Assembly (NCBI GenBank): GCA_030528155.1
Contig: JAUMZL010000012.1
Location: forward strand, 1 to 61,248
Length of the DNA: 61,248 nt
Reading direction: 5' to 3'
DNA from: Aerococcus sp.
GTDB taxonomy: Bacteria; Bacillota; Bacilli; Lactobacillales; Aerococcaceae
In this document: positions 1-61,248 of the stretch, piece after piece
Numbering within the stretch: the stretch's first letter is position 1
How the letters are laid out: each line of letters opens with the position of its first letter
Notes under the pieces: model-generated
What the model was told of the DNA's origin: nothing
The model's input: only the letters and a program-made list of their open reading frames with translations
Databases searched by the model: none
Translations under genes and position numbers: made by a program

Positions 1-231
1 GGTAACGCAGACGGTGACCACGATGCGGATCACACCATCATGCCAGGTGATCAGTCTAACCATGGTTCGATGAACGGCACCACAACGGATCATCATCAGT
101 CACAGACAATGAAACCAGCAGCTTCACCACATAAACTGCCACAAACAGGCGCAACAGCAACAGGACTTGGACTCGGACTCTTGTTGTCAACAGCTGGGGC
201 AGCGTTAGGGTTGAAGAAGAAAAAACACTAA
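1..231 (+). CDS. LPXTG-anchored surface protein, C-terminal part (5' end outside window)
   Basis: The frame is open from base 1, so this is the tail of a larger gene. The visible 76 residues hold a His/Asp-rich stretch (repeated HDADH, DHH and NHGS-like groups), then LPQTG, a hydrophobic Gly/Leu/Ala helix and a KKKKH tail. This is a complete sortase sorting signal, so the protein is covalently attached to the cell wall by sortase A. The His-rich segment could bind metal ions such as zinc; that is inference. The domain that defines its function lies upstream of the window. A terminator follows 30 bases after the stop. Confidence 0.85.
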   Translation, partial: GNADGDHDADHTIMPGDQSNHGSMNGTTTDHHQSQTMKPAASPHKLPQTGATATGLGLGLLLSTAGAALGLKKKKH

Positions 232-260
232 TTGTTCATTCAATTGATTAAGTGAACGCG

Positions 261-307
261 AAGTAGCACCTGCGACCGAAAAGGGCGCAGGGTGCTACTT
301 TTTTTTA
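261..307 (+). terminator. Rho-independent terminator of the LPXTG gene
   Basis: A 14-bp stem (AAGTAGCACCTGCG with its complement, one bulged G) with a short loop is followed by eight T residues. Confidence 0.9.
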
Positions 308-386
308 TGAGCGTAGAAAAGGCGATGTAATAAAAATATAGCAGTTTAAAAGCATAATCTTTAGTTATTTTTAATAAAAGAACTAA

Positions 387-400
387 AGTAAGCGCTTGCA
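387..400 (+). promoter_or_regulatory. Catabolite-responsive element (cre), CcpA operator of kbl-tdh
   Basis: AGTAAGCGCTTGCA matches the Gram-positive cre consensus TGTAANCGNTTNCA at all but the first position. It overlaps the -35 hexamer of the kbl promoter, so CcpA bound here would repress. An 8-bp inverted repeat (CTTTAGTT at 359-366, AACTAAAG at 381-388) lies directly upstream. Confidence 0.65.
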
Positions 401-423
401 TATCGTGAAAAGTCTGTTAAACT
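396..423 (+). promoter_or_regulatory. Promoter of kbl-tdh
   Basis: TTGCAT, 16-base spacer, TAAACT. It is the best sigma-A-like pair upstream of kbl and leaves a leader of about 95 bases before the strong AAAGGAGGAG ribosome binding site. Confidence 0.55.
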
Positions 424-523
424 AACGACGTAGTGAAAAAATATTATCGTTAGCCCATGGAGGGATAAGCGGTAATCAATAAAATGATAGCGGTTACATA
501 ATAATAAAAGGAGGAGTTAGACA

Positions 524-1714
524 ATGACAAGTACGATATTGAGCGAATTCTTGAAGACGAATCTGAAAGAATTGCGTGATAACGGACTCTACAATGTGAT
601 TGACGAGCTAGAAGGAGCGAACGGACCAGAGATCACGATCAATGGGCGTAAGCTGATTAATATGTCGTCAAATAACTACCTAGGCTTTGCTACGAACGAA
701 AAGATGAAAGAAGTAGCCAATGCTGCCACCAATAAATATGGGGTAGGCGCTGGGGCTGTCCGTACGATCAACGGCACAATGGACGTTCACAATCAACTCG
801 AAGCGCGTATTGCCTCCTTCAAACACACCGAAGCAGCGATTGCCTTCCAATCAGGATTTAACTGCAACATGGGGGCTATTTCAGCCGTCATGGGTAAAAA
901 AGACGCTATCCTCTCAGATGAACTTAACCACGCTTCTATTATCGATGGCTGCCGTTTATCAGGTGCGAAGATTATCCGTGTGAAACATCAAGACATGGAC
1001 GATCTACGTGCCAAAGCCAAAGAAGCCGTTGAAAGTGGTCAGTACGAAAAAATTATGTACATTACCGATGGCGTTTTCTCTATGGATGGGGATGTGGCAA
1101 ACTTACCAGAATCCATCAAGATTGCAGAAGAATTTGACCTCATCACGTATGTAGATGATGCGCATGGCTCCGGTGTGATGGGACACGGTGCTGGTACGGT
1201 GAAACATTTCGGCCTGCAAGACAAGATCGATTTCCAAATTGGGACTTTGTCTAAAGCCATTGGGGTAGTAGGTGGTTATGTTGCTGGGAAGAAAGACCTG
1301 ATTGACTGGTTGAAGGTTCGCGGTCGTCCATTCCTCTTCTCAACCTCACTGACGCCTGGAGCAGCAGCTGCCGCAACGGAAGCATTTAACATTATGGAAG
1401 CGCATCCTGAAATTGTTGACCAATTATGGGAAAACGGCGATTACCTGAAGAAAGGGCTCAAGGAGATGGGCTTCAATATTGGACATTCGGAAACGCCAAT
1501 CACCCCATGTATTATTGGGGATGAAAAATTAACGCAAGAATTTTCAAAAGCGTTAATTGAGGCTGGCGTTTACGCAAAATCAATCGTCTTCCCAACCGTT
1601 CCACGCGGCACAGGGCGTGTACGTAATATGCCGACTGCTGCACATACCAAAGAACAGCTGGATCAAGTGCTGGCGATCTACAAACAAGTCGGTGAAAAAT
1701 TGGGTGTCATCTAG
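524..1714 (+). CDS. kbl: Glycine C-acetyltransferase (2-amino-3-ketobutyrate CoA ligase)
   Basis: 396 residues, full length for the alpha-oxoamine synthase family of fold-type I PLP enzymes. It cleaves 2-amino-3-ketobutyrate with CoA to glycine and acetyl-CoA. Visible landmarks are the N-terminal substrate region SSNNYLGF, the cofactor-binding DDAHGSG (residues 211-217) and the Schiff-base lysine in TLSKAIG (Lys244). The start has AAAGGAGGAG 6 bases upstream. It is followed by tdh, which makes its substrate, so the pair forms the threonine dehydrogenase pathway in the cytosol. A cre site covers the promoter, suggesting glucose repression. A close relative, 8-amino-7-oxononanoate synthase, is made unlikely by the tdh neighbour. 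Confidence 0.93.
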
Positions 1715-1767
1715 CACAAACAGTCACCACATCGCTTTAATTGAAGAATATCAAGGGAGGTAACACG

Positions 1768-2724
1768 ATGAAACGCATTTTAATTACCGGCGCATTGGGA
1801 CAGATTGGGACAGCTTTAACGATGCGACTACGTCAAGATTACGGTGAAGACAATGTGATTGCGACCGATATTCGTGAAGATAGCAACTCACCAGTCGTGA
1901 ATGGCGGGATTTTTGAATCACTCGATTGCATGAACAAAGAGCATCTGTTGGAATTAGTGGATCATTATGAAGTAGATACTTTGATTCACTTGGCGGCTTT
2001 GCTGTCTGCAACGGCTGAAGAACGCCCACAATTCGCTTGGCAATTGAACATGGGAGGTTTGATGACGGCTTTAGAGGTTGCTAGAGAACGGCAACTGCAA
2101 TTCTTTACTCCAAGTTCTATCGGGAGTTTTGGGCCAAACACACCAAAAGATGCCACCCCACAGGATACGTTGCAACGTCCAACGACGATGTATGGAGTAA
2201 CGAAGGTCAGTGGTGAATTATTGTGCGATTACTATCACACCAAGTTTAGCGTGGATACCCGTGGCGTTCGCTTCCCTGGTTTGATCAGCTACGAAGCATT
2301 GCCAGGTGGGGGGACAACGGACTATGCCGTTGAAATTTACTATGAAGCGCTGAAGAACAAACGCTATAGTTCCTTCATCAAAGCGGGTACCTACATGGAC
2401 ATGATGTACATGCCAGATGCTATCCAAGCAATCATTGATTTGATGGAAGCACCTGCTGAAAACTTAGTCCACCGCAACGCCTTCAATATTTCTGCTATGA
2501 GCTTCGACCCAGAAGAAATCGCTGCGGCAGTGAAGGCAGAAATTCCTGAATTTGAAATGGATTATGCGGTCGACCCTGTGCGTCAAGCCATCGCTGATTC
2601 CTGGCCAAACAGTCTCGACATTTCTGCTGCTCAGAAAGAATGGAACTTTAAGCCAGAATATGACTTAGCAAAAATGACCAAAGACATGCTGGAACACCTG
2701 AAAGCGAATGGTGTGGGTGAATAA
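1768..2724 (+). CDS. tdh: L-threonine 3-dehydrogenase, short-chain (SDR/epimerase-like) type
   Basis: 318 residues. An extended-SDR Rossmann protein with the NAD motif GALGQIG (residues 8-14) and catalytic Tyr142-x3-Lys146 (YGVTK). It oxidises L-threonine to 2-amino-3-ketobutyrate with NAD+. The start was moved 27 bases in from the longest frame, because AAGGGAGGTAAC sits just before this ATG and the Rossmann strand begins right after it. It lies 53 bases after kbl, the next enzyme of the pathway. Members annotated as NAD-dependent epimerases are common; the kbl link supports the threonine assignment. No zinc site is expected in this type, unlike the MDR-type Tdh of E. coli. Confidence 0.88.
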   Translation: MKRILITGALGQIGTALTMRLRQDYGEDNVIATDIREDSNSPVVNGGIFESLDCMNKEHLLELVDHYEVDTLIHLAALLSATAEERPQFAWQLNMGGLMTALEVARERQLQFFTPSSIGSFGPNTPKDATPQDTLQRPTTMYGVTKVSGELLCDYYHTKFSVDTRGVRFPGLISYEALPGGGTTDYAVEIYYEALKNKRYSSFIKAGTYMDMMYMPDAIQAIIDLMEAPAENLVHRNAFNISAMSFDPEEIAAAVKAEIPEFEMDYAVDPVRQAIADSWPNSLDISAAQKEWNFKPEYDLAKMTKDMLEHLKANGVGE

Positions 2725-2763
2725 TTCACCCTGCATTCAGTCAATACAGAATGAAAAAAACGG

Positions 2764-2800
2764 TGGCACTGTTACTGGGAGGTACAGTGCCATTGTTTAA
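2764..2800 (+). terminator. Hairpin after tdh
   Basis: TGGCACTGT (2764-2772) pairs with ACAGTGCCA (2784-2792), with only a weak T-rich tail. The stronger bidirectional terminator just downstream probably does most of the work. Confidence 0.45.
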
Positions 2801-2813
2801 ATAAAAGAGACAA

Positions 2814-2847
2814 CAAAAAAAGGAGGGGTACCCCTCCCTTTTTTTTG
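2814..2847. terminator. Bidirectional terminator between tdh and ctc
   Basis: A-tract, GGAGGGG TA CCCCTCC, T-tract. It reads as an intrinsic terminator in both directions and sits between convergent tdh and ctc. Confidence 0.9.
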
Positions 2848-2863
2848 TTAGTAGATGTGAAGA

Positions 2864-3505
2864 CTATTCTGCGTCTTCTTCACCTTTTTCATCGATTACT
2901 TCTGGTTCTTGTTCTTCGATACCAGCTGCTTCTAATTCTTCTTCAGATGGTTCTTCATCTGGGGCAGCGATAGAAACAACAACTTCTTCAGCATCGTCCA
3001 AGATTTCAGCATCTTCCATGTGGTCGAATTTCACGTCAGCAACGGAAATGCTGTCACCGATAGCGAGATCTTTTACGCTAACTTCAATAACTTCAGGTGC
3101 GATCGCTGGGTCCATGTTCACTTTCAATTCGAACAAGTTAGCAGAAGCAACACCAGCAGCGTCAGCCAATTGGTCTTCGTCAACAACACTAATAGGAATG
3201 TTGATATCCAATTTTTGACCTTTCTTGATGGCTTGGAAGCTGATGTTATAGATAATTGGTTTCAAAGAACTGCGAGAGATTTCACGCAAGAAAACGGTAC
3301 GGGTTTCGTCGCCTTCGATTTCCAAATCAAACACGGAGTTAAGACCGAGTTCACGTTCGATTTGTTCAACATCAGCCGCATTCATTTGAATCTTGATTGG
3401 GTCGATGTCACTGGAGTAAACGATACCAGGTACTTGATCAGCTTTACGGATTTGTTTAGATGCAGTAGTACCAGCAGCTTCACGCTGTTTTGCTACAAAT
3501 TTCAT
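2864..3505 (-). CDS. rplY: 50S ribosomal protein L25 / general stress protein Ctc
   Basis: 213 residues: an N-terminal 5S-rRNA-binding L25 domain (about 1-90, with KQIRKADQVPGIVYS), then the TL5 C-terminal beta domain, and a very acidic tail from about residue 185 that is typical of the long CTC form. It binds 5S rRNA in the central protuberance of the large subunit. A good ribosome binding site (CAGGAGGTAACAG) precedes the ATG. It is monocistronic, with its own TTGACA promoter and a shared terminator. In Bacillus this gene is called ctc and is stress induced; nothing here shows a sigma-B promoter. Confidence 0.95.
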   Translation of the reverse strand: MKFVAKQREAAGTTASKQIRKADQVPGIVYSSDIDPIKIQMNAADVEQIERELGLNSVFDLEIEGDETRTVFLREISRSSLKPIIYNISFQAIKKGQKLDINIPISVVDEDQLADAAGVASANLFELKVNMDPAIAPEVIEVSVKDLAIGDSISVADVKFDHMEDAEILDDAEEVVVSIAAPDEEPSEEELEAAGIEEQEPEVIDEKGEEDAE

Positions 3506-3617
3506 TCTGTTACCTCCTGAGAACTTTTTGGGTTAGTGGGAAGAATGGGGAAAATAAAAAATCAACCGTCATTGGCTGAACCCATCATCCCTATAAAATG
3601 AATTCACATTCTTTTTT

Positions 3618-3646
3618 ATTTTAGGGATAACCAATGCTATTGTCAA
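3618..3646 (-). promoter_or_regulatory. Promoter of ctc/rplY
   Basis: On the minus strand TTGACA, 17-base spacer, TAAAAT. This is one of the most canonical sigma-A promoters in the window, about 110 bases upstream of the start codon. Confidence 0.8.
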
Positions 3647-3830
3647 CCAATACCCTTAATGAATCTGCATTTTGGTCGGCGTGTCATTTTTTATTGGATC
3701 ACCTAATCACGCTGTTTTTGCTCAGAGTATGGTTAAACCTTCGCTGAGCGTGTCGTTTTCAGTAGGGTGTTATAGTACAGAAATTTTCGATGATTATGAG
3801 CGGACAATGCAGCCTCACCGGGGATTATGC

Positions 3831-3874
3831 TATAGTGAAAAAGATAATGAAGCGCTTTACTATAGTGAAAGCGC
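3831..3874 (+). promoter_or_regulatory. Promoter -10 and palindromic operator candidate upstream of the OYE gene
   Basis: An extended -10 (TGCTATAGT, hexamer 3831-3836) is followed by a direct repeat CTATAGTGAAA (3830-3840 and 3860-3870). The second copy is the centre of an inverted repeat GCGCTTT (3852-3858) and AAAGCGC (3868-3874). This could be a repressor site downstream of the transcription start. The stretch 3506-3900 otherwise holds only the ctc promoter and no credible gene. Confidence 0.45.
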
Positions 3875-3900
3875 ATATGAGTGAGGAAAGGAAGGCAGTT

Positions 3901-5130
3901 ATGGCAGAAACACGGGCATCACAATACGAACCGTTATTTGAACCGGTGACCTTACCGAATGGCACCACCTTGGCCAATCGCTGGGCATTGAGTCCAATGA
4001 TTACAAACAGCTCAAGTGCTGAAGGGGAGGTGAGTGAGGAAGATGTGCGTTATGCGAAACGGCGTGCAGGCTCTGCGCCAATTCAGATTACCGGCGCAGC
4101 TTACATTGAAGAATATGCTCAACTGTTTGAGTATGGCTTTGGCTCGGGCGATGATGCTTTGATTCCAGGGTTGAAACGCTTAGCAAGCGCGATGAAACAG
4201 GACGGTGCGAAGGCGATTCTTCAATTAACCCACGCTGGACGTTTTGCGCGGATTGCCCTCAAAGACTTTGGGTTGGTGTATGGGCCATCAGAAATGCATC
4301 TCAATACTCCCATCCCGCACACCGTTTATGAAATGAGCCCTCGCAAAATTCGCCATGTCATTCGGCAATATGGTGAAGCCACGCGCCGTGCGATTCAAGC
4401 CGGCTTTGACGGGGTTGAAATCTCTAATGCCCAACGTCTTCTACCGCAACAATTCTTCTCAACTTTCTCCAATCAACGTCACGATGAATATGGCGTGGAT
4501 TCCCTCGAAAATCGGGCGCGCTTTGGGGTAGAAGTGATGAAAGAAGTACAGCGCGTAGTCAATGACTATGCCAAGGACCCTAAGCAATTCATTATTGGTT
4601 TCCGCGGCACGCCGGAAGAAACCAGAGGCAATACGATTGGCTATACGGCTGAGGAGTTTAATGCTTACTTCGATCAATTATTAGAAGTCGCCGACATTCA
4701 ATACTATGCTTCGGCAAGCTGGGGGCACAATATTTTTGCACAGAAATTGCGGAGCGGCGAACATGCTGGAGAATTGATGAATGAAGTCGTGCACCAGCAT
4801 CTCGCTGGGCGTGTGGTTCTCATGGCCACCGGGGGGATTAATAGCCCTGAAAAGGCTCTTGATGCTCTCCAACACGCGGATATGGTGGGCATGTCGACGC
4901 CATTCATTACCGAACCCGATTTCGTGAAAAAATTGGCAACCGGGCAAAAGGACGCCATTGACCTCAGTTTGGAAGGTAAAGATTTGGATGATTTGGCTAT
5001 TCCAGCACGAGCTTTTAAAGACATTGTTCAAATGATGGATTACGGCGAGTCACTGCCAAAGAGTGCCCGCGATCGTTTCCGTTCTGAAGCAAAGCAATCA
5101 TCCGTTAATTACTTTAAGGACTATCACTAG
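3901..5130 (+). CDS. NADH:flavin oxidoreductase, Old Yellow Enzyme family
   Basis: 409 residues, an FMN-binding TIM barrel of the OYE family, single-domain type. Recognisable family segments are LANRWALSPM near the N-terminus, the ILQLTHAGR strand, the GFDGVEISNAQRLLPQQFFS segment (the usual H/N-AHGYL-QFLSP region, altered here to NAQRLLPQQFFS) and a C-terminal phosphate-binding GGI-P-AL-DMVGMSTPFI region. It probably reduces an activated C=C bond with NAD(P)H. The start is the ATG after GAGGAAAGGAAGG rather than the longest frame. Twelve bases separate it from the luciferase-like gene. OYE and luciferase-like genes are known companions of SirTM/macrodomain/GcvH-L operons, so a role in that pathway is inferred. 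The substrate is unknown. Confidence 0.85.
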   Translation: MAETRASQYEPLFEPVTLPNGTTLANRWALSPMITNSSSAEGEVSEEDVRYAKRRAGSAPIQITGAAYIEEYAQLFEYGFGSGDDALIPGLKRLASAMKQDGAKAILQLTHAGRFARIALKDFGLVYGPSEMHLNTPIPHTVYEMSPRKIRHVIRQYGEATRRAIQAGFDGVEISNAQRLLPQQFFSTFSNQRHDEYGVDSLENRARFGVEVMKEVQRVVNDYAKDPKQFIIGFRGTPEETRGNTIGYTAEEFNAYFDQLLEVADIQYYASASWGHNIFAQKLRSGEHAGELMNEVVHQHLAGRVVLMATGGINSPEKALDALQHADMVGMSTPFITEPDFVKKLATGQKDAIDLSLEGKDLDDLAIPARAFKDIVQMMDYGESLPKSARDRFRSEAKQSSVNYFKDYH

Positions 5131-5142
5131 GAGATGAGAGCC

Positions 5143-6147
5143 ATGGATATCAGCGTACTGGATTACGCGATGATTGATGAAGGAGAAACGCCCACAAAGG
5201 CCTTAGCGAATACGGTAGCACTGGCGCAACATGCCGATCAACTGGGTTATAAACGCTTTTGGATGGCTGAACACCACAATGTCCCAGCCTTCGCCAGCTC
5301 CAGTCCAGCTTTGATCGCGATGCAAATAGCCGCTCAAACCAAACAAATTCATGTGGGTAGTGGTGGGGTGATGTTACCCCACTACAGTCCATTGACTGTG
5401 GCGGAGAATTTTCGCGTCTTAGAGGCTTATTATCCTGGTCGCGTTGATCTCGGCATGGGAAATAATCCCGGGACGCGTCTAGTTAAACGTGCCTTACATG
5501 ATGGGACGTTTGAGGGAAGTGATTACCTTGATGCTATTGCTACGGTAAAGGACTATCTCGAAACGGCAGGTCCCATTGCGACTACCGATGTCGCCGCTCA
5601 GCCAGAGGTGGATAGGGTACCCGAAATGTGGATGCTTTCGACATCAGTAGCGAATGCCATTCAATGTGCGAAATTAGGCATCAGTTACTGTTATGGTTTA
5701 TTCCCTTATGCGCGCGAAGATGGTATTGAAGTGGGAAAAGCAGCTGTAAAAGCCTACCGCGAACATTTCCAACCGTCCGCTAGCCAAAAAGCGCCTCATA
5801 CCATGGCGGCAATTTTTGTCACTGTGGCTGAAGATGATGAGACAGCTAAGCAGTTGACAATGGCACTGGATTGGTGGTTGCTCGGTCGTGATGATTTTAG
5901 TTACTTCAAACAATTTCCATCACTTGAAACGGGCGCACATTATTCAGCGACTGCGAGCGAACAAAAGCAAGCTTTGGCCAATCGCACTCGTATGGCGCAC
6001 GGCACGATTAAGGAAGTGACCGATCAATTGTCGACACTTATGACGACTATTGCAGCTGATGAATTATTGGTCATGCCACTGATTCCTGGGATCGAACGGC
6101 GCAAGCAAGCGCTCACCTTACTCAAAGCGGCTTTGATGGATAAATAA
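5143..6147 (+). CDS. Luciferase-like monooxygenase (LLM family flavoprotein)
   Basis: 334 residues, bacterial luciferase-like fold (MsnO8-type subgroup). Signature segments are the N-terminal ISVLDYAMIDEGETP, then GYKRFWMAEHHN (the conserved AEHH) at about residues 40-52, IHVGSGGVMLPHYSPLTVAENF, and GRVDLGMGN. It uses reduced FMN and O2 on an unknown substrate. The ATG at 5143 is chosen because AGGAG lies 9 bases upstream; the ATG at 5134 would overlap that site. It is in one transcription unit with the preceding OYE flavoenzyme, which could supply reduced flavin. The 271-base gap to the GcvH-like gene has its own promoter. Confidence 0.88.
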   Translation: MDISVLDYAMIDEGETPTKALANTVALAQHADQLGYKRFWMAEHHNVPAFASSSPALIAMQIAAQTKQIHVGSGGVMLPHYSPLTVAENFRVLEAYYPGRVDLGMGNNPGTRLVKRALHDGTFEGSDYLDAIATVKDYLETAGPIATTDVAAQPEVDRVPEMWMLSTSVANAIQCAKLGISYCYGLFPYAREDGIEVGKAAVKAYREHFQPSASQKAPHTMAAIFVTVAEDDETAKQLTMALDWWLLGRDDFSYFKQFPSLETGAHYSATASEQKQALANRTRMAHGTIKEVTDQLSTLMTTIAADELLVMPLIPGIERRKQALTLLKAALMDK

Positions 6148-6336
6148 GGGACTAATCTGCGCCATTCGTTTTGAGAGGGAATGTGCGGATGGAAATTTGA
6201 ATATTTATAAATAGCTGAAAAGGTGTAATCAAGAGCAAGCTCTGAGACTATAGGTAAAAAATGTTTGGTTAGGCGAGGTTGTAGCGCGTGTGATAGGCTT
6301 CGTATCCGCTATTTTTAAGTGCCTATTGCTTTGGAG

Positions 6337-6365
6337 TTGACGATTGTGGCATGCGCTATGATAAT
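6337..6365 (+). promoter_or_regulatory. Promoter of the GcvH-L/macrodomain/SirTM/coaBC operon
   Basis: TTGACG, 17-base spacer, GATAAT. It is located 53 bases before the GcvH-like start, so the ADP-ribosylation genes can be transcribed separately from the OYE-LLM pair. No clear terminator was seen in 6148-6336, so read-through is also possible. Confidence 0.65.
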
Positions 6366-6418
6366 AGAAGAGGCCCACAGGAATGGGTAATAACAAATGA
6401 GGAAAGGAATCCAAACGA

Positions 6419-6823
6419 ATGACAAAACGTGGAAACTATCTCTTTGTAGAGAAAGAAAATATCTATACCTTATCAATGACCCCAGAATTACAAGATGATG
6501 TCGGAACAGTCGGTTACGTGGAATTTGTAAAAGATGATGATGTCGAAAAAAATGGTGCAGTCGCAAATATTGAAGCGTCTAAAACCGTGATGGAAATTCA
6601 ATCTCCCCTCAAAGGAACGGTCATTGCGCGTAACACAGCCGCTGAAGAAAATCCAGCGTTGCTCAATTCTGCTGATCCGGAAGAAAATTGGATTGTTCGT
6701 TTAGTCGGTGTATCGGACAGTGACTATGAAGCATTAGAAGCCGAAGATGGCGAAGTCAGTGCGACAGCTGAAAATAATGAATCAACAAATTCCGCTGTGT
6801 GGCGCCGTGAAGTGATCGAATAA
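6419..6823 (+). CDS. GcvH-like lipoyl carrier protein (GcvH-L) of an ADP-ribosylation operon
   Basis: 134 residues, lipoyl-domain fold of glycine cleavage H protein. The modified lysine is Lys55 in IEASKTVMEIQSPLKG, with the characteristic turn after NGAVAN. The last 25 residues are an extra acidic and Asn/Ser-rich tail. No gcvP or gcvT is nearby. In staphylococci and streptococci the homologous GcvH-L is lipoylated by a dedicated ligase and then ADP-ribosylated by SirTM, the modification being removed by the adjacent macrodomain. The genes for both of those partners follow directly here. GAGGAAAGGAATCCAAACGA precedes the ATG. Confidence 0.9.
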   Translation: MTKRGNYLFVEKENIYTLSMTPELQDDVGTVGYVEFVKDDDVEKNGAVANIEASKTVMEIQSPLKGTVIARNTAAEENPALLNSADPEENWIVRLVGVSDSDYEALEAEDGEVSATAENNESTNSAVWRREVIE

Positions 6824-6873
6824 CTCATCACTACTAAGACGGCCGGTGGAATTGGTCACAAGGAGGGGATCGA

Positions 6874-7674
6874 ATGACCGCCAGACGAGAGCAATTAATT
6901 CAATGGTTACAGGCTGAACGACAAGTGGATAGTGGCGTTGAACCAATACCCATTCCCAATGACGTAGAAGAACAAAAGCGCCTGTTGCATGGGCTAATGA
7001 ACATTCGCCCAGCCAAAGCCATTCCACAGCACATTTTAATGACGCAAAATGCTTATTTGCAGGAATTTAATCAGTCAACCCCGGGCGTTACGTGGGAGGA
7101 TATTCCGCACACGACGAAGCAATTGGCCCTCTGGCAAGGAGATATTCGTGAATTAGCAGTTGATGCGATTGTCAATGCTGCCAACTCACAAATGCTCGGT
7201 TGTTTCATTCCCAATCATCTCTGCATCGATAATGTGATCCAAACACAAGCGGGCATGCAGATGCGCTATGACCTCAGTTTAATGATGGCGGCTTCGGGAC
7301 GGCGCTATGAACCAATTGGCAAGGTGAAGGTGACGAATGGGTACAACTTGCGCGCCCATTATGTTTTCCATACGGTGGGGCCTCGCATCACGAAAGGCAA
7401 AGTGACGCCATTACGCCGAGACATGTTGACTTCATGCTATGAAACTTGTTTAGAAGAGGCCGATGCGATGCAACTTGAAACGCTCGCTTTTTGCTGCCTA
7501 TCAACGGGTGAGTTCCAATTTCCCAATGATCAAGCGGCTGATATTGCGATCACCACCGTGCGTCACTACCTAAAACGCACCCACTCGAAGTTGCGCGTGA
7601 TCTTCAACGTCTACAAGGATCTTGACCGAAAGCTCTACAAAGAACGCTTAGCGCGTATTAATGAGGAGGATTAG
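6874..7674 (+). CDS. Zinc-dependent macrodomain ADP-ribosyl hydrolase (Zn-Macro)
   Basis: 266 residues: an N-terminal helical extension of about 75 residues, then a macrodomain starting LALWQGDIRELAVDAIVNAANSQMLG (ADP-ribose-binding Asp90 and the NAAN motif). The segment GCFIPNHLCIDNVI supplies Cys110, His115 and Cys117, the zinc-ligand set that marks the Zn-Macro class of SirTM operons. The ADP-ribose phosphate loop is CLSTGEFQFPN, corresponding to the G-x-F/Y-x-FP pattern. It removes the mono-ADP-ribose placed by SirTM on GcvH-L. The start has AAGGAGGGGATCGA before it. It ends one base before the sirtuin start, so the two are translationally coupled. Confidence 0.93.
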   Translation: MTARREQLIQWLQAERQVDSGVEPIPIPNDVEEQKRLLHGLMNIRPAKAIPQHILMTQNAYLQEFNQSTPGVTWEDIPHTTKQLALWQGDIRELAVDAIVNAANSQMLGCFIPNHLCIDNVIQTQAGMQMRYDLSLMMAASGRRYEPIGKVKVTNGYNLRAHYVFHTVGPRITKGKVTPLRRDMLTSCYETCLEEADAMQLETLAFCCLSTGEFQFPNDQAADIAITTVRHYLKRTHSKLRVIFNVYKDLDRKLYKERLARINEED

Positions 7675-7675
7675 C

Positions 7676-8587
7676 ATGTGGCAAACCATGAAGCATCCTG
7701 AATTTATGCAGTGGGATGATACGACACGTCTGTTGCATTTACTTTCGGAAGCCGAAGCGGTAGTGGTCGGGGTTGGTGCCGGCTTGGCTGCTGCGGATGG
7801 ATTCACCTATGTAGGCGAGCGATTCCAAACGCACTTTGCCGATTTCATTCAAACAAAAGGCTTCATCGATATGTTACAGGCTTTTGTCAGCGACGACGCT
7901 TATGACTCTTTGGCGGAGTACTGGGCGTTTAAGAGTCGATTCGTGGCGCTAAATGCGCTCGATCAGCCAGTAGGGAAGGCACATCTAGCCTTGAAGAGTT
8001 TACTGGAACAGCAAACATGGCATTTAATTACGACAAATGCGGATAACGGTTTTCGTGTAGCAGGCTACAATCCCAAGAAAGTATTCTACTATCAGGGCGA
8101 ATATGCACTGATGCAGTGCCGTAATTTCTGCCATAGCATGACTTATCGCGATGACCGTCTTATGCGACAAATGGTTGAGCAACAGCATGACCAAAAAGTT
8201 CCGGCCGATCTGATTCCTTATTGCCCGGTTTGTGGGGCACCATTGGAGATCAATAAGCGTGTCGCCGAGAAAGGCATGGTGGAATCACCAGATTGGGTCA
8301 AACAACACCATCGCTACGAGTCCTTTTTAGCCGACTGTGTGAATAAAAAGGTTCTCTACTTAGAAATTGGTGTGGGCAATACGACTCCGCAATTTATTCG
8401 TCAACCTTTCCAACAGCTGACGAGTGAAAATGATCAAGCGCTCTATGTCATGATGAATGCCAAGCCTTACCGCATTCCCAGTCAAATCAACGCGCAAACA
8501 GTGCGGTTAACCAAAGACATTCAGCACACTCTCTGCCAGGCTGCTGCTGAATGGCGCGCAAAGGAGAAGAGCCATGTTAACGAATAA
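7676..8587 (+). CDS. Class M sirtuin (SirTM), protein ADP-ribosyltransferase
   Basis: 303 residues with the sirtuin Rossmann fold. The NAD loop is GVGAGLAAADGFTY (about residues 32-45). The canonical TQNxDxLH is TTNADNGF (Asn121, Asp123), and the histidine base of deacetylases is replaced by Gln140 in YYQGE, which fits a transferase rather than a deacylase. A structural zinc site is formed by Cys148, Cys152, Cys183 and Cys186 (CRNFC and CPVCG). It transfers ADP-ribose from NAD+ to the lipoylated GcvH-L. The ATG at 7676 follows an AGGAGG that lies inside the longer reading frame. Its last 14 bases overlap coaBC. Confidence 0.93.
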   Translation: MWQTMKHPEFMQWDDTTRLLHLLSEAEAVVVGVGAGLAAADGFTYVGERFQTHFADFIQTKGFIDMLQAFVSDDAYDSLAEYWAFKSRFVALNALDQPVGKAHLALKSLLEQQTWHLITTNADNGFRVAGYNPKKVFYYQGEYALMQCRNFCHSMTYRDDRLMRQMVEQQHDQKVPADLIPYCPVCGAPLEINKRVAEKGMVESPDWVKQHHRYESFLADCVNKKVLYLEIGVGNTTPQFIRQPFQQLTSENDQALYVMMNAKPYRIPSQINAQTVRLTKDIQHTLCQAAAEWRAKEKSHVNE

Positions 8588-9797
8588 AAAAATCGCAGTG
8601 GTCATCAGCGGAGGCATTGCCGCTTATAAAATGCCGCTGGTGGTGCGGGCTTTGATCAAAGCGGGGGCAAAGGTGCGCGTGGCGATGACACCAAACGCAG
8701 AGCAATTTGTTACCCGCCAGACACTAGAGACACTGACGCATTACCCCGTTCTTACTGAGAGTACACCGCATTATCCTGAGAGCGTGCCTCACATTGCGCT
8801 GGCAGATTGGGCGGACTATGCGTTGATTGCTCCCGCGACAGCCAATACAATGGGCAAACTGGCTCAGGGGATAGCAGATAATGAGGCGTTGAGTGCGTTA
8901 CTCGCTATGGCTATTCCTACCCTCATTGTGCCAGCCATGAACCACCATATGTGGTTGCATCCCGCTGTTCAAACCAATATTTTAACCTTAAGAAATTACG
9001 GCTACCATGTATTAGAACCAGCAGAGGGATTTTTGGCAGAGGGGTATAATGGCAAAGGCCGCCTCCCTGAACCAGAAGCCATCACGTTGGCTTTAACCGC
9101 GCTTATTGCCAATGCGTCTGCAGAGGTTCCCGATCTCACAGGAGAGGTCGTCGCGATCAGTTTGGGTGGGACAGAGGAACCGATTGATCCGGTCCGCTAT
9201 TTGACGAATCGCTCTAGCGGGAAAATGGGGCTGGCACTCGCCTATACCGCGGCACTAGCCGGAGCAAAGGTGCACGTGATGCTGACGCCCATTGCCCAAA
9301 AGCTGCCACTGCTCACTGAATTTCATAAACATCCTGTCCAAAATGCCGAAGCACTCAAAGATGCCATGCTGGCGGCAAATGAGGCGGCAACCATTATGGT
9401 AATGGCAGCGGCTGTTTCCGATTACCGCACGGCTAACCAAGCGACAGAGAAGATGAAAAAGCAAGATCTAGCTACATCAGGCCGGATCACGCTCGAACTG
9501 GTAGAAAATCCAGATATTCTGCTGGCGTTGGATAATACGGACACGTATCTGGTCGGTTTTGCCGCAGAAACGCAGGACGTAGAGAATTACGCTCGCCAAA
9601 AATTGGTGAAAAAAGGAGCCGATATGATCATTGCGAATGATGTGAGTGACCAAGCAATCGGCTTTGGTAGCGATGATAATGCCGTAAAGGTGATTACGAA
9701 AGATTTTACCCATTCCCTCGCCAAGCAAAGTAAATTTGACATTGCTAGTCAAATTTGGCGGGAAGTCAAACGTGCCAAAGCCTTAGCAAAAAAATAA
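8574..9797 (+). CDS. coaBC: Bifunctional phosphopantothenoylcysteine decarboxylase / phosphopantothenate-cysteine ligase
   Basis: 407 residues, full-length Dfp/CoaBC. The N-terminal FMN decarboxylase half (about 1-190) has GGIAAYK, PATANTMGKLAQGIADN and PAMNHHMW. The C-terminal CTP-dependent ligase half has SLGGTEEPIDPVRYLTNRSSGKMG and a VSDY-x-KMKK segment. It makes 4'-phosphopantetheine in two steps of coenzyme A synthesis. Its ATG lies 14 bases inside the SirTM gene with AAAGGAGAAGAGCC before it, so it is co-transcribed with the ADP-ribosylation genes and stops at a strong terminator. This linkage is unusual. Streptococci have separate coaB and coaC, so the fusion argues against that family. 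Confidence 0.93.
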   Translation: MLTNKKIAVVISGGIAAYKMPLVVRALIKAGAKVRVAMTPNAEQFVTRQTLETLTHYPVLTESTPHYPESVPHIALADWADYALIAPATANTMGKLAQGIADNEALSALLAMAIPTLIVPAMNHHMWLHPAVQTNILTLRNYGYHVLEPAEGFLAEGYNGKGRLPEPEAITLALTALIANASAEVPDLTGEVVAISLGGTEEPIDPVRYLTNRSSGKMGLALAYTAALAGAKVHVMLTPIAQKLPLLTEFHKHPVQNAEALKDAMLAANEAATIMVMAAAVSDYRTANQATEKMKKQDLATSGRITLELVENPDILLALDNTDTYLVGFAAETQDVENYARQKLVKKGADMIIANDVSDQAIGFGSDDNAVKVITKDFTHSLAKQSKFDIASQIWREVKRAKALAKK

Positions 9798-9800
9798 GCA

Positions 9801-9832
9801 AACAAAAAAGGAGCTCAAGCTCCTTTTTTGTT
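9801..9832. terminator. Bidirectional terminator between coaBC and def
   Basis: A perfect 15-bp stem (AACAAAAAAGGAGCT and complement) with a two-base loop. The A and T tracts make it functional for both convergent genes. Confidence 0.93.
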
Positions 9833-9841
9833 TATCAAATA

Positions 9842-10417
9842 CTAATACTCTTCGCCAAGCAAGAAGGTGTGGTCATTCGGCAAGGTCCATGGGGCATCGG
9901 GATCGATATGGTCATAGTACAAGTGGCCATTCAAATGGTCGATTTCGTGTTGCAATACGATCGCTGCATAACCCTTGAAGCGCTTCTTGAAGTGATTGCC
10001 GTCAAGATCATCATACGTCACAGTAATCCGAGCATAGCGGGGGACATAACCTGGCACATCTTCATCAACGGATAGACATCCCTCCCCCATGGACAGACAA
10101 ATCTGTTCCACAGAGTGGCTGACGATGCGTGGGTTCACCATGACCCCCTTCAAGAGAGGGTCAGCCTCATCGTCTTCCAGATCAGGCACTAATAGGGCAA
10201 TCATTTGCTTAGACGCAGCGATCTGTGGTGCGGCATAACCTACTCCAGGACGAATATCATATTTTTCTGCGAGTTCATCATCTTGACTCACTTCCAAGTA
10301 TTCCATCATATCGTGTGCGAGCTGCAAGTCTTCTTTTGATAATGGAAAGGTTAATTTCTTGGCATGTTGGCGTAAAACGGGATGACCATCTTTAGTAATA
10401 TCATCGCGTAAAATCAT
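9842..10417 (-). CDS. def: Peptide deformylase
   Basis: 191 residues, type 2 deformylase as in Gram-positives. Motif 1 is GVGYAAPQ (residues 58-65), motif 2 EGCLSV carries the metal-binding Cys114, and motif 3 QHEIDHLNG supplies two histidines and the catalytic Glu. The insert between motifs 1 and 2 is the usual type 2 lengthening. It removes the N-formyl group from nascent proteins. The start is the second ATG of the frame, because AAAGGAGGAGACGAC lies immediately before it. It is a single-gene unit with its own TTGACT promoter, convergent with coaBC. Confidence 0.95.
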   Translation of the reverse strand: MILRDDITKDGHPVLRQHAKKLTFPLSKEDLQLAHDMMEYLEVSQDDELAEKYDIRPGVGYAAPQIAASKQMIALLVPDLEDDEADPLLKGVMVNPRIVSHSVEQICLSMGEGCLSVDEDVPGYVPRYARITVTYDDLDGNHFKKRFKGYAAIVLQHEIDHLNGHLYYDHIDPDAPWTLPNDHTFLLGEEY

Positions 10418-10452
10418 GTCGTCTCCTCCTTTGTTGACTAGCATTCCTGCTT

Positions 10453-10481
10453 ATTTTCGCAAATGCCTTCCTCAAAGTCAA
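10453..10481 (-). promoter_or_regulatory. Promoter of def
   Basis: Minus strand TTGACT, 17-base spacer, GAAAAT, ending about 36 bases before the start codon. Confidence 0.55.
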
Positions 10482-11298
10482 AGCGAATCCGCTCATTATT
10501 CGTCGTCATTCCATTAAAAAAACTAAAGAATATAAAAAACGAATAGCTGTGATGAGCATTAACCAGTTGCAATTAGAAGATAGGCGGCTTTCCGTCTGAA
10601 TACTAATTAGCGAATTATCATAAATAATAAATAGAATGGCGGTTGAATTCGCCAAAAAAATCACAAGCAAACTGTTACAATGACTATCACCTAAAAAGCA
10701 ATTGAAATCGATTACAAAAAATGGACGTAATCCTACCACAACAGATCATTTTGTGAAATTACTCACCATCATGTGGACGCAGAAAAACTTGTGGTCAAAT
10801 GATGTCCACCAATTTATTTTATTATCACAAAGCGAAGATGAAAGCGAGAGCAGGGATGAGGAGCAGATAATGAATTCTTTTATCATAGCGATGGTTTCGC
10901 TTTCATAGAAAGGGCGCGTCTCACTGATAAAAAAGATAAATAGAAAAACATGAGAAAAATTTGTGTGTGATTCTCACAAATGAAGGACAGATAGAATTCG
11001 TGAAAATTGTAGACCTTAACGTGATAAATGCAAAATGAAAGCGGAGTGAAAACTGTACTATAATAGTTTGTCGCTGTTTGATTCAATCCGTCATTGAATG
11101 CGCTTTTTCACAATGATAATCTGTAGGTAGATTGAATGACGGATTTTGCATATGATCGGTTCAATTATTGGATGCTTCACTATTCTTTCCCAAGGGACGC
11201 GAGATGTCGCGATAAGGGAGGATCGGTCGTGCGTCCTCATGGCGAAGAGCCGGTATGATTCGTACTTCTGTTTGCAGTAGAAAGGAAAGTGTTAGAAC
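10482..11298 (+). promoter_or_regulatory. Long non-coding region and structured leader upstream of pdhABCD
   Basis: No credible gene in over 800 bases. A TATAAT at 11059-11064 is the likely -10 of the pdh operon, with a poor -35. A cre-like ATGAAAGCGGAGTGA overlaps the -35 region (11035-11049). The implied leader is about 225 bases. It contains an 11-bp inverted repeat AATCCGTCATT (11085-11095) with AATGACGGATT (11135-11145) followed by a short T-run, and a second hairpin CGCGA GATG TCGCG near 11199-11213. AT-rich sequence between 10500 and 11040 may hold upstream regulator sites, none of which I can name. Confidence 0.5.
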
Positions 11299-12396
11299 AT
11301 GGCGAAACAACCAGTTGATTATGAGAAACAATTGGAACATATCAGCGAAGAGTTCCAGATGGTTCGTATCTTGGACGAAGAAGGCAATGTTGTTAATGAA
11401 GACATTATGCCAGACCTCAGCGATGACGAGCTCGTTGATTTAATGAAATGGATGGTTAAATCACGGACATTGCATGAACGCTCCACTGCATTCTCTAAAC
11501 AAGGACGTTTAGGGTTTTACGCACCAACTTACGGGCAAGAAGCTTCTCAAATGGCTTCTATTTACGCTTCTGAAGAAGGAGACTGGCTCTATGGTGGGTA
11601 TCGTGACTTACCACAATTAATCTACAAAGGCTTGACTTACGAACAAGGCTTCCTCTGGTCACGTGGTCACGTGAACGGAAACGATGCTGGCGTGAAAGCA
11701 ATGATGCCACAAATTATCATCGGGGCACAATTGATCCAAGCGGTCGGGAATGCAACGGGTCAAAAATTAAAAGGTGAAAAGAACGTTACCTTTACCTACA
11801 CCGGTGATGGTGGTTCCAGTCAAGGGGACTCCTATGAAGCTTGGAACTGGGCAAGTCGTTACAAATCACCAGTAGTTTTCGTTATCCAAAACAATGGGTT
11901 TGCGATTTCAACGCCACGCTACAAACAAACCGCTGCGCATACCTTAGCGCAAAAAGCAGTAGCAGCAGGAATTCCAGGGATCCAAGTTGATGGGAACGAT
12001 GCGTTAGCTGTTTATGCGGTAACCAAACAAGCGCGTGAATGGGCAGCAGCTGGTAACGGTCCAGTATTAATTGAAACGGTAACCAACCGTCTCGGTGCTC
12101 ACTCCACTCAAGGGGACAACCCTAAACTCTATCGTACACAAGAAGATATCGATATGTGGATGGCCCGCGAACCACTCATTCGTTTCCGTGCTTACTTGGA
12201 AAACAAAGGTCTCTGGAACGAAAAAATGGAAGAAGAATGGGTAGCTGAAGTCACAGAAGACATCAACCAAGCAATCAAGGATGCCGAAGCACAACCAAAA
12301 CAAAAAGTTTCCGACTTCTTGAAGAGCATGTTTGCTAACCCAGGACAAAACATCAAAGAACAAATCGAACAATACGAAGCTAAGGAGCGTGAATAA
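11299..12396 (+). CDS. pdhA: Pyruvate dehydrogenase E1 component, alpha subunit
   Basis: 365 residues. Thiamine diphosphate-dependent E1 alpha of the heterotetrameric type. The ThDP motif is [17 protein letters not shown] followed by VIQNN; the phosphorylation-loop-like [12 protein letters not shown] is also present. With E1 beta it decarboxylates pyruvate and passes the acetyl group to E2 lipoyl. The start ATG has GAAAGGAAAGTGTTAGAAC upstream. It is first of a four-gene operon pdhA-B-C-D, two bases before pdhB. Branched-chain 2-oxo acid dehydrogenase E1 is the main alternative; the sequence and four-gene order fit PDH better. Confidence 0.92.
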
Positions 12397-12398
12397 GC

Positions 12399-13388
12399 AT
12401 GGCGAAAAAGAAAACAGGAAAAACAATGATCGAAGCCATCACTGAAACCTTAGATCAGGAGATGGAACAAGACGACAAGATCATTCTCTTCGGTGAAGAC
12501 GTTGGTAAAAACGGCGGGGTTTTCCGTGCATCCACGGGCTTATGGGAAAAATATGGGGAAGAACGTGTTTCTGACACCCCATTATCTGAATCCGGTATCG
12601 GTGGGATGGCTATTGGGTTAGCTGTTCAAGGCTTCCACCCAATCATGGAAATCCAGTTCCTCGGTTTCGTATTTGAAGTGATGGACTCCATTGCTGGTCA
12701 AATGGCGCGTACTCGCTTCCGTTATGGCGCAACCCGTCATCTGCCAATCGTTGTTCGTTCGCCATTTGGTGGTGGGACACATACCGCTGAAATGCACGGG
12801 GACTCCTTAGAAGGAACCTTAGCACAAGTCCCAGGGTTGAAAGTTGTTATTCCATCCAACCCATACGATGCAAAAGGACTCTTAGCTTCTGCTATTCATG
12901 ATGACGATCCTGTTGTCTTCCTCGAACACTTGAAACTTTACCGTTCATTCCGTGAAGAAGTGCCAAGCGAACGTTATGAAATTCCTTTGAATCAAGCCAA
13001 CGTTAGCCGCGAAGGTAGCGATGTAACGATTGTGTCTTATGGTTACATGGTTCGTGAATCCTTGAAAGCAGCGGATGAACTTGAAAAAGAAGGTATTTCT
13101 GCTGAAGTGATCGACTTGCGTACCGTTTCGCCAATCGACTACGAAACAATCGGTAAATCCATTGAAAAGACTGGTCGCCTTGTCATGGTGCAAGAAGCAC
13201 AACGTCAAGCCGGTGTAGGAGCAAACGTCATTTCTGAAGTTTCCCAACGCTACATTCTTTCCTTGGAAGCGCCAATTCAGTTTGTTTCCGCACCAGACTC
13301 TGTCTTCCCATTTGCTTTGGCAGAAGACTACTGGTTGCCAAATGCTGATGACATTATCCAAGCAGTGAAGAAAACGACTGAATTCTAG
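12399..13388 (+). CDS. pdhB: Pyruvate dehydrogenase E1 component, beta subunit
   Basis: 329 residues, transketolase-like pyrimidine-binding domain followed by the transketolase C-terminal domain. Landmarks are [15 protein letters not shown], the cofactor-contacting [25 protein letters not shown], and the C-terminal [15 protein letters not shown]. It completes the ThDP active site together with PdhA. The ribosome binding site AAGGAGCG lies in the end of pdhA, so the two subunits are translationally coupled. The C-terminal region also carries the E2-docking surface in this family. Confidence 0.94.
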
Positions 13389-13429
13389 TTGGCGTTGCAT
13401 AAATAACAAAAGAAGGGATGAAAGCAAAC

Positions 13430-15076
13430 ATGGCTTATATTTTCAAATTGCCTGATGTCGGCGAAGGCATGAACGAAGGCGACATCGATACTTGGCATGT
13501 CAAAGTTGGCGACGAAGTCAAAGAAGAAGACGTGTTAGTTGAAATTCAAAACGACAAATCTGTAAATGAAATTGTTTCTCCAGTATCTGGGAAGGTGACC
13601 TACCTTTATGCAGAGGAAGGCGACACCGTGGAAGTCGGTGAACCATTGATCGAATTTGATGGTGACGGCACGGGCGCTGGCGCAGATGATGCAGCAGAAG
13701 CTGCACCAGCAGCTGAAGAAACGCCAGCACCAGCTCCTGCAGCTAACAGCGAAGCTTACATCTTCAACTTACCTGACGTAGGCGAAGGGATGAACGAAGG
13801 AGAAATCGACACCTGGCACGTTAAAGTAGGTGACACCGTTAAGGAAGAAGACGTTCTGGTTGAAATCCAAAACGACAAATCCGTTAACGAAATTGTTTCG
13901 CCACACGCTGGGGTAGTTACCCACCTCTTCGCAGAAGAAGGCGACATCGTTGAAGTTGGGGAACCATTGATCGAATTCGATGGTGACGGCACAGGTGCTG
14001 CTGCCCCTTCAGCTGATGTGGCTAGTGGCGCAAGTGATGCAGCACCAAGCACCACGCCATCACCAGCTGAAGCGCCAAGTGGTTCAACCGGTGCAGCTGC
14101 TGGTCCAAATAATGTACCAGCTATTGCTGACCCAAACCGCCTGATCCAAGCAATGCCATCTGTCCGTCAATATGCACGTGAACAAGGTATTGACATTTCT
14201 CAAGTTCCTGGTAGTGGGAAGAATGGACGCATCCTGAAAGCGGATATTGATGCCTTCAAGAGCGCACCACAAGCTGCTGAAGCACCAGCTGAGCCAGCTA
14301 CTAAGAGTGAAGCACAGACGCCACAAGCAGAAAAAGCGCCTAAAGCAAGTGCTCCACAACCATCGACCCACGAAGAATTGGTTGAACACGTTAAGATTCC
14401 AGGCATGCGTAAAGCCATCGCTAAGAGTGTTGGTCAATCTTACCTGGTACCACAAGTTACCTTGTTCAAACAATTCAACGCAGACAAGCTGTATGATCAC
14501 CGCAAACGTATGAAGGAAATTGCTGCAAAACAAGACGCACACTTGACTTTCTTACCATATGTGGTTAAAGCTTTGGTTGGTGCCATGAAGAAACACCCAA
14601 CCTTGAATGCTGTGGTTGACGAAGCCAATAACGAATACTTGATCAAACATTACTACAACATCGGGATTGCAACCGATACGCCACATGGTCTCTATGTTCC
14701 AGTCATCAGAGATGCTGACAAGAAATCCTTAATCCAAATTGCTAATGAAATTACGGAACTATCACAAAAAGCGCATGAAGGAACCTTAAGTGCTAGCGAT
14801 ATGGCGGACTCCACCATCACGATTTCTAACATTGGTTCTGCTCGTGGAGACTTCTTCACCCCAATCATTAATGGTGACGATGTTGCGATCTTAGGATTCG
14901 GCTCTATCGTTCAAGAACCAGTAGTGAACGAAGCGGGCGAAATTGTGGTAGGACGCGTAGTGAAACTCTCCCTGACCTTCGACCACCGTATCAATGACGG
15001 TTCAGAAGGACAGAAAGCATTAAACGACCTTGGACGCTTACTCGGTGACCCAGATCTCTTATTGCTTGAAGGATAA
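13430..15076 (+). CDS. pdhC: Pyruvate dehydrogenase E2, dihydrolipoamide acetyltransferase with two lipoyl domains
   Basis: 548 residues. Two lipoyl domains (about 1-78 and 105-183) share nearly identical cores ([21 protein letters not shown], lipoyl lysine in [10 protein letters not shown]), joined by Ala/Pro/Glu-rich flexible linkers. An E3/E1-binding domain follows at about 235-275 ([27 protein letters not shown]), then the catalytic domain with [10 protein letters not shown] near the end. It forms the complex core and makes acetyl-CoA. I chose the second ATG because the family begins [13 protein letters not shown] and the first ATG abuts the ribosome binding site. The single-lipoyl version is common, so the domain duplication is notable. 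Confidence 0.94.
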
Positions 15077-15117
15077 TCAGATAATAAGGATAAACAAGCG
15101 GAAAGGACGTAGAGTAA

Positions 15118-16530
15118 ATGGTAGTAGGAACATTAGCGATTGAGTTGGACACCGTTGTTATCGGTGCCGGCCCAGGAGGCTATGTAGCAGCGATCCGTGC
15201 TGCACAAGAAGGACAACAAGTAGCCATTGTTGAGCGCTACGACACATTAGGTGGGGTCTGCTTGAACGTTGGCTGTATTCCATCCAAAGCAATGATCCAA
15301 GCCGGACATCACTTCCACCATGCTAATGGCGGTTCAGAAACCTTCGGAATCACCAGCGAAGCTAAATTAGACTTCGCTAAATTGCAAGATTGGAAGCAAA
15401 ACCAAGTCGTTAAAAAGATGACCGGTGGGGTCGAATACCTCATGAAGAAGAACAAGATTGATGTTCTTCATGGGACAGCTTACATTAACAATGATCACGA
15501 ATTTACCTTGATGAAAGACGACGATACCCACGAATTGTACAAATTCAACAATATGATCGTAGCAACGGGTTCACGTCCAATCGAAATCCCTGGCTTCAAA
15601 TTTGGTGGCCGTGTGGTAGACTCCACGGGGGGATTGAACCTGCCAGAAATGCCTAAGAAATTTGTGGTTATCGGTGGTGGGGTAGTTGGCTCTGAATTAG
15701 GGACAGCGTATGCTAACCTCGGTGCCGAAGTAACGATCTTAGAAGGTAGCCCACAAATCTTGCCTTCCTTCGAAAAGGACATCGTTAAGGTTGTTCAAAA
15801 AGAAATGGAAGCAAAAGGCATGCACGTGATCACCAAAGCAATGGCTAAAGAAGCGATTGACAATGGCGATTCTGTAACCATCAAATATGAAGTAGATGGC
15901 AAAGAAGAAGAAATTACGGCAGACTATGTCATGGTTTCTGTTGGTCGTCGTCCAAATACGGATGATCTTGGCCTGGAAGCTGCTGGGGTAGAAATGCTCG
16001 ACCGTGGTTTAGTCAAAGTTGACAACCAAGGCCGTACCTCTGTGCCACACATCTACGCGATTGGGGATATTGTTCCGGGTGCTGCTTTAGCTCACAAAGC
16101 TTCCTATGAAGGAATTGTGGCTGCTGAAGCGATTGCCGGCAAAGCTAGCGCCGTTGATTACAAATCAATGCCCGCTGTTGCTTACGTTGACCCTGAAATC
16201 GCACAATACGGCATGACCAAAGCGGAAGCTAAAGAAAAAGGCCTAGACGTTCATGACTTCAAGTTCCCTTGGAGTGCGAACGGTCGTGCGGTGGCTATGG
16301 ACGAACAAGAAGGATTCTTGCGCTTAGTGGCAACGAAAGGCGATAATGTGATTGTTGGCGGGCAAATGGTTGGTCCACAAGCTTCTGATGTCATGGCTGA
16401 AGTTGGTTTAGCGATCGAAGCCGGTATGACCGCGGAAGATATTGCATTGACTATTCACGGTCACCCAACCTTGACCGAAGCGATCAAAGATGCAGCAGAA
16501 GGTTTGTTAGGCAAACCTGTTAACCTCTAG
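15118..16530 (+). CDS. pdhD: Dihydrolipoamide dehydrogenase (E3)
   Basis: 470 residues, class I pyridine nucleotide-disulfide oxidoreductase. FAD loop GAGPGGY (about 17-23), redox disulfide in GGVCLNVGCIPSK, NAD loop GGGVVGSELG, second FAD motif ThYAIGDIV-type (IYAIGDIVPG) and the C-terminal His-Glu pair in HGHPTLTE. It reoxidises dihydrolipoyl groups of PdhC and reduces NAD+. It is last of the pdh operon and is followed by a terminator. It may also serve the lipoylated GcvH-L elsewhere in this window. Confidence 0.95.
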   Translation: MVVGTLAIELDTVVIGAGPGGYVAAIRAAQEGQQVAIVERYDTLGGVCLNVGCIPSKAMIQAGHHFHHANGGSETFGITSEAKLDFAKLQDWKQNQVVKKMTGGVEYLMKKNKIDVLHGTAYINNDHEFTLMKDDDTHELYKFNNMIVATGSRPIEIPGFKFGGRVVDSTGGLNLPEMPKKFVVIGGGVVGSELGTAYANLGAEVTILEGSPQILPSFEKDIVKVVQKEMEAKGMHVITKAMAKEAIDNGDSVTIKYEVDGKEEEITADYVMVSVGRRPNTDDLGLEAAGVEMLDRGLVKVDNQGRTSVPHIYAIGDIVPGAALAHKASYEGIVAAEAIAGKASAVDYKSMPAVAYVDPEIAQYGMTKAEAKEKGLDVHDFKFPWSANGRAVAMDEQEGFLRLVATKGDNVIVGGQMVGPQASDVMAEVGLAIEAGMTAEDIALTIHGHPTLTEAIKDAAEGLLGKPVNL

Positions 16531-16582
16531 TTAACAGATAATGCCTTAGTTCAGACAATGAATAATGGAGGTAGCTCCACTA

Positions 16583-16617
16583 AGCAGAGTGTCATGATAA
16601 ATGATGCTCTGCTTTTT
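16583..16617 (+). terminator. Terminator of the pdh operon
   Basis: AGCAGAG...CTCTGCT stem extended by inner pairs (GTCAT/ATGAT), then TTTTT. Confidence 0.85.
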
Positions 16618-16793
16618 AATTTTTGGTGATTGAAAGTTGTGTAGTGAGCAGAAATACTATAAGATAGCAGATGTGAATAGCAGTGACAATTGCGACTTTT
16701 TGGATAGTGAATAAGAGGTGGCCGAATAGCAACTAACTGTCAGGCGCCGACTTAAGGGACGTTGTTCTGCTTAAAATAAAGGAGGTTGCGCGC

Positions 16794-17066
16794 GTGGCTT
16801 ATCAATATCCTATCGATGCTGAGTGGTCAGTAGCAGATATGACAACCGTCATTCAGTTTTGGAATTTAGTCGAACAAGCTTATGAAGATCAAGTGGATGT
16901 GGCAGATCTATTAGCAGGATACCGTGCTTTTAAGACCGTGGTACCAATGAAAATGGATGAAAAGCGCCTTGATCGTGCTTTTGAAGCCGCATCAGGATAT
17001 AGCGTATATCAGACGATCAAGCAGGCGACCCAGACACAACAAAAGACACTAAAAATGAAGAAATAA
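16794..17066 (+). CDS. UPF0223 family protein
   Basis: 90 residues, small helical protein of the UPF0223 (YktA-like) family, recognised from the N-terminal YQYPIDAEWS and the central DLLAGYRAFKTVVPMKMDEK. Function unknown. It begins with GTG, 8 bases after AAAGGAGG. It lies 14 bases before the inositol-phosphatase-family gene. The yktA-suhB-like pairing is common in Bacillota, so they form one operon. It is cytosolic, with no signal or membrane segment. Confidence 0.88.
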   Translation: MAYQYPIDAEWSVADMTTVIQFWNLVEQAYEDQVDVADLLAGYRAFKTVVPMKMDEKRLDRAFEAASGYSVYQTIKQATQTQQKTLKMKK

Positions 17067-17080
17067 AGTGGAGGCCAACC

Positions 17081-17875
17081 ATGGAGACACAAACATTGAG
17101 AGAAACGTTACGTCATTGGATTATTGAGCGTGGGACGGCGATCAGAGAGGCGATTGAGGCCCATGATAACCCGATCGATCAAGTGGAAACAAAGAGCAGT
17201 CGTCGTGATTTAGTGACGAACATTGACAAAGAAACAGAACGCTACTTCCGTGAGAAATTTGCGACGACTTTTCCTAATGATCATGTCCTTGGGGAAGAAG
17301 GCGTTGGCGAGCAGGTGGATTCGCTTGCTGGTAACGTCTGGATTGTCGATCCGATCGATGGGACAGCAAACTTCGTGTTGCAACAAAACCACTTTGGCAT
17401 TATGGTGGGGCGTTACATTGACGGTGAACCGCAATTTGGAGCGATTTATGATGTGATGAGCGATAATTACTTCGATGCCGTGATTGGTGAAGGGATTGAA
17501 CACAATGGTAAACCTTACTCCTTGCGTTTCGAAGATCGTAGTGTGGAACAAACATTAGTGTGTTTCAATGCAGGCATGGCAATGAAGAACACGGCTCATG
17601 TGCAGGACTTCATTGAAAAAACGATGGGAATTCGCGTTTATGGCTCTGCCGAATCCGAAATTCTAGGTGTCCTGACTGGGGAACTCGGCTTGTACGGGAC
17701 GCAAAACTTGCATCCATGGGACATGGCTGCGGGGAATGTGATTGCGATTGAAGCCGGCTTAAAATTCACCCAATTAAACGGCGAACCGCTGGATTTGTTA
17801 CATGGCAGTTCGGGACTCATCGGTTATCCAACCATTCATGAGCAATTTGTGAGTTTCTATACCCAACAACACTAA
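17081..17875 (+). CDS. Inositol monophosphatase family protein
   Basis: 264 residues. Mg-dependent phosphatase of the IMPase/SuhB superfamily with all metal-binding motifs: GEEG (Glu-Glu), WIVDPIDGTANF (Asp-Pro-Ile-Asp-Gly-Thr), and the C-terminal WDMAAG. A substrate of the inositol phosphate, PAP or fructose bisphosphate kind cannot be told from sequence. It is the second gene of the operon with UPF0223, and is followed by a hairpin-rich region and a terminator ahead of typA. Confidence 0.9.
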   Translation: METQTLRETLRHWIIERGTAIREAIEAHDNPIDQVETKSSRRDLVTNIDKETERYFREKFATTFPNDHVLGEEGVGEQVDSLAGNVWIVDPIDGTANFVLQQNHFGIMVGRYIDGEPQFGAIYDVMSDNYFDAVIGEGIEHNGKPYSLRFEDRSVEQTLVCFNAGMAMKNTAHVQDFIEKTMGIRVYGSAESEILGVLTGELGLYGTQNLHPWDMAAGNVIAIEAGLKFTQLNGEPLDLLHGSSGLIGYPTIHEQFVSFYTQQH

Positions 17876-17944
17876 CAATCTCCAGCTAATGGTGTAAAAA
17901 TGGTAGTATTTTGATGAAGTGAGTGTTAGAATGTAACGGGTCTT

Positions 17945-18009
17945 CAACAATTGACCATATTGTTGAGATGTCTCACACCATGTATTCATCACCAGCATTT
18001 CGCTGATGA
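17945..18009 (+). promoter_or_regulatory. Hairpins in the region between the IMPase gene and typA
   Basis: CAACAAT (17945-17951) and ATTGTTG (17959-17965) form a perfect 7-bp hairpin. A second one, with arms near ATCACCAGC and GCTGATGAT, lies at about 17988-18009. An extended -10 (TGTTAGAAT, hexamer 17927-17932) precedes both, so they would sit in the typA leader. Confidence 0.4.
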
Positions 18010-18034
18010 TCAACAGACGATAAGAATGCAGAGA

Positions 18035-18065
18035 GGTTGGGAGTCTTCCCAGCTTTTCTTTTTGA
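18035..18065 (+). terminator. Terminator-like hairpin 60 bases before typA
   Basis: GGTTGGGA GTCT TCCCAGC followed by TTTTCTTTTT. It may end the upstream operon, or attenuate typA if transcription begins at 17940. Confidence 0.7.
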
Positions 18066-18126
18066 AAATAACGCCATTTATTGTAAATGAGTGACAAACT
18101 TTATCTATTAGGGGGCAATGCTACCA

Positions 18127-19965
18127 ATGACAACTCGTGACAATATTCGTAATGTCGCCATCATCGCTCACGTTGACCATGGGAAAACCACCTTGGTTAA
18201 CCAATTACTCGAAGAATCTGACACCCTTGACGAACGCACGCAATTGCAAGATCGTGCGATGGACTCTAATGCCATCGAACGGGAACGCGGAATCACAATC
18301 TTAGCTAAAAATACCGCTGTTAACTACAAGGGCACTCGCATTAATATTCTGGATACCCCAGGGCATGCGGACTTCGGTGGTGAAGTGGAACGGATCATGA
18401 ACATGGTCGATGGGGTGGTGCTCGTTGTAGACGCTGCTGAAGGAACCATGCCACAAACCCGTTTCGTTTTACAAAAAGCTTTCGCAGCTGGGAAAGTACC
18501 AGTCGTTGTGGTAAACAAGATCGATAAACCAGCCGCTCGTCCATTAGAAGTTGTCGATGAAGTATTAGATCTCTTCATCGAATTAGGAGCAGATGAAAGC
18601 CAGATTGAATTCCCAGTGGTTTATGCTTCTGCAGTTAATGGGACATCGAGCTATGCACCAGATCCAGAAAAACAAGAAAAAACGATGGATCCGATCTTCG
18701 ACACTATTTTGGAAACTGTGCCAGCACCAGAAGAAGACAGTGAAGATCCCCTGCAATTCCAAGTCTGCCTGTTGGATTATAACGACTATGTGGGGCGTAT
18801 CGGGGTTGGCCGTATGTTCCGCGGTAAGATCAAAGTCGGCGATACCGTTACGGTTAACAAGTTAGATGGTACGACGAAAAACTTCCGCGTCACCAAGTTG
18901 TATGGTTTCTTAGGGTTGAATCGGATTGAAATTGAAGAAGCAACCGCCGGAGATATTATCGCGATTTCAGGGATGGAAGATATTTTTGTCGGCGAAACGA
19001 TCACTTCACCGGATGTGCTCGAACCGCTACCGCCATTGCACATTGATGAACCAACGTTGCAGATGACCTTCCTGACGAACGACTCGCCATTCGCTGGTCG
19101 TGAAGGAGATAAGGTGACCTCCCGTAAATTGGAAGACCGCTTGAAATATGAACTGCATACGGACGTGTCGTTGCGCGTTGATGATACGCCAGACCCTGAC
19201 CGCTGGATTGTCTCCGGTCGTGGGGAATTGCATTTGTCCGTTTTGATCGAAAACATGCGCCGTGAAGGGTATGAACTCCAAGTTTCTCGCCCAGAGGTTA
19301 TTGTGAAAGAAATTGATGGCAAGAAAGAAGAACCATTTGAGAGCGTCTTAATTGATACGCCAGACGAATACTCTGGTGCAGTTATTCAATCCTTGAACGA
19401 ACGCCATGGTCAAATGGTCAACATGCTGACAACGGGACGCGGGACGACACGATTGGAATACATCGTGCCGGCGCGTGGAATGATCGGTTACAACTCTGAA
19501 TTCGTCACAGCTACTCATGGGTATGGGATCTTGAACCACACGTTCAAGGAATACCGTCCATTGATCAATGCTGAAATTGGCCGTCGTCGTAACGGGTCGT
19601 TGGTTTCCACCGAAACAGGTAAGGCAACGACTTATGGGATCATGCAGGTAGAAGACCGGGGAACGATCTTCGTTGAACCTGGGACAGAAGTTTATGAAGG
19701 TATGGTTGTCGGGATGAACTCCCGTGAGAATGACATTGACGTTAATATTGTTCGTTCTAAGAACTTAACCAATGTGCGTTCCGCAACGAAGGACCAAACG
19801 GCAACCATCAAGACGCCTAAGATCATGAACCTCGAACAATCCTTAGAATTCATGGATGAGGATGAATACTGTGAAATTACGCCAGAAAATATTCGTGTGC
19901 GTAAACAGATTCTGAACAAATCCTTGCGCCTCAAGGCCGTTAAGAAGAAAAAGAAAGACAAATAA
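18127..19965 (+). CDS. typA: Translational GTPase TypA/BipA
   Basis: 612 residues. Translation-factor GTPase with G1 AHVDHGKT, switch region ERERGITI, G3 DTPGHADFGGE and G4 NKIDKP, followed by EF-Tu-like domain II, EF-G-like domains III and V, and the BipA-specific C-terminal domain with a basic tail (KAVKKKKKDK). It binds the ribosome and aids 50S assembly and stress growth, particularly in the cold. The second ATG (18127) was chosen because AGGGGGC is too close to the first. It is a single gene, with terminators on both sides. Confidence 0.95.
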   Translation: MTTRDNIRNVAIIAHVDHGKTTLVNQLLEESDTLDERTQLQDRAMDSNAIERERGITILAKNTAVNYKGTRINILDTPGHADFGGEVERIMNMVDGVVLVVDAAEGTMPQTRFVLQKAFAAGKVPVVVVNKIDKPAARPLEVVDEVLDLFIELGADESQIEFPVVYASAVNGTSSYAPDPEKQEKTMDPIFDTILETVPAPEEDSEDPLQFQVCLLDYNDYVGRIGVGRMFRGKIKVGDTVTVNKLDGTTKNFRVTKLYGFLGLNRIEIEEATAGDIIAISGMEDIFVGETITSPDVLEPLPPLHIDEPTLQMTFLTNDSPFAGREGDKVTSRKLEDRLKYELHTDVSLRVDDTPDPDRWIVSGRGELHLSVLIENMRREGYELQVSRPEVIVKEIDGKKEEPFESVLIDTPDEYSGAVIQSLNERHGQMVNMLTTGRGTTRLEYIVPARGMIGYNSEFVTATHGYGILNHTFKEYRPLINAEIGRRRNGSLVSTETGKATTYGIMQVEDRGTIFVEPGTEVYEGMVVGMNSRENDIDVNIVRSKNLTNVRSATKDQTATIKTPKIMNLEQSLEFMDEDEYCEITPENIRVRKQILNKSLRLKAVKKKKKDK

Positions 19966-20008
19966 TTAGTCAATAACGATGACTGTGATAAAAACATAGG
20001 ATCGCTAG

Positions 20009-20050
20009 AAAGCGGACGCCAGACCGAGTGTTTGACGTCCGTTTTCTTTT
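20009..20050 (+). terminator. Terminator of typA
   Basis: Stem AAAGCGGACGCCA with TGACGTCCGTTTT (one mismatch), followed by a T-rich tail. Confidence 0.85.
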
Positions 20051-20130
20051 ATTTATTTTATTGATAGCGTTAACAGAACGACACAGATTGGAATCGTTAT
20101 TGGGTGGGCTTCAATATCGCAATTTGCCTA

Positions 20131-20200
20131 TGCTATAATGGAAAGACGTGGGGGTATTTGCCCTCCAGACGTTCTCATGTTGCCCAATAGACGTGGCAAC
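20131..20200 (+). promoter_or_regulatory. Extended -10 promoter and hairpin leader of ftsW
   Basis: TGCTATAAT (hexamer 20134-20139) without a good -35. The leader carries GTTGCC (20179-20184) paired with GGCAAC (20195-20200). AAAGGAGCC is the ribosome binding site before the ATG at 20236. Confidence 0.55.
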
Positions 20201-20235
20201 CATCTTCGCTATCAAATATCAAAGGAGCCACTGGG

Positions 20236-21636
20236 ATGCCAAGGCAAAAACAAAAAAAAGACCAAGCAGGACGGCGCTTGCCAGCTAATGAGCAATCAAC
20301 GTCCCAAATGAAAAAGAAAAAACGACACAAGGAAAAAGCCACGCGTCATTGGAATTTCCTCGCGCGCTTTAAGCGTTCAAAAACAACGGGATCGTATGAA
20401 AAGAAACCAAAGAAAGCAAAAAAGCCTCTGATTAATTGGGGCGAATTCTTCCGTTATGTCAATCAGCCAATCCTTATCACTAGTCTCATCCTATTAGTCA
20501 TTGGCGTGGTGATGGTACTGACTGCCAGCAGCTATATCGTGATCAATAGCGGAGGACATAATGTTGCCCAATTTGCACTGAAGCAGGGACTTTTTGTGAT
20601 GGTGGGAATGGCCCCAGTATTTTTTCTGTATCCGATTAAAACATCGGTTTTCCGCCACCGCCAGTTATTGCGGGGAGCAGTGATCGTCCTGGTGCTACTG
20701 TTATTAATTGCGCGTTTCCTCTTTGCACCAGTCAATGGAGCGCACGGTTGGATCATAGTGGGCCCGATTTCCATTCAGCCGATGGAATTTGTAAAGCCTA
20801 TCATTGTATTGCTGTGGGCCGATTATTATGCTTGTTATACGCGCGATATTCAACGACGTGGTTTTTTCAAGACACTCTGGGCACATCCTATGGTCCCAAT
20901 GATGACACTCCTGTTCTTTGCTTTGACGATGATCATGCCGGACTTTGGAGGATTATTGATCTTAGGATCTATTTGGGTGATGATGTCGCTCGCATCCGGT
21001 GTTGATCCGAAGAACACGGTGAAAATAATCGCTGCTGTTGTCGCCTTGTATTTTGTTATGGTGGCGGTTCTGAGTGTATTCGACCTGTCACATTTGAATA
21101 ATCTGAGTTACGTGGTACGGCGCTTTACGGCTTTTGTTAATCCATTTGCGGACGAACGCGGCACGGGACTGCAGTTGGCGAATTCCTACTATGCGTTGGG
21201 ACGAGGGGGCATCATCGGTGTGGGTGCTGGTAACAGTATCCAAAAGATGGGTTACCTTCCCGAAGCGCATAACGACTTCATCATGGCGATTGTCGGTGAA
21301 GAATTTGGTTTGATGGGGATCTTATTGATTCTAGCTCTGTATTATTTCTTGACCTTATATCTGTTCAACAAAGCATTGAAAGTGCGCACGACCTATCATC
21401 AACTGATTTTGATCGGGGTTGCGAGCTACTTCTTAATACAGTCACTCGTTAATCTCGGGGCGGTCACGGGCATGTTGCCGATTACAGGGGTTACCTTCCC
21501 ATTCATTAGCTATGGGGGATCTTCTGTCCTAACCACCTGCGTGATGTTGGGGATTGTGCTGGCCGCATTAAGAACCGATTACAAACAGCGTGAGCGCTAC
21601 CAACTAGAGGCCTTACCAAAAACTAAATCCGTCTAA
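20236..21636 (+). CDS. ftsW: Peptidoglycan glycosyltransferase FtsW (SEDS family)
   Basis: 466 residues. An unusually long, strongly basic cytoplasmic N-terminus (about 75 residues rich in Lys/Arg) precedes about ten membrane helices. SEDS landmarks are GAHGWIIVGPISIQPMEFVKP, YALGRGGIIGVGAGNSIQKMGYLPEAHNDFI in the extracytoplasmic loop, and TGVTFPFISYGGSSVL near the end. It polymerises lipid II in septal wall synthesis with a partner PBP. FtsW rather than RodA is supported by the GNSIQKMGYLPEAHNDFI variant and by the pyc neighbour, a familiar arrangement in lactic acid bacteria. Confidence 0.9.
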   Translation: MPRQKQKKDQAGRRLPANEQSTSQMKKKKRHKEKATRHWNFLARFKRSKTTGSYEKKPKKAKKPLINWGEFFRYVNQPILITSLILLVIGVVMVLTASSYIVINSGGHNVAQFALKQGLFVMVGMAPVFFLYPIKTSVFRHRQLLRGAVIVLVLLLLIARFLFAPVNGAHGWIIVGPISIQPMEFVKPIIVLLWADYYACYTRDIQRRGFFKTLWAHPMVPMMTLLFFALTMIMPDFGGLLILGSIWVMMSLASGVDPKNTVKIIAAVVALYFVMVAVLSVFDLSHLNNLSYVVRRFTAFVNPFADERGTGLQLANSYYALGRGGIIGVGAGNSIQKMGYLPEAHNDFIMAIVGEEFGLMGILLILALYYFLTLYLFNKALKVRTTYHQLILIGVASYFLIQSLVNLGAVTGMLPITGVTFPFISYGGSSVLTTCVMLGIVLAALRTDYKQRERYQLEALPKTKSV

Positions 21637-21640
21637 TATT

Positions 21641-21680
21641 AGACCCTGTTCTCTGATGAAAAGAGTGCAGGGTCTTTTTG
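21641..21680 (+). terminator. Terminator of ftsW
   Basis: AGACCCTG (21641-21648) pairs with CAGGGTCT (21668-21675), followed by TTTTT. The remaining 286 bases up to pyc show only a weak promoter (TATAGT at 21878-21883) and no gene. Confidence 0.85.
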
Positions 21681-21966
21681 TGAGGAAGCGAGTCGTGAAT
21701 GAGCACCACAGGATAGGTTTTCTCATTTATTTCTAATGATGTATAAGTGCATTTCGTCAACCAATAGGGCGAAATCGATCGATCCATTAACGGACTTTTT
21801 GCTGTGAAATTCAGGTAGAGAAAAGCCATTCCATGAAATTCAACGATCCTCACTCCCTAAATGAGGCAGAAATGTTGTATAGTTATAGGGAGAGTGCAAC
21901 TGGCACACTGTCAAACGCACTCATTGTAAAGAAAAAGCAGTATCAGAGAAAGAAAAGGAAGTTTAT

Positions 21967-24900
21967 ATGTTTAACAAAATTTTAGTGGCGAACCGTGGCG
22001 AGATCGCGATTCGTATCTTTCGAGCCTGCTATGAATTAGGCATTGAAACGGTGGCAATTTTTGCTAAAGAAGATCAAAATTCAGTGCACCGTTTTAAAGC
22101 GGATGAGTCCTATCTCGTCGGCAAGGGCAAAAAGCCAGTCGATGCCTATCTCGATATTGAAGATATTATCCGCATTGCGAAGGAAACCGGCGCAGAAGCC
22201 ATTCATCCGGGGTACGGTTTCCTCTCTGAAAATGTGACTTTTGCGAAACGTTGCCGTGAAGAGGGCATCGTCTTCATCGGACCTAAGAGTGAAACACTGA
22301 ATACGTTTGGGGACAAGATCAATGCCAAATTAGCGGCAGACGAGGCGGGAATTGCTGCTGTGCCTGGGACGGACGGCACCGTGAATTCGGTGGCAGAGGT
22401 ACGGGCCTTTGCTAAGGAAGCAGGCTATCCGATTATTGTGAAAGCTGCACTCGGTGGCGGTGGACGCGGGATGCGGATCGTACGCAGTGATGATGAATTA
22501 GAAGAAAGTTATCAAACCGCAATCGGTGAAGCGACCAGTGCTTTTGGCTCTGGGGCGGTCTATGCTGAAAAATACATCGAAAATCCTAAGCATATTGAAG
22601 TGCAAATCTTAGGCGATAGCCATGGCAACGTCCGTCATTTATGGGAACGGGACTGCTCCGTACAGCGCCGTCACCAGAAAGTGATTGAAATGGCGCCGAG
22701 TGTGGGGTTAGACCATGACTTGCGCTTGCGTATTTGCCAGGCAGCGACCGATATGATGCAGAAAATCGGTTACGAAAATGCAGGAACTGTAGAGTTTCTG
22801 GTATCGGGTGATGATTTCTACTTCATCGAAGTGAATCCGCGCGTTCAGGTAGAACACACGGTTTCCGAGGAGATCACTGGTGTGGACATTGTGCAAGCCC
22901 AGATTCAGATTGCTTCCGGTATGACGCTGGATGAAATTGGCGTCCCGAAACAAGCAGACATGCCTTTGATGGGCTACGCTATTCAGTGCCGCATCACGAC
23001 CGAAGATCCGGCCAACCAATTCTTCCCCGATACCGGCAAGATTAATACCTATCGTTCTCCAGGAGGATATGGCGTGCGACTAGACGCTGGTAATGGGTAC
23101 CAGAATGCGATGGTTTCTCCTTACTATGACTCTCTTGTTTCTAAATTAGTCACCCACTCGATGTCCTTTACGGATACCGTGCGCAAGATGAAACGTTCCT
23201 TGCGAGAGTATCGCATTCGTGGGGTGAAAAACAATATTGCCTTCTTGATGAATGTGTTAAAACATCCAACGTTCCAAGCGGGACAAGCCACCACAACCTT
23301 TATCGATAACACGCCGGAATTGTTTGATTTTCCGAGTGAACGTAACCGCGACCGTGGCAATAAAATTCTGCAATACATCGGTGATACAACAGTGAATGGG
23401 TATCCGGGCATTGAAAAACAGCATAAGCCATCCTACCACCACGCCCATATTCGTCAGATTGAGCCGGTAGAATTAACCACCAAAACAGCGAAACAAATTC
23501 TCACAGAAGAAGGCGCTAGTGGGGTACAGCGCTTCATTCAAAATGAAAAACGATTGTTGCTGACGGAGACGACCATGCGCGATGCCCATCAGAGCCTGAT
23601 TGCGACGCGCATGCGGACGAAGGATATGGTGAAAGCCGCTCAAGCCGAAGAATTGGCGAATCCAACGCTCTTCTCCCATGAAGTCTGGGGTGGGGCAACC
23701 TTTGATACGGCGATGCGCTTCCTCTCTGAAGACCCATGGCAACGTTTAGCGTTGATTAGAAAGGCGATGCCAAACACGCTGTTGCAGATGCTCTTCCGTG
23801 GCGCTAATGGGGTGGGGTATACCGCTTATCCGGATAATGTGCTCAAAGCCTTCATCGATGAAGCAGCTCGGAGTGGTATTGACCTGTTTAGAATTTTCGA
23901 TAGTTTGAACTGGCCAAAACAGATCGCTAAACCATTAGAATATGTGAAGAATACGGGAAAACTTGCGGAAGCGGCCATGTGCTATACCGGTGATATTCTC
24001 GATCCCCGTCGCACGAAGTATGACTTGAATTACTACGTCAACCTTGCGTTAGAACTCGAAAACATGGGAGCTGATATTATCGCCATCAAGGATATGGCAG
24101 GGCTCCTCAAGCCACGTGCGGCTTACCGATTAGTGAGTGAATTGAAAGAAAAGGTTCATGTGCCGATTCACCTGCATACGCATGATACGGCGGGGAATGG
24201 AATTTCTACCTATGTGGCAGCGACCCATGCCGGTGTGGATATTGTCGATGTGGCGACCTCTGCGTTCAGTTCCAATACAAGTCAGCCGAGTCTCTCCAGT
24301 TTGTATTTCGCATTGGAAGAAGACGAGCGTCAACCGGCCATCAACGTGCACAACGCTCAGAAGATGAATCAATACTGGAGCACGGTACGTTCCTACTACC
24401 GCGACTTCAACAAGGGACTCAACGCGCCGGAAACGGAAATCTATTATGTAGAAATGCCAGGCGGACAATACACCAACCTCCAGCAGCAAGCCGATTCGGT
24501 TGGGCTCGGTGAACGTTGGGATGAGGTCAAACAGATGTATCACGATGTCAACAAACTCTTTGGCGACATTGTCAAAGTCACGCCATCATCTAAAGTGGTC
24601 GGGGACATGGCACTGTTTATGGTTCAAAACAACATGACCATTGCGGATTTCTACACCAAAGGAAAGACGGTAGACTTCCCGAACTCTGTCATTGAATTCT
24701 TCCAGGGCAAATTGGGTCAACCAACTGGCGGCTTCCCACAAGACGTACAAGAAATCATTCTAAAGGGCGCGCCTGCTTCAACGGCACGGCCGGGTGAATT
24801 GTTGCCACCAGTGGACTTTGCAAATGTGAAAAAAGAACTGATCACTAAAGTGGGGGATGACGTGACGGATCAGGATGTTCTCAGCTACCTCATGTATCCA

Positions 24901-25401
24901 GAAGTGTTTGTAGATTACCGCAAGAAGACGGATCGTTACAGCGACCTCTCTAATTTGGACACGCCGACCTTCTTCAAAGGCATGGAGCAGGGTGAAACGA
25001 TCACGGTTGAAATTGAAAAAGGCAAGGTGCTCTTGATCAAATTGATTGAAATCGGTCAGATTGATAACCACGGGAATCGGACGATTTTCTTTGATTTGAA
25101 TGGGCAACGCCGCGAAATTGAAGTGCGCGACCACAGCGTGAAACAAGCGGCCGCTGTTCGTGAAAAGGCTGATCCGATGAATCCTGATCATATCGGGGCG
25201 ACGATGCCGGGGTCCATCGTTAGCGTTGAAGTGGCAGTGGGAGATACCGTCCACGCTGGGCAAGTCGTCGTTGTAGCGGAAGCCATGAAGATGGAAACCA
25301 CCATCAAAGCACAACATGACGGTGTGGTTAAAAACATTTATGTTGCAGCCGGTGACAGCATTCAAGTGGGCGACTTGCTCGTTAGCTTAAATCAATCTTA
25401 A
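21967..25401 (+). CDS. pyc: Pyruvate carboxylase
   Basis: 1144 residues, single-chain biotin enzyme. Biotin carboxylase at about 1-455 (ATP-grasp Gly-rich AALGGGGRGMR, EVNPRVQVEHTVSEE), carboxyltransferase at about 525-800 (TTMRDAHQSLIATRMRT, metal-binding HLHTHDTAGN), tetramerisation/allosteric region, and a C-terminal biotinyl domain with AMKM (biotin on Lys1108). It converts pyruvate, bicarbonate and ATP to oxaloacetate, supplying aspartate. AAAGGAAG precedes the ATG. It is co-located with ftsW upstream and ylbG-rsmD 19 bases downstream. Confidence 0.97.
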   Translation: MFNKILVANRGEIAIRIFRACYELGIETVAIFAKEDQNSVHRFKADESYLVGKGKKPVDAYLDIEDIIRIAKETGAEAIHPGYGFLSENVTFAKRCREEGIVFIGPKSETLNTFGDKINAKLAADEAGIAAVPGTDGTVNSVAEVRAFAKEAGYPIIVKAALGGGGRGMRIVRSDDELEESYQTAIGEATSAFGSGAVYAEKYIENPKHIEVQILGDSHGNVRHLWERDCSVQRRHQKVIEMAPSVGLDHDLRLRICQAATDMMQKIGYENAGTVEFLVSGDDFYFIEVNPRVQVEHTVSEEITGVDIVQAQIQIASGMTLDEIGVPKQADMPLMGYAIQCRITTEDPANQFFPDTGKINTYRSPGGYGVRLDAGNGYQNAMVSPYYDSLVSKLVTHSMSFTDTVRKMKRSLREYRIRGVKNNIAFLMNVLKHPTFQAGQATTTFIDNTPELFDFPSERNRDRGNKILQYIGDTTVNGYPGIEKQHKPSYHHAHIRQIEPVELTTKTAKQILTEEGASGVQRFIQNEKRLLLTETTMRDAHQSLIATRMRTKDMVKAAQAEELANPTLFSHEVWGGATFDTAMRFLSEDPWQRLALIRKAMPNTLLQMLFRGANGVGYTAYPDNVLKAFIDEAARSGIDLFRIFDSLNWPKQIAKPLEYVKNTGKLAEAAMCYTGDILDPRRTKYDLNYYVNLALELENMGADIIAIKDMAGLLKPRAAYRLVSELKEKVHVPIHLHTHDTAGNGISTYVAATHAGVDIVDVATSAFSSNTSQPSLSSLYFALEEDERQPAINVHNAQKMNQYWSTVRSYYRDFNKGLNAPETEIYYVEMPGGQYTNLQQQADSVGLGERWDEVKQMYHDVNKLFGDIVKVTPSSKVVGDMALFMVQNNMTIADFYTKGKTVDFPNSVIEFFQGKLGQPTGGFPQDVQEIILKGAPASTARPGELLPPVDFANVKKELITKVGDDVTDQDVLSYLMYPEVFVDYRKKTDRYSDLSNLDTPTFFKGMEQGETITVEIEKGKVLLIKLIEIGQIDNHGNRTIFFDLNGQRREIEVRDHSVKQAAAVREKADPMNPDHIGATMPGSIVSVEVAVGDTVHAGQVVVVAEAMKMETTIKAQHDGVVKNIYVAAGDSIQVGDLLVSLNQS

Positions 25402-25420
25402 GAAGAAGGAGGAATGTTTT

Positions 25421-25723
25421 TTGGAAAAACGTTTACCAGAACAAACGCGCCAGGAATTGATTGTCTGGCTACATTCCACCAAAAAAACGTATCAACTGAA
25501 AAAGTATGGTTACATCTACCACATTTCATGGCGGATGAAATATGCGGTGATGTATGTCGATCACGATAAGATGCAAGCAACCATTGCTGAGCTTAAACAG
25601 CTCAAGAATGTCCGCAAAGTGGAAATTTCAGCGAATCAAGAAATCAACATGGACTTCTCAACCGCCTTGGACTTGGAAGCGGAGCGGATTGAGGCGAACC
25701 GCAAGCACAAGGAGGCCGATTAG
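25421..25723 (+). CDS. YlbG family protein (UPF0298)
   Basis: 100 residues. UPF0298/YlbG, recognised by QELIVWLHSTKK, the KKYGYIYHISWRMKYAVMYVD block and NVRKVEISANQEINM. Function unknown; a small alpha/beta cytosolic protein. It starts with TTG, 8 bases after AAGGAGG, and is immediately followed by rsmD, the same order as ylbG-ylbH in Bacillus. A charged helical tail of about 20 residues ends it. Confidence 0.88.
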   Translation: MEKRLPEQTRQELIVWLHSTKKTYQLKKYGYIYHISWRMKYAVMYVDHDKMQATIAELKQLKNVRKVEISANQEINMDFSTALDLEAERIEANRKHKEAD

Positions 25724-25724
25724 G

Positions 25725-26306
25725 ATGCGAGTCATTTCAGGAGACTGTGGTGGCATCCCATTGAAAGCTGTACCAGGAAAAACTACCCGCCCAACCACCG
25801 ATAAGATCAAAGAAGCCATGTTCAATCTCATTGGACAGTACCTATCTGGTGGTGCCGTGCTCGATTTCTATGCGGGATCGGGAGCGTTAGGCATTGAAGC
25901 CCTCTCTCGAGGTGGCGATGTGGTGTACGGATTTGAGCGGGATCGCAAGGCAATAGCTACGATTGAACAGAATGTCGACAAGGTGCATGCCACAGCTCGC
26001 TACCACTTGTTCAAAGGAGACAATCAAAAGCGTCTCAAACAATTGCGAATGGATGAACCGGACTTACAGTTCCAGTGGGTATTTTTGGATCCTCCGTACA
26101 AGGCGCAACGCCTAGTGCCACTGCTTGAGGAATTTCAAGCGGAAAATTGGCTCGATGAAGAAGTCATTGTTGTCTGTGAATTAGGGGCAGAAGATACCTT
26201 GCCTGATCAGATTAGCCAGCTCCACAAGGTGAAGGAAGCCGTCTATGGGATTACTCGCATCGTCTGTTATTGCTTTCCGCTAGACATCAGCCAAACAGAC
26301 GAATAA
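25725..26306 (+). CDS. rsmD: 16S rRNA (guanine-N2)-methyltransferase RsmD
   Basis: 193 residues, class I SAM methyltransferase. N-terminal RVISGDCGGIPLKAVPGKTTRPTTDKIKEAMFN is diagnostic; the SAM loop is VLDFYAGSGALGIEALSRG, and the catalytic motif is FLDPPY. It methylates G966 of 16S rRNA. The start lies one base after the ylbG stop. In Bacillus the next gene is coaD, but here the unit ends at a terminator 28 bases later. Confidence 0.93.
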   Translation: MRVISGDCGGIPLKAVPGKTTRPTTDKIKEAMFNLIGQYLSGGAVLDFYAGSGALGIEALSRGGDVVYGFERDRKAIATIEQNVDKVHATARYHLFKGDNQKRLKQLRMDEPDLQFQWVFLDPPYKAQRLVPLLEEFQAENWLDEEVIVVCELGAEDTLPDQISQLHKVKEAVYGITRIVCYCFPLDISQTDE

Positions 26307-26333
26307 CGAAATAACCATCATTATTCAGCAAGC

Positions 26334-26379
26334 AAAGCATCGTTCAGTAGGTCTAAGGGGCTACTGGGCGATGCTTTTT
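26334..26379 (+). terminator. Terminator of the pyc-ylbG-rsmD unit
   Basis: Long stem AAGCATCGTTCAGTAG with CTACTGGGCGATGCTT, then TTTTTA. Confidence 0.9.
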
Positions 26380-26507
26380 ATGCTAGAGAGCCTCATCATT
26401 CGTGCTGGAATTGAAAATGGGCGGGAGTGATGGCTAAATAGAGTCACTGAAGACAAAAATTGTATCAGTATCTTGTGAAAAAGTGTGTTAAATGACGCGG
26501 TATGAGG

Positions 26508-26567
26508 TATAATATGACTACAGCGACATCGATATTTACTTTTTATTCCAAAAAGTAAGCGCTTAAC
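26508..26567 (+). promoter_or_regulatory. Promoter -10 and cre-like palindrome upstream of the XRE gene
   Basis: TATAAT at 26508-26513 with a weak -35, then AGTAAGCGCTTAAC at 26554-26567, whose core TAAGCGCTTA is a perfect palindrome resembling the cre at kbl. It sits about 35 bases after the transcription start, a roadblock position. The remaining leader to 26714 holds no gene. Confidence 0.45.
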
Positions 26568-26714
26568 GTTTTGAGAAGACGATGCTTTATGATGGATAAA
26601 TGCTGACGCCTGATCTGTAGGTCGCCCTAGACGAATGTGGTGGCCGATTGATTGGTGGTAACGCAGAACAGGTGAGCATGTCAGTTTTATTGGAAGATAG
26701 AATGGAGGATACCT

Positions 26715-26963
26715 ATGTTAGATGAAAAGATTTGTAAAGCCATTCGGGGTTTACGCAAAGAAAAAGGGTTAACGCAGAAGGATTTAGCAGAAATTTCTAA
26801 TATCGATAAATCCTATATTGGGAAGATTGAACGTCAAGTTTACCGCAATCTCACTGTGCAAACCTTAGAAAAATTGATCGAGAGTTTGGGTTGTACCGAT
26901 GAGGAATTTTTCCGCTATGTGATGAAGCAAGAAGTCGACCCCATCACGATGGAAGTCATCTAA
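26715..26963 (+). CDS. Small XRE-family (Cro/CI-type) HTH regulator
   Basis: 82 residues, essentially one HTH_3 domain: CKAIRGLRKEKGLTQKDLAEISNIDKSYIGKIERQ (helices 1-3), then LTVQTLEKLIESLGC. No sensor or protease domain. It stands alone between two terminators, in a single-gene unit with a leader of about 200 bases, which is unusually long for so small a gene. AGAATGGAGGATACCT precedes the ATG. The targets are unknown. Confidence 0.85.
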   Translation: MLDEKICKAIRGLRKEKGLTQKDLAEISNIDKSYIGKIERQVYRNLTVQTLEKLIESLGCTDEEFFRYVMKQEVDPITMEVI

Positions 26964-27007
26964 TGCAGCCGTGATGAGAGTGATAATTTAGCATAAAGCA
27001 CTGATAA

Positions 27008-27080
27008 AAGTAGCTAGCATTGATAGTCCCCACTACGTAGAGAAGAGGACAGTGATCTATCAATACTACGCTGCTTTTTT
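27008..27080 (+). terminator. Terminator of the XRE gene
   Basis: Arms ATTGATAG (27019-27026) and CTATCAAT (27057-27064), extended by AAGTAGC/GCTGCTT-type pairs, followed by TTTTTT. Confidence 0.75.
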
Positions 27081-27138
27081 GTTGTCAAGTGATGAGAATG
27101 TGGGGCTACTCACTAAAATTCACGTTCGGCGTCGGCTT

Positions 27139-27147
27139 TGCTATAAT
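27139..27147 (+). promoter_or_regulatory. Extended -10 promoter of rapZ-yvcK-whiA
   Basis: TGCTATAAT, 43 bases upstream of the rapZ start; no matching -35, as usual for extended -10 promoters. Confidence 0.6.
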
Positions 27148-27189
27148 GAACGTAGTCAATGAGACGTTATACTAATGAGGAGTTTTGTG

Positions 27190-28095
27190 ATGGCAGAGGA
27201 AATGGATAATCGAACAAAATTGGTAGTCATTACCGGGATGTCAGGTGCCGGTAAAACAGTGGCATTGCAGTGCTTTGAGGATATGGGATATTTCTGTGTG
27301 GATAACATGCCCCCTTCGCTCTTGCCCAAGTTTTGGGAGTTGGTGAAGCATTCTGAGAGTATCTCACGGGTGTGCTTGGTGATTGATCTGCGTTCAGGGC
27401 AATTTTTCAAGGCGCTCACTGGAGCCGTGATGCAGATGGATAATGAAGCGTTGATCGATATGCAGATTGTGTTCTTAGAAGCCAGCGACAGCGCATTGGT
27501 CTCGCGCTATAAAGAAACACGGCGCAACCACCCTCTGCAGCGTGAGGGAGGCAGCACGCTCGAAGGCATTCAACGGGAGCGTGAGGAGTTAGCACCGATT
27601 CGCCAAGCCTCCAATTTAGTATTGGATACAACGAACGTGTCACCCCGGGAATTACGCGCCACATTGACGCGTGAATTCCATAGTAATGATGATAACGGAT
27701 TCTCCATCGAAGTCATGTCATTTGGTTTTAAATATGGGCTTCCGATCGATGCGGATATTGTGATGGATGTGCGTTTTCTCCCCAATCCGCATTATGTGGA
27801 TAGTTTGCGTCCGCTCACGGGCAAGGATAAACCCGTGTACGATTATGTGATGCAGCAGGAAGCAACCGAAGCCTTCTTTGAAAAGTGGCGAGACATGATT
27901 GGCATGACGCTTCCGCTCTATCAGGCAGAAGGAAAAAGTAATTTGACGATTGCGATTGGCTGTACTGGTGGCCAACATCGTTCGGTTGCTTTGAGCGAAC
28001 GCACAGGGCAGTGGATTCGTGACACTTTCGCTTATCCGGTCCATATTTCTCATCGCGACATTAACAAAAAGAAAGAAACGGTGAACCGATCATGA
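27190..28095 (+). CDS. rapZ: RapZ / YvcJ family nucleotide-binding protein
   Basis: 301 residues. Walker A is GMSGAGKT near the N-terminus, and the C-terminal domain has the conserved FGFKYGLP, DVRFLPNPHY and GCTGGQHRSVAL segments. In E. coli RapZ guides RNase E to GlmZ; in Bacillota the homologue YvcJ is a nucleotide-hydrolysing protein affecting competence and cell-envelope metabolism. The ATG at 27190 is preferred over 27175 since GAGGAG lies between them. It overlaps yvcK by four bases (ATGA), in the conserved rapZ-yvcK-whiA order. Confidence 0.93.
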   Translation: MAEEMDNRTKLVVITGMSGAGKTVALQCFEDMGYFCVDNMPPSLLPKFWELVKHSESISRVCLVIDLRSGQFFKALTGAVMQMDNEALIDMQIVFLEASDSALVSRYKETRRNHPLQREGGSTLEGIQREREELAPIRQASNLVLDTTNVSPRELRATLTREFHSNDDNGFSIEVMSFGFKYGLPIDADIVMDVRFLPNPHYVDSLRPLTGKDKPVYDYVMQQEATEAFFEKWRDMIGMTLPLYQAEGKSNLTIAIGCTGGQHRSVALSERTGQWIRDTFAYPVHISHRDINKKKETVNRS

Positions 28096-29090
28096 GTGAA
28101 CAACGAACAAAACACCCCAAAATTACGGTTGTCGGTGGGGGAACAGGGCTACCCATCCTCTTAGCAGGGCTGAAGGAAGCCAACTGGGATATTACTGCTA
28201 TTGTGACGGTTTCGGACGACGGTGGCAGTAGTGGAACGATCCGCAGTGCCGTTAATACCATTCCACCGGGAGATATCAGAAACTGTATCGTCGCACTGTC
28301 CGACGTGCATGCGATCTACAAGGATGTTTTTCAGTACCGCTTTGCCCCAGAAGATCAAGAATTTTCCGGTCATGCGATTGGAAACCTGATCATTGCAGCC
28401 CTGACAGAAATGCGTGGGGATATTTATTCGGCGTTGAAACTGTTGAGTTTGACGATGGATGTGAAAGGGCGCGTCCTGCCTGCTTCCGAGGATCCACTCG
28501 TACTGCAGGCCCACTATGCAGACGGCAGTACGGTGGATGGCGAGACCACCATTGTAAAGGAAAAACGCCCCATTGAGTATGTCACCGTCCATCAAGTCGG
28601 TGATCCCAGTGGCAGTAAACCTGTTCATGCCGGGCGTGGGGTCATTAAAGCCATCGAAGAAGCGGATCTGATTATTCTGGGACCGGGGTCGCTTTATACT
28701 TCAATCTTACCAAATTTAGCTATCCCTGAAATTAGAGACGCCATTGTGCGTTCATGTGGGGAAGTGGTCTATATCTGTAACATTATGACCCAATTGGGAG
28801 AAACGGAACATTTCAGCGATGCCGATCATATTCGGGTGATCAATCAACATTTAGGGGACGGTTTTGTCGATGTTGCGTTATTGAATAATACCAAAGTGCC
28901 ACAAAGTTACATTGACACTAACGAAATTCAGGATTATCTTATTCAAGTCTCTCATGATCCGGAAGGCTTAAGAGAACAACAAGCTCGGATCTTTGAGTGT
29001 GATCTCCTCAATCTGAAGGAGAGTGGGGTTTACCACGACCGATTAAAACTGGTCGAGGCAATCCGTCAAATTTATCAATTAGGGAAGTAG
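28092..29090 (+). CDS. yvcK: Gluconeogenesis factor YvcK (CofD-like)
   Basis: 332 residues of the CofD/YvcK family. N-terminal [17 protein letters not shown] is the nucleotide-sugar-binding loop, followed by [23 protein letters not shown] and [14 protein letters not shown]. Binds UDP-sugars and is needed for growth on gluconeogenic carbon and for wall homeostasis in relatives. It is translationally coupled to rapZ and lies 8 bases before whiA. Confidence 0.95.
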
Positions 29091-29098
29091 GTGAGGGA

Positions 29099-30031
29099 AT
29101 GGCCTCTTTTGCGAGTGACGTAAAAAAGGAACTCACAAGTTTACAAGTTTCCATTAAAGAAGCACGCGCAGAATTAATGGCTCTGGTTCGAATGAATGGG
29201 GTCATTTCGATGAGTGGACATACCGTAACGCTGGATGTTACCACTGAAAATGCAGCCATTGCCCGTCGCATTTATTCCGCACTGAAGATGGTCTATTTAA
29301 TCGCGCCAGAAGTGCTCGTGCGACGCAAAATGAAATTAAAGAAGAACAATGTGTATGTGGTACGCATCAAGGAGCATGTCGATGAACTATTGCGCGATAT
29401 GGGGATCGATTTCATGGGGACGTTCCATGATGAAACCCTCCAGGACATCGAGCAGGATGACGCTGCCCGGCGCGCCTATTTGAGAGGCGCCTTCATGGCA
29501 GGAGGATCCGTGAATAATCCTGAAACGAGTAGCTATCATTTGGAAATCTATTCGGTACATGAAGGCCACAATGAAGCCATTCAACGCTTGATGAATGATT
29601 ACCAATTCCATGCGCGCATCGCAGAAAGACGCAAGGGGTATCTGGTTTACCTCAAAGAAGCCGATAAAATTTCCGATTTCTTGGCATTGATTGGTGCTTC
29701 ACAGGCTATTTTGCGTTTCGAAAACGTTCGCGTGACGCGCGATATGAGAAATTCGGTCAACCGCCGTGTGAACTGTGAGAATGCAAATCTCACCAAGACC
29801 GTGAATGCGGCGATGCAGCAGATCCAAAATATTGAGTTTATCCAAGCCACGATCGGATTGGAGAAGTTACCGCTGAAATTGCAGGAAATCGCCATTGCGC
29901 GTTTAAATAACCCAGATTTGTCGTTGAAACAGTTAGGTGAATTGGTACCGAATGGCCCAGTATCAAAATCGGGAGTCAATCACCGGTTACGTAAAATCAA
30001 TCAATATGCGGAGAACTTGCGCAATCCTTAG
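29099..30031 (+). CDS. whiA: DNA-binding protein WhiA
   Basis: 310 residues. N-terminal WhiA domain, then a degenerate LAGLIDADG homing-endonuclease-like domain ([25 protein letters not shown]-type segment) and a C-terminal HTH ([31 protein letters not shown]). In Bacillota it acts in chromosome segregation and cell division rather than sporulation. Last gene of the rapZ-yvcK-whiA operon, followed by a terminator. Confidence 0.95.
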
Positions 30032-30144
30032 TTTCTCGGTAAATGAATGAGACACTTTTTCTTCTAAAAAAAAAGAACAGTGGTACACGGATTGAAGGGA
30101 CGATGACTGTAGTCAGAAAAATCAGGGCCATTCTCAACAAAAAA

Positions 30145-30169
30145 CACGCGTATGGGCGCGTGCTTTTTT
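30145..30169 (+). terminator. Terminator of rapZ-yvcK-whiA
   Basis: CACGCG (30145-30150), loop TATGGG, CGCGTG (30157-30162), then CTTTTTTA, with A-tract upstream. Confidence 0.8.
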
Positions 30170-30294
30170 ATGGCAGGAGAGAGGTAATTAATAACCTCGA
30201 CCTGTCCGCTATTGCCTTATCACAAGCTCAATAGGTCGGGAATAGGACCAATTTAAGAATAAATGTGGGAGTTCTCTTGAGTACGTGCCTGATA

Positions 30295-30702
30295 CTATTC
30301 TCCTTTAGCGACATGGACTTCGATATTTTGAACAGGAATGCCCTCCGTTTCCGGTGCAAATGGCACTCGCCCGCTATTCTTAGTGGCGGTTTGTTTTTTT
30401 CTGAGAAAGTCGATAGCTTCACAGACCACCTCTAACGTATAGACCTCTTCACCTTTTTGATTGGTGTAGTGTCCGCTCGATAGGTGGCCAGAAATGCCAA
30501 TTTCATCCCCTTGATCTTGGTATTTGGCGAGGGTGTCTGCGAGCGCATTCCAAGCGGTAAAGGGAATAAAATCGGTGCGCTTTTTACCATTGCTGTCGTA
30601 GTGGTTCAGCGCTAAGGTGTTGCGGACATAGTGACTCTGGTTAGCGGTTGTTTTGATGATGATTGGCCGACAAATTCGACCGATCAATTGCGTGTGATTC
30701 AT
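30295..30702 (-). CDS. Single-stranded DNA-binding protein (SSB-like, second copy type)
   Basis: 135 residues, one OB fold: NHTQLIGRICRPIIIK, FIPFTAWNALADTLAKYQDQGDEIGISGHLSSG, YTLEVVCEAIDFL. The C-terminus does not end in the acidic DDDLPF-type tip of replicative SSB, but in PVQNIEVHVAKGE, so it is more like the short SsbB/YwpH proteins tied to natural transformation. It is transcribed alone on the minus strand. A TGCGAATT element, resembling the competence sigma (ComX) box, lies about 35 bases upstream of the start. GAAAGGAGCGATC is the ribosome binding site. Confidence 0.85.
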   Translation of the reverse strand: MNHTQLIGRICRPIIIKTTANQSHYVRNTLALNHYDSNGKKRTDFIPFTAWNALADTLAKYQDQGDEIGISGHLSSGHYTNQKGEEVYTLEVVCEAIDFLRKKQTATKNSGRVPFAPETEGIPVQNIEVHVAKGE

Positions 30703-30735
30703 TTTCGATCGCTCCTTTCAAAAAATAAATACGTA

Positions 30736-30743
30736 AATTCGCA
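30736..30743 (-). promoter_or_regulatory. Possible competence (ComX/cin-like) box upstream of the SSB gene
   Basis: Minus strand TGCGAATT differs by one base from the TGCGAATA/TACGAATA cin-box of streptococci and lactococci. The short distance to the gene makes this tentative. Confidence 0.25.
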
Positions 30744-30811
30744 GCATTTTCATTTTTGTGTTAAGTTTTTGTGTTATTTATTTTACTGGCCGTCATTTTG
30801 AAAAGGTCGGG

Positions 30812-30904
30812 TATAATAGTAACAGCTGGGATGTGTAAAAAATGCCCTCATGTTGCGCTAACTAGCGTAATGTAAGGACATGCCGGCTTTTTATTGACAT
30901 CCCA
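30812..30904 (+). promoter_or_regulatory. Promoter -10 and terminator-like leader hairpin of the two-component operon
   Basis: TATAAT at 30812-30817. The leader has a 19-base arm (30842-30860) facing 30863-30881 with only two mismatches, followed by GCCGGCTTTTTATT. The whole is bracketed by a perfect 8-bp inverted repeat, TGGGATGT (30827-30834) and ACATCCCA (30897-30904). It looks like a transcription attenuator just before the ribosome binding site of the response regulator. Confidence 0.55.
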
Positions 30905-30938
30905 AAGCAGCCCTCAAATGAGACAGAGGAGGATATTC

Positions 30939-31670
30939 ATGAACATCTTAATGATTGAAGACAGTGAAAGCGTCAGTGAAATGATGGGAATGTTTTTCGA
31001 CCAGCAGGAAGATTGGCATTACCATTTTGAATACGATGGCGAAGCGGGGTGGCAGTATTACCAAGCTCACCCTAAAGATATTGATATGGTGATTCTCGAC
31101 TTGAGTCTGCCCTCCAAGGATGGGATTAGTATCTGTCGCGATATTCGGGCGGTGGATGCCTTGATCCCTATCATTATGTTGACGGCGCGCGACAGCGAGA
31201 GCGATCAGATTTTGGGACTCAGCATTGGGGCGGATGACTATGTGACCAAACCATTCAGCCCAATTACCTTAATTGCACGGATGAATGCCTTGCATCGTCG
31301 CATTGAAAACACGGAACGTTTGGTACATCAAGAGGAGCTAGAAGCAGCCCATGCGGCAGCGGAAGCTATCATTGAGACCAAGCATATTCGTATCGATCCA
31401 ACCACGCGCGAAGCTTTTTACGATGGCCAGCAGTTGGAAGACTTAACGCCCAAAGAGTTTGATTTATTGGCGTTGCTCGCTTCTCATCCCAAACAAGTTT
31501 TTACGAGAGATCACTTATTAAACAGCTTGTGGACGGAGCCATTCTATGGGGATGAACGGACAATTGACGCGCATATTAAGAAACTGCGCCATAAGATGGA
31601 TCAATTTGGTCCGCAATTGATCCAGACCGTGTGGGGCGTGGGCTATAAATTCGACGAATCTGAGGCATAG
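30939..31670 (+). CDS. Response regulator, OmpR/PhoB family
   Basis: 243 residues. Receiver domain 1-120 with acidic pocket Glu7-Asp8, phospho-acceptor Asp54 (VILDLSLPSKDG), the LTARD threonine and lysine in DDYVTKPFSP; winged-helix output domain from about 140 (DLTPKEFDLLALLASHPKQVFTRDHLL, DERTIDAHIKKLRHKM, VWGVGYKF). The linker is a somewhat long Glu/Ala-rich helix. The ATG with GGAGGATATTC was chosen over an upstream one. It lies 5 bases before its kinase gene. The stimulus is unknown; the downstream VanZ-like gene hints at envelope stress. Confidence 0.93.
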   Translation: MNILMIEDSESVSEMMGMFFDQQEDWHYHFEYDGEAGWQYYQAHPKDIDMVILDLSLPSKDGISICRDIRAVDALIPIIMLTARDSESDQILGLSIGADDYVTKPFSPITLIARMNALHRRIENTERLVHQEELEAAHAAAEAIIETKHIRIDPTTREAFYDGQQLEDLTPKEFDLLALLASHPKQVFTRDHLLNSLWTEPFYGDERTIDAHIKKLRHKMDQFGPQLIQTVWGVGYKFDESEA

Positions 31671-31675
31671 AAGCC

Positions 31676-33181
31676 ATGCGCTTTCGGTATTTTTATCAAC
31701 AACTGTTTGTCTCGTTTATCATTATTTCCATCCTATTATTGGCATTGAGCTTCAGTGCGATGCAGCTGACGAGAAATGCCATCTATCAGTCCACCAATGA
31801 GATGTTGGATAATGCGATGAGCTATGTCACGTCACGCGATGAAATCTCAGCAGAATATTTAAAGCAGGTCTCCTCGCTCCTCGAGCATTGGCACGTCAGC
31901 GTTGCTTATGTTAATGAGGATAATCATTATGTTTTTCCGGAGGCTAAGGCGGGGCGGCAGTCGCACCAGCTTTTGCCGGAAGAATTAGATGAGTTAAAGC
32001 AAGGCCATACGCTTAATTTGCATCCCTATCGTTTTCAAGCCAAGAGTCAAAAGGATGATGAGAGTTTGAGTATCATCAAGCCACTCACGCATGCCAAAGA
32101 TCGCAGCTATGCGGGCTATTTGGTCGTTGGGACCCTGACTAAAGATGTGGACTATCAAATTCGCGACATGAATCACGCGATTATTTTTAGTGGGGCATTG
32201 GCCGGAACACTGGCTATTGGCTTTGCTTTTTTGATTGCGCGCTACCAAACGCGTCGGATTACGCGCTTCCAGGAGGGGACGCGCGCCATTCTGCAGGGGC
32301 ATTACGATTATCGCATGGAGAGCACGCACCGCGACGAATTTGATGACTTGGCTGAGGATTTCAACCAGATGGCGCAGTCCTTGGACGAATCGTGGCAAGA
32401 AATTGAACGGCAATCCACGCTGCGCGATCAGCTGTTGATGGACGTGGCTCATGAAATGCGAACGCCGCTCACTACGATGAATGGCTTGTTGGAGGGGTTG
32501 CGCTATCATGTGATCCCTGAAAATAAAGTGGACCGATCGCTGGAATTATTGCATAACGAAACGCAGCGTTTGACGCGCCTGGTCAATAGTAACCTCGACT
32601 ATGAAAAATTAAAATCGCATGAAGTGATCTTGAACCCCATCAGCTTTGCTTTGGCGCCATTGTTATATGACATCAAATTGCAACTGCATGATTTCTCTGA
32701 GGAAAAAAATGATGAGATCATTGTCGATGTGAAGGATACGGTACAGGTGTATGCGGATAGCGACCGCTTCCGCCAGATCGTGTTCAATATCACGCAGAAT
32801 GCCTTGCAATTTACGAGTGATGGTACGGTGACACTCAAGGCATGGAATGAGGAGAACCGAACACTAGTGAAAATTTCTGATAGCGGGATTGGGATGGATG
32901 CAGATCAATTGGATAATATCTGGGAGCGCTTCTACAAAGCGGATGAGTCGCGCAAGAGCCATAAATATGGCGAATCAGGGTTGGGCCTAGCCATCGTTAA
33001 ACAACTGGTGAGTGCGCATCATGCCCAGATTAAGGTAGAGAGTGTTCTTGGTGAAGGGACGACCTTCACCATGTGCTTCCCAGCCACAGAAGCACAGGCA
33101 AGAGCCAATGCGACTGCCGATGAAACTAAGCAGGGCCTGACCCCACGCTCAGCTGAAAACGAGGGAGGAGGATATTTGTGA
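31676..33181 (+). CDS. Sensor histidine kinase
   Basis: 501 residues. Membrane helices at about 11-31 and 168-188 enclose an extracytoplasmic sensor of about 135 residues; then HAMP (to about 240), HisKA with His259 in DVAHEMRTPLTT, and HATPase_c with N box FNITQNALQF, G1 ISDSGIGMD, F box WERFYKADESR and G2 GESGLGLAIVK. It phosphorylates the adjacent response regulator. The last 35 residues are an unstructured Ala/Thr/Glu-rich tail. It overlaps the VanZ-like gene by four bases. Confidence 0.93.
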   Translation: MRFRYFYQQLFVSFIIISILLLALSFSAMQLTRNAIYQSTNEMLDNAMSYVTSRDEISAEYLKQVSSLLEHWHVSVAYVNEDNHYVFPEAKAGRQSHQLLPEELDELKQGHTLNLHPYRFQAKSQKDDESLSIIKPLTHAKDRSYAGYLVVGTLTKDVDYQIRDMNHAIIFSGALAGTLAIGFAFLIARYQTRRITRFQEGTRAILQGHYDYRMESTHRDEFDDLAEDFNQMAQSLDESWQEIERQSTLRDQLLMDVAHEMRTPLTTMNGLLEGLRYHVIPENKVDRSLELLHNETQRLTRLVNSNLDYEKLKSHEVILNPISFALAPLLYDIKLQLHDFSEEKNDEIIVDVKDTVQVYADSDRFRQIVFNITQNALQFTSDGTVTLKAWNEENRTLVKISDSGIGMDADQLDNIWERFYKADESRKSHKYGESGLGLAIVKQLVSAHHAQIKVESVLGEGTTFTMCFPATEAQARANATADETKQGLTPRSAENEGGGYL

Positions 33182-33846
33182 TCTTTTTAGGACCGCTTTA
33201 TCACTGGTTGACGCTATTATTAGCCAATCATGTGAATCATTTTCCCTTAGTCAGGCTGGTTGTCTTTAGCCTCGATAAAACGTTGCTTTATCTCATCGCG
33301 TTTGGGTTGGGACAGTGGCTATATGTTCGCTTCAGACGCCAACAAGGGCAAAAAGTACATTGGCCACGAGTAGTGGGACATTTTATTTTTGTCGGCTATC
33401 TGGTTCTCTTAATTCATTTGACTGTGTTGCGCTACGACTGGCAGTGGTGGCATTTAACATTGGATGACACACGCTCGCTTGCGCGTTTCCATTTAATCCC
33501 CTTACTCGATACCTTTAAATTAGAACAAGGCGAATCTCCTTTTTCTTTTTGGTATAATTTTCTCGGTAATGTGGTGTGGTTCATCCCATTTGGCATCTTG
33601 GTCCCTTATTTAAGGCATCAGCGGTTTCAATTCTTCACGGTGGTGGGCTGGGGATTATTGCTCAGCGTGGGCATTGAACTGGGCCAATACTTTCTAGGAA
33701 CAGGCGTCACGCACATTGATGATGTGCTCTTCAACGTCAGTGGGGTCGTCATCGGTTATGTCTTTTATGATAGTTTGTTGTTAGTCAAACGTTTGCTTGC
33801 TAAGGGGGAGACACATGCAGACATTGGAAATCAAACCATGGATTAG
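33178..33846 (+). CDS. VanZ-like family membrane protein
   Basis: 222 residues with a VanZ domain: several membrane helices, NFLGNVVWFIPFGILVPYL and the C-terminal SVGIELGQYFLGTGVTHIDDVLFNVSGVVIGY, which are the conserved family segments. VanZ gives low-level teicoplanin resistance in vancomycin clusters; most homologues are uncharacterised envelope proteins. It starts with GTG overlapping the kinase stop (GTGA) and its end overlaps the methyltransferase gene by 32 bases, so it is embedded in the regulatory operon. Confidence 0.85.
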   Translation: MIFLGPLYHWLTLLLANHVNHFPLVRLVVFSLDKTLLYLIAFGLGQWLYVRFRRQQGQKVHWPRVVGHFIFVGYLVLLIHLTVLRYDWQWWHLTLDDTRSLARFHLIPLLDTFKLEQGESPFSFWYNFLGNVVWFIPFGILVPYLRHQRFQFFTVVGWGLLLSVGIELGQYFLGTGVTHIDDVLFNVSGVVIGYVFYDSLLLVKRLLAKGETHADIGNQTMD

Positions 33847-34996
33847 TCGCCAGATTGTAAAAGGGCGGCGGTTATTGCAAGAGGGCGACTTTAAGCGCTA
33901 TTGTGAGGTAGAACCTGGAACGATCGTACGCTTAGTCGATAAGAACCAGCGATTTGTCGCCATGGCCTACCTTGCTAAACAGAATAAAGGGGTTGGCTGG
34001 GTGTATAGCGAAGCGGATGGCCAATTATTGACGCCAGATTGGTTTATCACTTGCTTCACCCAAGCAAAGGAACGTCGCCACGCACTCTTCTTCAGCGAAA
34101 CAACGACTGGGTTTCGCCTATTTAATGGGGAAGGCGATGGTTTAGGCGGACTTGCTCTTGATTGGTACGACGGCTACATCGTGTCGCATTGGTACTCCAC
34201 AGGCATTGTGCGCTACCGAGAAGCGATTTTAGCGGCCATCCAGGAAGTTTTTCCTGAGTGTTTGGGGATGGTAGCCAAAAACCGCTTCAAAGAGCGCCAT
34301 TTGCCGGCCAGTGAATGGCTATTTGGCCAGGAAGCACCTCATGACTGGGTAATTTTAGAAAATGGTATCCGATACCTGACCCATCTCAATGAAGGCTGGA
34401 TGACCGGAATATTTTTTGATCAACGGCCAGTCAGGGATTACGTGAGCCAATATTTAGCGGTAGGGGCGCGCGTATTGAATACTTTCAGTTATGCTGGCGC
34501 CTTCTCTATTGCGAGTGCCATGGGTGGGGCGCGCGAGACGGTGAGCGTCGATTTGGCGAAACGAACACGCGAACTGACCCAGGAGCAATTCGATAGCAAC
34601 GGCATGCCGATGACTGATCACCATGTGCACGTGATGGATACTTTTGATTACTTTGCGTATGCACAGCGCCACGATGAACATTATGACGTGATTATCATGG
34701 ATCCGCCGAGCTTTGCCCGTTCAGATCATGGCTATTTCAAAGCTACCGAGCATTATGGTAAATTGGTGGCGCACGCTTTACCAATCCTTAATGCCGGCGG
34801 GTACCTCGTTTGCAGCACCAATGCCGCGAACTTTAAGGATGAGGATTTCAAACAGATGATTCTATCACAAGCTAAAGAAAAGAATTCTACTCTAGAGGTG
34901 GTGGCTCACTTCGGGCTACCGGAGGACTTTCCTACGCCGAACGCGTCACCGGAGAGTGATTACCTCAAGGTTTATATTCTCAAAAAACGCGGATGA
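33815..34996 (+). CDS. Class I SAM-dependent rRNA methyltransferase, RlmI-like
   Basis: 393 residues. N-terminal PUA-like RNA-binding domain (ISRQIVKGRRLLQEGDF..VEPGTIVRLVDKNQRFVAMAYL), a central EEHEE-like domain (NGEGDGLGGLALDWYDGY), and a SAM fold with VLNTFSYAGAFSIASAMGGA and the catalytic-loop MDPPSFAR. RlmI makes m5C1962 in 23S rRNA in E. coli. In Bacillota the homologues are YwbD-like and mostly untested. The start is placed at the ATG following AAGGGGGAG; it lies inside the VanZ-like gene. Last gene of the operon. Confidence 0.88.
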   Translation: MQTLEIKPWISRQIVKGRRLLQEGDFKRYCEVEPGTIVRLVDKNQRFVAMAYLAKQNKGVGWVYSEADGQLLTPDWFITCFTQAKERRHALFFSETTTGFRLFNGEGDGLGGLALDWYDGYIVSHWYSTGIVRYREAILAAIQEVFPECLGMVAKNRFKERHLPASEWLFGQEAPHDWVILENGIRYLTHLNEGWMTGIFFDQRPVRDYVSQYLAVGARVLNTFSYAGAFSIASAMGGARETVSVDLAKRTRELTQEQFDSNGMPMTDHHVHVMDTFDYFAYAQRHDEHYDVIIMDPPSFARSDHGYFKATEHYGKLVAHALPILNAGGYLVCSTNAANFKDEDFKQMILSQAKEKNSTLEVVAHFGLPEDFPTPNASPESDYLKVYILKKRG

Positions 34997-35083
34997 GATA
35001 GTGAGAGGGGAAGCCAGTAAAGGGGATGTCTTCGTTTTTTGACGAGAGTCAGCGCTGATGCTGGTTAAATACCGATAAGCAAT

Positions 35084-35131
35084 AAACACATGACTAGAGA
35101 ACGCTTTACCTCTGGCCATGTGTTTTTTTAG
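35084..35131 (+). terminator. Terminator of the two-component/VanZ/RlmI operon
   Basis: AAACACATG with CATGTGTTT, plus inner CTAGAG/CTCTGG pairs, then TTTTTTT. Confidence 0.88.
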
Positions 35132-35137
35132 TCAGAA

Positions 35138-35146
35138 TGTTATAAT
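35138..35146 (+). promoter_or_regulatory. Extended -10 promoter of the ABC exporter
   Basis: TGTTATAAT immediately after the upstream terminator, about 190 bases before the ATPase gene. Confidence 0.55.
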
Positions 35147-35197
35147 GAATAATAAGTGAGTGATTTTAGGAAAATTGGGGGCAAACAAAGGATGAGA

Positions 35198-35294
35198 GCA
35201 GTGGCAAATAAGCAGGACAGCAGTGGCAATATCCACAGCCACAATCCCCATACAAAATAAGCGGTATCTGCAGTGGCAGTAAGCAGGACAGCAG
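35198..35294 (+). repeat. Imperfect 25-base direct repeat in the ABC exporter leader
   Basis: A unit beginning GCAGTGGCA and ending AGCAGGACAGCAG occurs at 35198-35223 and 35270-35294 (two differences, one of them an indel), and partial GCAGTGGCA or GCAG copies lie between and after. The leader of 34997-35336 otherwise holds a terminator and promoter only. Confidence 0.7.
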
Positions 35295-35336
35295 CAGAAG
35301 GATTACAGTAGCAGTCAGTGAGAAATGAGGCAACGT

Positions 35337-36038
35337 ATGGCTTTTATCGAATTAAAAAATGTGACGCGCCAGTATGGAAGTGGCGAAACTGCAGTGTTAG
35401 CCAACGATCACCTCTCCTTTACGATTGAAGCAGGGGAATTTGTGGTGATTCTCGGGCCATCGGGAGCTGGAAAATCAACGGTGCTGAATATCTTGGGAGG
35501 GATGGATTCTCCTACCTCAGGTGAAGTCTGGGTGGATGGTGAGGATATTGCTACGTATGGTGAGCGGCAGTTGACAGCTTATCGCCGACATGCTGTGGGG
35601 TTTGTATTCCAATTTTACAACCTCATTCCCAACCTCACTGCGCTTGAAAATATCGAAATGAGCGAACAGATTGCGAGTCAGTCGTTTACCGCAACGGATA
35701 TTCTCAGTGCAGTCGGCTTGGCAGCACGCGGCGAGTCTTTTCCAGCAGAATTATCCGGTGGGGAGCAGCAACGCATTGCCATTGCACGGGCCCTCGCCAA
35801 AAATCCCAAAATCTTGCTGTGCGATGAGCCAACTGGTGCACTTGACGCAGAGACGGGGGCAGCCATCATGCAGCTACTAGCAAAGCAGGCACGTGACTAT
35901 CAGCGGACGGTGATTGTGATTACGCATAATCAGGAGTTCACCGTGTGGGCGGATCGTGTCATTGAGATTCACGATGGCCGCGTGAGTCGCACGCATCGTT
36001 TAAATCAGCGCAGAGCAGAGGTTGTGAAATCATCATGA
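35337..36038 (+). CDS. ABC transporter ATP-binding protein (MacB/LolD type)
   Basis: 233 residues. Walker [11 protein letters not shown] loop [16 protein letters not shown], signature [15 protein letters not shown], Walker [14 protein letters not shown] loop ITHNQ. The PNLT-ENI segment is typical of ATPases paired with FtsX-type permeases. The second ATG is chosen, with ATGAGG upstream. It overlaps the permease gene by four bases. The direct repeats in the leader are its only visible regulatory feature. Confidence 0.93.
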
Positions 36039-38866
36039 ATAACCAGGGACATCAAACATTATGGAAAGACGCATGGCGAGAAATCTTACACTCCAAAGCG
36101 CGTTTTAGTGCGCTGATTGGCATCATCATTTTGGGAACAGGTTTTTTTGTGGGGATGCGTTCAGCTGCTCCTGATATGCGCATGAGTGCGAACCGATACT
36201 ATCACGACTATCAACTCGCTGATATCATGGTCAACGCGAACTATGGACTGAGCAATGAGGAAGAGCAGCTGCTGACGGCCATACCGGGGCTTCAGGTCAG
36301 ATCCTACCAGAGCATGGACGTTGAGGAAACGACGAAGCATCAGCTCTTCAAACTCTATCCTAACTTCAACGCAACCGACTCTCCCAACCAATTCCGCGTC
36401 ATTTCGGGCCATTTGCCTAAAAAAGGCAATGAAATCGCATTGGATCGCGAATTGATGACAGGTGCTAAAAATAAACAAGGCTATGTGATTGGCGATACGA
36501 TTGAACTGGCAACAGCCACTGACACAAGCCAAGACCGCCCAAAATTAAAAAATAAACAATACATCGTGGTTGGTTTCGTTTCAACGCCGCAATATATTGA
36601 TCGAACGGCGAGTCGCGGCTATACATCGCTAGGCAAAGGGACATTAGATGGTTTCGCAGTGGTTATGCCTGATCAATTTAGCGGTGGGGAACCCACAGGC
36701 TTTGCGATTAAGGTCGATGAGGTTAAAGATTTAGCGTATTATTCCAAGGACTATGCTGAGCGTATTGATCAGAAGATAGCGGACATTGAAAATAAACTCC
36801 AGCCGAGAGAAGAAGTCGTTTACCAGAAAATGAAAAAAGAGCTCGATGATGGCATCAAACAGACCACATCCGAGCTTGAGGAGGGAGAATTGGCCCTCAA
36901 ACAAGGGCAACAAGCCATCGATCAAGCCAAACGAACTTATCATGAGCAGTGGCAAGCTTACCAAAATCAACTAAAGGCCACTTGGAAGCAATATCCGACT
37001 GGGAAGGCACCAACAGCGCTAGCGGAACCGCTCATTCAAGCTAATGAGCAGCTGAAAAAGGCTAAACAACAGCTAGATAACCAAGAAGCTGCGTTTAATC
37101 AAAAGAAAAAGGATACAGAAGGGGAGCTGGCACAAGGTAAGGAAACCCTCGCTCACTTGAAGCAACAGCGCGCGCAACTGCCAAGCCCGAATTATCAAGT
37201 AACGACACCTATTGAGACGGGTGGAGTGAAGACTTATGGCGATAATGCTGACCGTATTTCAGCGATTGCTGCCGTCTTTCCTTGGGTCTTTTTCTTGGTA
37301 GCGACGCTGGTGAGTTTCACCACGATGACGCGGATGGTGGACGATGAGCGCACACGAATGGGGACATTAAAAGCACTCGGATATCGCAATGGGGAAATTG
37401 CCCTCAAATTTGTGCTCTATGCGCTCTCTGCCTGCTTGATCGGTGCCACCATCGGTATTGGGGTAGGCACATACCTCTTCCCTGCGATTATCTATCGGGG
37501 GTATCAGGAGATGTATGAGCTTCCAGACATCCATTATCAGTTCTATAGTGGAGAAATTTTACTCACGGTATCGATTGCCCTACTGACAACAGTAGGCCCA
37601 GCGCTTTGGACGCTGCGCCACAGTCTGCGCGCTAATGCGGCCACGTTGATGCGGCCAAAACCACCTAAGCGCGGACAACACATCTTCTTGGAACGTTGGA
37701 CGTGGCTGTGGCGTAAGCTCAACTTCATGATGAAGATCACGCTCCGTAACCTCTTTCGCTACAAAGGTCGTAATTTGATGACTGTGATTGGTATCCTTGG
37801 CTGTACCGCCTTGATGATTACTGGTTTTGGTATTTCTGATTCCATCAAAGGTTTACCAGAAAAACAATTCAGTGAATTAGAGACGAACGATGCGCTGATT
37901 ACCCTGCTGACACCCGCCACAACAGCGCAAGTCAATCAGGCGCTGACAAGTGTGAAGCAATCGGAAATCGTAGACGATGCGTTGCCATTGAGTGTGATGA
38001 ATTATCGTGTGGACACGCCAAGTGCCGGTGAGCAGACGGTGAACGTACGAATTTTTGACGCAAAGGCGCCTTATGCGGCCTACTACCGGTTGCTGGATGT
38101 CACGACACACCAGCCCCAGAAATTGCCAACAGATGGCGTGCTGATTTCCAATAAATTAGCACAGTTACTTAATCTGAAGGTGGGAGAAGCGATTGAATTG
38201 ACGGATGATACCGCTAAGCCGATCAAACTGCCAGTCAAAGGGATCGTGGAGAGTTACCTCCAGCACGATGTGTTTCTCTCGCGCGCCGTCTACCAACAAT
38301 GGGTAGGAGAGGTTCCAACGCCTAATACGATTTTTGTGCATCTGAATGATCAATCACCAAAAAAAACCACACAGTTAGCGGAGGAACTGACGGCGCGCGA
38401 TGAAATTGTCAATGTGACTTATACAAAGACACTACAGAATGCTTTCGATGATACACTGACCATTTTAGCGAGTGTGACAGTGGTGTTGATTATTGCCGCT
38501 GCAGCGCTGGCCTTCATCGTGCTGTACAGCCTACAGAATATCAACGTCTCTGAACGACTGCAGGAGCTCTCAACAATCAAAGTGCTGGGCGCTTATGCCG
38601 AAGAAGTGACCCTGTATATTTACCGGGAAACACTAATATTGACCGGCGTGGGGATCGCATTGGGACTAGCTGTGGGATACGCACTCACTCGATTTATCCT
38701 AAAGACGGTAGAGGTGGATATCATGATCTTTCCGACCCATATCAGCGTGTGGAGTTATGTATGGGCGGGGGGATTGAGTTTCTTATTCTCGGCCATTGTG
38801 ATGGTCATTATGCATCGCCGTTTGCGCCATGTCGATATGGTCGAGGCGTTGAAAGGGGTAGAGTAG
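36035..38866 (+). CDS. FtsX-like ABC permease with an extracytoplasmic coiled-coil region
   Basis: 943 residues, two FtsX units in tandem. After TM1 (about 25-45) a large extracytoplasmic part ends in a long coiled coil at about 245-390 (many Gln/Lys/Glu heptads). Membrane helices follow at about 410-520 (first FtsX core with ERTRMGTLKALGYRNGEIALKF), a further TM at about 580-605, a second extracytoplasmic domain, and a final FtsX core at about 805-935 (QELSTIKVLGAYAEEVTLYIYRE). Such permeases act as mechanotransmission exporters of lipids, peptides or antibiotics. Cargo unknown. Confidence 0.9.
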   Translation: MNNQGHQTLWKDAWREILHSKARFSALIGIIILGTGFFVGMRSAAPDMRMSANRYYHDYQLADIMVNANYGLSNEEEQLLTAIPGLQVRSYQSMDVEETTKHQLFKLYPNFNATDSPNQFRVISGHLPKKGNEIALDRELMTGAKNKQGYVIGDTIELATATDTSQDRPKLKNKQYIVVGFVSTPQYIDRTASRGYTSLGKGTLDGFAVVMPDQFSGGEPTGFAIKVDEVKDLAYYSKDYAERIDQKIADIENKLQPREEVVYQKMKKELDDGIKQTTSELEEGELALKQGQQAIDQAKRTYHEQWQAYQNQLKATWKQYPTGKAPTALAEPLIQANEQLKKAKQQLDNQEAAFNQKKKDTEGELAQGKETLAHLKQQRAQLPSPNYQVTTPIETGGVKTYGDNADRISAIAAVFPWVFFLVATLVSFTTMTRMVDDERTRMGTLKALGYRNGEIALKFVLYALSACLIGATIGIGVGTYLFPAIIYRGYQEMYELPDIHYQFYSGEILLTVSIALLTTVGPALWTLRHSLRANAATLMRPKPPKRGQHIFLERWTWLWRKLNFMMKITLRNLFRYKGRNLMTVIGILGCTALMITGFGISDSIKGLPEKQFSELETNDALITLLTPATTAQVNQALTSVKQSEIVDDALPLSVMNYRVDTPSAGEQTVNVRIFDAKAPYAAYYRLLDVTTHQPQKLPTDGVLISNKLAQLLNLKVGEAIELTDDTAKPIKLPVKGIVESYLQHDVFLSRAVYQQWVGEVPTPNTIFVHLNDQSPKKTTQLAEELTARDEIVNVTYTKTLQNAFDDTLTILASVTVVLIIAAAALAFIVLYSLQNINVSERLQELSTIKVLGAYAEEVTLYIYRETLILTGVGIALGLAVGYALTRFILKTVEVDIMIFPTHISVWSYVWAGGLSFLFSAIVMVIMHRRLRHVDMVEALKGVE

Positions 38867-38893
38867 GTCTGGTAAGGTGAATGAATAAAAACA

Positions 38894-38938
38894 TAAACAC
38901 GCTTGGCGGGTGGAGCGATACCGCTGAGCGTGTTTATT
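38894..38938 (+). terminator. Terminator of the ABC exporter
   Basis: AAACACGCTTGGCGG with CCGCTGAGCGTGTTT (two mismatches), then ATTTC; a moderate T-tail. Confidence 0.75.
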
Positions 38939-39106
38939 TCGTTTGGGAAAGGGATAGGTTGTGTTAACAACAGGGAATTATGAGGAACAGAAAAGTTAAA
39001 AAAGCGTGTTATAGGTATGACCACTAAAATTGTATGAGAAACGGGGGTGAGGAATGGGAAAGTGAAATTACTGCTTAGGGAATTTTCAGTATCTTTTATA
39101 AAATTC

Positions 39107-39135
39107 TTGCTCTTTTCTGGCGCATCCGCTATGAT
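39107..39135 (+). promoter_or_regulatory. Promoter of azlCD
   Basis: TTGCTC, 17-base spacer, TATGAT. The leader of about 120 bases contains CATGAGT (39169-39175) with ACTCATG (39199-39205). No T-box features were found. The stretch 38939-39261 holds no credible gene. Confidence 0.6.
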
Positions 39136-39261
39136 TAACACACTGTGCTTTCTCTCTATCCGTAAGCGCATGAGTCATACGGGAAAATCCTTCCTAATAC
39201 TCATGAGGAGAAGGGAAAGCAAAAGGAAAAAACAAACGACGATGAAGGAGGGTTTTCATTC

Positions 39262-40008
39262 ATGAAAAACGAAATGATCAATGGTTTCAAGGCCGCTATC
39301 CCGATCATGCTCAGTTATATTTTCCTCGGTGTCGCCGCTGGAGTGGTATTTCGCAATTTTGGGATGGAATGGTGGCAAGTCTTATTCTTCGGGCTATTAG
39401 TCTTCGGAGGAGCCTCAGAATTTACGGGGGCGGCCATGTTAGCCACTGGTGCAGGGGTACCGGAGATTATGATTACCATGTTATTATTGAACATGCGTCA
39501 AATTCTCTACTCTGTGACTTATTCTGCTTATACCGAGGGACAATCCACCTGGAAATCATTGGTATTGGCGGGAATTTCATCCGACGAAGCCTTCGCAATG
39601 AATACGGCCAAGTGGGAAGAAGCCAAGCACGATCCAACGAAATCATGGTCACTGAATGAAGCCGTCTGGACGGCCCTCTTTCCTTACCTTACTTGGGCAT
39701 TTGCATCCGTGGCGGGGGCGCTCCTAGGGCAATTAATCACATTGCCAGATCTTTTAACGGGTTTCTTGACGACGTCGATGTTTATTGGCCTATTGATTCC
39801 AGCACTGACGTCTCGTTTGACTATTACGGTAGCCCTCTTTAGTGCTGCCTTGGCATTAATCTTACAATTATTTATCTCAAACAGCATCGTGGTCATTTTG
39901 GTCACCTTAATCGGCTGCTACTTTGGGTATCGGTTGCAACTGCGCCAACAGCGTTACCTCAAAACGTTTGATCACCCATTCATGAAGAAGGAGGATGACA
40001 ATGGCTAG
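39262..40008 (+). CDS. azlC: AzlC family branched-chain amino acid exporter, large subunit
   Basis: 248 residues with the AzlC fold: N-terminal GFKAAIPIMLSYIFLGVAAGVVFRNFG, the GGASEFTGAAMLATGA core, NMRQILYSVTYS and SSDEAFAMN segments, and about seven membrane helices. With AzlD it exports branched-chain amino acids or analogues. GAAGGAGGGTTTTCATTC precedes the ATG. It overlaps azlD by 8 bases. Confidence 0.92.
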   Translation: MKNEMINGFKAAIPIMLSYIFLGVAAGVVFRNFGMEWWQVLFFGLLVFGGASEFTGAAMLATGAGVPEIMITMLLLNMRQILYSVTYSAYTEGQSTWKSLVLAGISSDEAFAMNTAKWEEAKHDPTKSWSLNEAVWTALFPYLTWAFASVAGALLGQLITLPDLLTGFLTTSMFIGLLIPALTSRLTITVALFSAALALILQLFISNSIVVILVTLIGCYFGYRLQLRQQRYLKTFDHPFMKKEDDNG

Positions 40009-40324
40009 AGCACTTTTGGTTGTTTTTCTCGGCGGCGCTTTCTGCATGTTGCAGCGCTTAATCCCAATGTTTATCGCGCATAGAGCGGAAATTCCGACGA
40101 AAATTTATATCATGTTGACCTACATTCCAACGACCGTCTTCTCTACCATGGTCGTGTTAGATATTTTCTTCTGGGAGAGGCATTTTAATCTCGATCCTTT
40201 CCTCAATATCAAAATTGCTGCGAGCCTGATTTCAGCAGCCGTTGCCTATTTCACTAAGAGCCTGACTTGGACTATGGTCATTGGCATGCTGTCGTTGGCA
40301 GGATTGATGCTACTAGCACAGTAA
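40001..40324 (+). CDS. azlD: AzlD family branched-chain amino acid exporter, small subunit
   Basis: 107 residues, four predicted membrane helices, with RLIPMFIAHRAEIPTKIYIMLTYIPTTVFSTMV near the N-terminus, typical of AzlD. The ATG at 40001 is spaced correctly from AAGGAGG; the one at 39995 is too close. It forms the transporter with AzlC and ends the operon. Confidence 0.88.
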   Translation: MARALLVVFLGGAFCMLQRLIPMFIAHRAEIPTKIYIMLTYIPTTVFSTMVVLDIFFWERHFNLDPFLNIKIAASLISAAVAYFTKSLTWTMVIGMLSLAGLMLLAQ

Positions 40325-40400
40325 ACCGGCATTCATTGGACAGAAACACAAAATATTGAACAAAAGTGATGCAATCGATGCACACTAACGATGTAACCGA

Positions 40401-40432
40401 AGCGAGGGATGAGTGGCCCTCGCTATTTTTTA
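40401..40432 (+). terminator. Terminator of azlCD
   Basis: AGCGAGGG with CCCTCGCT, loop of about eight, then ATTTTTTAT. Confidence 0.88.
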
Positions 40433-40479
40433 TAATAAGGGAAAGAATAACACGTGTTTGCGCTTTCGATTGCAGGGCG

Positions 40480-40488
40480 TGGTATGCT
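40480..40488 (+). promoter_or_regulatory. Extended -10 promoter of the GH73 gene
   Basis: TGGTATGCT, 37 bases before the start codon. TTGCGC 19 bases upstream may serve as a -35. Confidence 0.5.
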
Positions 40489-40525
40489 AGGACTAAGATA
40501 GACATAAATGAGGAAAGGATAGCGT

Positions 40526-41134
40526 ATGGCAAAGAGAAAGAAACCAAAGCGCAACCAGCGCCAGGAGCGGTTGTTGATGGCTCTGTGTGTGGTATTGATT
40601 TTTGTCGGCCTGCTACTGCATCCCAGTAAAAAAGAAGAAAAACCGCTAGTGACTGACGCTAAGCAGGCGTTTATTGATGAAATTAGTCAATACGCTATGG
40701 GCAACTACCCCGACAGCCATGTGTTACCGAGCGTAGTCGTGGCGCAGGCGGCAATAGAATCTGATTTTGGGCAGAGTGATCTCGCCAAAAATTACCATAA
40801 TCTGTTTGGTTACAAAGCGACTGCCAATGAAACGCAAGTCGTATTGCCGACTAAGGAGTATGTCAATGGCCAGTGGCAGACGATCCAGGCTCCCTTTAAG
40901 GTGTATGTGAATTGGCGGCAGGCGGTAGTGGATCATGGGATGTTGATGCAGAATGGGACAGACTGGGATCCCACTCTCTATCATGGGGTAACCACAGCGA
41001 CCAATTATCAAACCGCCTGTGTGGCCCTGGCGCGAGCAGGATATGCGACAGATCCCAACTATGCCAATAAACTGATCACTATCATTGAACAGTATCATCT
41101 TGAGACGCTCGATGAAGACGTATTAAATTGGTAA
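40526..41134 (+). CDS. Peptidoglycan hydrolase, glucosaminidase family (GH73)
   Basis: 202 residues. A basic N-terminus (KRKKPKRNQRQER) precedes one membrane helix (about 14-32, LLMALCVVLIFVGLLLHP) with no signal-peptidase site, so it is a membrane-anchored enzyme. The GH73 domain has VLPSVVVAQAAIESDFGQSDLA with the catalytic Glu, NLFGYKA, and YVNWRQAVVDHGMLM. It cleaves N-acetylglucosaminyl bonds in peptidoglycan. No cell-wall-binding repeats. It is a monocistronic gene. Confidence 0.9.
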   Translation: MAKRKKPKRNQRQERLLMALCVVLIFVGLLLHPSKKEEKPLVTDAKQAFIDEISQYAMGNYPDSHVLPSVVVAQAAIESDFGQSDLAKNYHNLFGYKATANETQVVLPTKEYVNGQWQTIQAPFKVYVNWRQAVVDHGMLMQNGTDWDPTLYHGVTTATNYQTACVALARAGYATDPNYANKLITIIEQYHLETLDEDVLNW

Positions 41135-41179
41135 TAGGTGACCATTTTAGGGTTAAAATTTATAATAAAGTACAATCTG

Positions 41180-41211
41180 GATTGATCAATCTGGTATCAA
41201 TAAGGTATAAT
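41180..41211 (+). promoter_or_regulatory. Promoter of the GntR gene with a palindromic operator on the -35
   Basis: TTGATC (41182-41187), 18-base spacer, TATAAT (41206-41211). The -35 lies inside GATTGATCAATC (41180-41191), a perfect 12-bp palindrome, a plausible autoregulatory site. Confidence 0.55.
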
Positions 41212-41340
41212 GTATTCGATAGACAAAGCTACTTTTTTTGTAGATATAGCAGGTAGTTGTAGCAGGCGAGCATTGTTGGCGAGAAGGCGGACACAATGAC
41301 TCCTTTCTCGGCTTGCCAAACTTGGGTGGAGGTTATGACG

Positions 41341-42000
41341 ATGGCAAAAACAAAGAATTATACAGAGAGAGCTTACGAATTTATCCGTGGGCAGATTGAC
41401 AACAATGTCTGGCTACCGGAGACGCACCTCAAAGAAATTGAGATCGCCGAAAATTTGGGAATCAGTCGCACACCCGTGAGACGCGCGATGAATCGCCTCA
41501 AAGATGAGGGGTATTTAAATATTGAACCCTACAAAGGTGCGACGGTTGCACAACGCGATCTGACGTCACAGGCGGTGGTCGATCGTTTGCAATTTCTGGA
41601 ATTATTATTGGGACATCTGTTCATGCAATTACAAAACAAGGGTATCAATGTTGCCGGGCCGGAATTGGACCATATTTATGAGGCAATCCAAACTGCAACC
41701 GTTCAAGATGACATCCCAAACTACATTCGCTTCAAACAGCAATTTTTCAGCTATGTCGTGTCATTCAATGGGAATAGCTATTTCCGTCAAATTTCTCTGA
41801 CGACCTTCCAATGCCTGAATCAGTTATGGATACAGGCGGAGCCTCTCAAACGCAGTCAACACTTCAAATTTGAAAAGGAAAAAGGTTCCCTATTATTGGA
41901 ACGACTCGTTCAAGCCATCCGTGCCATGGACTACCCGAATGCCAACAAACAAGCGCGAATTTGGATTAACGAATTGATCTTGGAAGAGGTCAATTGTTAA
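41341..42000 (+). CDS. GntR family transcriptional regulator (FCD/FadR type)
   Basis: 219 residues. N-terminal winged helix (YTERAYEFIRGQIDNNVWLPETHLKEIEIAENLGISRTPVRRAMNRLKDEGYLNIEPYKGATVA) and an all-helical FCD-type ligand domain from about 85 onwards. The metal-binding His residues of FCD are not obvious (only HIYEAI and FKQQFFSYV), so the ligand site may be altered. ATG 41341 is chosen by spacing from GGTGGAGG. No neighbouring metabolic gene suggests its ligand; the gene stands alone between promoter and terminator. Confidence 0.88.
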   Translation: MAKTKNYTERAYEFIRGQIDNNVWLPETHLKEIEIAENLGISRTPVRRAMNRLKDEGYLNIEPYKGATVAQRDLTSQAVVDRLQFLELLLGHLFMQLQNKGINVAGPELDHIYEAIQTATVQDDIPNYIRFKQQFFSYVVSFNGNSYFRQISLTTFQCLNQLWIQAEPLKRSQHFKFEKEKGSLLLERLVQAIRAMDYPNANKQARIWINELILEEVNC

Positions 42001-42018
42001 TTCATCCTATGTATCAGC

Positions 42019-42056
42019 AGGAGATGCCTTCTATAGGAAAGGGTGTCTCCTTTTTT
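42019..42056 (+). terminator. Terminator of the GntR gene
   Basis: AGGAGATGCC with GGGTGTCTCCT-type complement, then TTTTTT. Confidence 0.85.
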
Positions 42057-42166
42057 ATTGGTTGAGGAAAGGCGTCATTTGCTGGATTTAAAAAATGTGC
42101 CCTTCTACTCCCCTCCAGCGGTGAATGATAAGGAGGGGGCGCCTTGAAAAGAGTAAAGAGGGAAAT

Positions 42167-42260
42167 TTGAATGGGCGCAAGCGAAATGATAGACTAATGA
42201 AGCATTGAGCGGTTCATGTCTCACCCTATCCTCGGCTGCCTTTTTAGCAGGCGAGTTTTT
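42167..42260 (+). promoter_or_regulatory. Promoter and attenuator-like hairpin upstream of pcrA
   Basis: TTGAAT, 17-base spacer, TAGACT (42190-42195). The leader has CTCGGCTGC (42231-42239) pairing with GCAGGCGAG (42247-42255, one mismatch) directly followed by TTTTT. Flanking CTCACC (about 42220) and GGTGAG (42261) form an outer repeat. It may regulate the pcrA-ligA-camS transcript. Confidence 0.5.
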
Positions 42261-42296
42261 GGTGAGGGATGATACCGACAGAAACGGAGGAACAGC

Positions 42297-44750
42297 ATGC
42301 CGTCAACTCTAGAGTTACTCAAATCATTGAATCCTAAACAAAAAGAAGCCGTACAAACCACAGAAGGGCCTGTCTTGATTATGGCGGGCGCCGGCAGTGG
42401 GAAGACCCGCGTATTAACGTATCGTATGGCCTATATCTTAGAAGAAAAGAATGTCAATCCGTGGAATTTATTGGCGATCACCTTTACCAATAAGGCTGCC
42501 AATGAGATGCGAGAACGCGTGGGGCAGCTGGTTGGAGAGGCAGCCGCTGATATGTGGGTATCCACCTTCCATTCGATGTGTGTGCGTATCCTCAGACGTG
42601 AGGCGGAAGCATTAGGACTGTCACGCCAATTCACGATTGCTGACCCGGCAGAGCAACAAACCCTGATCAAACGGGTGTTGAAGGATTTGAATATCGACAA
42701 AGACCGCTTCAAGCCACGAATGGTTCTCGGTAAGATTTCGGATGCCAAAAACAATATGGAAACACCGGCTGATTATCGCATGAATCACAGCGGGTATGTT
42801 GAAGATATCATAGCGGACTGCTATGAGGCTTATCAAAAAGCCCTCCAGGCGTCAGAGTCATTGGATTTTGATGACTTGATCATGCGTACGGTGCAACTCT
42901 TTGAACAGCAGCCAGAAGTATTGAAATTCTATCAACAAAAATTCCAATATATTCATGTGGATGAATATCAGGACACCAATGAAGCTCAATACCAGCTAGT
43001 GAAATTACTGGGTGGGTACTATCAGAACGTCTGCGTGGTCGGTGATGCCGATCAGAGTATTTATGGTTGGCGCGGTGCCAACATGCAGAATATCCTCGAT
43101 TTCGAGCAGGACTATCCTAAAGCACAAGTCATCCTCCTCGAACAGAATTATCGTTCCACTAAGCGCATTTTGAGTGCTGCAAATGCAGTGATAAAAAATA
43201 ACGAAAATCGTAAGGCAAAGAAGCTGTGGACAGATAATCAAGAAGGGGAAAAGGTGACCTATTACCAAGCCCTGAATGAGAGCGATGAGACGAGATTCAT
43301 CGTTGAACGGATTAATGAATTACGAGGCAATAACCGCCATACGTATAATGATTTTGCCGTGCTGTACCGCACGAATGCGCAGTCTCGTACCGTTGAAGAA
43401 GCTTTTATGACAGCGCGTATCCCGTACCGCATTGTCGGCGGGTTGAAATTCTACGATCGCAAAGAAATCAAGGACATCATGGCGTATTTGCGTTTACTGG
43501 TGAATCCTAACGATAATTTGAGTTTCAACCGCATCATCAACGTACCGAAGCGTGGGGTCGGGCCAGGAACCATCGATAAACTGCGCCAATTCGCGAATCA
43601 GAAACAATATTCATTGCTCGAAGCGGCGGCAGTGGTTGATCAAGCGCCGATCAGCGGCAAAGGGGCGACTTCACTCAAGCAATTTGCGGAAATGATCGCT
43701 AATCTACAGCGACAACGTCCTTACTTTACTGTGACAGATATTGTCAAAGAAGTGCTCGATCAGTCCGGTTATCGTAAGGATCTCACGCAACAGAAGACGT
43801 TGGAATCGGAAACGCGCCTCGAGAATATCGATGAATTTCTGTCGGTGACGCGCGAATTCGATCAACGCTTTGATCAACAAAATGACGATGCCTTAGCGTT
43901 CACGCCGGAAGAAGAAGCGCGCCATGAGGCTATTGAACTCAATCCAACCGCACCAGAAGAGATAGAGTCAACCGCAGACTTTGTGAATGTAGAACTATTC
44001 AGCGATCCGGAAATTGCTAGAGTGCGCCCGCTCAGTGAGGTTGTGAATAATCCCAAAGATCCACTGACCGTATTCTTAACGGAACTTTCGCTCGATCAAG
44101 AGAGTAACGAAGACGATGCAGAAACGGCGGGAGCCCAGGTGACTCTAATGACGCTGCATGCGGCGAAAGGGCTGGAATTTCCAGTCGTATTTATGGTCGG
44201 CATGGAAGAAGGGATCTTTCCGTTAGCACGTGCTAACGAGGACGAGGATGAACTCGAAGAAGAGCGGCGTTTGGCATACGTTGGGATCACACGAGCAGAG
44301 GAGAAGCTTTTCTTGACTAGCGCTAGACAGCGCCTCTTGTACGGTCAACAAAAGTACAACCCGATGTCGCGTTTTATCGTGGAAATCGGCGAGGAAGATT
44401 TGGAAACAAAGGCAAGTGAAGAACGCCTCGGCCAGTATCATTCCGGTATGCACGCCCGTAAACAGCAATTTTTCCAAAACCATCACGTGGGCGGCCGCAA
44501 TGGTAGAAAATTAGGCAAAGCAGAAGAAAAACGTTCGATATTTGCCAAACAAGCGACCTCTAAAGCAACAGCGACGCCACCTGAACAAACAAGCTGGGCA
44601 GTTGGAGACAAGGCCCAGCACAAGAAGTGGGGCATTGGCACAGTAGTAGAGGTTACTGGGTCAGGCGATCAGTTAGAACTCACCGTTGCCTTTCCAAAAC
44701 AGGGCGTGAAACATTTAATTGCGGCTTTTGCGCCGATTACGAAGGCATAA
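42297..44750 (+). CDS. pcrA: ATP-dependent DNA helicase PcrA
   Basis: 817 residues, superfamily 1 UvrD/PcrA. Walker A AGAGSGKTR, motif Ia ITFTNKAANEMRERV, motif II DEYQDTN, motif III GDADQSIYGWRGA, motif IV LEQNYRST, motif V TLHAAKGLEFPVVF, motif VI EERRLAYVGITRAE. An acidic insert at about 530-580 lies in domain 2B. The C-terminal 45 residues form the Tudor-like domain (WAVGDKAQHKKWGIGTVVEV) that binds RNA polymerase. It acts in repair and in clearing replication-transcription conflicts. First gene of the pcrA-ligA-camS-gatCAB run. Confidence 0.96.
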   Translation: MPSTLELLKSLNPKQKEAVQTTEGPVLIMAGAGSGKTRVLTYRMAYILEEKNVNPWNLLAITFTNKAANEMRERVGQLVGEAAADMWVSTFHSMCVRILRREAEALGLSRQFTIADPAEQQTLIKRVLKDLNIDKDRFKPRMVLGKISDAKNNMETPADYRMNHSGYVEDIIADCYEAYQKALQASESLDFDDLIMRTVQLFEQQPEVLKFYQQKFQYIHVDEYQDTNEAQYQLVKLLGGYYQNVCVVGDADQSIYGWRGANMQNILDFEQDYPKAQVILLEQNYRSTKRILSAANAVIKNNENRKAKKLWTDNQEGEKVTYYQALNESDETRFIVERINELRGNNRHTYNDFAVLYRTNAQSRTVEEAFMTARIPYRIVGGLKFYDRKEIKDIMAYLRLLVNPNDNLSFNRIINVPKRGVGPGTIDKLRQFANQKQYSLLEAAAVVDQAPISGKGATSLKQFAEMIANLQRQRPYFTVTDIVKEVLDQSGYRKDLTQQKTLESETRLENIDEFLSVTREFDQRFDQQNDDALAFTPEEEARHEAIELNPTAPEEIESTADFVNVELFSDPEIARVRPLSEVVNNPKDPLTVFLTELSLDQESNEDDAETAGAQVTLMTLHAAKGLEFPVVFMVGMEEGIFPLARANEDEDELEEERRLAYVGITRAEEKLFLTSARQRLLYGQQKYNPMSRFIVEIGEEDLETKASEERLGQYHSGMHARKQQFFQNHHVGGRNGRKLGKAEEKRSIFAKQATSKATATPPEQTSWAVGDKAQHKKWGIGTVVEVTGSGDQLELTVAFPKQGVKHLIAAFAPITKA

Positions 44751-44766
44751 GTGATAGACACATTGA

Positions 44767-46782
<2,016 letters not shown>

Positions 46783-46839
46783 GTCGGGTTTCATGATACA
46801 ATGATTCAGTGTAATTCCAGTTGCGAAGGAGGATATCGC

Positions 46840-47952
46840 ATGAAAGCACGACGGCTGTTAAAATCCAGCCTCTTAGTGGCAAGTGTCCTAGTCATGGGCG
46901 TGGGATGTCAGGTCTTACCTGATTCAACGCCGAATCAAGCGAGCAATGAGGCGGGCACGAGCCAAAATGAACCCCAAACAGAAAAAGGGTACTACCCAGC
47001 GGTCATTAAAGATGACCAATATCCGCTCAATGAGGCGCGCGGATTATCTGTTGGCACCAGTTCACAGGCTAATCGTGAACAGATGGAGCGATCGACCTAT
47101 CAAATGCTTTCGGAGACGTTTCCCACCACGGATTATCGTTTGCGCGAAGGACAAGTCATCACGAAAGACCAGCTCTCTAGTTGGTTAGGGGCGAAGAATA
47201 ATGATAATAAGGATGGCTTGAATCCAGAAAAAAGTGCCTCGGACAAAGAAAATGATTTTGAACCGCATTATCTCAATACCATTCTCGAGTATGACTTATT
47301 AGGAAATAAGCAAGATACGAAAGACAAATTGCAGGCGATTAGTCTAACACTGGTATTAAATCAGGAAGATCAAGCCTCTGCTGATAGCAAGGTAGTCGCT
47401 ATCGATAAAGATACGGCGATCAAACAGGGAAAAACTATTGCACAGGAAGTCCTCAACCGCTTGCGCCAAAAGGAAGAGTATAAACAGATTCCTATCCAGT
47501 TCTACTTGTTCTATAATGCACCGGCCGATGATTTATCAGGCGGAAGCGTTGTAGCAAGCACGCAGGTAAGTCCGGATAGCCGTGCCTTTGGAGATTGGAC
47601 GACTTATAATACTGAACAAGTCACATTAGGTGTCGATAAGGCGCCAAATCAAGAGGACACCACTAACTTTGAGCGGTATCGTGAGGAAGTGGCGACTGTG
47701 TTCCCAGAATTGAGCGGGTTAAGCGGTGTGGCCACCTATGAAGATGGCAAGTTGGAGCAATTGACTATCACCGTTCATACGCCATTTGATGGCTATTCCG
47801 AAACGGCAGCCCTCACCCAGCAAGCCATTACGAAAGCCAACAGCACGTTCAGTAAGAACATTAACATCAAAATTAAAGTTCAAGGCCCGAGTGGTAACAC
47901 AGCTTTGGCGGAGCGTGCTGGCGGTGGCGAGTTTTCTATGATGATTTTTTAG
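46840..47952 (+). CDS. camS: CamS family lipoprotein (sex pheromone cAM373 precursor-like)
   Basis: 370 residues. Signal sequence MKARRLLKSSLLVASVLVMGVGC with lipobox VMGVGC and lipid attachment at Cys23, then an Asn/Ser/Thr-rich linker and the CamS domain (YYPAVIKDDQYPLNEARGLS near its start). In enterococci and staphylococci the signal peptide of CamS yields a pheromone; the mature lipoprotein's role is unclear. Here the possible peptide from the hydrophobic signal core differs from the known one. The start at the later ATG is supported by GAAGGAGGATATCGC. pcrA-ligA-camS-gat order is conserved in Bacillota. Confidence 0.9.
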   Translation: MKARRLLKSSLLVASVLVMGVGCQVLPDSTPNQASNEAGTSQNEPQTEKGYYPAVIKDDQYPLNEARGLSVGTSSQANREQMERSTYQMLSETFPTTDYRLREGQVITKDQLSSWLGAKNNDNKDGLNPEKSASDKENDFEPHYLNTILEYDLLGNKQDTKDKLQAISLTLVLNQEDQASADSKVVAIDKDTAIKQGKTIAQEVLNRLRQKEEYKQIPIQFYLFYNAPADDLSGGSVVASTQVSPDSRAFGDWTTYNTEQVTLGVDKAPNQEDTTNFERYREEVATVFPELSGLSGVATYEDGKLEQLTITVHTPFDGYSETAALTQQAITKANSTFSKNINIKIKVQGPSGNTALAERAGGGEFSMMIF

Positions 47953-48017
47953 CGTTTAGGCGGATCTATGATAAAATACCAGAGAATCCCGATATACTAA
48001 TGACCAAGGAGGAAACT

Positions 48018-48326
48018 ATGAGTTCAATTAATGCTGAACAATACAAACACATTGCGGCATTGGCGAAATTAGCCTTCCCAGAAGAAGAAGTCGCCAACAA
48101 TGCGCATGTTTTTGATGATATTTTAAAAATGGTCGATCAGTTAGATGAGGTCGATACGACAGATGTTCCCGTATTGCGTTCGGGGATTGAATTGAAAAAT
48201 GTGATGCGCGATGATACGCCAACACCGGGTCTACCTCGGACGGAATTGATGAAGAATGTGCCAACCGAAAAAGATGGCTTCATTCATGTACCTGCAGCCT
48301 TTGATGAAAGTGAGGATAACGCCTAA
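48018..48326 (+). CDS. gatC: Asp/Glu-tRNA amidotransferase subunit C
   Basis: 102 residues. [43 protein letters not shown] is the typical GatC helix pair and belt. It stabilises GatA-GatB. The start follows CCAAGGAGGAAACT. Its TAA overlaps the gatA ATG by one base (TAATG). The last 15 residues are acidic and longer than in Bacillus GatC. Confidence 0.93.
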
Positions 48327-49777
48327 TGAGTCGATTTGATGAAACAATTGTTAGCCTCAACCAACAACTGGTCAATGGGGAAACCACCGCTGTTCAATTA
48401 GTGAAGGACGCCATTGAACGGATTAAAGCCCTCGATGGAAAATACAATGCCTTCATTACCTTGAATGAAGAACAAGCCTTGGAACAAGCGAAATTAAGTG
48501 ATGAAAAAGGGTACAGCACCGACCGTCCGCTCCAAGGGATTCCATTGGGGATTAAGGACAACATCGTCACCAAAGATCTGAAAACAACCGCTGCTTCTCA
48601 TATCTTGGATAACTTTGTGCCTATCTACGACGCTACAGTAATGGAAAAACTGAATGCAGCTGGAGCCATCACTATTGGAAAATTGAACCTCGATGAATTC
48701 GCCATGGGTGGATCCACCGAGACGAGTTACTTCGGTCCAACCAAGAACGCTTGGGACACCGAGCGCGTACCAGGCGGATCTTCTGGTGGTTCTGCTGCTG
48801 CGGTAGCGAGTGGAGAAGTCGTTGCTGCTTTGGGTTCTGACACAGGGGGATCTGTGCGTCAACCTGCAGCCTTCAACGGTATCGTTGGGATGAAACCAAC
48901 ATACGGCCGGGTATCACGGAATGGGCTGATTGCGTTCGGTTCTTCGCTCGACCAGATCGGGCCAATGACCCGCACCGTTGAAGACAACGCTATCCTGCTC
49001 GAAGCGATTGCTGGTGTGGATGAACATGACTCCACAACCGGAGATGTTTCTGTTCCGCATTACTTAGACACCATCAAAGACGGCGTGAAAGGCATGAAGA
49101 TTGCCGTACCGCGCGAATTCTTTGAAGAAGGGACAACCGAGGAAGTTTCTGCTGCGGTTCATAAAGCCATCGAAACCTTAGAATCACTTGGCGCAACTGC
49201 TGAAGAAGTGAGCCTGCCTCATATGCGCTATGGGATTCCGGTTTACTACATTGTCGCTTCCAGTGAGGCGTCTTCAAACTTGCAACGTTTTGACGGCATC
49301 CGCTATGGGTACCGCGCTGACAACGTGAAGGACTTGGAAGATCTCTACGTGCGTAGCCGCTCAGAAGGATTTGGGGACGAAGTGAAACGCCGGATCATGT
49401 TAGGGACCTTCTCCCTGTCTTCTGGATTCTACGACGCTTACTTCAACAAGGCTGGTAAAGTGCGGATGGTTATTGCCCGTGAATTCCAATCCATCTTCGA
49501 AAACTATGACCTGATCATGGGACCAGTCACCACGACGACCGCCTTCAAATTGGGCGAACGGACCGAAGACCCTGTCTCCATGTACATGTCTGACTTGTTG
49601 ACGGTTCCTGTCAACCTCGCTGGTCTGCCAAGTATCGCTGTTCCTGGTGGCTTCGACTCCAATGGTTTGCCAATCGGTATTCAAATGATTGCCAACCACT
49701 TCCAAGAAGAAACCATCTACAAAGCAGCATACGCCTTTGAACAGGCCACAGATTTCCATACACGTCATCCGGAATAA
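48326..49777 (+). CDS. gatA: Asp/Glu-tRNA amidotransferase subunit A
   Basis: 483 residues, amidase-signature enzyme. Catalytic triad Lys in [10 protein letters not shown], cis-Ser and nucleophile Ser in [17 protein letters not shown] with [12 protein letters not shown]. It frees ammonia from glutamine for transfer to Glu-tRNA(Gln) or Asp-tRNA(Asn). Translationally coupled to gatC and 13 bases ahead of gatB. Confidence 0.96.
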
Positions 49778-49790
49778 GGGAGGAACAAAC

Positions 49791-51218
49791 GTGAACTACG
49801 AAACAGTGATTGGGCTTGAAGTCCATGTGGAATTAAAAACCCAAAGTAAAGTTTTCTCACCAGCACCCACCAGTTTTGGGGCTGAACCAAATACCAACAC
49901 CAACGTTATCGACTGGGGTTATCCTGGGGTATTGCCAGTTGTCAACAAAAAAGCCATCGAATATGGGCTCAAAGCCGCAACCGTATTGAACTGCGAAATC
50001 AATCCAGTTCAACGCTTTGACCGCAAGAACTACTTCTACCCAGACAACCCGAAAGCTTACCAAATTTCCCAGTTGGATCATCCACTGGGTGAAAATGGCT
50101 ACATCGAAATTGAAGTGGATGGCGAAAAACGCCGCATCGGGATTGAACGCATCCACTTGGAAGAAGACGCAGGGAAAAACATTCATGACGAATCAGGGAC
50201 TTTGGTGGATTTGAACCGTCAAGGCACGCCATTGGTTGAGATTGTTTCGAAACCAGATATGCGTTCACCAGAAGAAGCCTACGCTTACCTCGAACGCTTG
50301 CGCGAAGTCATCATGTTCACCGGCGTTTCCGATGTGAAGATGGAAGAAGGCTCCATGCGTTGCGATGCCAACATCTCCATCCGTCCTTATGGGCAAGAGG
50401 AATTCGGCACCAAGACCGAAATTAAGAACTTAAACTCTTTCAACAACGTTCGCCGCGGGATTGCCTATGAAGAACAACGGCAAGCACGTGTATTGAACAG
50501 TGGCGACAAAGTGGTGCAATCTACTCTGCGTTGGGATGACACCAACAAGAAAACCGTGTTGATGCGGGTCAAAGAAGGGGAATCGGACTACCGTTACTTC
50601 CCAGAACCAGATATTCCTGACTTCGAAGTTAGCGAAGAATGGCTCAAAGAAATTCAAGCGGATCTGCCAGAAATGCCAGAAAAACGCCGTCAACGTTATG
50701 TGGAAGACTTCGGTTTGCCTGTTTATGATGCGGGTATCTTGACCCAAACCATGGAAATGTCCGACTTCTTCGATGCAACGGTAGCTGAGGGTGCTGATCC
50801 TAAATTAGCTTCCAACTGGTTGATGGGTGAGGTTTCTGCTTACATGAACGAACAAGAAACCACTTTGGACGCTATGGCGCTTACGCCAGAAAACTTGGCA
50901 GAAATGATCCAACTGATTGCGGACGGTACCATCTCTTCTAAGATTGCGAAGAAAGTCTTCAAACATTTAGCGGACAATGGTGGTAGCGCCAAAGCCTTCG
51001 TTGAAGAACAAGGCCTCGCTCAGATTTCTGACGAAGCGACCCTGTTGCCATTGATCCAACAAGCCATCGCGGATAACCCACAATCTGTGGCGGACTTCAA
51101 GAAAGGGAAGAAGAAAGCTCAGGGAGCTTTGGTTGGTCAAATCATGAAAGCCACCAAAGGGAAAGCGGATCCTAAGATTTTGAATCAATTATTAGGCAAA
51201 GCCTTGAGTGAAGCTTAA
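49791..51218 (+). CDS. gatB: Asp/Glu-tRNA amidotransferase subunit B
   Basis: 475 residues. N-terminal cradle domain starting [37 protein letters not shown], the [17 protein letters not shown] segment, [12 protein letters not shown], and the C-terminal tail YqeY-like helical domain (LGKALSE). It kinates the misacylated tRNA and amidates it. The family start maps to GTG at 49791 with AAGGGAGGAAC upstream; the longer ATG frame overlaps gatA and lacks family similarity in its first part. Confidence 0.96.
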
Positions 51219-51309
51219 TCCAAAAGGGGAGTGAAGCGCTGAATAACGCTACCTACGCGATAATGTCGTCATTGGTGCGGTGTTTGAGCGAAGCTTTAAA
51301 TGTAAGCAC

Positions 51310-51373
51310 GAGATGAGACAGTCAATGTCATCTCAATCAAAAAACGGAAGGCGAGTGCGTCTTCCGTTTTTTT
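51310..51373 (+). terminator. Terminator(s) of the gat operon
   Basis: A first hairpin GAGATGA...TCATCTC (51310-51334 region) is followed by ACGGAAG/CTTCCGT (51344-51367) flanked by A and T tracts (TTTTTTT), a strong intrinsic terminator. Confidence 0.88.
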
Positions 51374-51414
51374 GATAGGCAAAGAAAAAAGCATGAAAAA
51401 TGGCTATCATCTCT

Positions 51415-51432
51415 TTGTGAAAGATGATACAA
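51415..51432 (+). promoter_or_regulatory. Possible Rex operator in the adh promoter
   Basis: TTGTGAAAGATGATACAA resembles the Rex consensus TTGTGAANNNNTTCACAA: the left half fits fully and the right half at four of six positions. It overlaps the likely -10 (TACAAT 51428-51433). Rex is the NADH-sensing repressor of alcohol dehydrogenases in Gram-positives. Confidence 0.45.
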
Positions 51433-51492
51433 TATAACTGTTGATAAGGCTTACATAAGCCATACCATTCATAGAAAGTGGGGAGTTTTATT

Positions 51493-52515
51493 ATGAAGGC
51501 AATTGTTGCAGGGGAAGATCGTACCGCTAAAATCGTGGACAAACCATTGCGCGACTTACAACCAGGTGAAGCATTACTGAAGATGGAATGCTGCGGGGTT
51601 TGCCACACGGACTTGCACGTGAAAAACGCTGACTTTGGCGATGTTTCAGGCACCGTGCTCGGTCATGAAGGTATCGGTAAAGTCGTTGAAGTTTATGATG
51701 GCGTAGAAAGCCTCAAGATTGGCGATCGCGCGAGTGTCGCTTGGTTCTTCGAAGGCTGTGGACACTGTGAATACTGTACCAGTGGCCGTGAAACCCTCTG
51801 CCGTTCTGTGAAGAATGCCGGTTATACCGCTGACGGGGGGATGGCGGAATACTGCATCGTTCCCGCTGACTATGCGGTTAAGGTGCCAGATGGCTTAGAG
51901 TCAGCACCAGCCTCCTCGATCACCTGTGCAGGGGTAACGACCTACAAAGCGATTAAAACGTCAGGCATCCGTCCCGGACAATGGATCTTGATCTCCGGAC
52001 TCGGTGGTTTAGGGAACTTGGCATTGCAATATGCAAAGAATGTCTTCAATGCTAAAGTCATCGCGGTTGACGTGAACGACAAACAATTGGAATTCGCTAA
52101 AGAATCCGGTGCGGACATTCTCGTTAACCCATTGAAGGAAGACCCAGGCAAAGTGGCTCAAGAAAAAGTTGGTGGCGTTCACGCTGCGGTTGTTACAGCT
52201 GTGGCAAAATCTGCCTTCAACCAAGCCGTAGATTCTGTTCGTGCCGGTGGGCGTGTAGTAGGTGTCGGACTACCTTCAGAAACCATGGACTTAGCCATTC
52301 CACGCTTAGTTCTCGACGGGATCGAAGTGGTTGGCTCCTTAGTAGGGACACGCCAAGACTTGGCAGAAGCATTCCAATTTGGGGCAGAAGGCAAAGTCGT
52401 TCCGGTTTGTCACATGCGCCCAATGGAAGACATTAATGACATCTTCGAAGAAATGGAACAAGGCAAGATTAAAGGCCGGATGGTCATTGATCTCACCAAC
52501 CTTGGCAATGACTAA
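51493..52515 (+). CDS. Zinc-dependent alcohol dehydrogenase (AdhP/AdhA type)
   Basis: 340 residues, MDR family. Catalytic zinc ligands [10 protein letters not shown] (Cys) and GHEGIGKV (His-Glu); structural zinc [18 protein letters not shown] loop [14 protein letters not shown]. It reduces acetaldehyde to ethanol with NADH, or the reverse. The start follows GGGGAGTTTTATT. It is a single-gene unit with a Rex-like operator and a terminator. The aldehyde dehydrogenase gene is 414 bases downstream. Confidence 0.93.
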
Positions 52516-52555
52516 TTAAAAAAAATAGTGTGTTTATACGTCTACTTATCAAAGG

Positions 52556-52588
52556 AAGCTCCCGGTCCACGTGGCTGGGAGCTTTTTG
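52556..52588 (+). terminator. Terminator of the alcohol dehydrogenase gene
   Basis: AAGCTCCC with GGGAGCTT and inner CCAC/GTGG pairs, then TTTTTG. Confidence 0.88.
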
Positions 52589-52788
52589 TAAGCAGAGAAG
52601 GAGTTTTTTTGTGAGCAGCTAAGGAATTTATGGACTAACAAGAAAGTCAATTGGTCTGTAATGAATGCGTTCTGGAGTAAAAAATTTTGTTGCTGTGTAA
52701 TGTCGTGGCTAAATGCAAAATAAAAGAACGAATAAAAGTGATAAAAATGCTGAGTTAATCATATTTCTCGCTTAATAGAGCAGAAATT

Positions 52789-52817
52789 TTGTGATGTAAG
52801 CGTTAACGTGCTAATCT
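52789..52817 (+). promoter_or_regulatory. Promoter of the aldehyde dehydrogenase gene with a cre-like site in the spacer
   Basis: TTGTGA, 17-base spacer, TAATCT. ATGTAAGCGTTAACG (52795-52809) fills the spacer and matches the cre consensus at most positions (mismatch at the last). The region 52589-52788 shows no gene. Confidence 0.5.
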
Positions 52818-52929
52818 ATGGATAGTGAGATAGGAACTGACGCGAAAACCGCAATGGCCGGCAGATTTTGGTGCAGTTCTGATCACCAAGTGTAACAGAC
52901 ATCGTTTGAGCAATTGAGGAGGCACTGAC

Positions 52930-54423
52930 ATGACCAGACCAACATTAAACCTAAAAGAAGAGTACGGATTGTTTATTAATGGTGAATTTGTGCCAGCCGA
53001 AGAGCATAAAACCCGAGAAGCTTATTCGCCAGCTGATGGCACTTTGCTGGCGCGTTTCGCTGAAGGTAGCAAAAATGACGTGGATCGGGCGGTTAAAGCA
53101 GCCACAGCGGCTTTCGCTACCTATAAGAAATGGAATAACCACGAACGGGCCGCACTGTTGAATAAGATTGCGGATGTCATTGAAGAGAACAAAGAATTCC
53201 TCGCAATGGTGGAAACGATGGACAATGGGAAACCTATCCGAGAAACGCTGAATGTCGATGTCGCTGATTCAGCGGCGCATTTTCGTTTCTATGCCGGCTT
53301 GATTGAAACCGATCAAGGAACCGTGCGCAAAATCGATAACCACACACTATCCATCGTGTTGCGCGAACCAATCGGAGTAGTCGGTCAGATTATTCCGTGG
53401 AACTTCCCTCTGTTGATGGCTGCCTGGAAACTCGCACCAGCGTTAGCGGCAGGGGATACCATTGTGATTAAACCTTCTAGTTCGACCTCTCTATCGCTGC
53501 TAGAACTCGCACGACTGACGAAAGATATTATTCCAGCTGGGGTCATGAACGTGGTCACAGGTGGCGGTGGCACAACCGGTGAATACGTGCTCGAGCACCC
53601 AGAGATCAAGAAATTGGCCTTCACTGGGTCGACAGAAATTGGCTACAATGTCTACAAACATGCGGCTGAGCGGATGGTCCCAGCAACGCTAGAACTCGGA
53701 GGCAAGAGCGCCAATATTATCTTCGCGGACGCTGACTTGGAATTAGCACTCGATGGCGCGGCGAAAGGCATCCTGTTCAACCAAGGACAGGTCTGCTCAG
53801 CCGGATCCCGTCTCTTTGTGCAAGCAGACATCTATGATTCCTTCGTTGAACGTTTGACAGAAACCTTCAAACATGTAAAAGTCGGTCTCCCATGGGAAGA
53901 AGACACACAGCTAGGAGCCCAAGTCAATGAACGGCAGTCCGAAAAAGTTGCCGGTTACATAGATATTGCGAAAGAAGAAGGCGCCACAATCGCAGCCGGT
54001 GGACACCGAATCACAACAGGTGAACTCGAAAAAGGGTACTATTTCGAACCGACCTTGGTGACGGACGTGGATAACCACAGTCGCCTCGCTCAAGAAGAAA
54101 TCTTTGGCCCTGTGTTGACGGTGATTAAATTCAAGGATGAAGCTGATGTGATCAAAATGGCAAATGATTCTAGCTACGGGTTAGCTGGAGCTGTCTTCAC
54201 CAAGGATATTACACGGGCACTGCGCGTGAGCCAGGCCATGGAAACGGGGCGGGTATGGATCAATACCTATAATGTTTTGCCAGCCGGCGCACCATTTGGC
54301 GGCTACAAGGAATCTGGCATTGGGCGCGAAAATGATGAACGGGCCCTCGATGCCTATTCACAAGTGAAGAACATTATGATTGATATTTCCGATCAAGCCA
54401 GTGGACTGTACGATATTTTATAA
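52930..54423 (+). CDS. NAD(P)-dependent aldehyde dehydrogenase
   Basis: 497 residues, class 1/2 ALDH superfamily. Cofactor PWNFPLLMAAWKLAPALAAG with KPSSSTS, FTGSTEIG, catalytic Glu in LELGGKSANI and nucleophile Cys in NQGQVCSAGSR, C-terminal NTYNVLPAGAPFGGYKESGIGREN. It oxidises an aldehyde to the acid; acetaldehyde is likely but unproven. ATTGAGGAGGCACTGAC precedes the ATG. A cre-like site suggests glucose repression. It is not the CoA-acylating AdhE type. Confidence 0.92.
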   Translation: MTRPTLNLKEEYGLFINGEFVPAEEHKTREAYSPADGTLLARFAEGSKNDVDRAVKAATAAFATYKKWNNHERAALLNKIADVIEENKEFLAMVETMDNGKPIRETLNVDVADSAAHFRFYAGLIETDQGTVRKIDNHTLSIVLREPIGVVGQIIPWNFPLLMAAWKLAPALAAGDTIVIKPSSSTSLSLLELARLTKDIIPAGVMNVVTGGGGTTGEYVLEHPEIKKLAFTGSTEIGYNVYKHAAERMVPATLELGGKSANIIFADADLELALDGAAKGILFNQGQVCSAGSRLFVQADIYDSFVERLTETFKHVKVGLPWEEDTQLGAQVNERQSEKVAGYIDIAKEEGATIAAGGHRITTGELEKGYYFEPTLVTDVDNHSRLAQEEIFGPVLTVIKFKDEADVIKMANDSSYGLAGAVFTKDITRALRVSQAMETGRVWINTYNVLPAGAPFGGYKESGIGRENDERALDAYSQVKNIMIDISDQASGLYDIL

Positions 54424-54434
54424 TGAGTGAATAA

Positions 54435-54523
54435 ACTGAGCAGCAAAAAGAAGTATCCAGCGCCAAAAAATAAGCTTACTGCTCAGTAAAAATGAGGGCG
54501 TCCCACTTTGGATTTTGCGCTGG
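54435..54523 (+). repeat. Two interleaved inverted repeats after the aldehyde dehydrogenase gene
   Basis: Arm A ACTGAGCAG (54435-54443) pairs with A' CTGCTCAGT (54479-54487); arm B CCAGCGC(C)AAAA (54457-54468) pairs with B' TTTTGCGCTGG (54513-54523). The order A-B-A'-B' is a pseudoknot topology, or gives two mutually exclusive hairpins. Confidence 0.6.
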
Positions 54524-54529
54524 GGCGTT

Positions 54530-54608
54530 ACCTAAAAAAGCCACCCGTCTAGTGGTTGCTTCAGTCAAGGACTGAGAAGCATCGCAGGAGACGGGTGGTT
54601 TTTAGGTA
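54530..54608. terminator. Large bidirectional terminator between aldehyde dehydrogenase and aldo/keto reductase
   Basis: ACCTAAAAAAGCCACCCGTCT pairs with AGACGGGTGGTTTTTAGGT as the outer stem, with an inner hairpin GCTTCAGTC/GACTGAgAAGC. A and T tracts flank it on both sides. Confidence 0.9.
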
Positions 54609-54624
54609 TGATCATCAGTAGGAA

Positions 54625-55458
54625 TTAGAGTTGAACTTGGTCTAAGAGTGCCATGTCGTCATCACTCAAGGTGAAATCAAGTTCTGTATTCTGTTGAATC
54701 CAACGCTCGTGAGTGGATTTTGGCAAGACAATCAATCCTTTTTGAATCACGTAACGCAGGGCGATCTGCGCAATGGATTTATCATATTTGTCCGCAAGTG
54801 GAGCGATCGTTGGTTGGTCGACTAAGCCACCTATTTGAAGTGGGGAATAAGCTTCCACATGAATGCCTCGTTCGCGGCAATAGTTGACAAGTTCATCGTT
54901 GGTATGTTCGTGTCCAACGTGATATTTAATCTGGTTAACCGCTGGAACGACAGAGACAGCGGGCAGGAGATGATTGAGGTCATCGATTTCGAAATTAGAA
55001 ACCCCGATCGCACGAATCTTGCCGGCGCGATAATCTTCCTCCAGTGCCTGCCAGACTTGGCGGTTTTCTTCATAGTAGCGGTGGTAAGGATCCTCCATCC
55101 CCATCATTTCCCATGGGCGTGGCGCATGAACGAGGATCAGATCGAGGTAATCCTGCTGCATTTGGTAGAGAATTTCATCGACTTGTTGATGCACCTCATG
55201 CGGGCGCTTGCAGGCTGCTTGGATTTTTGAGGTGATAAATACCTCGTCACGAGGCACCGCACTCTCATTGATCGCTTTGCCGACCATTTCTTGGTTGAAA
55301 TATTGGAAAGCCGTGTCGATGTGGCGATAGCCGTGCTTGAGGGCAAGCGCCGTAGCGGCATAGGCATCCGCTTTTGATGATTTCCAAGTACCAAAACCGA
55401 GTTGTGGAATAGAAACGCCATTATTTAACGTCAGTGTCGTCTCGAGAATAGACATCAT
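54625..55458 (-). CDS. Aldo/keto reductase
   Basis: 277 residues, NADP-dependent AKR5-like TIM barrel. Catalytic tetrad Asp and Tyr in HIDTAFQYFNQE (Tyr in the FQYFN loop), Lys in FITSKI, His in LILVHAPRPW; cofactor segment VLPKSTHERWIQQN. It reduces small aldehydes or ketones such as methylglyoxal. AAGGAGGAAAA lies before the ATG pair at 55458/55455; the longer frame has no family similarity upstream. Divergent from rlmD with about 130 bases between. Confidence 0.93.
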   Translation of the reverse strand: MMSILETTLTLNNGVSIPQLGFGTWKSSKADAYAATALALKHGYRHIDTAFQYFNQEMVGKAINESAVPRDEVFITSKIQAACKRPHEVHQQVDEILYQMQQDYLDLILVHAPRPWEMMGMEDPYHRYYEENRQVWQALEEDYRAGKIRAIGVSNFEIDDLNHLLPAVSVVPAVNQIKYHVGHEHTNDELVNYCRERGIHVEAYSPLQIGGLVDQPTIAPLADKYDKSIAQIALRYVIQKGLIVLPKSTHERWIQQNTELDFTLSDDDMALLDQVQL

Positions 55459-55523
55459 TTTTCCTCCTTCTGATTGATAGAGCGCTATCATATTACCATA
55501 ATTATACCAATGAATCCTCTCTC

Positions 55524-55553
55524 TTGTCAGATGAGATGGCAAGAGCGTATGAT
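55524..55553 (+). promoter_or_regulatory. Promoter of rlmD
   Basis: TTGTCA, 18-base spacer, TATGAT, 34 bases before the start. A minus-strand TATAAT at 55501-55506 serves the divergent aldo/keto reductase. Confidence 0.55.
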
Positions 55554-55586
55554 AAAATAAACCTAAACGCGAATTGGAGGATAGGA

Positions 55587-56975
55587 ATGAAACAAGCACT
55601 CCCTGTAACCAAAAATCAAACCCTCACCGTGACGATTGAGGACCTCACGTACGAAGGATTAGGTGTCGCTAAGGTCGATGGCTATCCTCTATTTATTGCG
55701 GATGCTCTGCCGAGTGAAACCTGTGACATCCATGTGACGAAAGCCCTCAAACACTATGGCTATGCCAAAGTCATCAAGCGTCACAACAACGCCCCAGAGC
55801 GCCAACAATTTACGGACTCAGACTGGCTCAAAACGGGCACCATGCCCCTCGCTCACCTGAAATATGACGCCCAGTTAGCGTTCAAAAAACAACAAGTCAT
55901 TAATAACCTACAAAAGCACGGTCTGCTGGAACAAACCACCGTGCTCAACCCCCTAGGCATGGCGGATCCTTGGCGCTATCGCAACAAGGCACAAGTACCG
56001 GTGGGCATGGTGGACAACGAACTCGTCACAGGGTTCTATCGGCGCGGGTCGCACCGTCTGATTCCCATGACCAATTACCATATCCAATATCCGGCAATCG
56101 ATCAGACCTTGCAACAAGTCGTTAAGATCCTGAATGATTATCAGATTACTGCCTATGACGAAAACACTCATCGCGGGCTACTGCGCCACATTGTCGTGCG
56201 CGAAGGGTACTACACCAAGGAACAGATGGTGATCCTCGTCATCAATGGGGACAAATTGCCACATGAAGAAGCCATTGTTCGTGACTTGACGGCGGCGCTT
56301 TCTAACCTGGTGAGTTTAGTCCTCAACAGTAATACCAGAAATACTAACGTCATTCTGGGACATAAGGATCGCATCTTATGGGGATCAAAGAGCTATGATG
56401 ACCGCTTGTTTGACATGACGTTCCATATTTCCGCGCATTCGTTCTTCCAGGTGAACGTGATCCAGGCAGAACGTCTCTACGAAGAAGCGCTCCAACGTGC
56501 CAAACTCACCGGTAATGAAATTGTGGTGGACGCTTATTGCGGGATTGGCACACTCTCCTTATGTTTAGCGAAACAAGCCAAAACCGTCTATGGGGTGGAA
56601 ATCGTTCCGGATGCGATCACCATGGCCAAACAAAACGCAGCGGATAACCAGATCACCAACGCCAACTTTGTCACCGGCAAAGCCGAAGAACTGATGCCAC
56701 AGTGGGTAGATGACGGCTTAAAACCGGATGTCGTTGTCGTTGATCCGCCACGCAAAGGGTTAGATCAAAAATTCATTCAGAGTGTGATCGATGTTGCACC
56801 AGAAAAAATTGTCTACGTGAGCTGCAACCCAGCCACCCTTGCGCGCGACCTTAGAAAATTTGTGGACGCTGGATACGCACTCGGCGACGTTCAACCGGTT
56901 GATATGTTCCCACATACCACGCATGTGGAGTGTGTAGTATTGATGTCAAAAATTCATGGTAGAGCGACAAATTAG
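55587..56975 (+). CDS. rlmD: 23S rRNA (uracil-5-)-methyltransferase RlmD (RumA/TrmA family)
   Basis: 462 residues. N-terminal TRAM domain (about 5-65), SAM domain with VVDAYCGIGTLSLCLA and VDPPRKGLDQ, catalytic Cys and base in YVSCNPATLARDL, and the closing DMFPHTTHVECVVLMSK. It makes m5U in 23S rRNA. The start follows TTGGAGGATAGGA. The last residues (IHGRATN) lie beyond the normal end, and the sequence turns AT-rich at once. This 3' end (called rum or rumA) is a known integration site for streptococcal mobile elements; here it borders a decayed island. Confidence 0.93.
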   Translation: MKQALPVTKNQTLTVTIEDLTYEGLGVAKVDGYPLFIADALPSETCDIHVTKALKHYGYAKVIKRHNNAPERQQFTDSDWLKTGTMPLAHLKYDAQLAFKKQQVINNLQKHGLLEQTTVLNPLGMADPWRYRNKAQVPVGMVDNELVTGFYRRGSHRLIPMTNYHIQYPAIDQTLQQVVKILNDYQITAYDENTHRGLLRHIVVREGYYTKEQMVILVINGDKLPHEEAIVRDLTAALSNLVSLVLNSNTRNTNVILGHKDRILWGSKSYDDRLFDMTFHISAHSFFQVNVIQAERLYEEALQRAKLTGNEIVVDAYCGIGTLSLCLAKQAKTVYGVEIVPDAITMAKQNAADNQITNANFVTGKAEELMPQWVDDGLKPDVVVVDPPRKGLDQKFIQSVIDVAPEKIVYVSCNPATLARDLRKFVDAGYALGDVQPVDMFPHTTHVECVVLMSKIHGRATN

Positions 56976-56997
56976 AATTATATGGAGAGTTAAAGAA

Positions 56998-57669
56998 GTG
57001 AATATCAAAGAAGAATTATTGGCATTGCAGGATATTTCATATGCTGATTTTCAAGCCAAATTGACACCGAATATTCCAAGAGACCTATTTATAGGGGTTA
57101 GAGTTCCAGAGTCTAGGAAGCTTGCTAAAAGAATTGCAGAGGAGCCGGAAACATCTAAATTTCTGAGAGATTTACCACATAAATATTATGATGAAAATAT
57201 CTTACATGGACTCCTGGTTTCTGAGATGAAAGACTATGATGACTGTATTGAGGCAGTCGATGAATTTCTGCCTTATGTAGATAATTGGGCTGTTTGCGAT
57301 ATTATTTCGCCAAAGATATTCAAGAAGAATAAAACAGTACTTTTGGAAAAAATTAAAGAATGGTCTGCATCGGAAAAGACCTATACTTGCCGCTTTGGAA
57401 TTGAGATGTTAATGTCTTACTTTCTTGATGATGATTTTAAGCCTGAATATTTGGAAATACCTCTTTCTGTTAATAGTGAAGAGTATTATGTTCAGATGAT
57501 GATTGCATGGTTTTTTGCAACTGCTTTGGCAAAGCAATGAGATATGACCATAAAATACATCGAAGAACAGCACCTAGATACATGGACTCATAATAAGGCA
57601 ATACAGAAAGCACGTGAAAGTAAGCGCATTACATCTCAGCAAAAAGAGTATTTAAAGTCACTTAAATGA
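56998..57669 (+). pseudogene. DNA alkylation repair protein (AlkD-like HEAT-repeat glycosylase), interrupted by an in-frame stop
   Basis: The open part (GTG 56998 to TGA 57540, 180 residues) has the AlkD/COG4912 features: RVPESRKLAKRI, ENILHGLLVSEMKDYDD, and the substrate motif DNWAVCD. The same frame continues after the TGA for 42 more residues (DMTIKYIEEQHLDTWTHNKA.. ending at 57669) with a typical family tail. So the gene carries one nonsense codon, or a sequencing error. A shortened protein is possible. AT-rich codon use unlike its neighbour rlmD supports foreign origin. Confidence 0.8.
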
Positions 57670-57759
57670 TAATTAATCCTGGGAGGGTTTATTATCAGGG
57701 TGGTCTTGACACATATGGAGACGGTGTGTTTGTATTTTGGGGTTATGGCATTTAGCAAA

Positions 57760-57808
57760 TTTCCGACATATTCTCACGAATGAGGTCGATTTTCCGACAT
57801 GTTCCCAC
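57760..57808 (+). repeat. Two 18-base direct repeats spaced 31 bases
   Basis: TTTCCGACATATTCTCAC at 57760-57777 and TTTCCGACATGTTCCCAC at 57791-57808 (two differences). The second one runs into a sequence identical to the rlmD 3' region. They may be multiple copies of an attachment or insertion sequence end. Confidence 0.65.
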
Positions 57809-57905
57809 ATACTAGGATGTACAATTTTAGAGCCAAAACATCAATCCTACTAGCTCTACGCATGTGGAGGCAGTAGTAGGGCTGACAAAGGTTGTCAATC
57901 AGTAA
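57799..57905 (+). pseudogene. Duplicated, interrupted copy of an rlmD 3' tail (possible attR)
   Basis: ATGTTCCCACATAC (57799-57812) and ACGCATGTGGAG (57858-57869) are identical to 56904-56917 and 56919-56930 within rlmD, in the same order. Here they are separated by 45 bases, with ACTAG repeated at 57811-57815 and 57849-57853. The frame continues as THVEAVVGLTKVVNQ then stop, paralleling THVECVVLMSK in rlmD. This is the end of a second rlmD-like gene or a diverged attachment site. Confidence 0.65.
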
Positions 57906-57926
57906 GTGGATAAAATATAGAAAGCA

Positions 57927-57986
57927 AAGGCTTATTCATAGGCTATCGTTAAAAGATATCGGTAGTTTGTAGTAAGCCTTATTTTT
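57927..57986 (+). terminator. Terminator following the rlmD-like tail
   Basis: AAGGCTTA (57927-57934) with TAAGCCTT (57973-57980) and an inner CTATCG/CGGTAG pairing, then ATTTTTAT. It may be the original rlmD terminator, now separated from the gene. Confidence 0.7.
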
Positions 57987-58167
57987 ATGGTAAAAAGTCA
58001 TTGAATATCTATAAGCAAGAGTTGATACAAGAGGATGGCTAATAAGGGAAAATCTGCTCGTTTGCGCCCACACTTGATATGTGGATTTTTGCAGAAAAAA
58101 TATAAAATTAAATATTAATCTGTCCGTTGGGGACTGGGGTATCCTTTAGTCAAGGAGGTGTTAGACC

Positions 58168-58284
58168 ATGTTTAAATATGAAATTCAAGAAAAAACAGGT
58201 TTGACTAGAAAAGCAATAGGGTATTATGAAAAAAGTTTGATCAAGCCTTCAACGTCAGAAAGTGATAGGCTTTCCTTTAAGTAG
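58168..58284 (+). pseudogene. Truncated MerR-family regulator (N-terminal HTH only)
   Basis: 38 codons: MFKYEIQEKTGLTRKAIGYY followed by EKSLIKPSTSESDR, the start of a MerR winged helix, then a stop at 58282-58284. MerR proteins normally continue to 110 or more residues. CAAGGAGGTGTTAGACC is a good ribosome binding site, so a mini-peptide might be made. The end coincides with one arm of an 11-bp inverted repeat, suggesting disruption at that site. Confidence 0.75.
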
Positions 58285-58313
58285 TCTTAGGAATTGTCCT
58301 GTCTACTTAAAGG
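58274..58313. repeat. 11-bp inverted repeat at the MerR truncation point
   Basis: CCTTTAAGTAG (58274-58284) and CTACTTAAAGG (58303-58313), perfect, 18-base loop. It could be a hairpin or a remnant of a small insertion. Confidence 0.7.
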
Positions 58314-58391
58314 GGAGCGTATTACTTCATAGAATTGCACTAAAAAAGAATGAAGTTTTAATATAAATAAGATATATACGGAGGGTATAAA

Positions 58392-58487
58392 ATGAAAAAT
58401 ATATCATTATCTTCAGCGGTCATCTTAGCGTTACAATCTATAATACCGATTATTTATATTAAGGAAGAAGTAGTAAATTTAGTATGA
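58392..58487 (+). CDS. Small hydrophobic peptide, 31 residues, unknown
   Basis: MKNISLSSAVILALQSIIPI-type peptide: a short N-terminus, one possible membrane helix and a charged tail (YIKEEVVNLV). GGAGGG sits 8 bases upstream. Its TGA overlaps the ATG of the next frame (ATGA), so the pair is translationally coupled. It is not recognised as a known family. It may be real or a leader peptide; the good ribosome binding site and coupling argue for translation. Confidence 0.5.
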   Translation: MKNISLSSAVILALQSIIPIIYIKEEVVNLV

Positions 58488-58639
58488 AGCGCGATGAAGT
58501 ATTAAGAAAAATTTATCTCTTTTTGGTTTTTTATGTTTTGTCTAATTTAATATCGATAGAAGATAGATTATTTTATAAGATTTTGTATTCTGTTTTGTTA
58601 GTATCTACAGCCTTTTATTTTTTTAAGAGATCTAAATAG
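58484..58639 (+). CDS. Small two-helix membrane protein, 51 residues, unknown
   Basis: Begins MKRDEVLRKIYLFLVFYVLS and continues with a charged turn (IEDR) and a second hydrophobic helix (FYKILYSVLLVSTAFYFF), ending KRSK. Two membrane helices with positive ends inside, similar in size and layout to bacteriocin immunity or toxin-like proteins, but no family is recognised. It overlaps the preceding small gene by four bases. A terminator lies 80 bases after the stop. Confidence 0.55.
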   Translation: MKRDEVLRKIYLFLVFYVLSNLISIEDRLFYKILYSVLLVSTAFYFFKRSK

Positions 58640-58720
58640 TCAAGTTGATAGAATAAGAGAAGAAAATGTAGGATAGCTACAATAAAAGAATAATGTGCTA
58701 AGGTTTGATAATAGGTGATA

Positions 58721-58766
58721 ATCTCCTCTTTAAGTATATAGGACTGCTTAAAGAGGAGATTTTTAT
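58721..58766. terminator. Strong terminator after the small membrane-protein genes
   Basis: A perfect 14-bp stem, ATCTCCTCTTTAAG (58721-58734) with CTTAAAGAGGAGAT (58747-58760), then TTTTTATA. Confidence 0.88.
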
Positions 58767-58789
58767 ACTTAGGAAAAGCAGTTTGCTCC

Positions 58790-59045
58790 CAATAAACTAG
58801 AAGAAGTAATGCTGTTAGATATAAATCCTTATTCAAGTTTAGTGGAAGAATTTATGTTGAAAGTAGATAAGAAGTCTTTCAGAAAATATGTCTACAACTA
58901 CCAGAAATGAGGATTTAATAGTCTATTTCAACAAAGAAGAAATCATTATGATCCTTCATTATTCAAACATGAAGTCGTCAATAAAAATTCTGATAACCAA
59001 TTAACTGTGATAGAAGTGCTGATTAATATAATATTTCTTTAGATG
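58790..59045 (+). pseudogene. Coding debris of unrecognised genes
   Basis: A frame reads NKLEEVMLLDINPYSSLVEE then FMLKVDKKSFRKYVYNYQK and stops near 58910. A second reads NEDLIVYFNKEEIIMILHYS and stops near 59003. Neither has a start or ribosome binding site. They look like C-terminal fragments of lost genes, the second perhaps a frameshifted continuation of the first. Confidence 0.4.
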
Positions 59046-59125
59046 CTATTATTTATTCATAGATAAAGAAGTATACTGAGGAAAAGAAGTTAACACTCTT
59101 TAAGAAATTTCTGGGGGTCTATGAC

Positions 59126-59551
59126 ATGAAACCACGCAAGACAACTTTTGAAGAACGACTACGGATTGTGAAAGATTATCTTGAAAATCATTTGAGTTAT
59201 CGAGAAGTGGCGCAAAAATATCAGATTAATTATTCGCGTATTTATGGTTGGATAAAGAAATACGAAGAATTTGGCCCAGATGGATTACACGATGGGCGTG
59301 GAAAGTACAAGCCTGAAAGCTTACCTAATGATGTGGATGAATTAACCGCAAAAAATCAAGTGTTGGAGCTACACGATAAATATCTGAATATGGAATCTGA
59401 TAGCCACACAAGAGTGCGACAAGCTGCTGCCTATAGAACCATTGACCAACTAAAGGAGATCTACCCCATCACCTGGCTATGTAAAACTTTGAATATTTCT
59501 CGTGCCAGTTACTATAAATGGTATCATCGTTCAGAAGAAGGTAGATCATAA
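59126..59551 (+). mobile_element. Truncated IS3-family transposase (OrfA HTH joined to a fragment of OrfB)
   Basis: 141 residues. The N-terminus is an IS3-type HTH (TFEERLRIVKDYLENHLSYREVAQKYQINYSRIYGWIKKYEEFG). After about residue 70 the leucine-zipper part is shortened, and the end matches the start of IS150-type OrfB (YRTIDQLKEIYPITWLCKTLNISRASYYKWYHR), where the frame stops. The DDE catalytic core is absent, so it cannot transpose. Terminal inverted repeats were not found. TTTCTGGGGGTCT precedes the ATG. Confidence 0.88.
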
Positions 59552-60012
59552 GGAATAAGTTTACGCACGGGAAATTTTTTGGGGGAAAAGCTCTCGAGTA
59601 AGCGATATTTTTCAGTGATATCCTTTTTATTATCTACATGAAAGAGAAATAAATCACCCCTGTTATTTTGATTATTATCATTCACATATTTGAGATAGTA
59701 TTATTGTAATTAATAAAAAATAATCGTGAGTCAATCGTGCGAAATAAATTTGTCTGATTGGAACAAATGGCTAGAGATAGCGAAAATAAACGCGAATAAT
59801 CGTGAGTAAGAGGGTTAATCTAAAACTATTTACCAAATTTGGTGTGCTTTTCATTCTATCTGCTATACTGATTGAGCATAATAAGAGGAACTTTTATGAT
59901 TTTTGGAAATATAACGTCATTATGGCGAGTACACCAACTAACACAGTAGAGATGATCGCCATTTTATGTAGCAGTCTGAGTTGATATGAGAATGTAAAGG
60001 AGTCTGAAAGTA
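59552..60012. other. AT-rich intergenic stretch upstream of mrr
   Basis: No credible gene. It contains an 11-base direct repeat TAATCGTGAGT (59721-59731 and 59797-59807) and an extended -10 promoter TGCTATACT (hexamer 59864-59869) that probably serves mrr. Confidence 0.5.
59861..59869 (+). promoter_or_regulatory. Extended -10 promoter of mrr
   Basis: TGCTATACT, about 145 bases before the GTG start. A TTTTCA-like -35 (59848-59853) lies upstream at shorter than ideal spacing. Confidence 0.45.
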
Positions 60013-60870
60013 GTGGCTGGGAATAGGAGACTTGAACTTGAAAATAAAATTGCGCATGAAGTGTTGAGGGCAATGCAGGCGCTTGGTGGTAAGTTAACGC
60101 GTAAAGAAATCAAGCGTGAAATTCGCGATCATTCTGCCATTATTCCTGAGGAGATGGTGGATGAAGTGAAAAAATCGAAAAAGACGGGAAGTCTGTATCA
60201 CCCTTTTGACTATCTCTGTAACTTTGCGATCAAAGATTTAATTGCTTCCGAATACATCACTACTGAAGACAATCGTAGTCTTGAATTGTCGGAAAAAGGT
60301 AGAATGGTTGATTTAAATACATTTGATCTGATTAAAACCATTCATTCAGGGGGAGATGGTGTCCAGAAGACGGCTTCAGAAGATAAGGACACGGAAGAAA
60401 CTGAAGAAGAGCTGTGGCGAAGTGAATTATTAACAGCTTTATCAAAAATGCCTCCAAAGAAATTTGAACTTTTTAGTCGCGGTCTGCTTACTCATATGGG
60501 TGTGGATCTTGATGATAGTATAGGTGTTCAATATATCGCTGACGGTGGGTTGGATGGATTCGGCTATATTACGTCAGATGACTTTAGAACCACGCGAGTC
60601 GCATTGCAAGCTAAACGTTGGGAAGGAAAAGTTTCAGCTCCAGAGATTGATAAATTCCGTGGTGCGATGGATAAATATAATGCCGAATATGGAATTTTTA
60701 TCACGACTTCGGACTTCACGCGCACGGCAATTACGACAGCTAGAGAAGGAACTCGCGTCATTACTTTGATCAATGGGGATCAGATCTGTGATTTAGTCGC
60801 TAAGTATCATTATTATGTTGAACCCGTAATGACGTATAAATTAGGGGATTTTTATACGGAAGACGAGTAG
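60013..60870 (+). CDS. mrr: Mrr-type restriction endonuclease (type IV, modification-dependent)
   Basis: 285 residues. N-terminal winged-helix Mrr_N domain (about 5-105), acidic linker (EDKDTEETEEE), and C-terminal Mrr catalytic domain with the PD-(D/E)xK-like set Asp181 (GLDGFGY), Gln199-x-Lys201 (ALQAKRW), and ITTSDFTRTA. It cuts foreign methylated DNA and so acts as a genome defence. The start is GTG, 9 bases after AAGGAG. It lies alone in the island next to a transposase remnant, as is common for such genes. No cognate methylase is seen. Confidence 0.93.
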   Translation: MAGNRRLELENKIAHEVLRAMQALGGKLTRKEIKREIRDHSAIIPEEMVDEVKKSKKTGSLYHPFDYLCNFAIKDLIASEYITTEDNRSLELSEKGRMVDLNTFDLIKTIHSGGDGVQKTASEDKDTEETEEELWRSELLTALSKMPPKKFELFSRGLLTHMGVDLDDSIGVQYIADGGLDGFGYITSDDFRTTRVALQAKRWEGKVSAPEIDKFRGAMDKYNAEYGIFITTSDFTRTAITTAREGTRVITLINGDQICDLVAKYHYYVEPVMTYKLGDFYTEDE

Positions 60871-61086
60871 GGCGAGCTGTAACTAAACTATATTAGTGTG
60901 TAATTGTAGTAAATTTATATATGGCAGTTACCTACTTGATGATATTAACCAATTGACATGCGTCTACAGACTACATATGTGGGAATGAAATATTATTACA
61001 AAAAAATAATAGTTAAGAATGTGAGCTTTGATTAGTTGCATTTGAGTGGCGATTATAAGTGAGCTTAAGGTGAGGGAGTAATTAAT

Positions 61087-61248
61087 ATGCATTTTTTCAA
61101 TTTTGATGATAAAAAAATAGAAATACATTATTTATCAAATTCTATTTCTTATGGTGTGAGAAACAGGAAAGAATACTTTGATTCAAATGGTCTACTCGAA
61201 AAAGAAGATTCAAATTATAATCAGCAATATTCAAGTGGTAAAGCACAG
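61087..61248 (+). CDS. Unknown protein, N-terminal part (runs off window)
   Basis: 54 codons open to the end of the window: MHFFNFDDKKIEIHYLSNSI and on, rich in Asn, Ser, Tyr, Glu and Lys. GGGAG sits 9 bases upstream. It has AT-rich codons like the rest of the island. I do not recognise the family. Being next to mrr it may belong to the defence island. Confidence 0.55.
   Translation, partial: MHFFNFDDKKIEIHYLSNSISYGVRNRKEYFDSNGLLEKEDSNYNQQYSSGKAQ

Follow-up and report, generated by a model that had tools for sequence, protein, structure and literature searches.

A scattered extended SirTM operon in an Aerococcus genome, with a LplA2-clade ligase at a separate site and a possible role in lipoyl delivery to pyruvate dehydrogenase

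Gene content of the locus

Lipoic acid is a vitamin-like cofactor, and the gene set described here joins lipoate to a small carrier protein that can reversibly receive an ADP-ribose tag. The window, i.e. the whole stretch of 61,248 nucleotides analysed from an Aerococcus sp. genome (contig C2), carries on its plus strand an OYE-type NADH:flavin oxidoreductase (3790..5130; Pfam PF00724, 172 bits; start uncertain, with possible ATG codons at 3790, 3796, 3847, 3877 or 3901), a luciferase-like monooxygenase (LLM, 5134..6147; TIGR03558, 339 bits, cut-off 167), the lipoyl carrier GcvH-L (6419..6823; PDB 5a35, E=3.2e-31), a Zn-macrodomain protein predicted to be a protein-ADP-ribose hydrolase (6874..7674; PRK04143, 308.6 bits, cut-off 272; 5kiv, E=1.1e-67) and the class M sirtuin SirTM (7676..8587; SpySirTM 5a3a/b/c, E=2.2e-100). 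Both OYE and LLM are thus found in the association typical of the extended SirTM operon; among 65 named loci with GcvH-L and SirTM, OYE is present in 60 and LLM in 61. Judged by sequence, the window holds an extended SirTM operon (OYE-LLM-GcvH-L-ZnMacro-SirTM), which is an already known kind of operon, here in a scattered form.

In this genome and its two closest relatives (G000, G011 and G012), which form one line, rplY and coaBC flank the cluster. The left border of this landing site is rplY (L25/Ctc; 2864..3505, minus strand; TIGR00731, 90 bits, cut-off 73.1), and on the right coaBC (8574..9797, plus strand; TIGR00521, 398 bits, cut-off 219.7) is followed by def, encoding peptide deformylase (9842..10444, minus strand; TIGR00079, 133 bits, cut-off 103.95), and by the pyruvate dehydrogenase (PDH) operon (E1alpha, E1beta, E2 and E3; 11299..16530, plus strand), assigned by NCBIfam scores: E1alpha and E3 exceed their cut-offs, whereas E1beta and E2 fall under theirs with PDH models still on top. 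The E2 gene (13418-15076) encodes two Biotin_lipoyl stretches, each with a DKS lysine (Lys47 and Lys154), and a 2-oxoacid_dh domain, and its product is the likely final lipoyl acceptor. A preliminary description of this DNA had delimited the operon as 6419..9797, a range that captures GcvH-L, the macrodomain and SirTM but misses OYE and LLM upstream and includes coaBC, which we judge to be a non-member. Scans for promoter-like sites (12 found, 14.0 expected) and terminator-like sites (10 found, 9.1 expected) were not used as evidence.

Diagnostic residues of the carrier, macrodomain and sirtuin

The open reading frames of GcvH-L, the macrodomain, SirTM and CoaBC are real, and the matches of the first three are far above chance. 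In an alignment to 5a3a, SirTM has the residues of class M sirtuins, i.e. N121, D123, Q140 (replacing His) and R195, all of which are invariant in 14 aligned SirTMs; the roles of these positions (HG to QG, the Asn and Asp of the TTNAD motif, and the equivalent of Arg192) were described in PMC4518038. By analogy with the S. aureus and S. pyogenes orthologues, SirTM is presumed to be an ADP-ribosyl transferase using NAD+; a class M sirtuin would be expected to show this transfer alone, with no deacylation. The alignment of the macrodomain protein with 5kiv spans residues 3-261 and takes in the N-terminal part; sequence alone assigns to this protein the Zn-binding Cys-His-Cys loop (C110/H115/C117), the N-terminal three-helix region and a MacroD-type fold. 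GcvH-L contains an ExxK lipoyl site (Lys55 with Glu52) and a predicted ADP-ribosylation site at Asp26 with the helper Glu23, which correspond in the 5a35 alignment to K56, E53, D27 and E24 of SpyGcvH-L with an offset of one residue. Glu23 is present in 97 of 97 GcvH-L rows, some genomes being counted twice, and in none of the 30 H proteins with the highest scores, which were treated as canonical. The 19 remaining H-like rows of this alignment include L223, the canonical GcvH of G007, while L224 is absent from the rows. The preliminary description had reported the three genes in a row with all diagnostic residues, and open reading frames, family matches and alignments agree with it.

Genomic location of the lipoate ligase

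A genome-wide search for LplA/LipB-fold genes found four, on contigs C14, C17, C26 and C29, and none in the window, as had been stated before. The C29 ligase sits among the operon-encoded ligases inside the LplA2 clade (32 rows, support 100/98). Two further LplA-type ligases, on C17 and C26 (LplA1-type), both score above the TIGR00545 cut-off. The ligase class was taken from the tree because bit scores separate LplA2 and LplA1 poorly (310.1 vs 307.6); of the SirTM-free genomes, this tree placed 4 (G009, G010, G052 and G064) of 43 besides G028.

Accordingly, the claim that the operon is without its lipoate ligase does not hold at the level of the genome, and loss of the ligase is rejected: LplA2 is not encoded together with GcvH-L, the macrodomain and SirTM, but a LplA2-clade ligase is found on C29, so that ligase and operon are one system and not one operon. 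The C29 ligase adjoins ezrA-nifS-thiI, and because the same site is occupied in the two closest relatives, G011 and G012, it appears to be displaced rather than lost. Among 76 genomes of the family, a LplA2-class ligase is present in all 32 that bear SirTM; 31 of these ligases are on the tree, and that of G022, broken in two ORFs, was not placed. Within the genus, 13 genomes bear SirTM, and in 6 of them a LplA2-clade ligase follows SirTM immediately on its 3' side. A separate location is no rarity either: in 10 of the 32 SirTM genomes of the family the ligase lies apart from the GcvH-L operon. The preliminary description had also named an operon ligase in close relatives, indicating recent loss, as a finding that would speak against it; the six genomes come near to this, although as relocation or replacement and not as loss. 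An operon without LplA2 therefore need not mean that the ligase is missing from the genome.

LipL-like transferase and the sole H protein

GcvH-L is the sole PF01597 match in this genome, in which no canonical GcvH was found and neither LipA nor glycine decarboxylase (GDC-P) gave a match. Since the assemblies of this genome (95.5% complete, 38 contigs) and of G011 and G012 (85% complete) are incomplete, these absences are no proof; the single contig of G016 (99% complete) likewise has GcvH-L as sole H protein, with no LipA and no GDC-P above cut-off. At a threshold of at least 30 bits, GcvH-L is the only H protein in 6 of the 32 SirTM genomes, all six of which have a LipL-like gene.

The fourth LplA/LipB-fold gene, on C14, encodes a protein with 209 bits to NF053589 (cut-off 400), and it is named LipL-like only because it falls under this NCBIfam equivalog cut-off. 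Operon-encoded LipL-like proteins behave similarly, five of nine scanned (four from Streptococcus, one from Atopobacter) scoring 200-269, under the curated LipL cut-offs. The cysteine of the SYCPG motif, which we take to be the catalytic residue, is kept in all 40 aligned LipL-like rows (30 chromosomal and 10 operon rows, Atopobacter twice), including the C14 protein; four LipL-like examples have Phe in place of the Tyr of this motif. A LipL-like gene lies directly 5' of OYE on the same strand in all eight Streptococcus loci retrieved and also in Atopobacter, and in those eight Streptococcus genomes the operon LipL-like gene is unique and no H protein other than GcvH-L exceeds 40 bits. LipL-like genes occur in all 32 SirTM genomes (in two pieces in G043), which says little alone because 74 of the 76 family genomes have one.

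Comparison with known systems

The closest known system is the extended SirTM operon of S. aureus (sav0322-0327) and S. pyogenes, with the same OYE, LLM, GcvH-L, Zn-Macro and SirTM (Rack et al. 2015, PMC4518038); the proteins of this genome retain every catalytic and acceptor residue that was checked. S. pyogenes also resembles it in having GcvH-L as the only H protein found (PMC4518038). In contrast to both operons, the Aerococcus LplA2 is on another contig and the cluster is flanked by rplY and coaBC-def-pdh; unlike S. pyogenes, for which the table in PMC4518038 lists only LplA1 and LplA2, this genome has a LipL-like gene. The GcvH/LipL relay of Bacillus subtilis and S. aureus (PMC5049849, PMC13155669) provides a second parallel in its LipL-like transferase, H protein carrier and PDH E2 acceptor, whereas in this genome no LipA and no canonical GcvH were found and the sole carrier found is of the ADP-ribosylatable kind. 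According to PMC13155669, either GcvH or GcvH-L donates lipoyl to LipL in S. aureus; GcvH-L as LipL donor is thus already on record for this species. Neither Rack 2015 nor the JBC paper of 2024 uses the word LipL in its main text. The same enzyme pair also occurs in minimal SirTM/Zn-Macro pairs and in fungal Mfs1 fusions, which, as presented in PMC11490716, are without GcvH-L and ligase, unlike this genome.

Proposed mechanism and alternative explanations

Scavenged lipoate would be attached to Lys55 of GcvH-L by LplA2 (C29), and possibly also by the LplA1-type ligase (C17). SirTM would then use NAD+ to ADP-ribosylate lipoyl-GcvH-L at Asp26, and the Zn-macrodomain would take the tag off; this writer and eraser biochemistry has been shown for the S. 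aureus and S. pyogenes orthologues. With no LipA and no other H protein found, GcvH-L is the likely lipoyl donor for the LipL-like enzyme (C14), which could load both lipoyl domains of PDH E2. The ADP-ribose tag would hold lipoyl on the carrier, away from both PDH loading and OYE. With a probability of roughly 0.7, we consider the locus to be a scattered extended SirTM operon with a displaced LplA2, in which GcvH-L donates lipoyl to PDH and the tag holds it back. From sequence, GcvH-L probably relays lipoyl to PDH, possibly under the gating control of SirTM/Zn-Macro. The full scheme, in which LplA2 loads the carrier, the LipL-like enzyme unloads it to PDH E2 and reversible ADP-ribosylation acts as the on-off switch that couples PDH activation to NAD+ and redox state, is put forward tentatively, with less than even weight. 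The Streptococcus loci bring the genes for loader, carrier, unloader, writer and eraser together, and in this Aerococcus-group genome they are scattered. The sections of PMC4518038 and PMC11490716 on this subject leave open the cellular role of GcvH-L ADP-ribosylation, and genomes with GcvH-L as sole H protein and a LipL-like gene, in the operon or elsewhere, make control of PDH lipoyl delivery by the tag directly testable.

Several other explanations concern the origin of the ligase arrangement. Loss of the operon's ligase with lipoylation of the carrier by an unrelated route, the latter considered in the preliminary description, agrees with the ligase-free window and with lipoylation of GcvH-L by S. 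aureus LplA1 (PMC4518038); given the LplA2-clade ligase on C29 at a site conserved in the two closest relatives, it is highly improbable, and of the two sources considered there, a ligase elsewhere in the genome is the one found. Replacement by a foreign copy deserves more weight, because the SirTM and LplA2 trees disagree on nearest kin: the C29 ligase group joins G016 and G055-G058 (100/99), whereas SirTM of the same genomes joins G005, G007, G008 and G014 (98/92). It is conceivable, if not favoured, that the operon first had a different ligase, since lost, and that the one on C29 was acquired later from another lineage (Ruoffia/G058-like). AU tests, on groups picked after the trees were seen, gave p 2.6e-18 and 0.02 for two ligase groupings, the latter rejecting G000, G011, G012 and G014 ligases held together, but only 0.04-0.05 on the SirTM side; moreover, the grouping with p 2.6e-18 contains G005 as well as G007/G008, the latter two with ligases from a second SirTM locus, and the macrodomain tree does not decide the conflict. 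Still less credible than an unrelated route is CoaBC as a functional new member standing in for LplA2, despite its 14-nt overlap with the 3' end of SirTM, its placement behind SirTM in both G011 and G012, its distance of about 1.2 kb from the G047 operon, and CoaB/CoaC-like ORFs 5' of the operon on the opposite strand in four of eight Streptococcus loci (L259, L287, L291 and L299; a raw count). CoaBC has a single match in this genome, its stop-to-stop frame does not overlap that of SirTM in G012, and of 10 other genus members examined, 9 have coaBC close to def and pdh, without SirTM there (rplY near coaBC in 6 of 10). Recruitment is therefore rejected, and coaBC is judged to be a long-standing neighbour of def and of the PDH genes.

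The relay itself competes with a purely redox role of the carrier, in which GcvH-L serves oxidative stress with OYE and LLM, as proposed by Rack et al. (PMC4518038), while LplA1-type ligases lipoylate PDH E2 directly and the LipL-like gene and missing H proteins are incidental. Binding of lipoyl-GcvH-L by SpyOYE (PMC4518038), the description of the S. aureus operon as a redox-sensitive lipoate salvage switch (PMC13343841) and the two additional ligases fit such a role; the C17 and C26 enzymes could make the relay dispensable, and the sub-threshold LipL scores and divided G043 gene also weigh against the relay. A redox role alone leaves unexplained that the sole LipL-like gene adjoins the sole H protein in the operon of 8 of 8 Streptococcus genomes, and we regard it as rather unlikely, although the redox and relay roles are compatible and not exclusive.

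Proximity of the operon to pdh does not help the relay. Besides the line of this genome, def and pdh are also near the operon in Falseniella (L052/L251), but in a control with 88 probe genes of this genome (LplA probes aside), five ordinary probes were near the operon or SirTM in some other lineage. Closeness is thus at chance level, and the idea that function draws the operon towards the PDH locus is rejected. The five control probes were L072:4429, L072:1052, L072:2544 and those at 52918 and 35322 of the window.

Organization of the extended SirTM operon

The genes for GcvH-L (6419-6823), the Zn-macrodomain protein (6874-7674) and SirTM (7676-8587) are real + strand ORFs matching solved orthologues, with comparisons giving E=3.2e-31 against SpyGcvH-L, 1.1e-67 against S. 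aureus SauMacro (the macrodomain also scores above the PRK04143 cut-off) and E=2.2e-100 against S. pyogenes SirTM (match over residues 16-286). The preliminary description identified these three genes and their diagnostic residues correctly and overlooked two directly upstream genes, OYE (3790-5130) and LLM (5134-6147), both of which are part of the published SirTM operon (PMC4518038). A gap of 271 bp separates LLM from GcvH-L (6147 to 6419). The GcvH-L proteins of this genome and of G012, a close relative, have a C-terminal tail in which a variable stretch is followed by a SAVxRRE[VI]I end (window 6740-6823; L036:6502-6972); GcvH-L of G011, another close relative, is without it.

According to the same source, GcvH-L orthologues are lipoylated by LplA2 and then ADP-ribosylated by SirTM, likely at Asp27 aided by Glu24, the macrodomain undoes this modification, and S. 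aureus LplA1 lipoylates GcvH-L too (PMC4518038). The equivalent sites in the window are Lys55 (lipoyl), Asp26 (predicted ADP-ribosylation) and Glu23 (helper). Glu23 was present in 97/97 GcvH-L rows, in which some genomes are counted twice, in none of the 30 H proteins with the best scores, which were treated as canonical, and in 1/19 other H-like rows, one of which is canonical. Since an acidic residue at position 26 is shared by GcvH-L (97/97), canonical (27/30) and other H-like rows (16/19), only Glu23 is diagnostic. LplA2 would lipoylate GcvH-L at Lys55, after which SirTM would ADP-ribosylate the lipoylated carrier, with Asp26 as the predicted site helped by Glu23, and the macrodomain would reverse the reaction.

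Location and distribution of the LplA2 ligase

The operon had been described as being without its lipoate ligase, which does not hold for the genome, where an LplA2-clade ligase is encoded on another contig, C29. Four LplA/LipB catalytic domain genes were found, including three LplA-type (on C29, C17 and C26, all above the TIGR00545 cut-off) and one LipL-like. Each of the relatives' operon ligases has the C29 ligase, not that of C17 or C26, as its best match, and a tree of 54 ligases, whose two very long, program-flagged rows fall outside the LplA2 clade, groups the C29 ligase with 31 LplA2 rows in one clade (support 100/98). The C29 ligase gene, like the orthologous genes of G011 and G012, has ezrA, thiI and a gene for a nifS-type cysteine desulfurase as neighbours. 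The ligase may have been moved or replaced, the SirTM, macrodomain and LplA2 trees agreeing too poorly with one another to favour either. The third LplA-type ligase (C26), with relatives in G012 and G014, comes after a same-strand gene for a folate-family ECF transporter S component (L002:1111-2922, - strand), and the two are possibly a lipoate uptake/ligation pair.

The family search detected SirTM in 32 of 76 Aerococcaceae genomes, and all 32 have an LplA2-class ligase (31 placed on the tree; the broken G022 copy is unplaced). In 19 of them this ligase gene comes immediately after SirTM; it is divergent beside the cluster in three (G022, G047, G058), next to a second SirTM in two (G007, G008) and elsewhere in eight (G000, G005, G011, G012, G016, G055-G057). 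Among the matches listed, 65 of 80 named loci, some from genomes also in the family set, contain both GcvH-L and SirTM; LplA2 is directly 3′ of SirTM in 60 of these, otherwise placed in one and not found within the stretch around four.

Several variant arrangements were observed. LplA2 of G022 consists of two ORFs in different frames beside the GcvH-L operon (L064:4751-5799). In G028, SirTM was not found and GcvH-L, Zn-macro and LplA2 are kept in a row (L209:6571-8836), which would represent an eraser without a writer. One 587-aa ORF of G024 (L043:6906-8666, - strand) fuses Zn-macro and SirTM, a bacterial fusion with the layout of fungal Mfs1 proteins. In Aerococcus and Jeotgalicoccus, SirTM of a second type has LplA2 as its sole partner (L067:7090-9082, L068:486-2490, L304-L308), with no GcvH-L or macrodomain match within the stretches around these pairs; lone copies occur in G005 (L066) and G016 (L070).

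CoaBC and the genomic position of the cluster

The fourth ORF, CoaBC (8574-9797, + strand), overlaps SirTM by 14 nt at its start. In nine of ten other genus members examined around coaBC (G005-G008, G010, G013, G014, G016, G018), coaBC lies near def, with a spacing of up to ~1.7 kb, and the PDH operon, and the coaBC stretches of these nine gave no SirTM match; in the tenth, G009, it is near a contig end with neither def nor pdh visible. Because coaBC lies near def-PDH without SirTM in these nine and is single-copy in the present genome, we conclude that, in the lineage comprising the present genome (G000), G011 and G012, the SirTM cluster came to be located between rplY and coaBC (rplY is visible in the stretches of G000 and G011 and not in that of G012) and that CoaBC is a bystander despite the overlap. 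In a probe control, the operon was no closer to PDH than expected by chance. G012 has an ABC-type gene between OYE and LLM. The SirTM operon of Falseniella ignava is likewise near def and the PDH operon (L052, L251).

GcvH-L as a putative lipoyl relay

Among the matches listed, which do not include S. pyogenes, all eight Streptococcus loci and that of Atopobacter phocae have a LipL-like gene immediately upstream of OYE in the same orientation, and the stop-to-stop frames of the two genes overlap or are at most 16 nt apart. These operon LipL-like proteins form one clade (100/99), and the cysteine of the SYCPG motif is present in 40/40 aligned LipL-like rows, including that of the present genome. 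Each of the eight Streptococcus genomes has no LipL-like gene besides the operon copy and, above 40 bits, no H protein other than the operon GcvH-L; its third LplA-fold protein, a ligase of 332-351 codons, is located elsewhere. The linkage of LipL to the streptococcal operon was not found in the literature searched, whose coverage is partial, and we make no claim to its novelty. Upstream of the LipL-like gene, 4/8 of these loci (L259, L287, L291, L299) also carry CoaB/CoaC-like ORFs in the opposite orientation.

The present draft genome encodes a LipL-like protein, which like the other LipL-like proteins scored lies below the curated cut-offs, and a PDH E2 that bears two lipoyl domains; no LipA match, glycine decarboxylase P protein or GcvH other than GcvH-L was found in it. 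GcvH-L is the sole H protein at ≥30 bits in six of 32 SirTM genomes (G000, G011, G012, G013, G016, G025), one of which is a single contig, most gene absences being drawn from drafts. LipL-like genes were detected in 74/76 family genomes (in two pieces in G043), and the two misses are genomes of 63% and 51% completeness in which SirTM was not found either. LipL is stated to take lipoyl from GcvH-L in S. aureus (PMC13155669), and such use was suggested as a possibility elsewhere (PMC5049849). Considering that GcvH-L is the only H protein found here, that LipA and P protein were not found, that a LipL-like protein and PDH E2 are present, and given the streptococcal linkage and the S. aureus precedent, GcvH-L probably serves as a lipoyl relay to PDH, a step that ADP-ribosylation may block.

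A third GcvH-like class, common in Aerococcaceae, lies outside the SirTM operon and scores far below canonical GcvH (L215-L234, except L223 and L224). It has the lipoyl site E[AG]xKA in 18/18 rows and may normally act as the carrier for lipoyl relay in the family.
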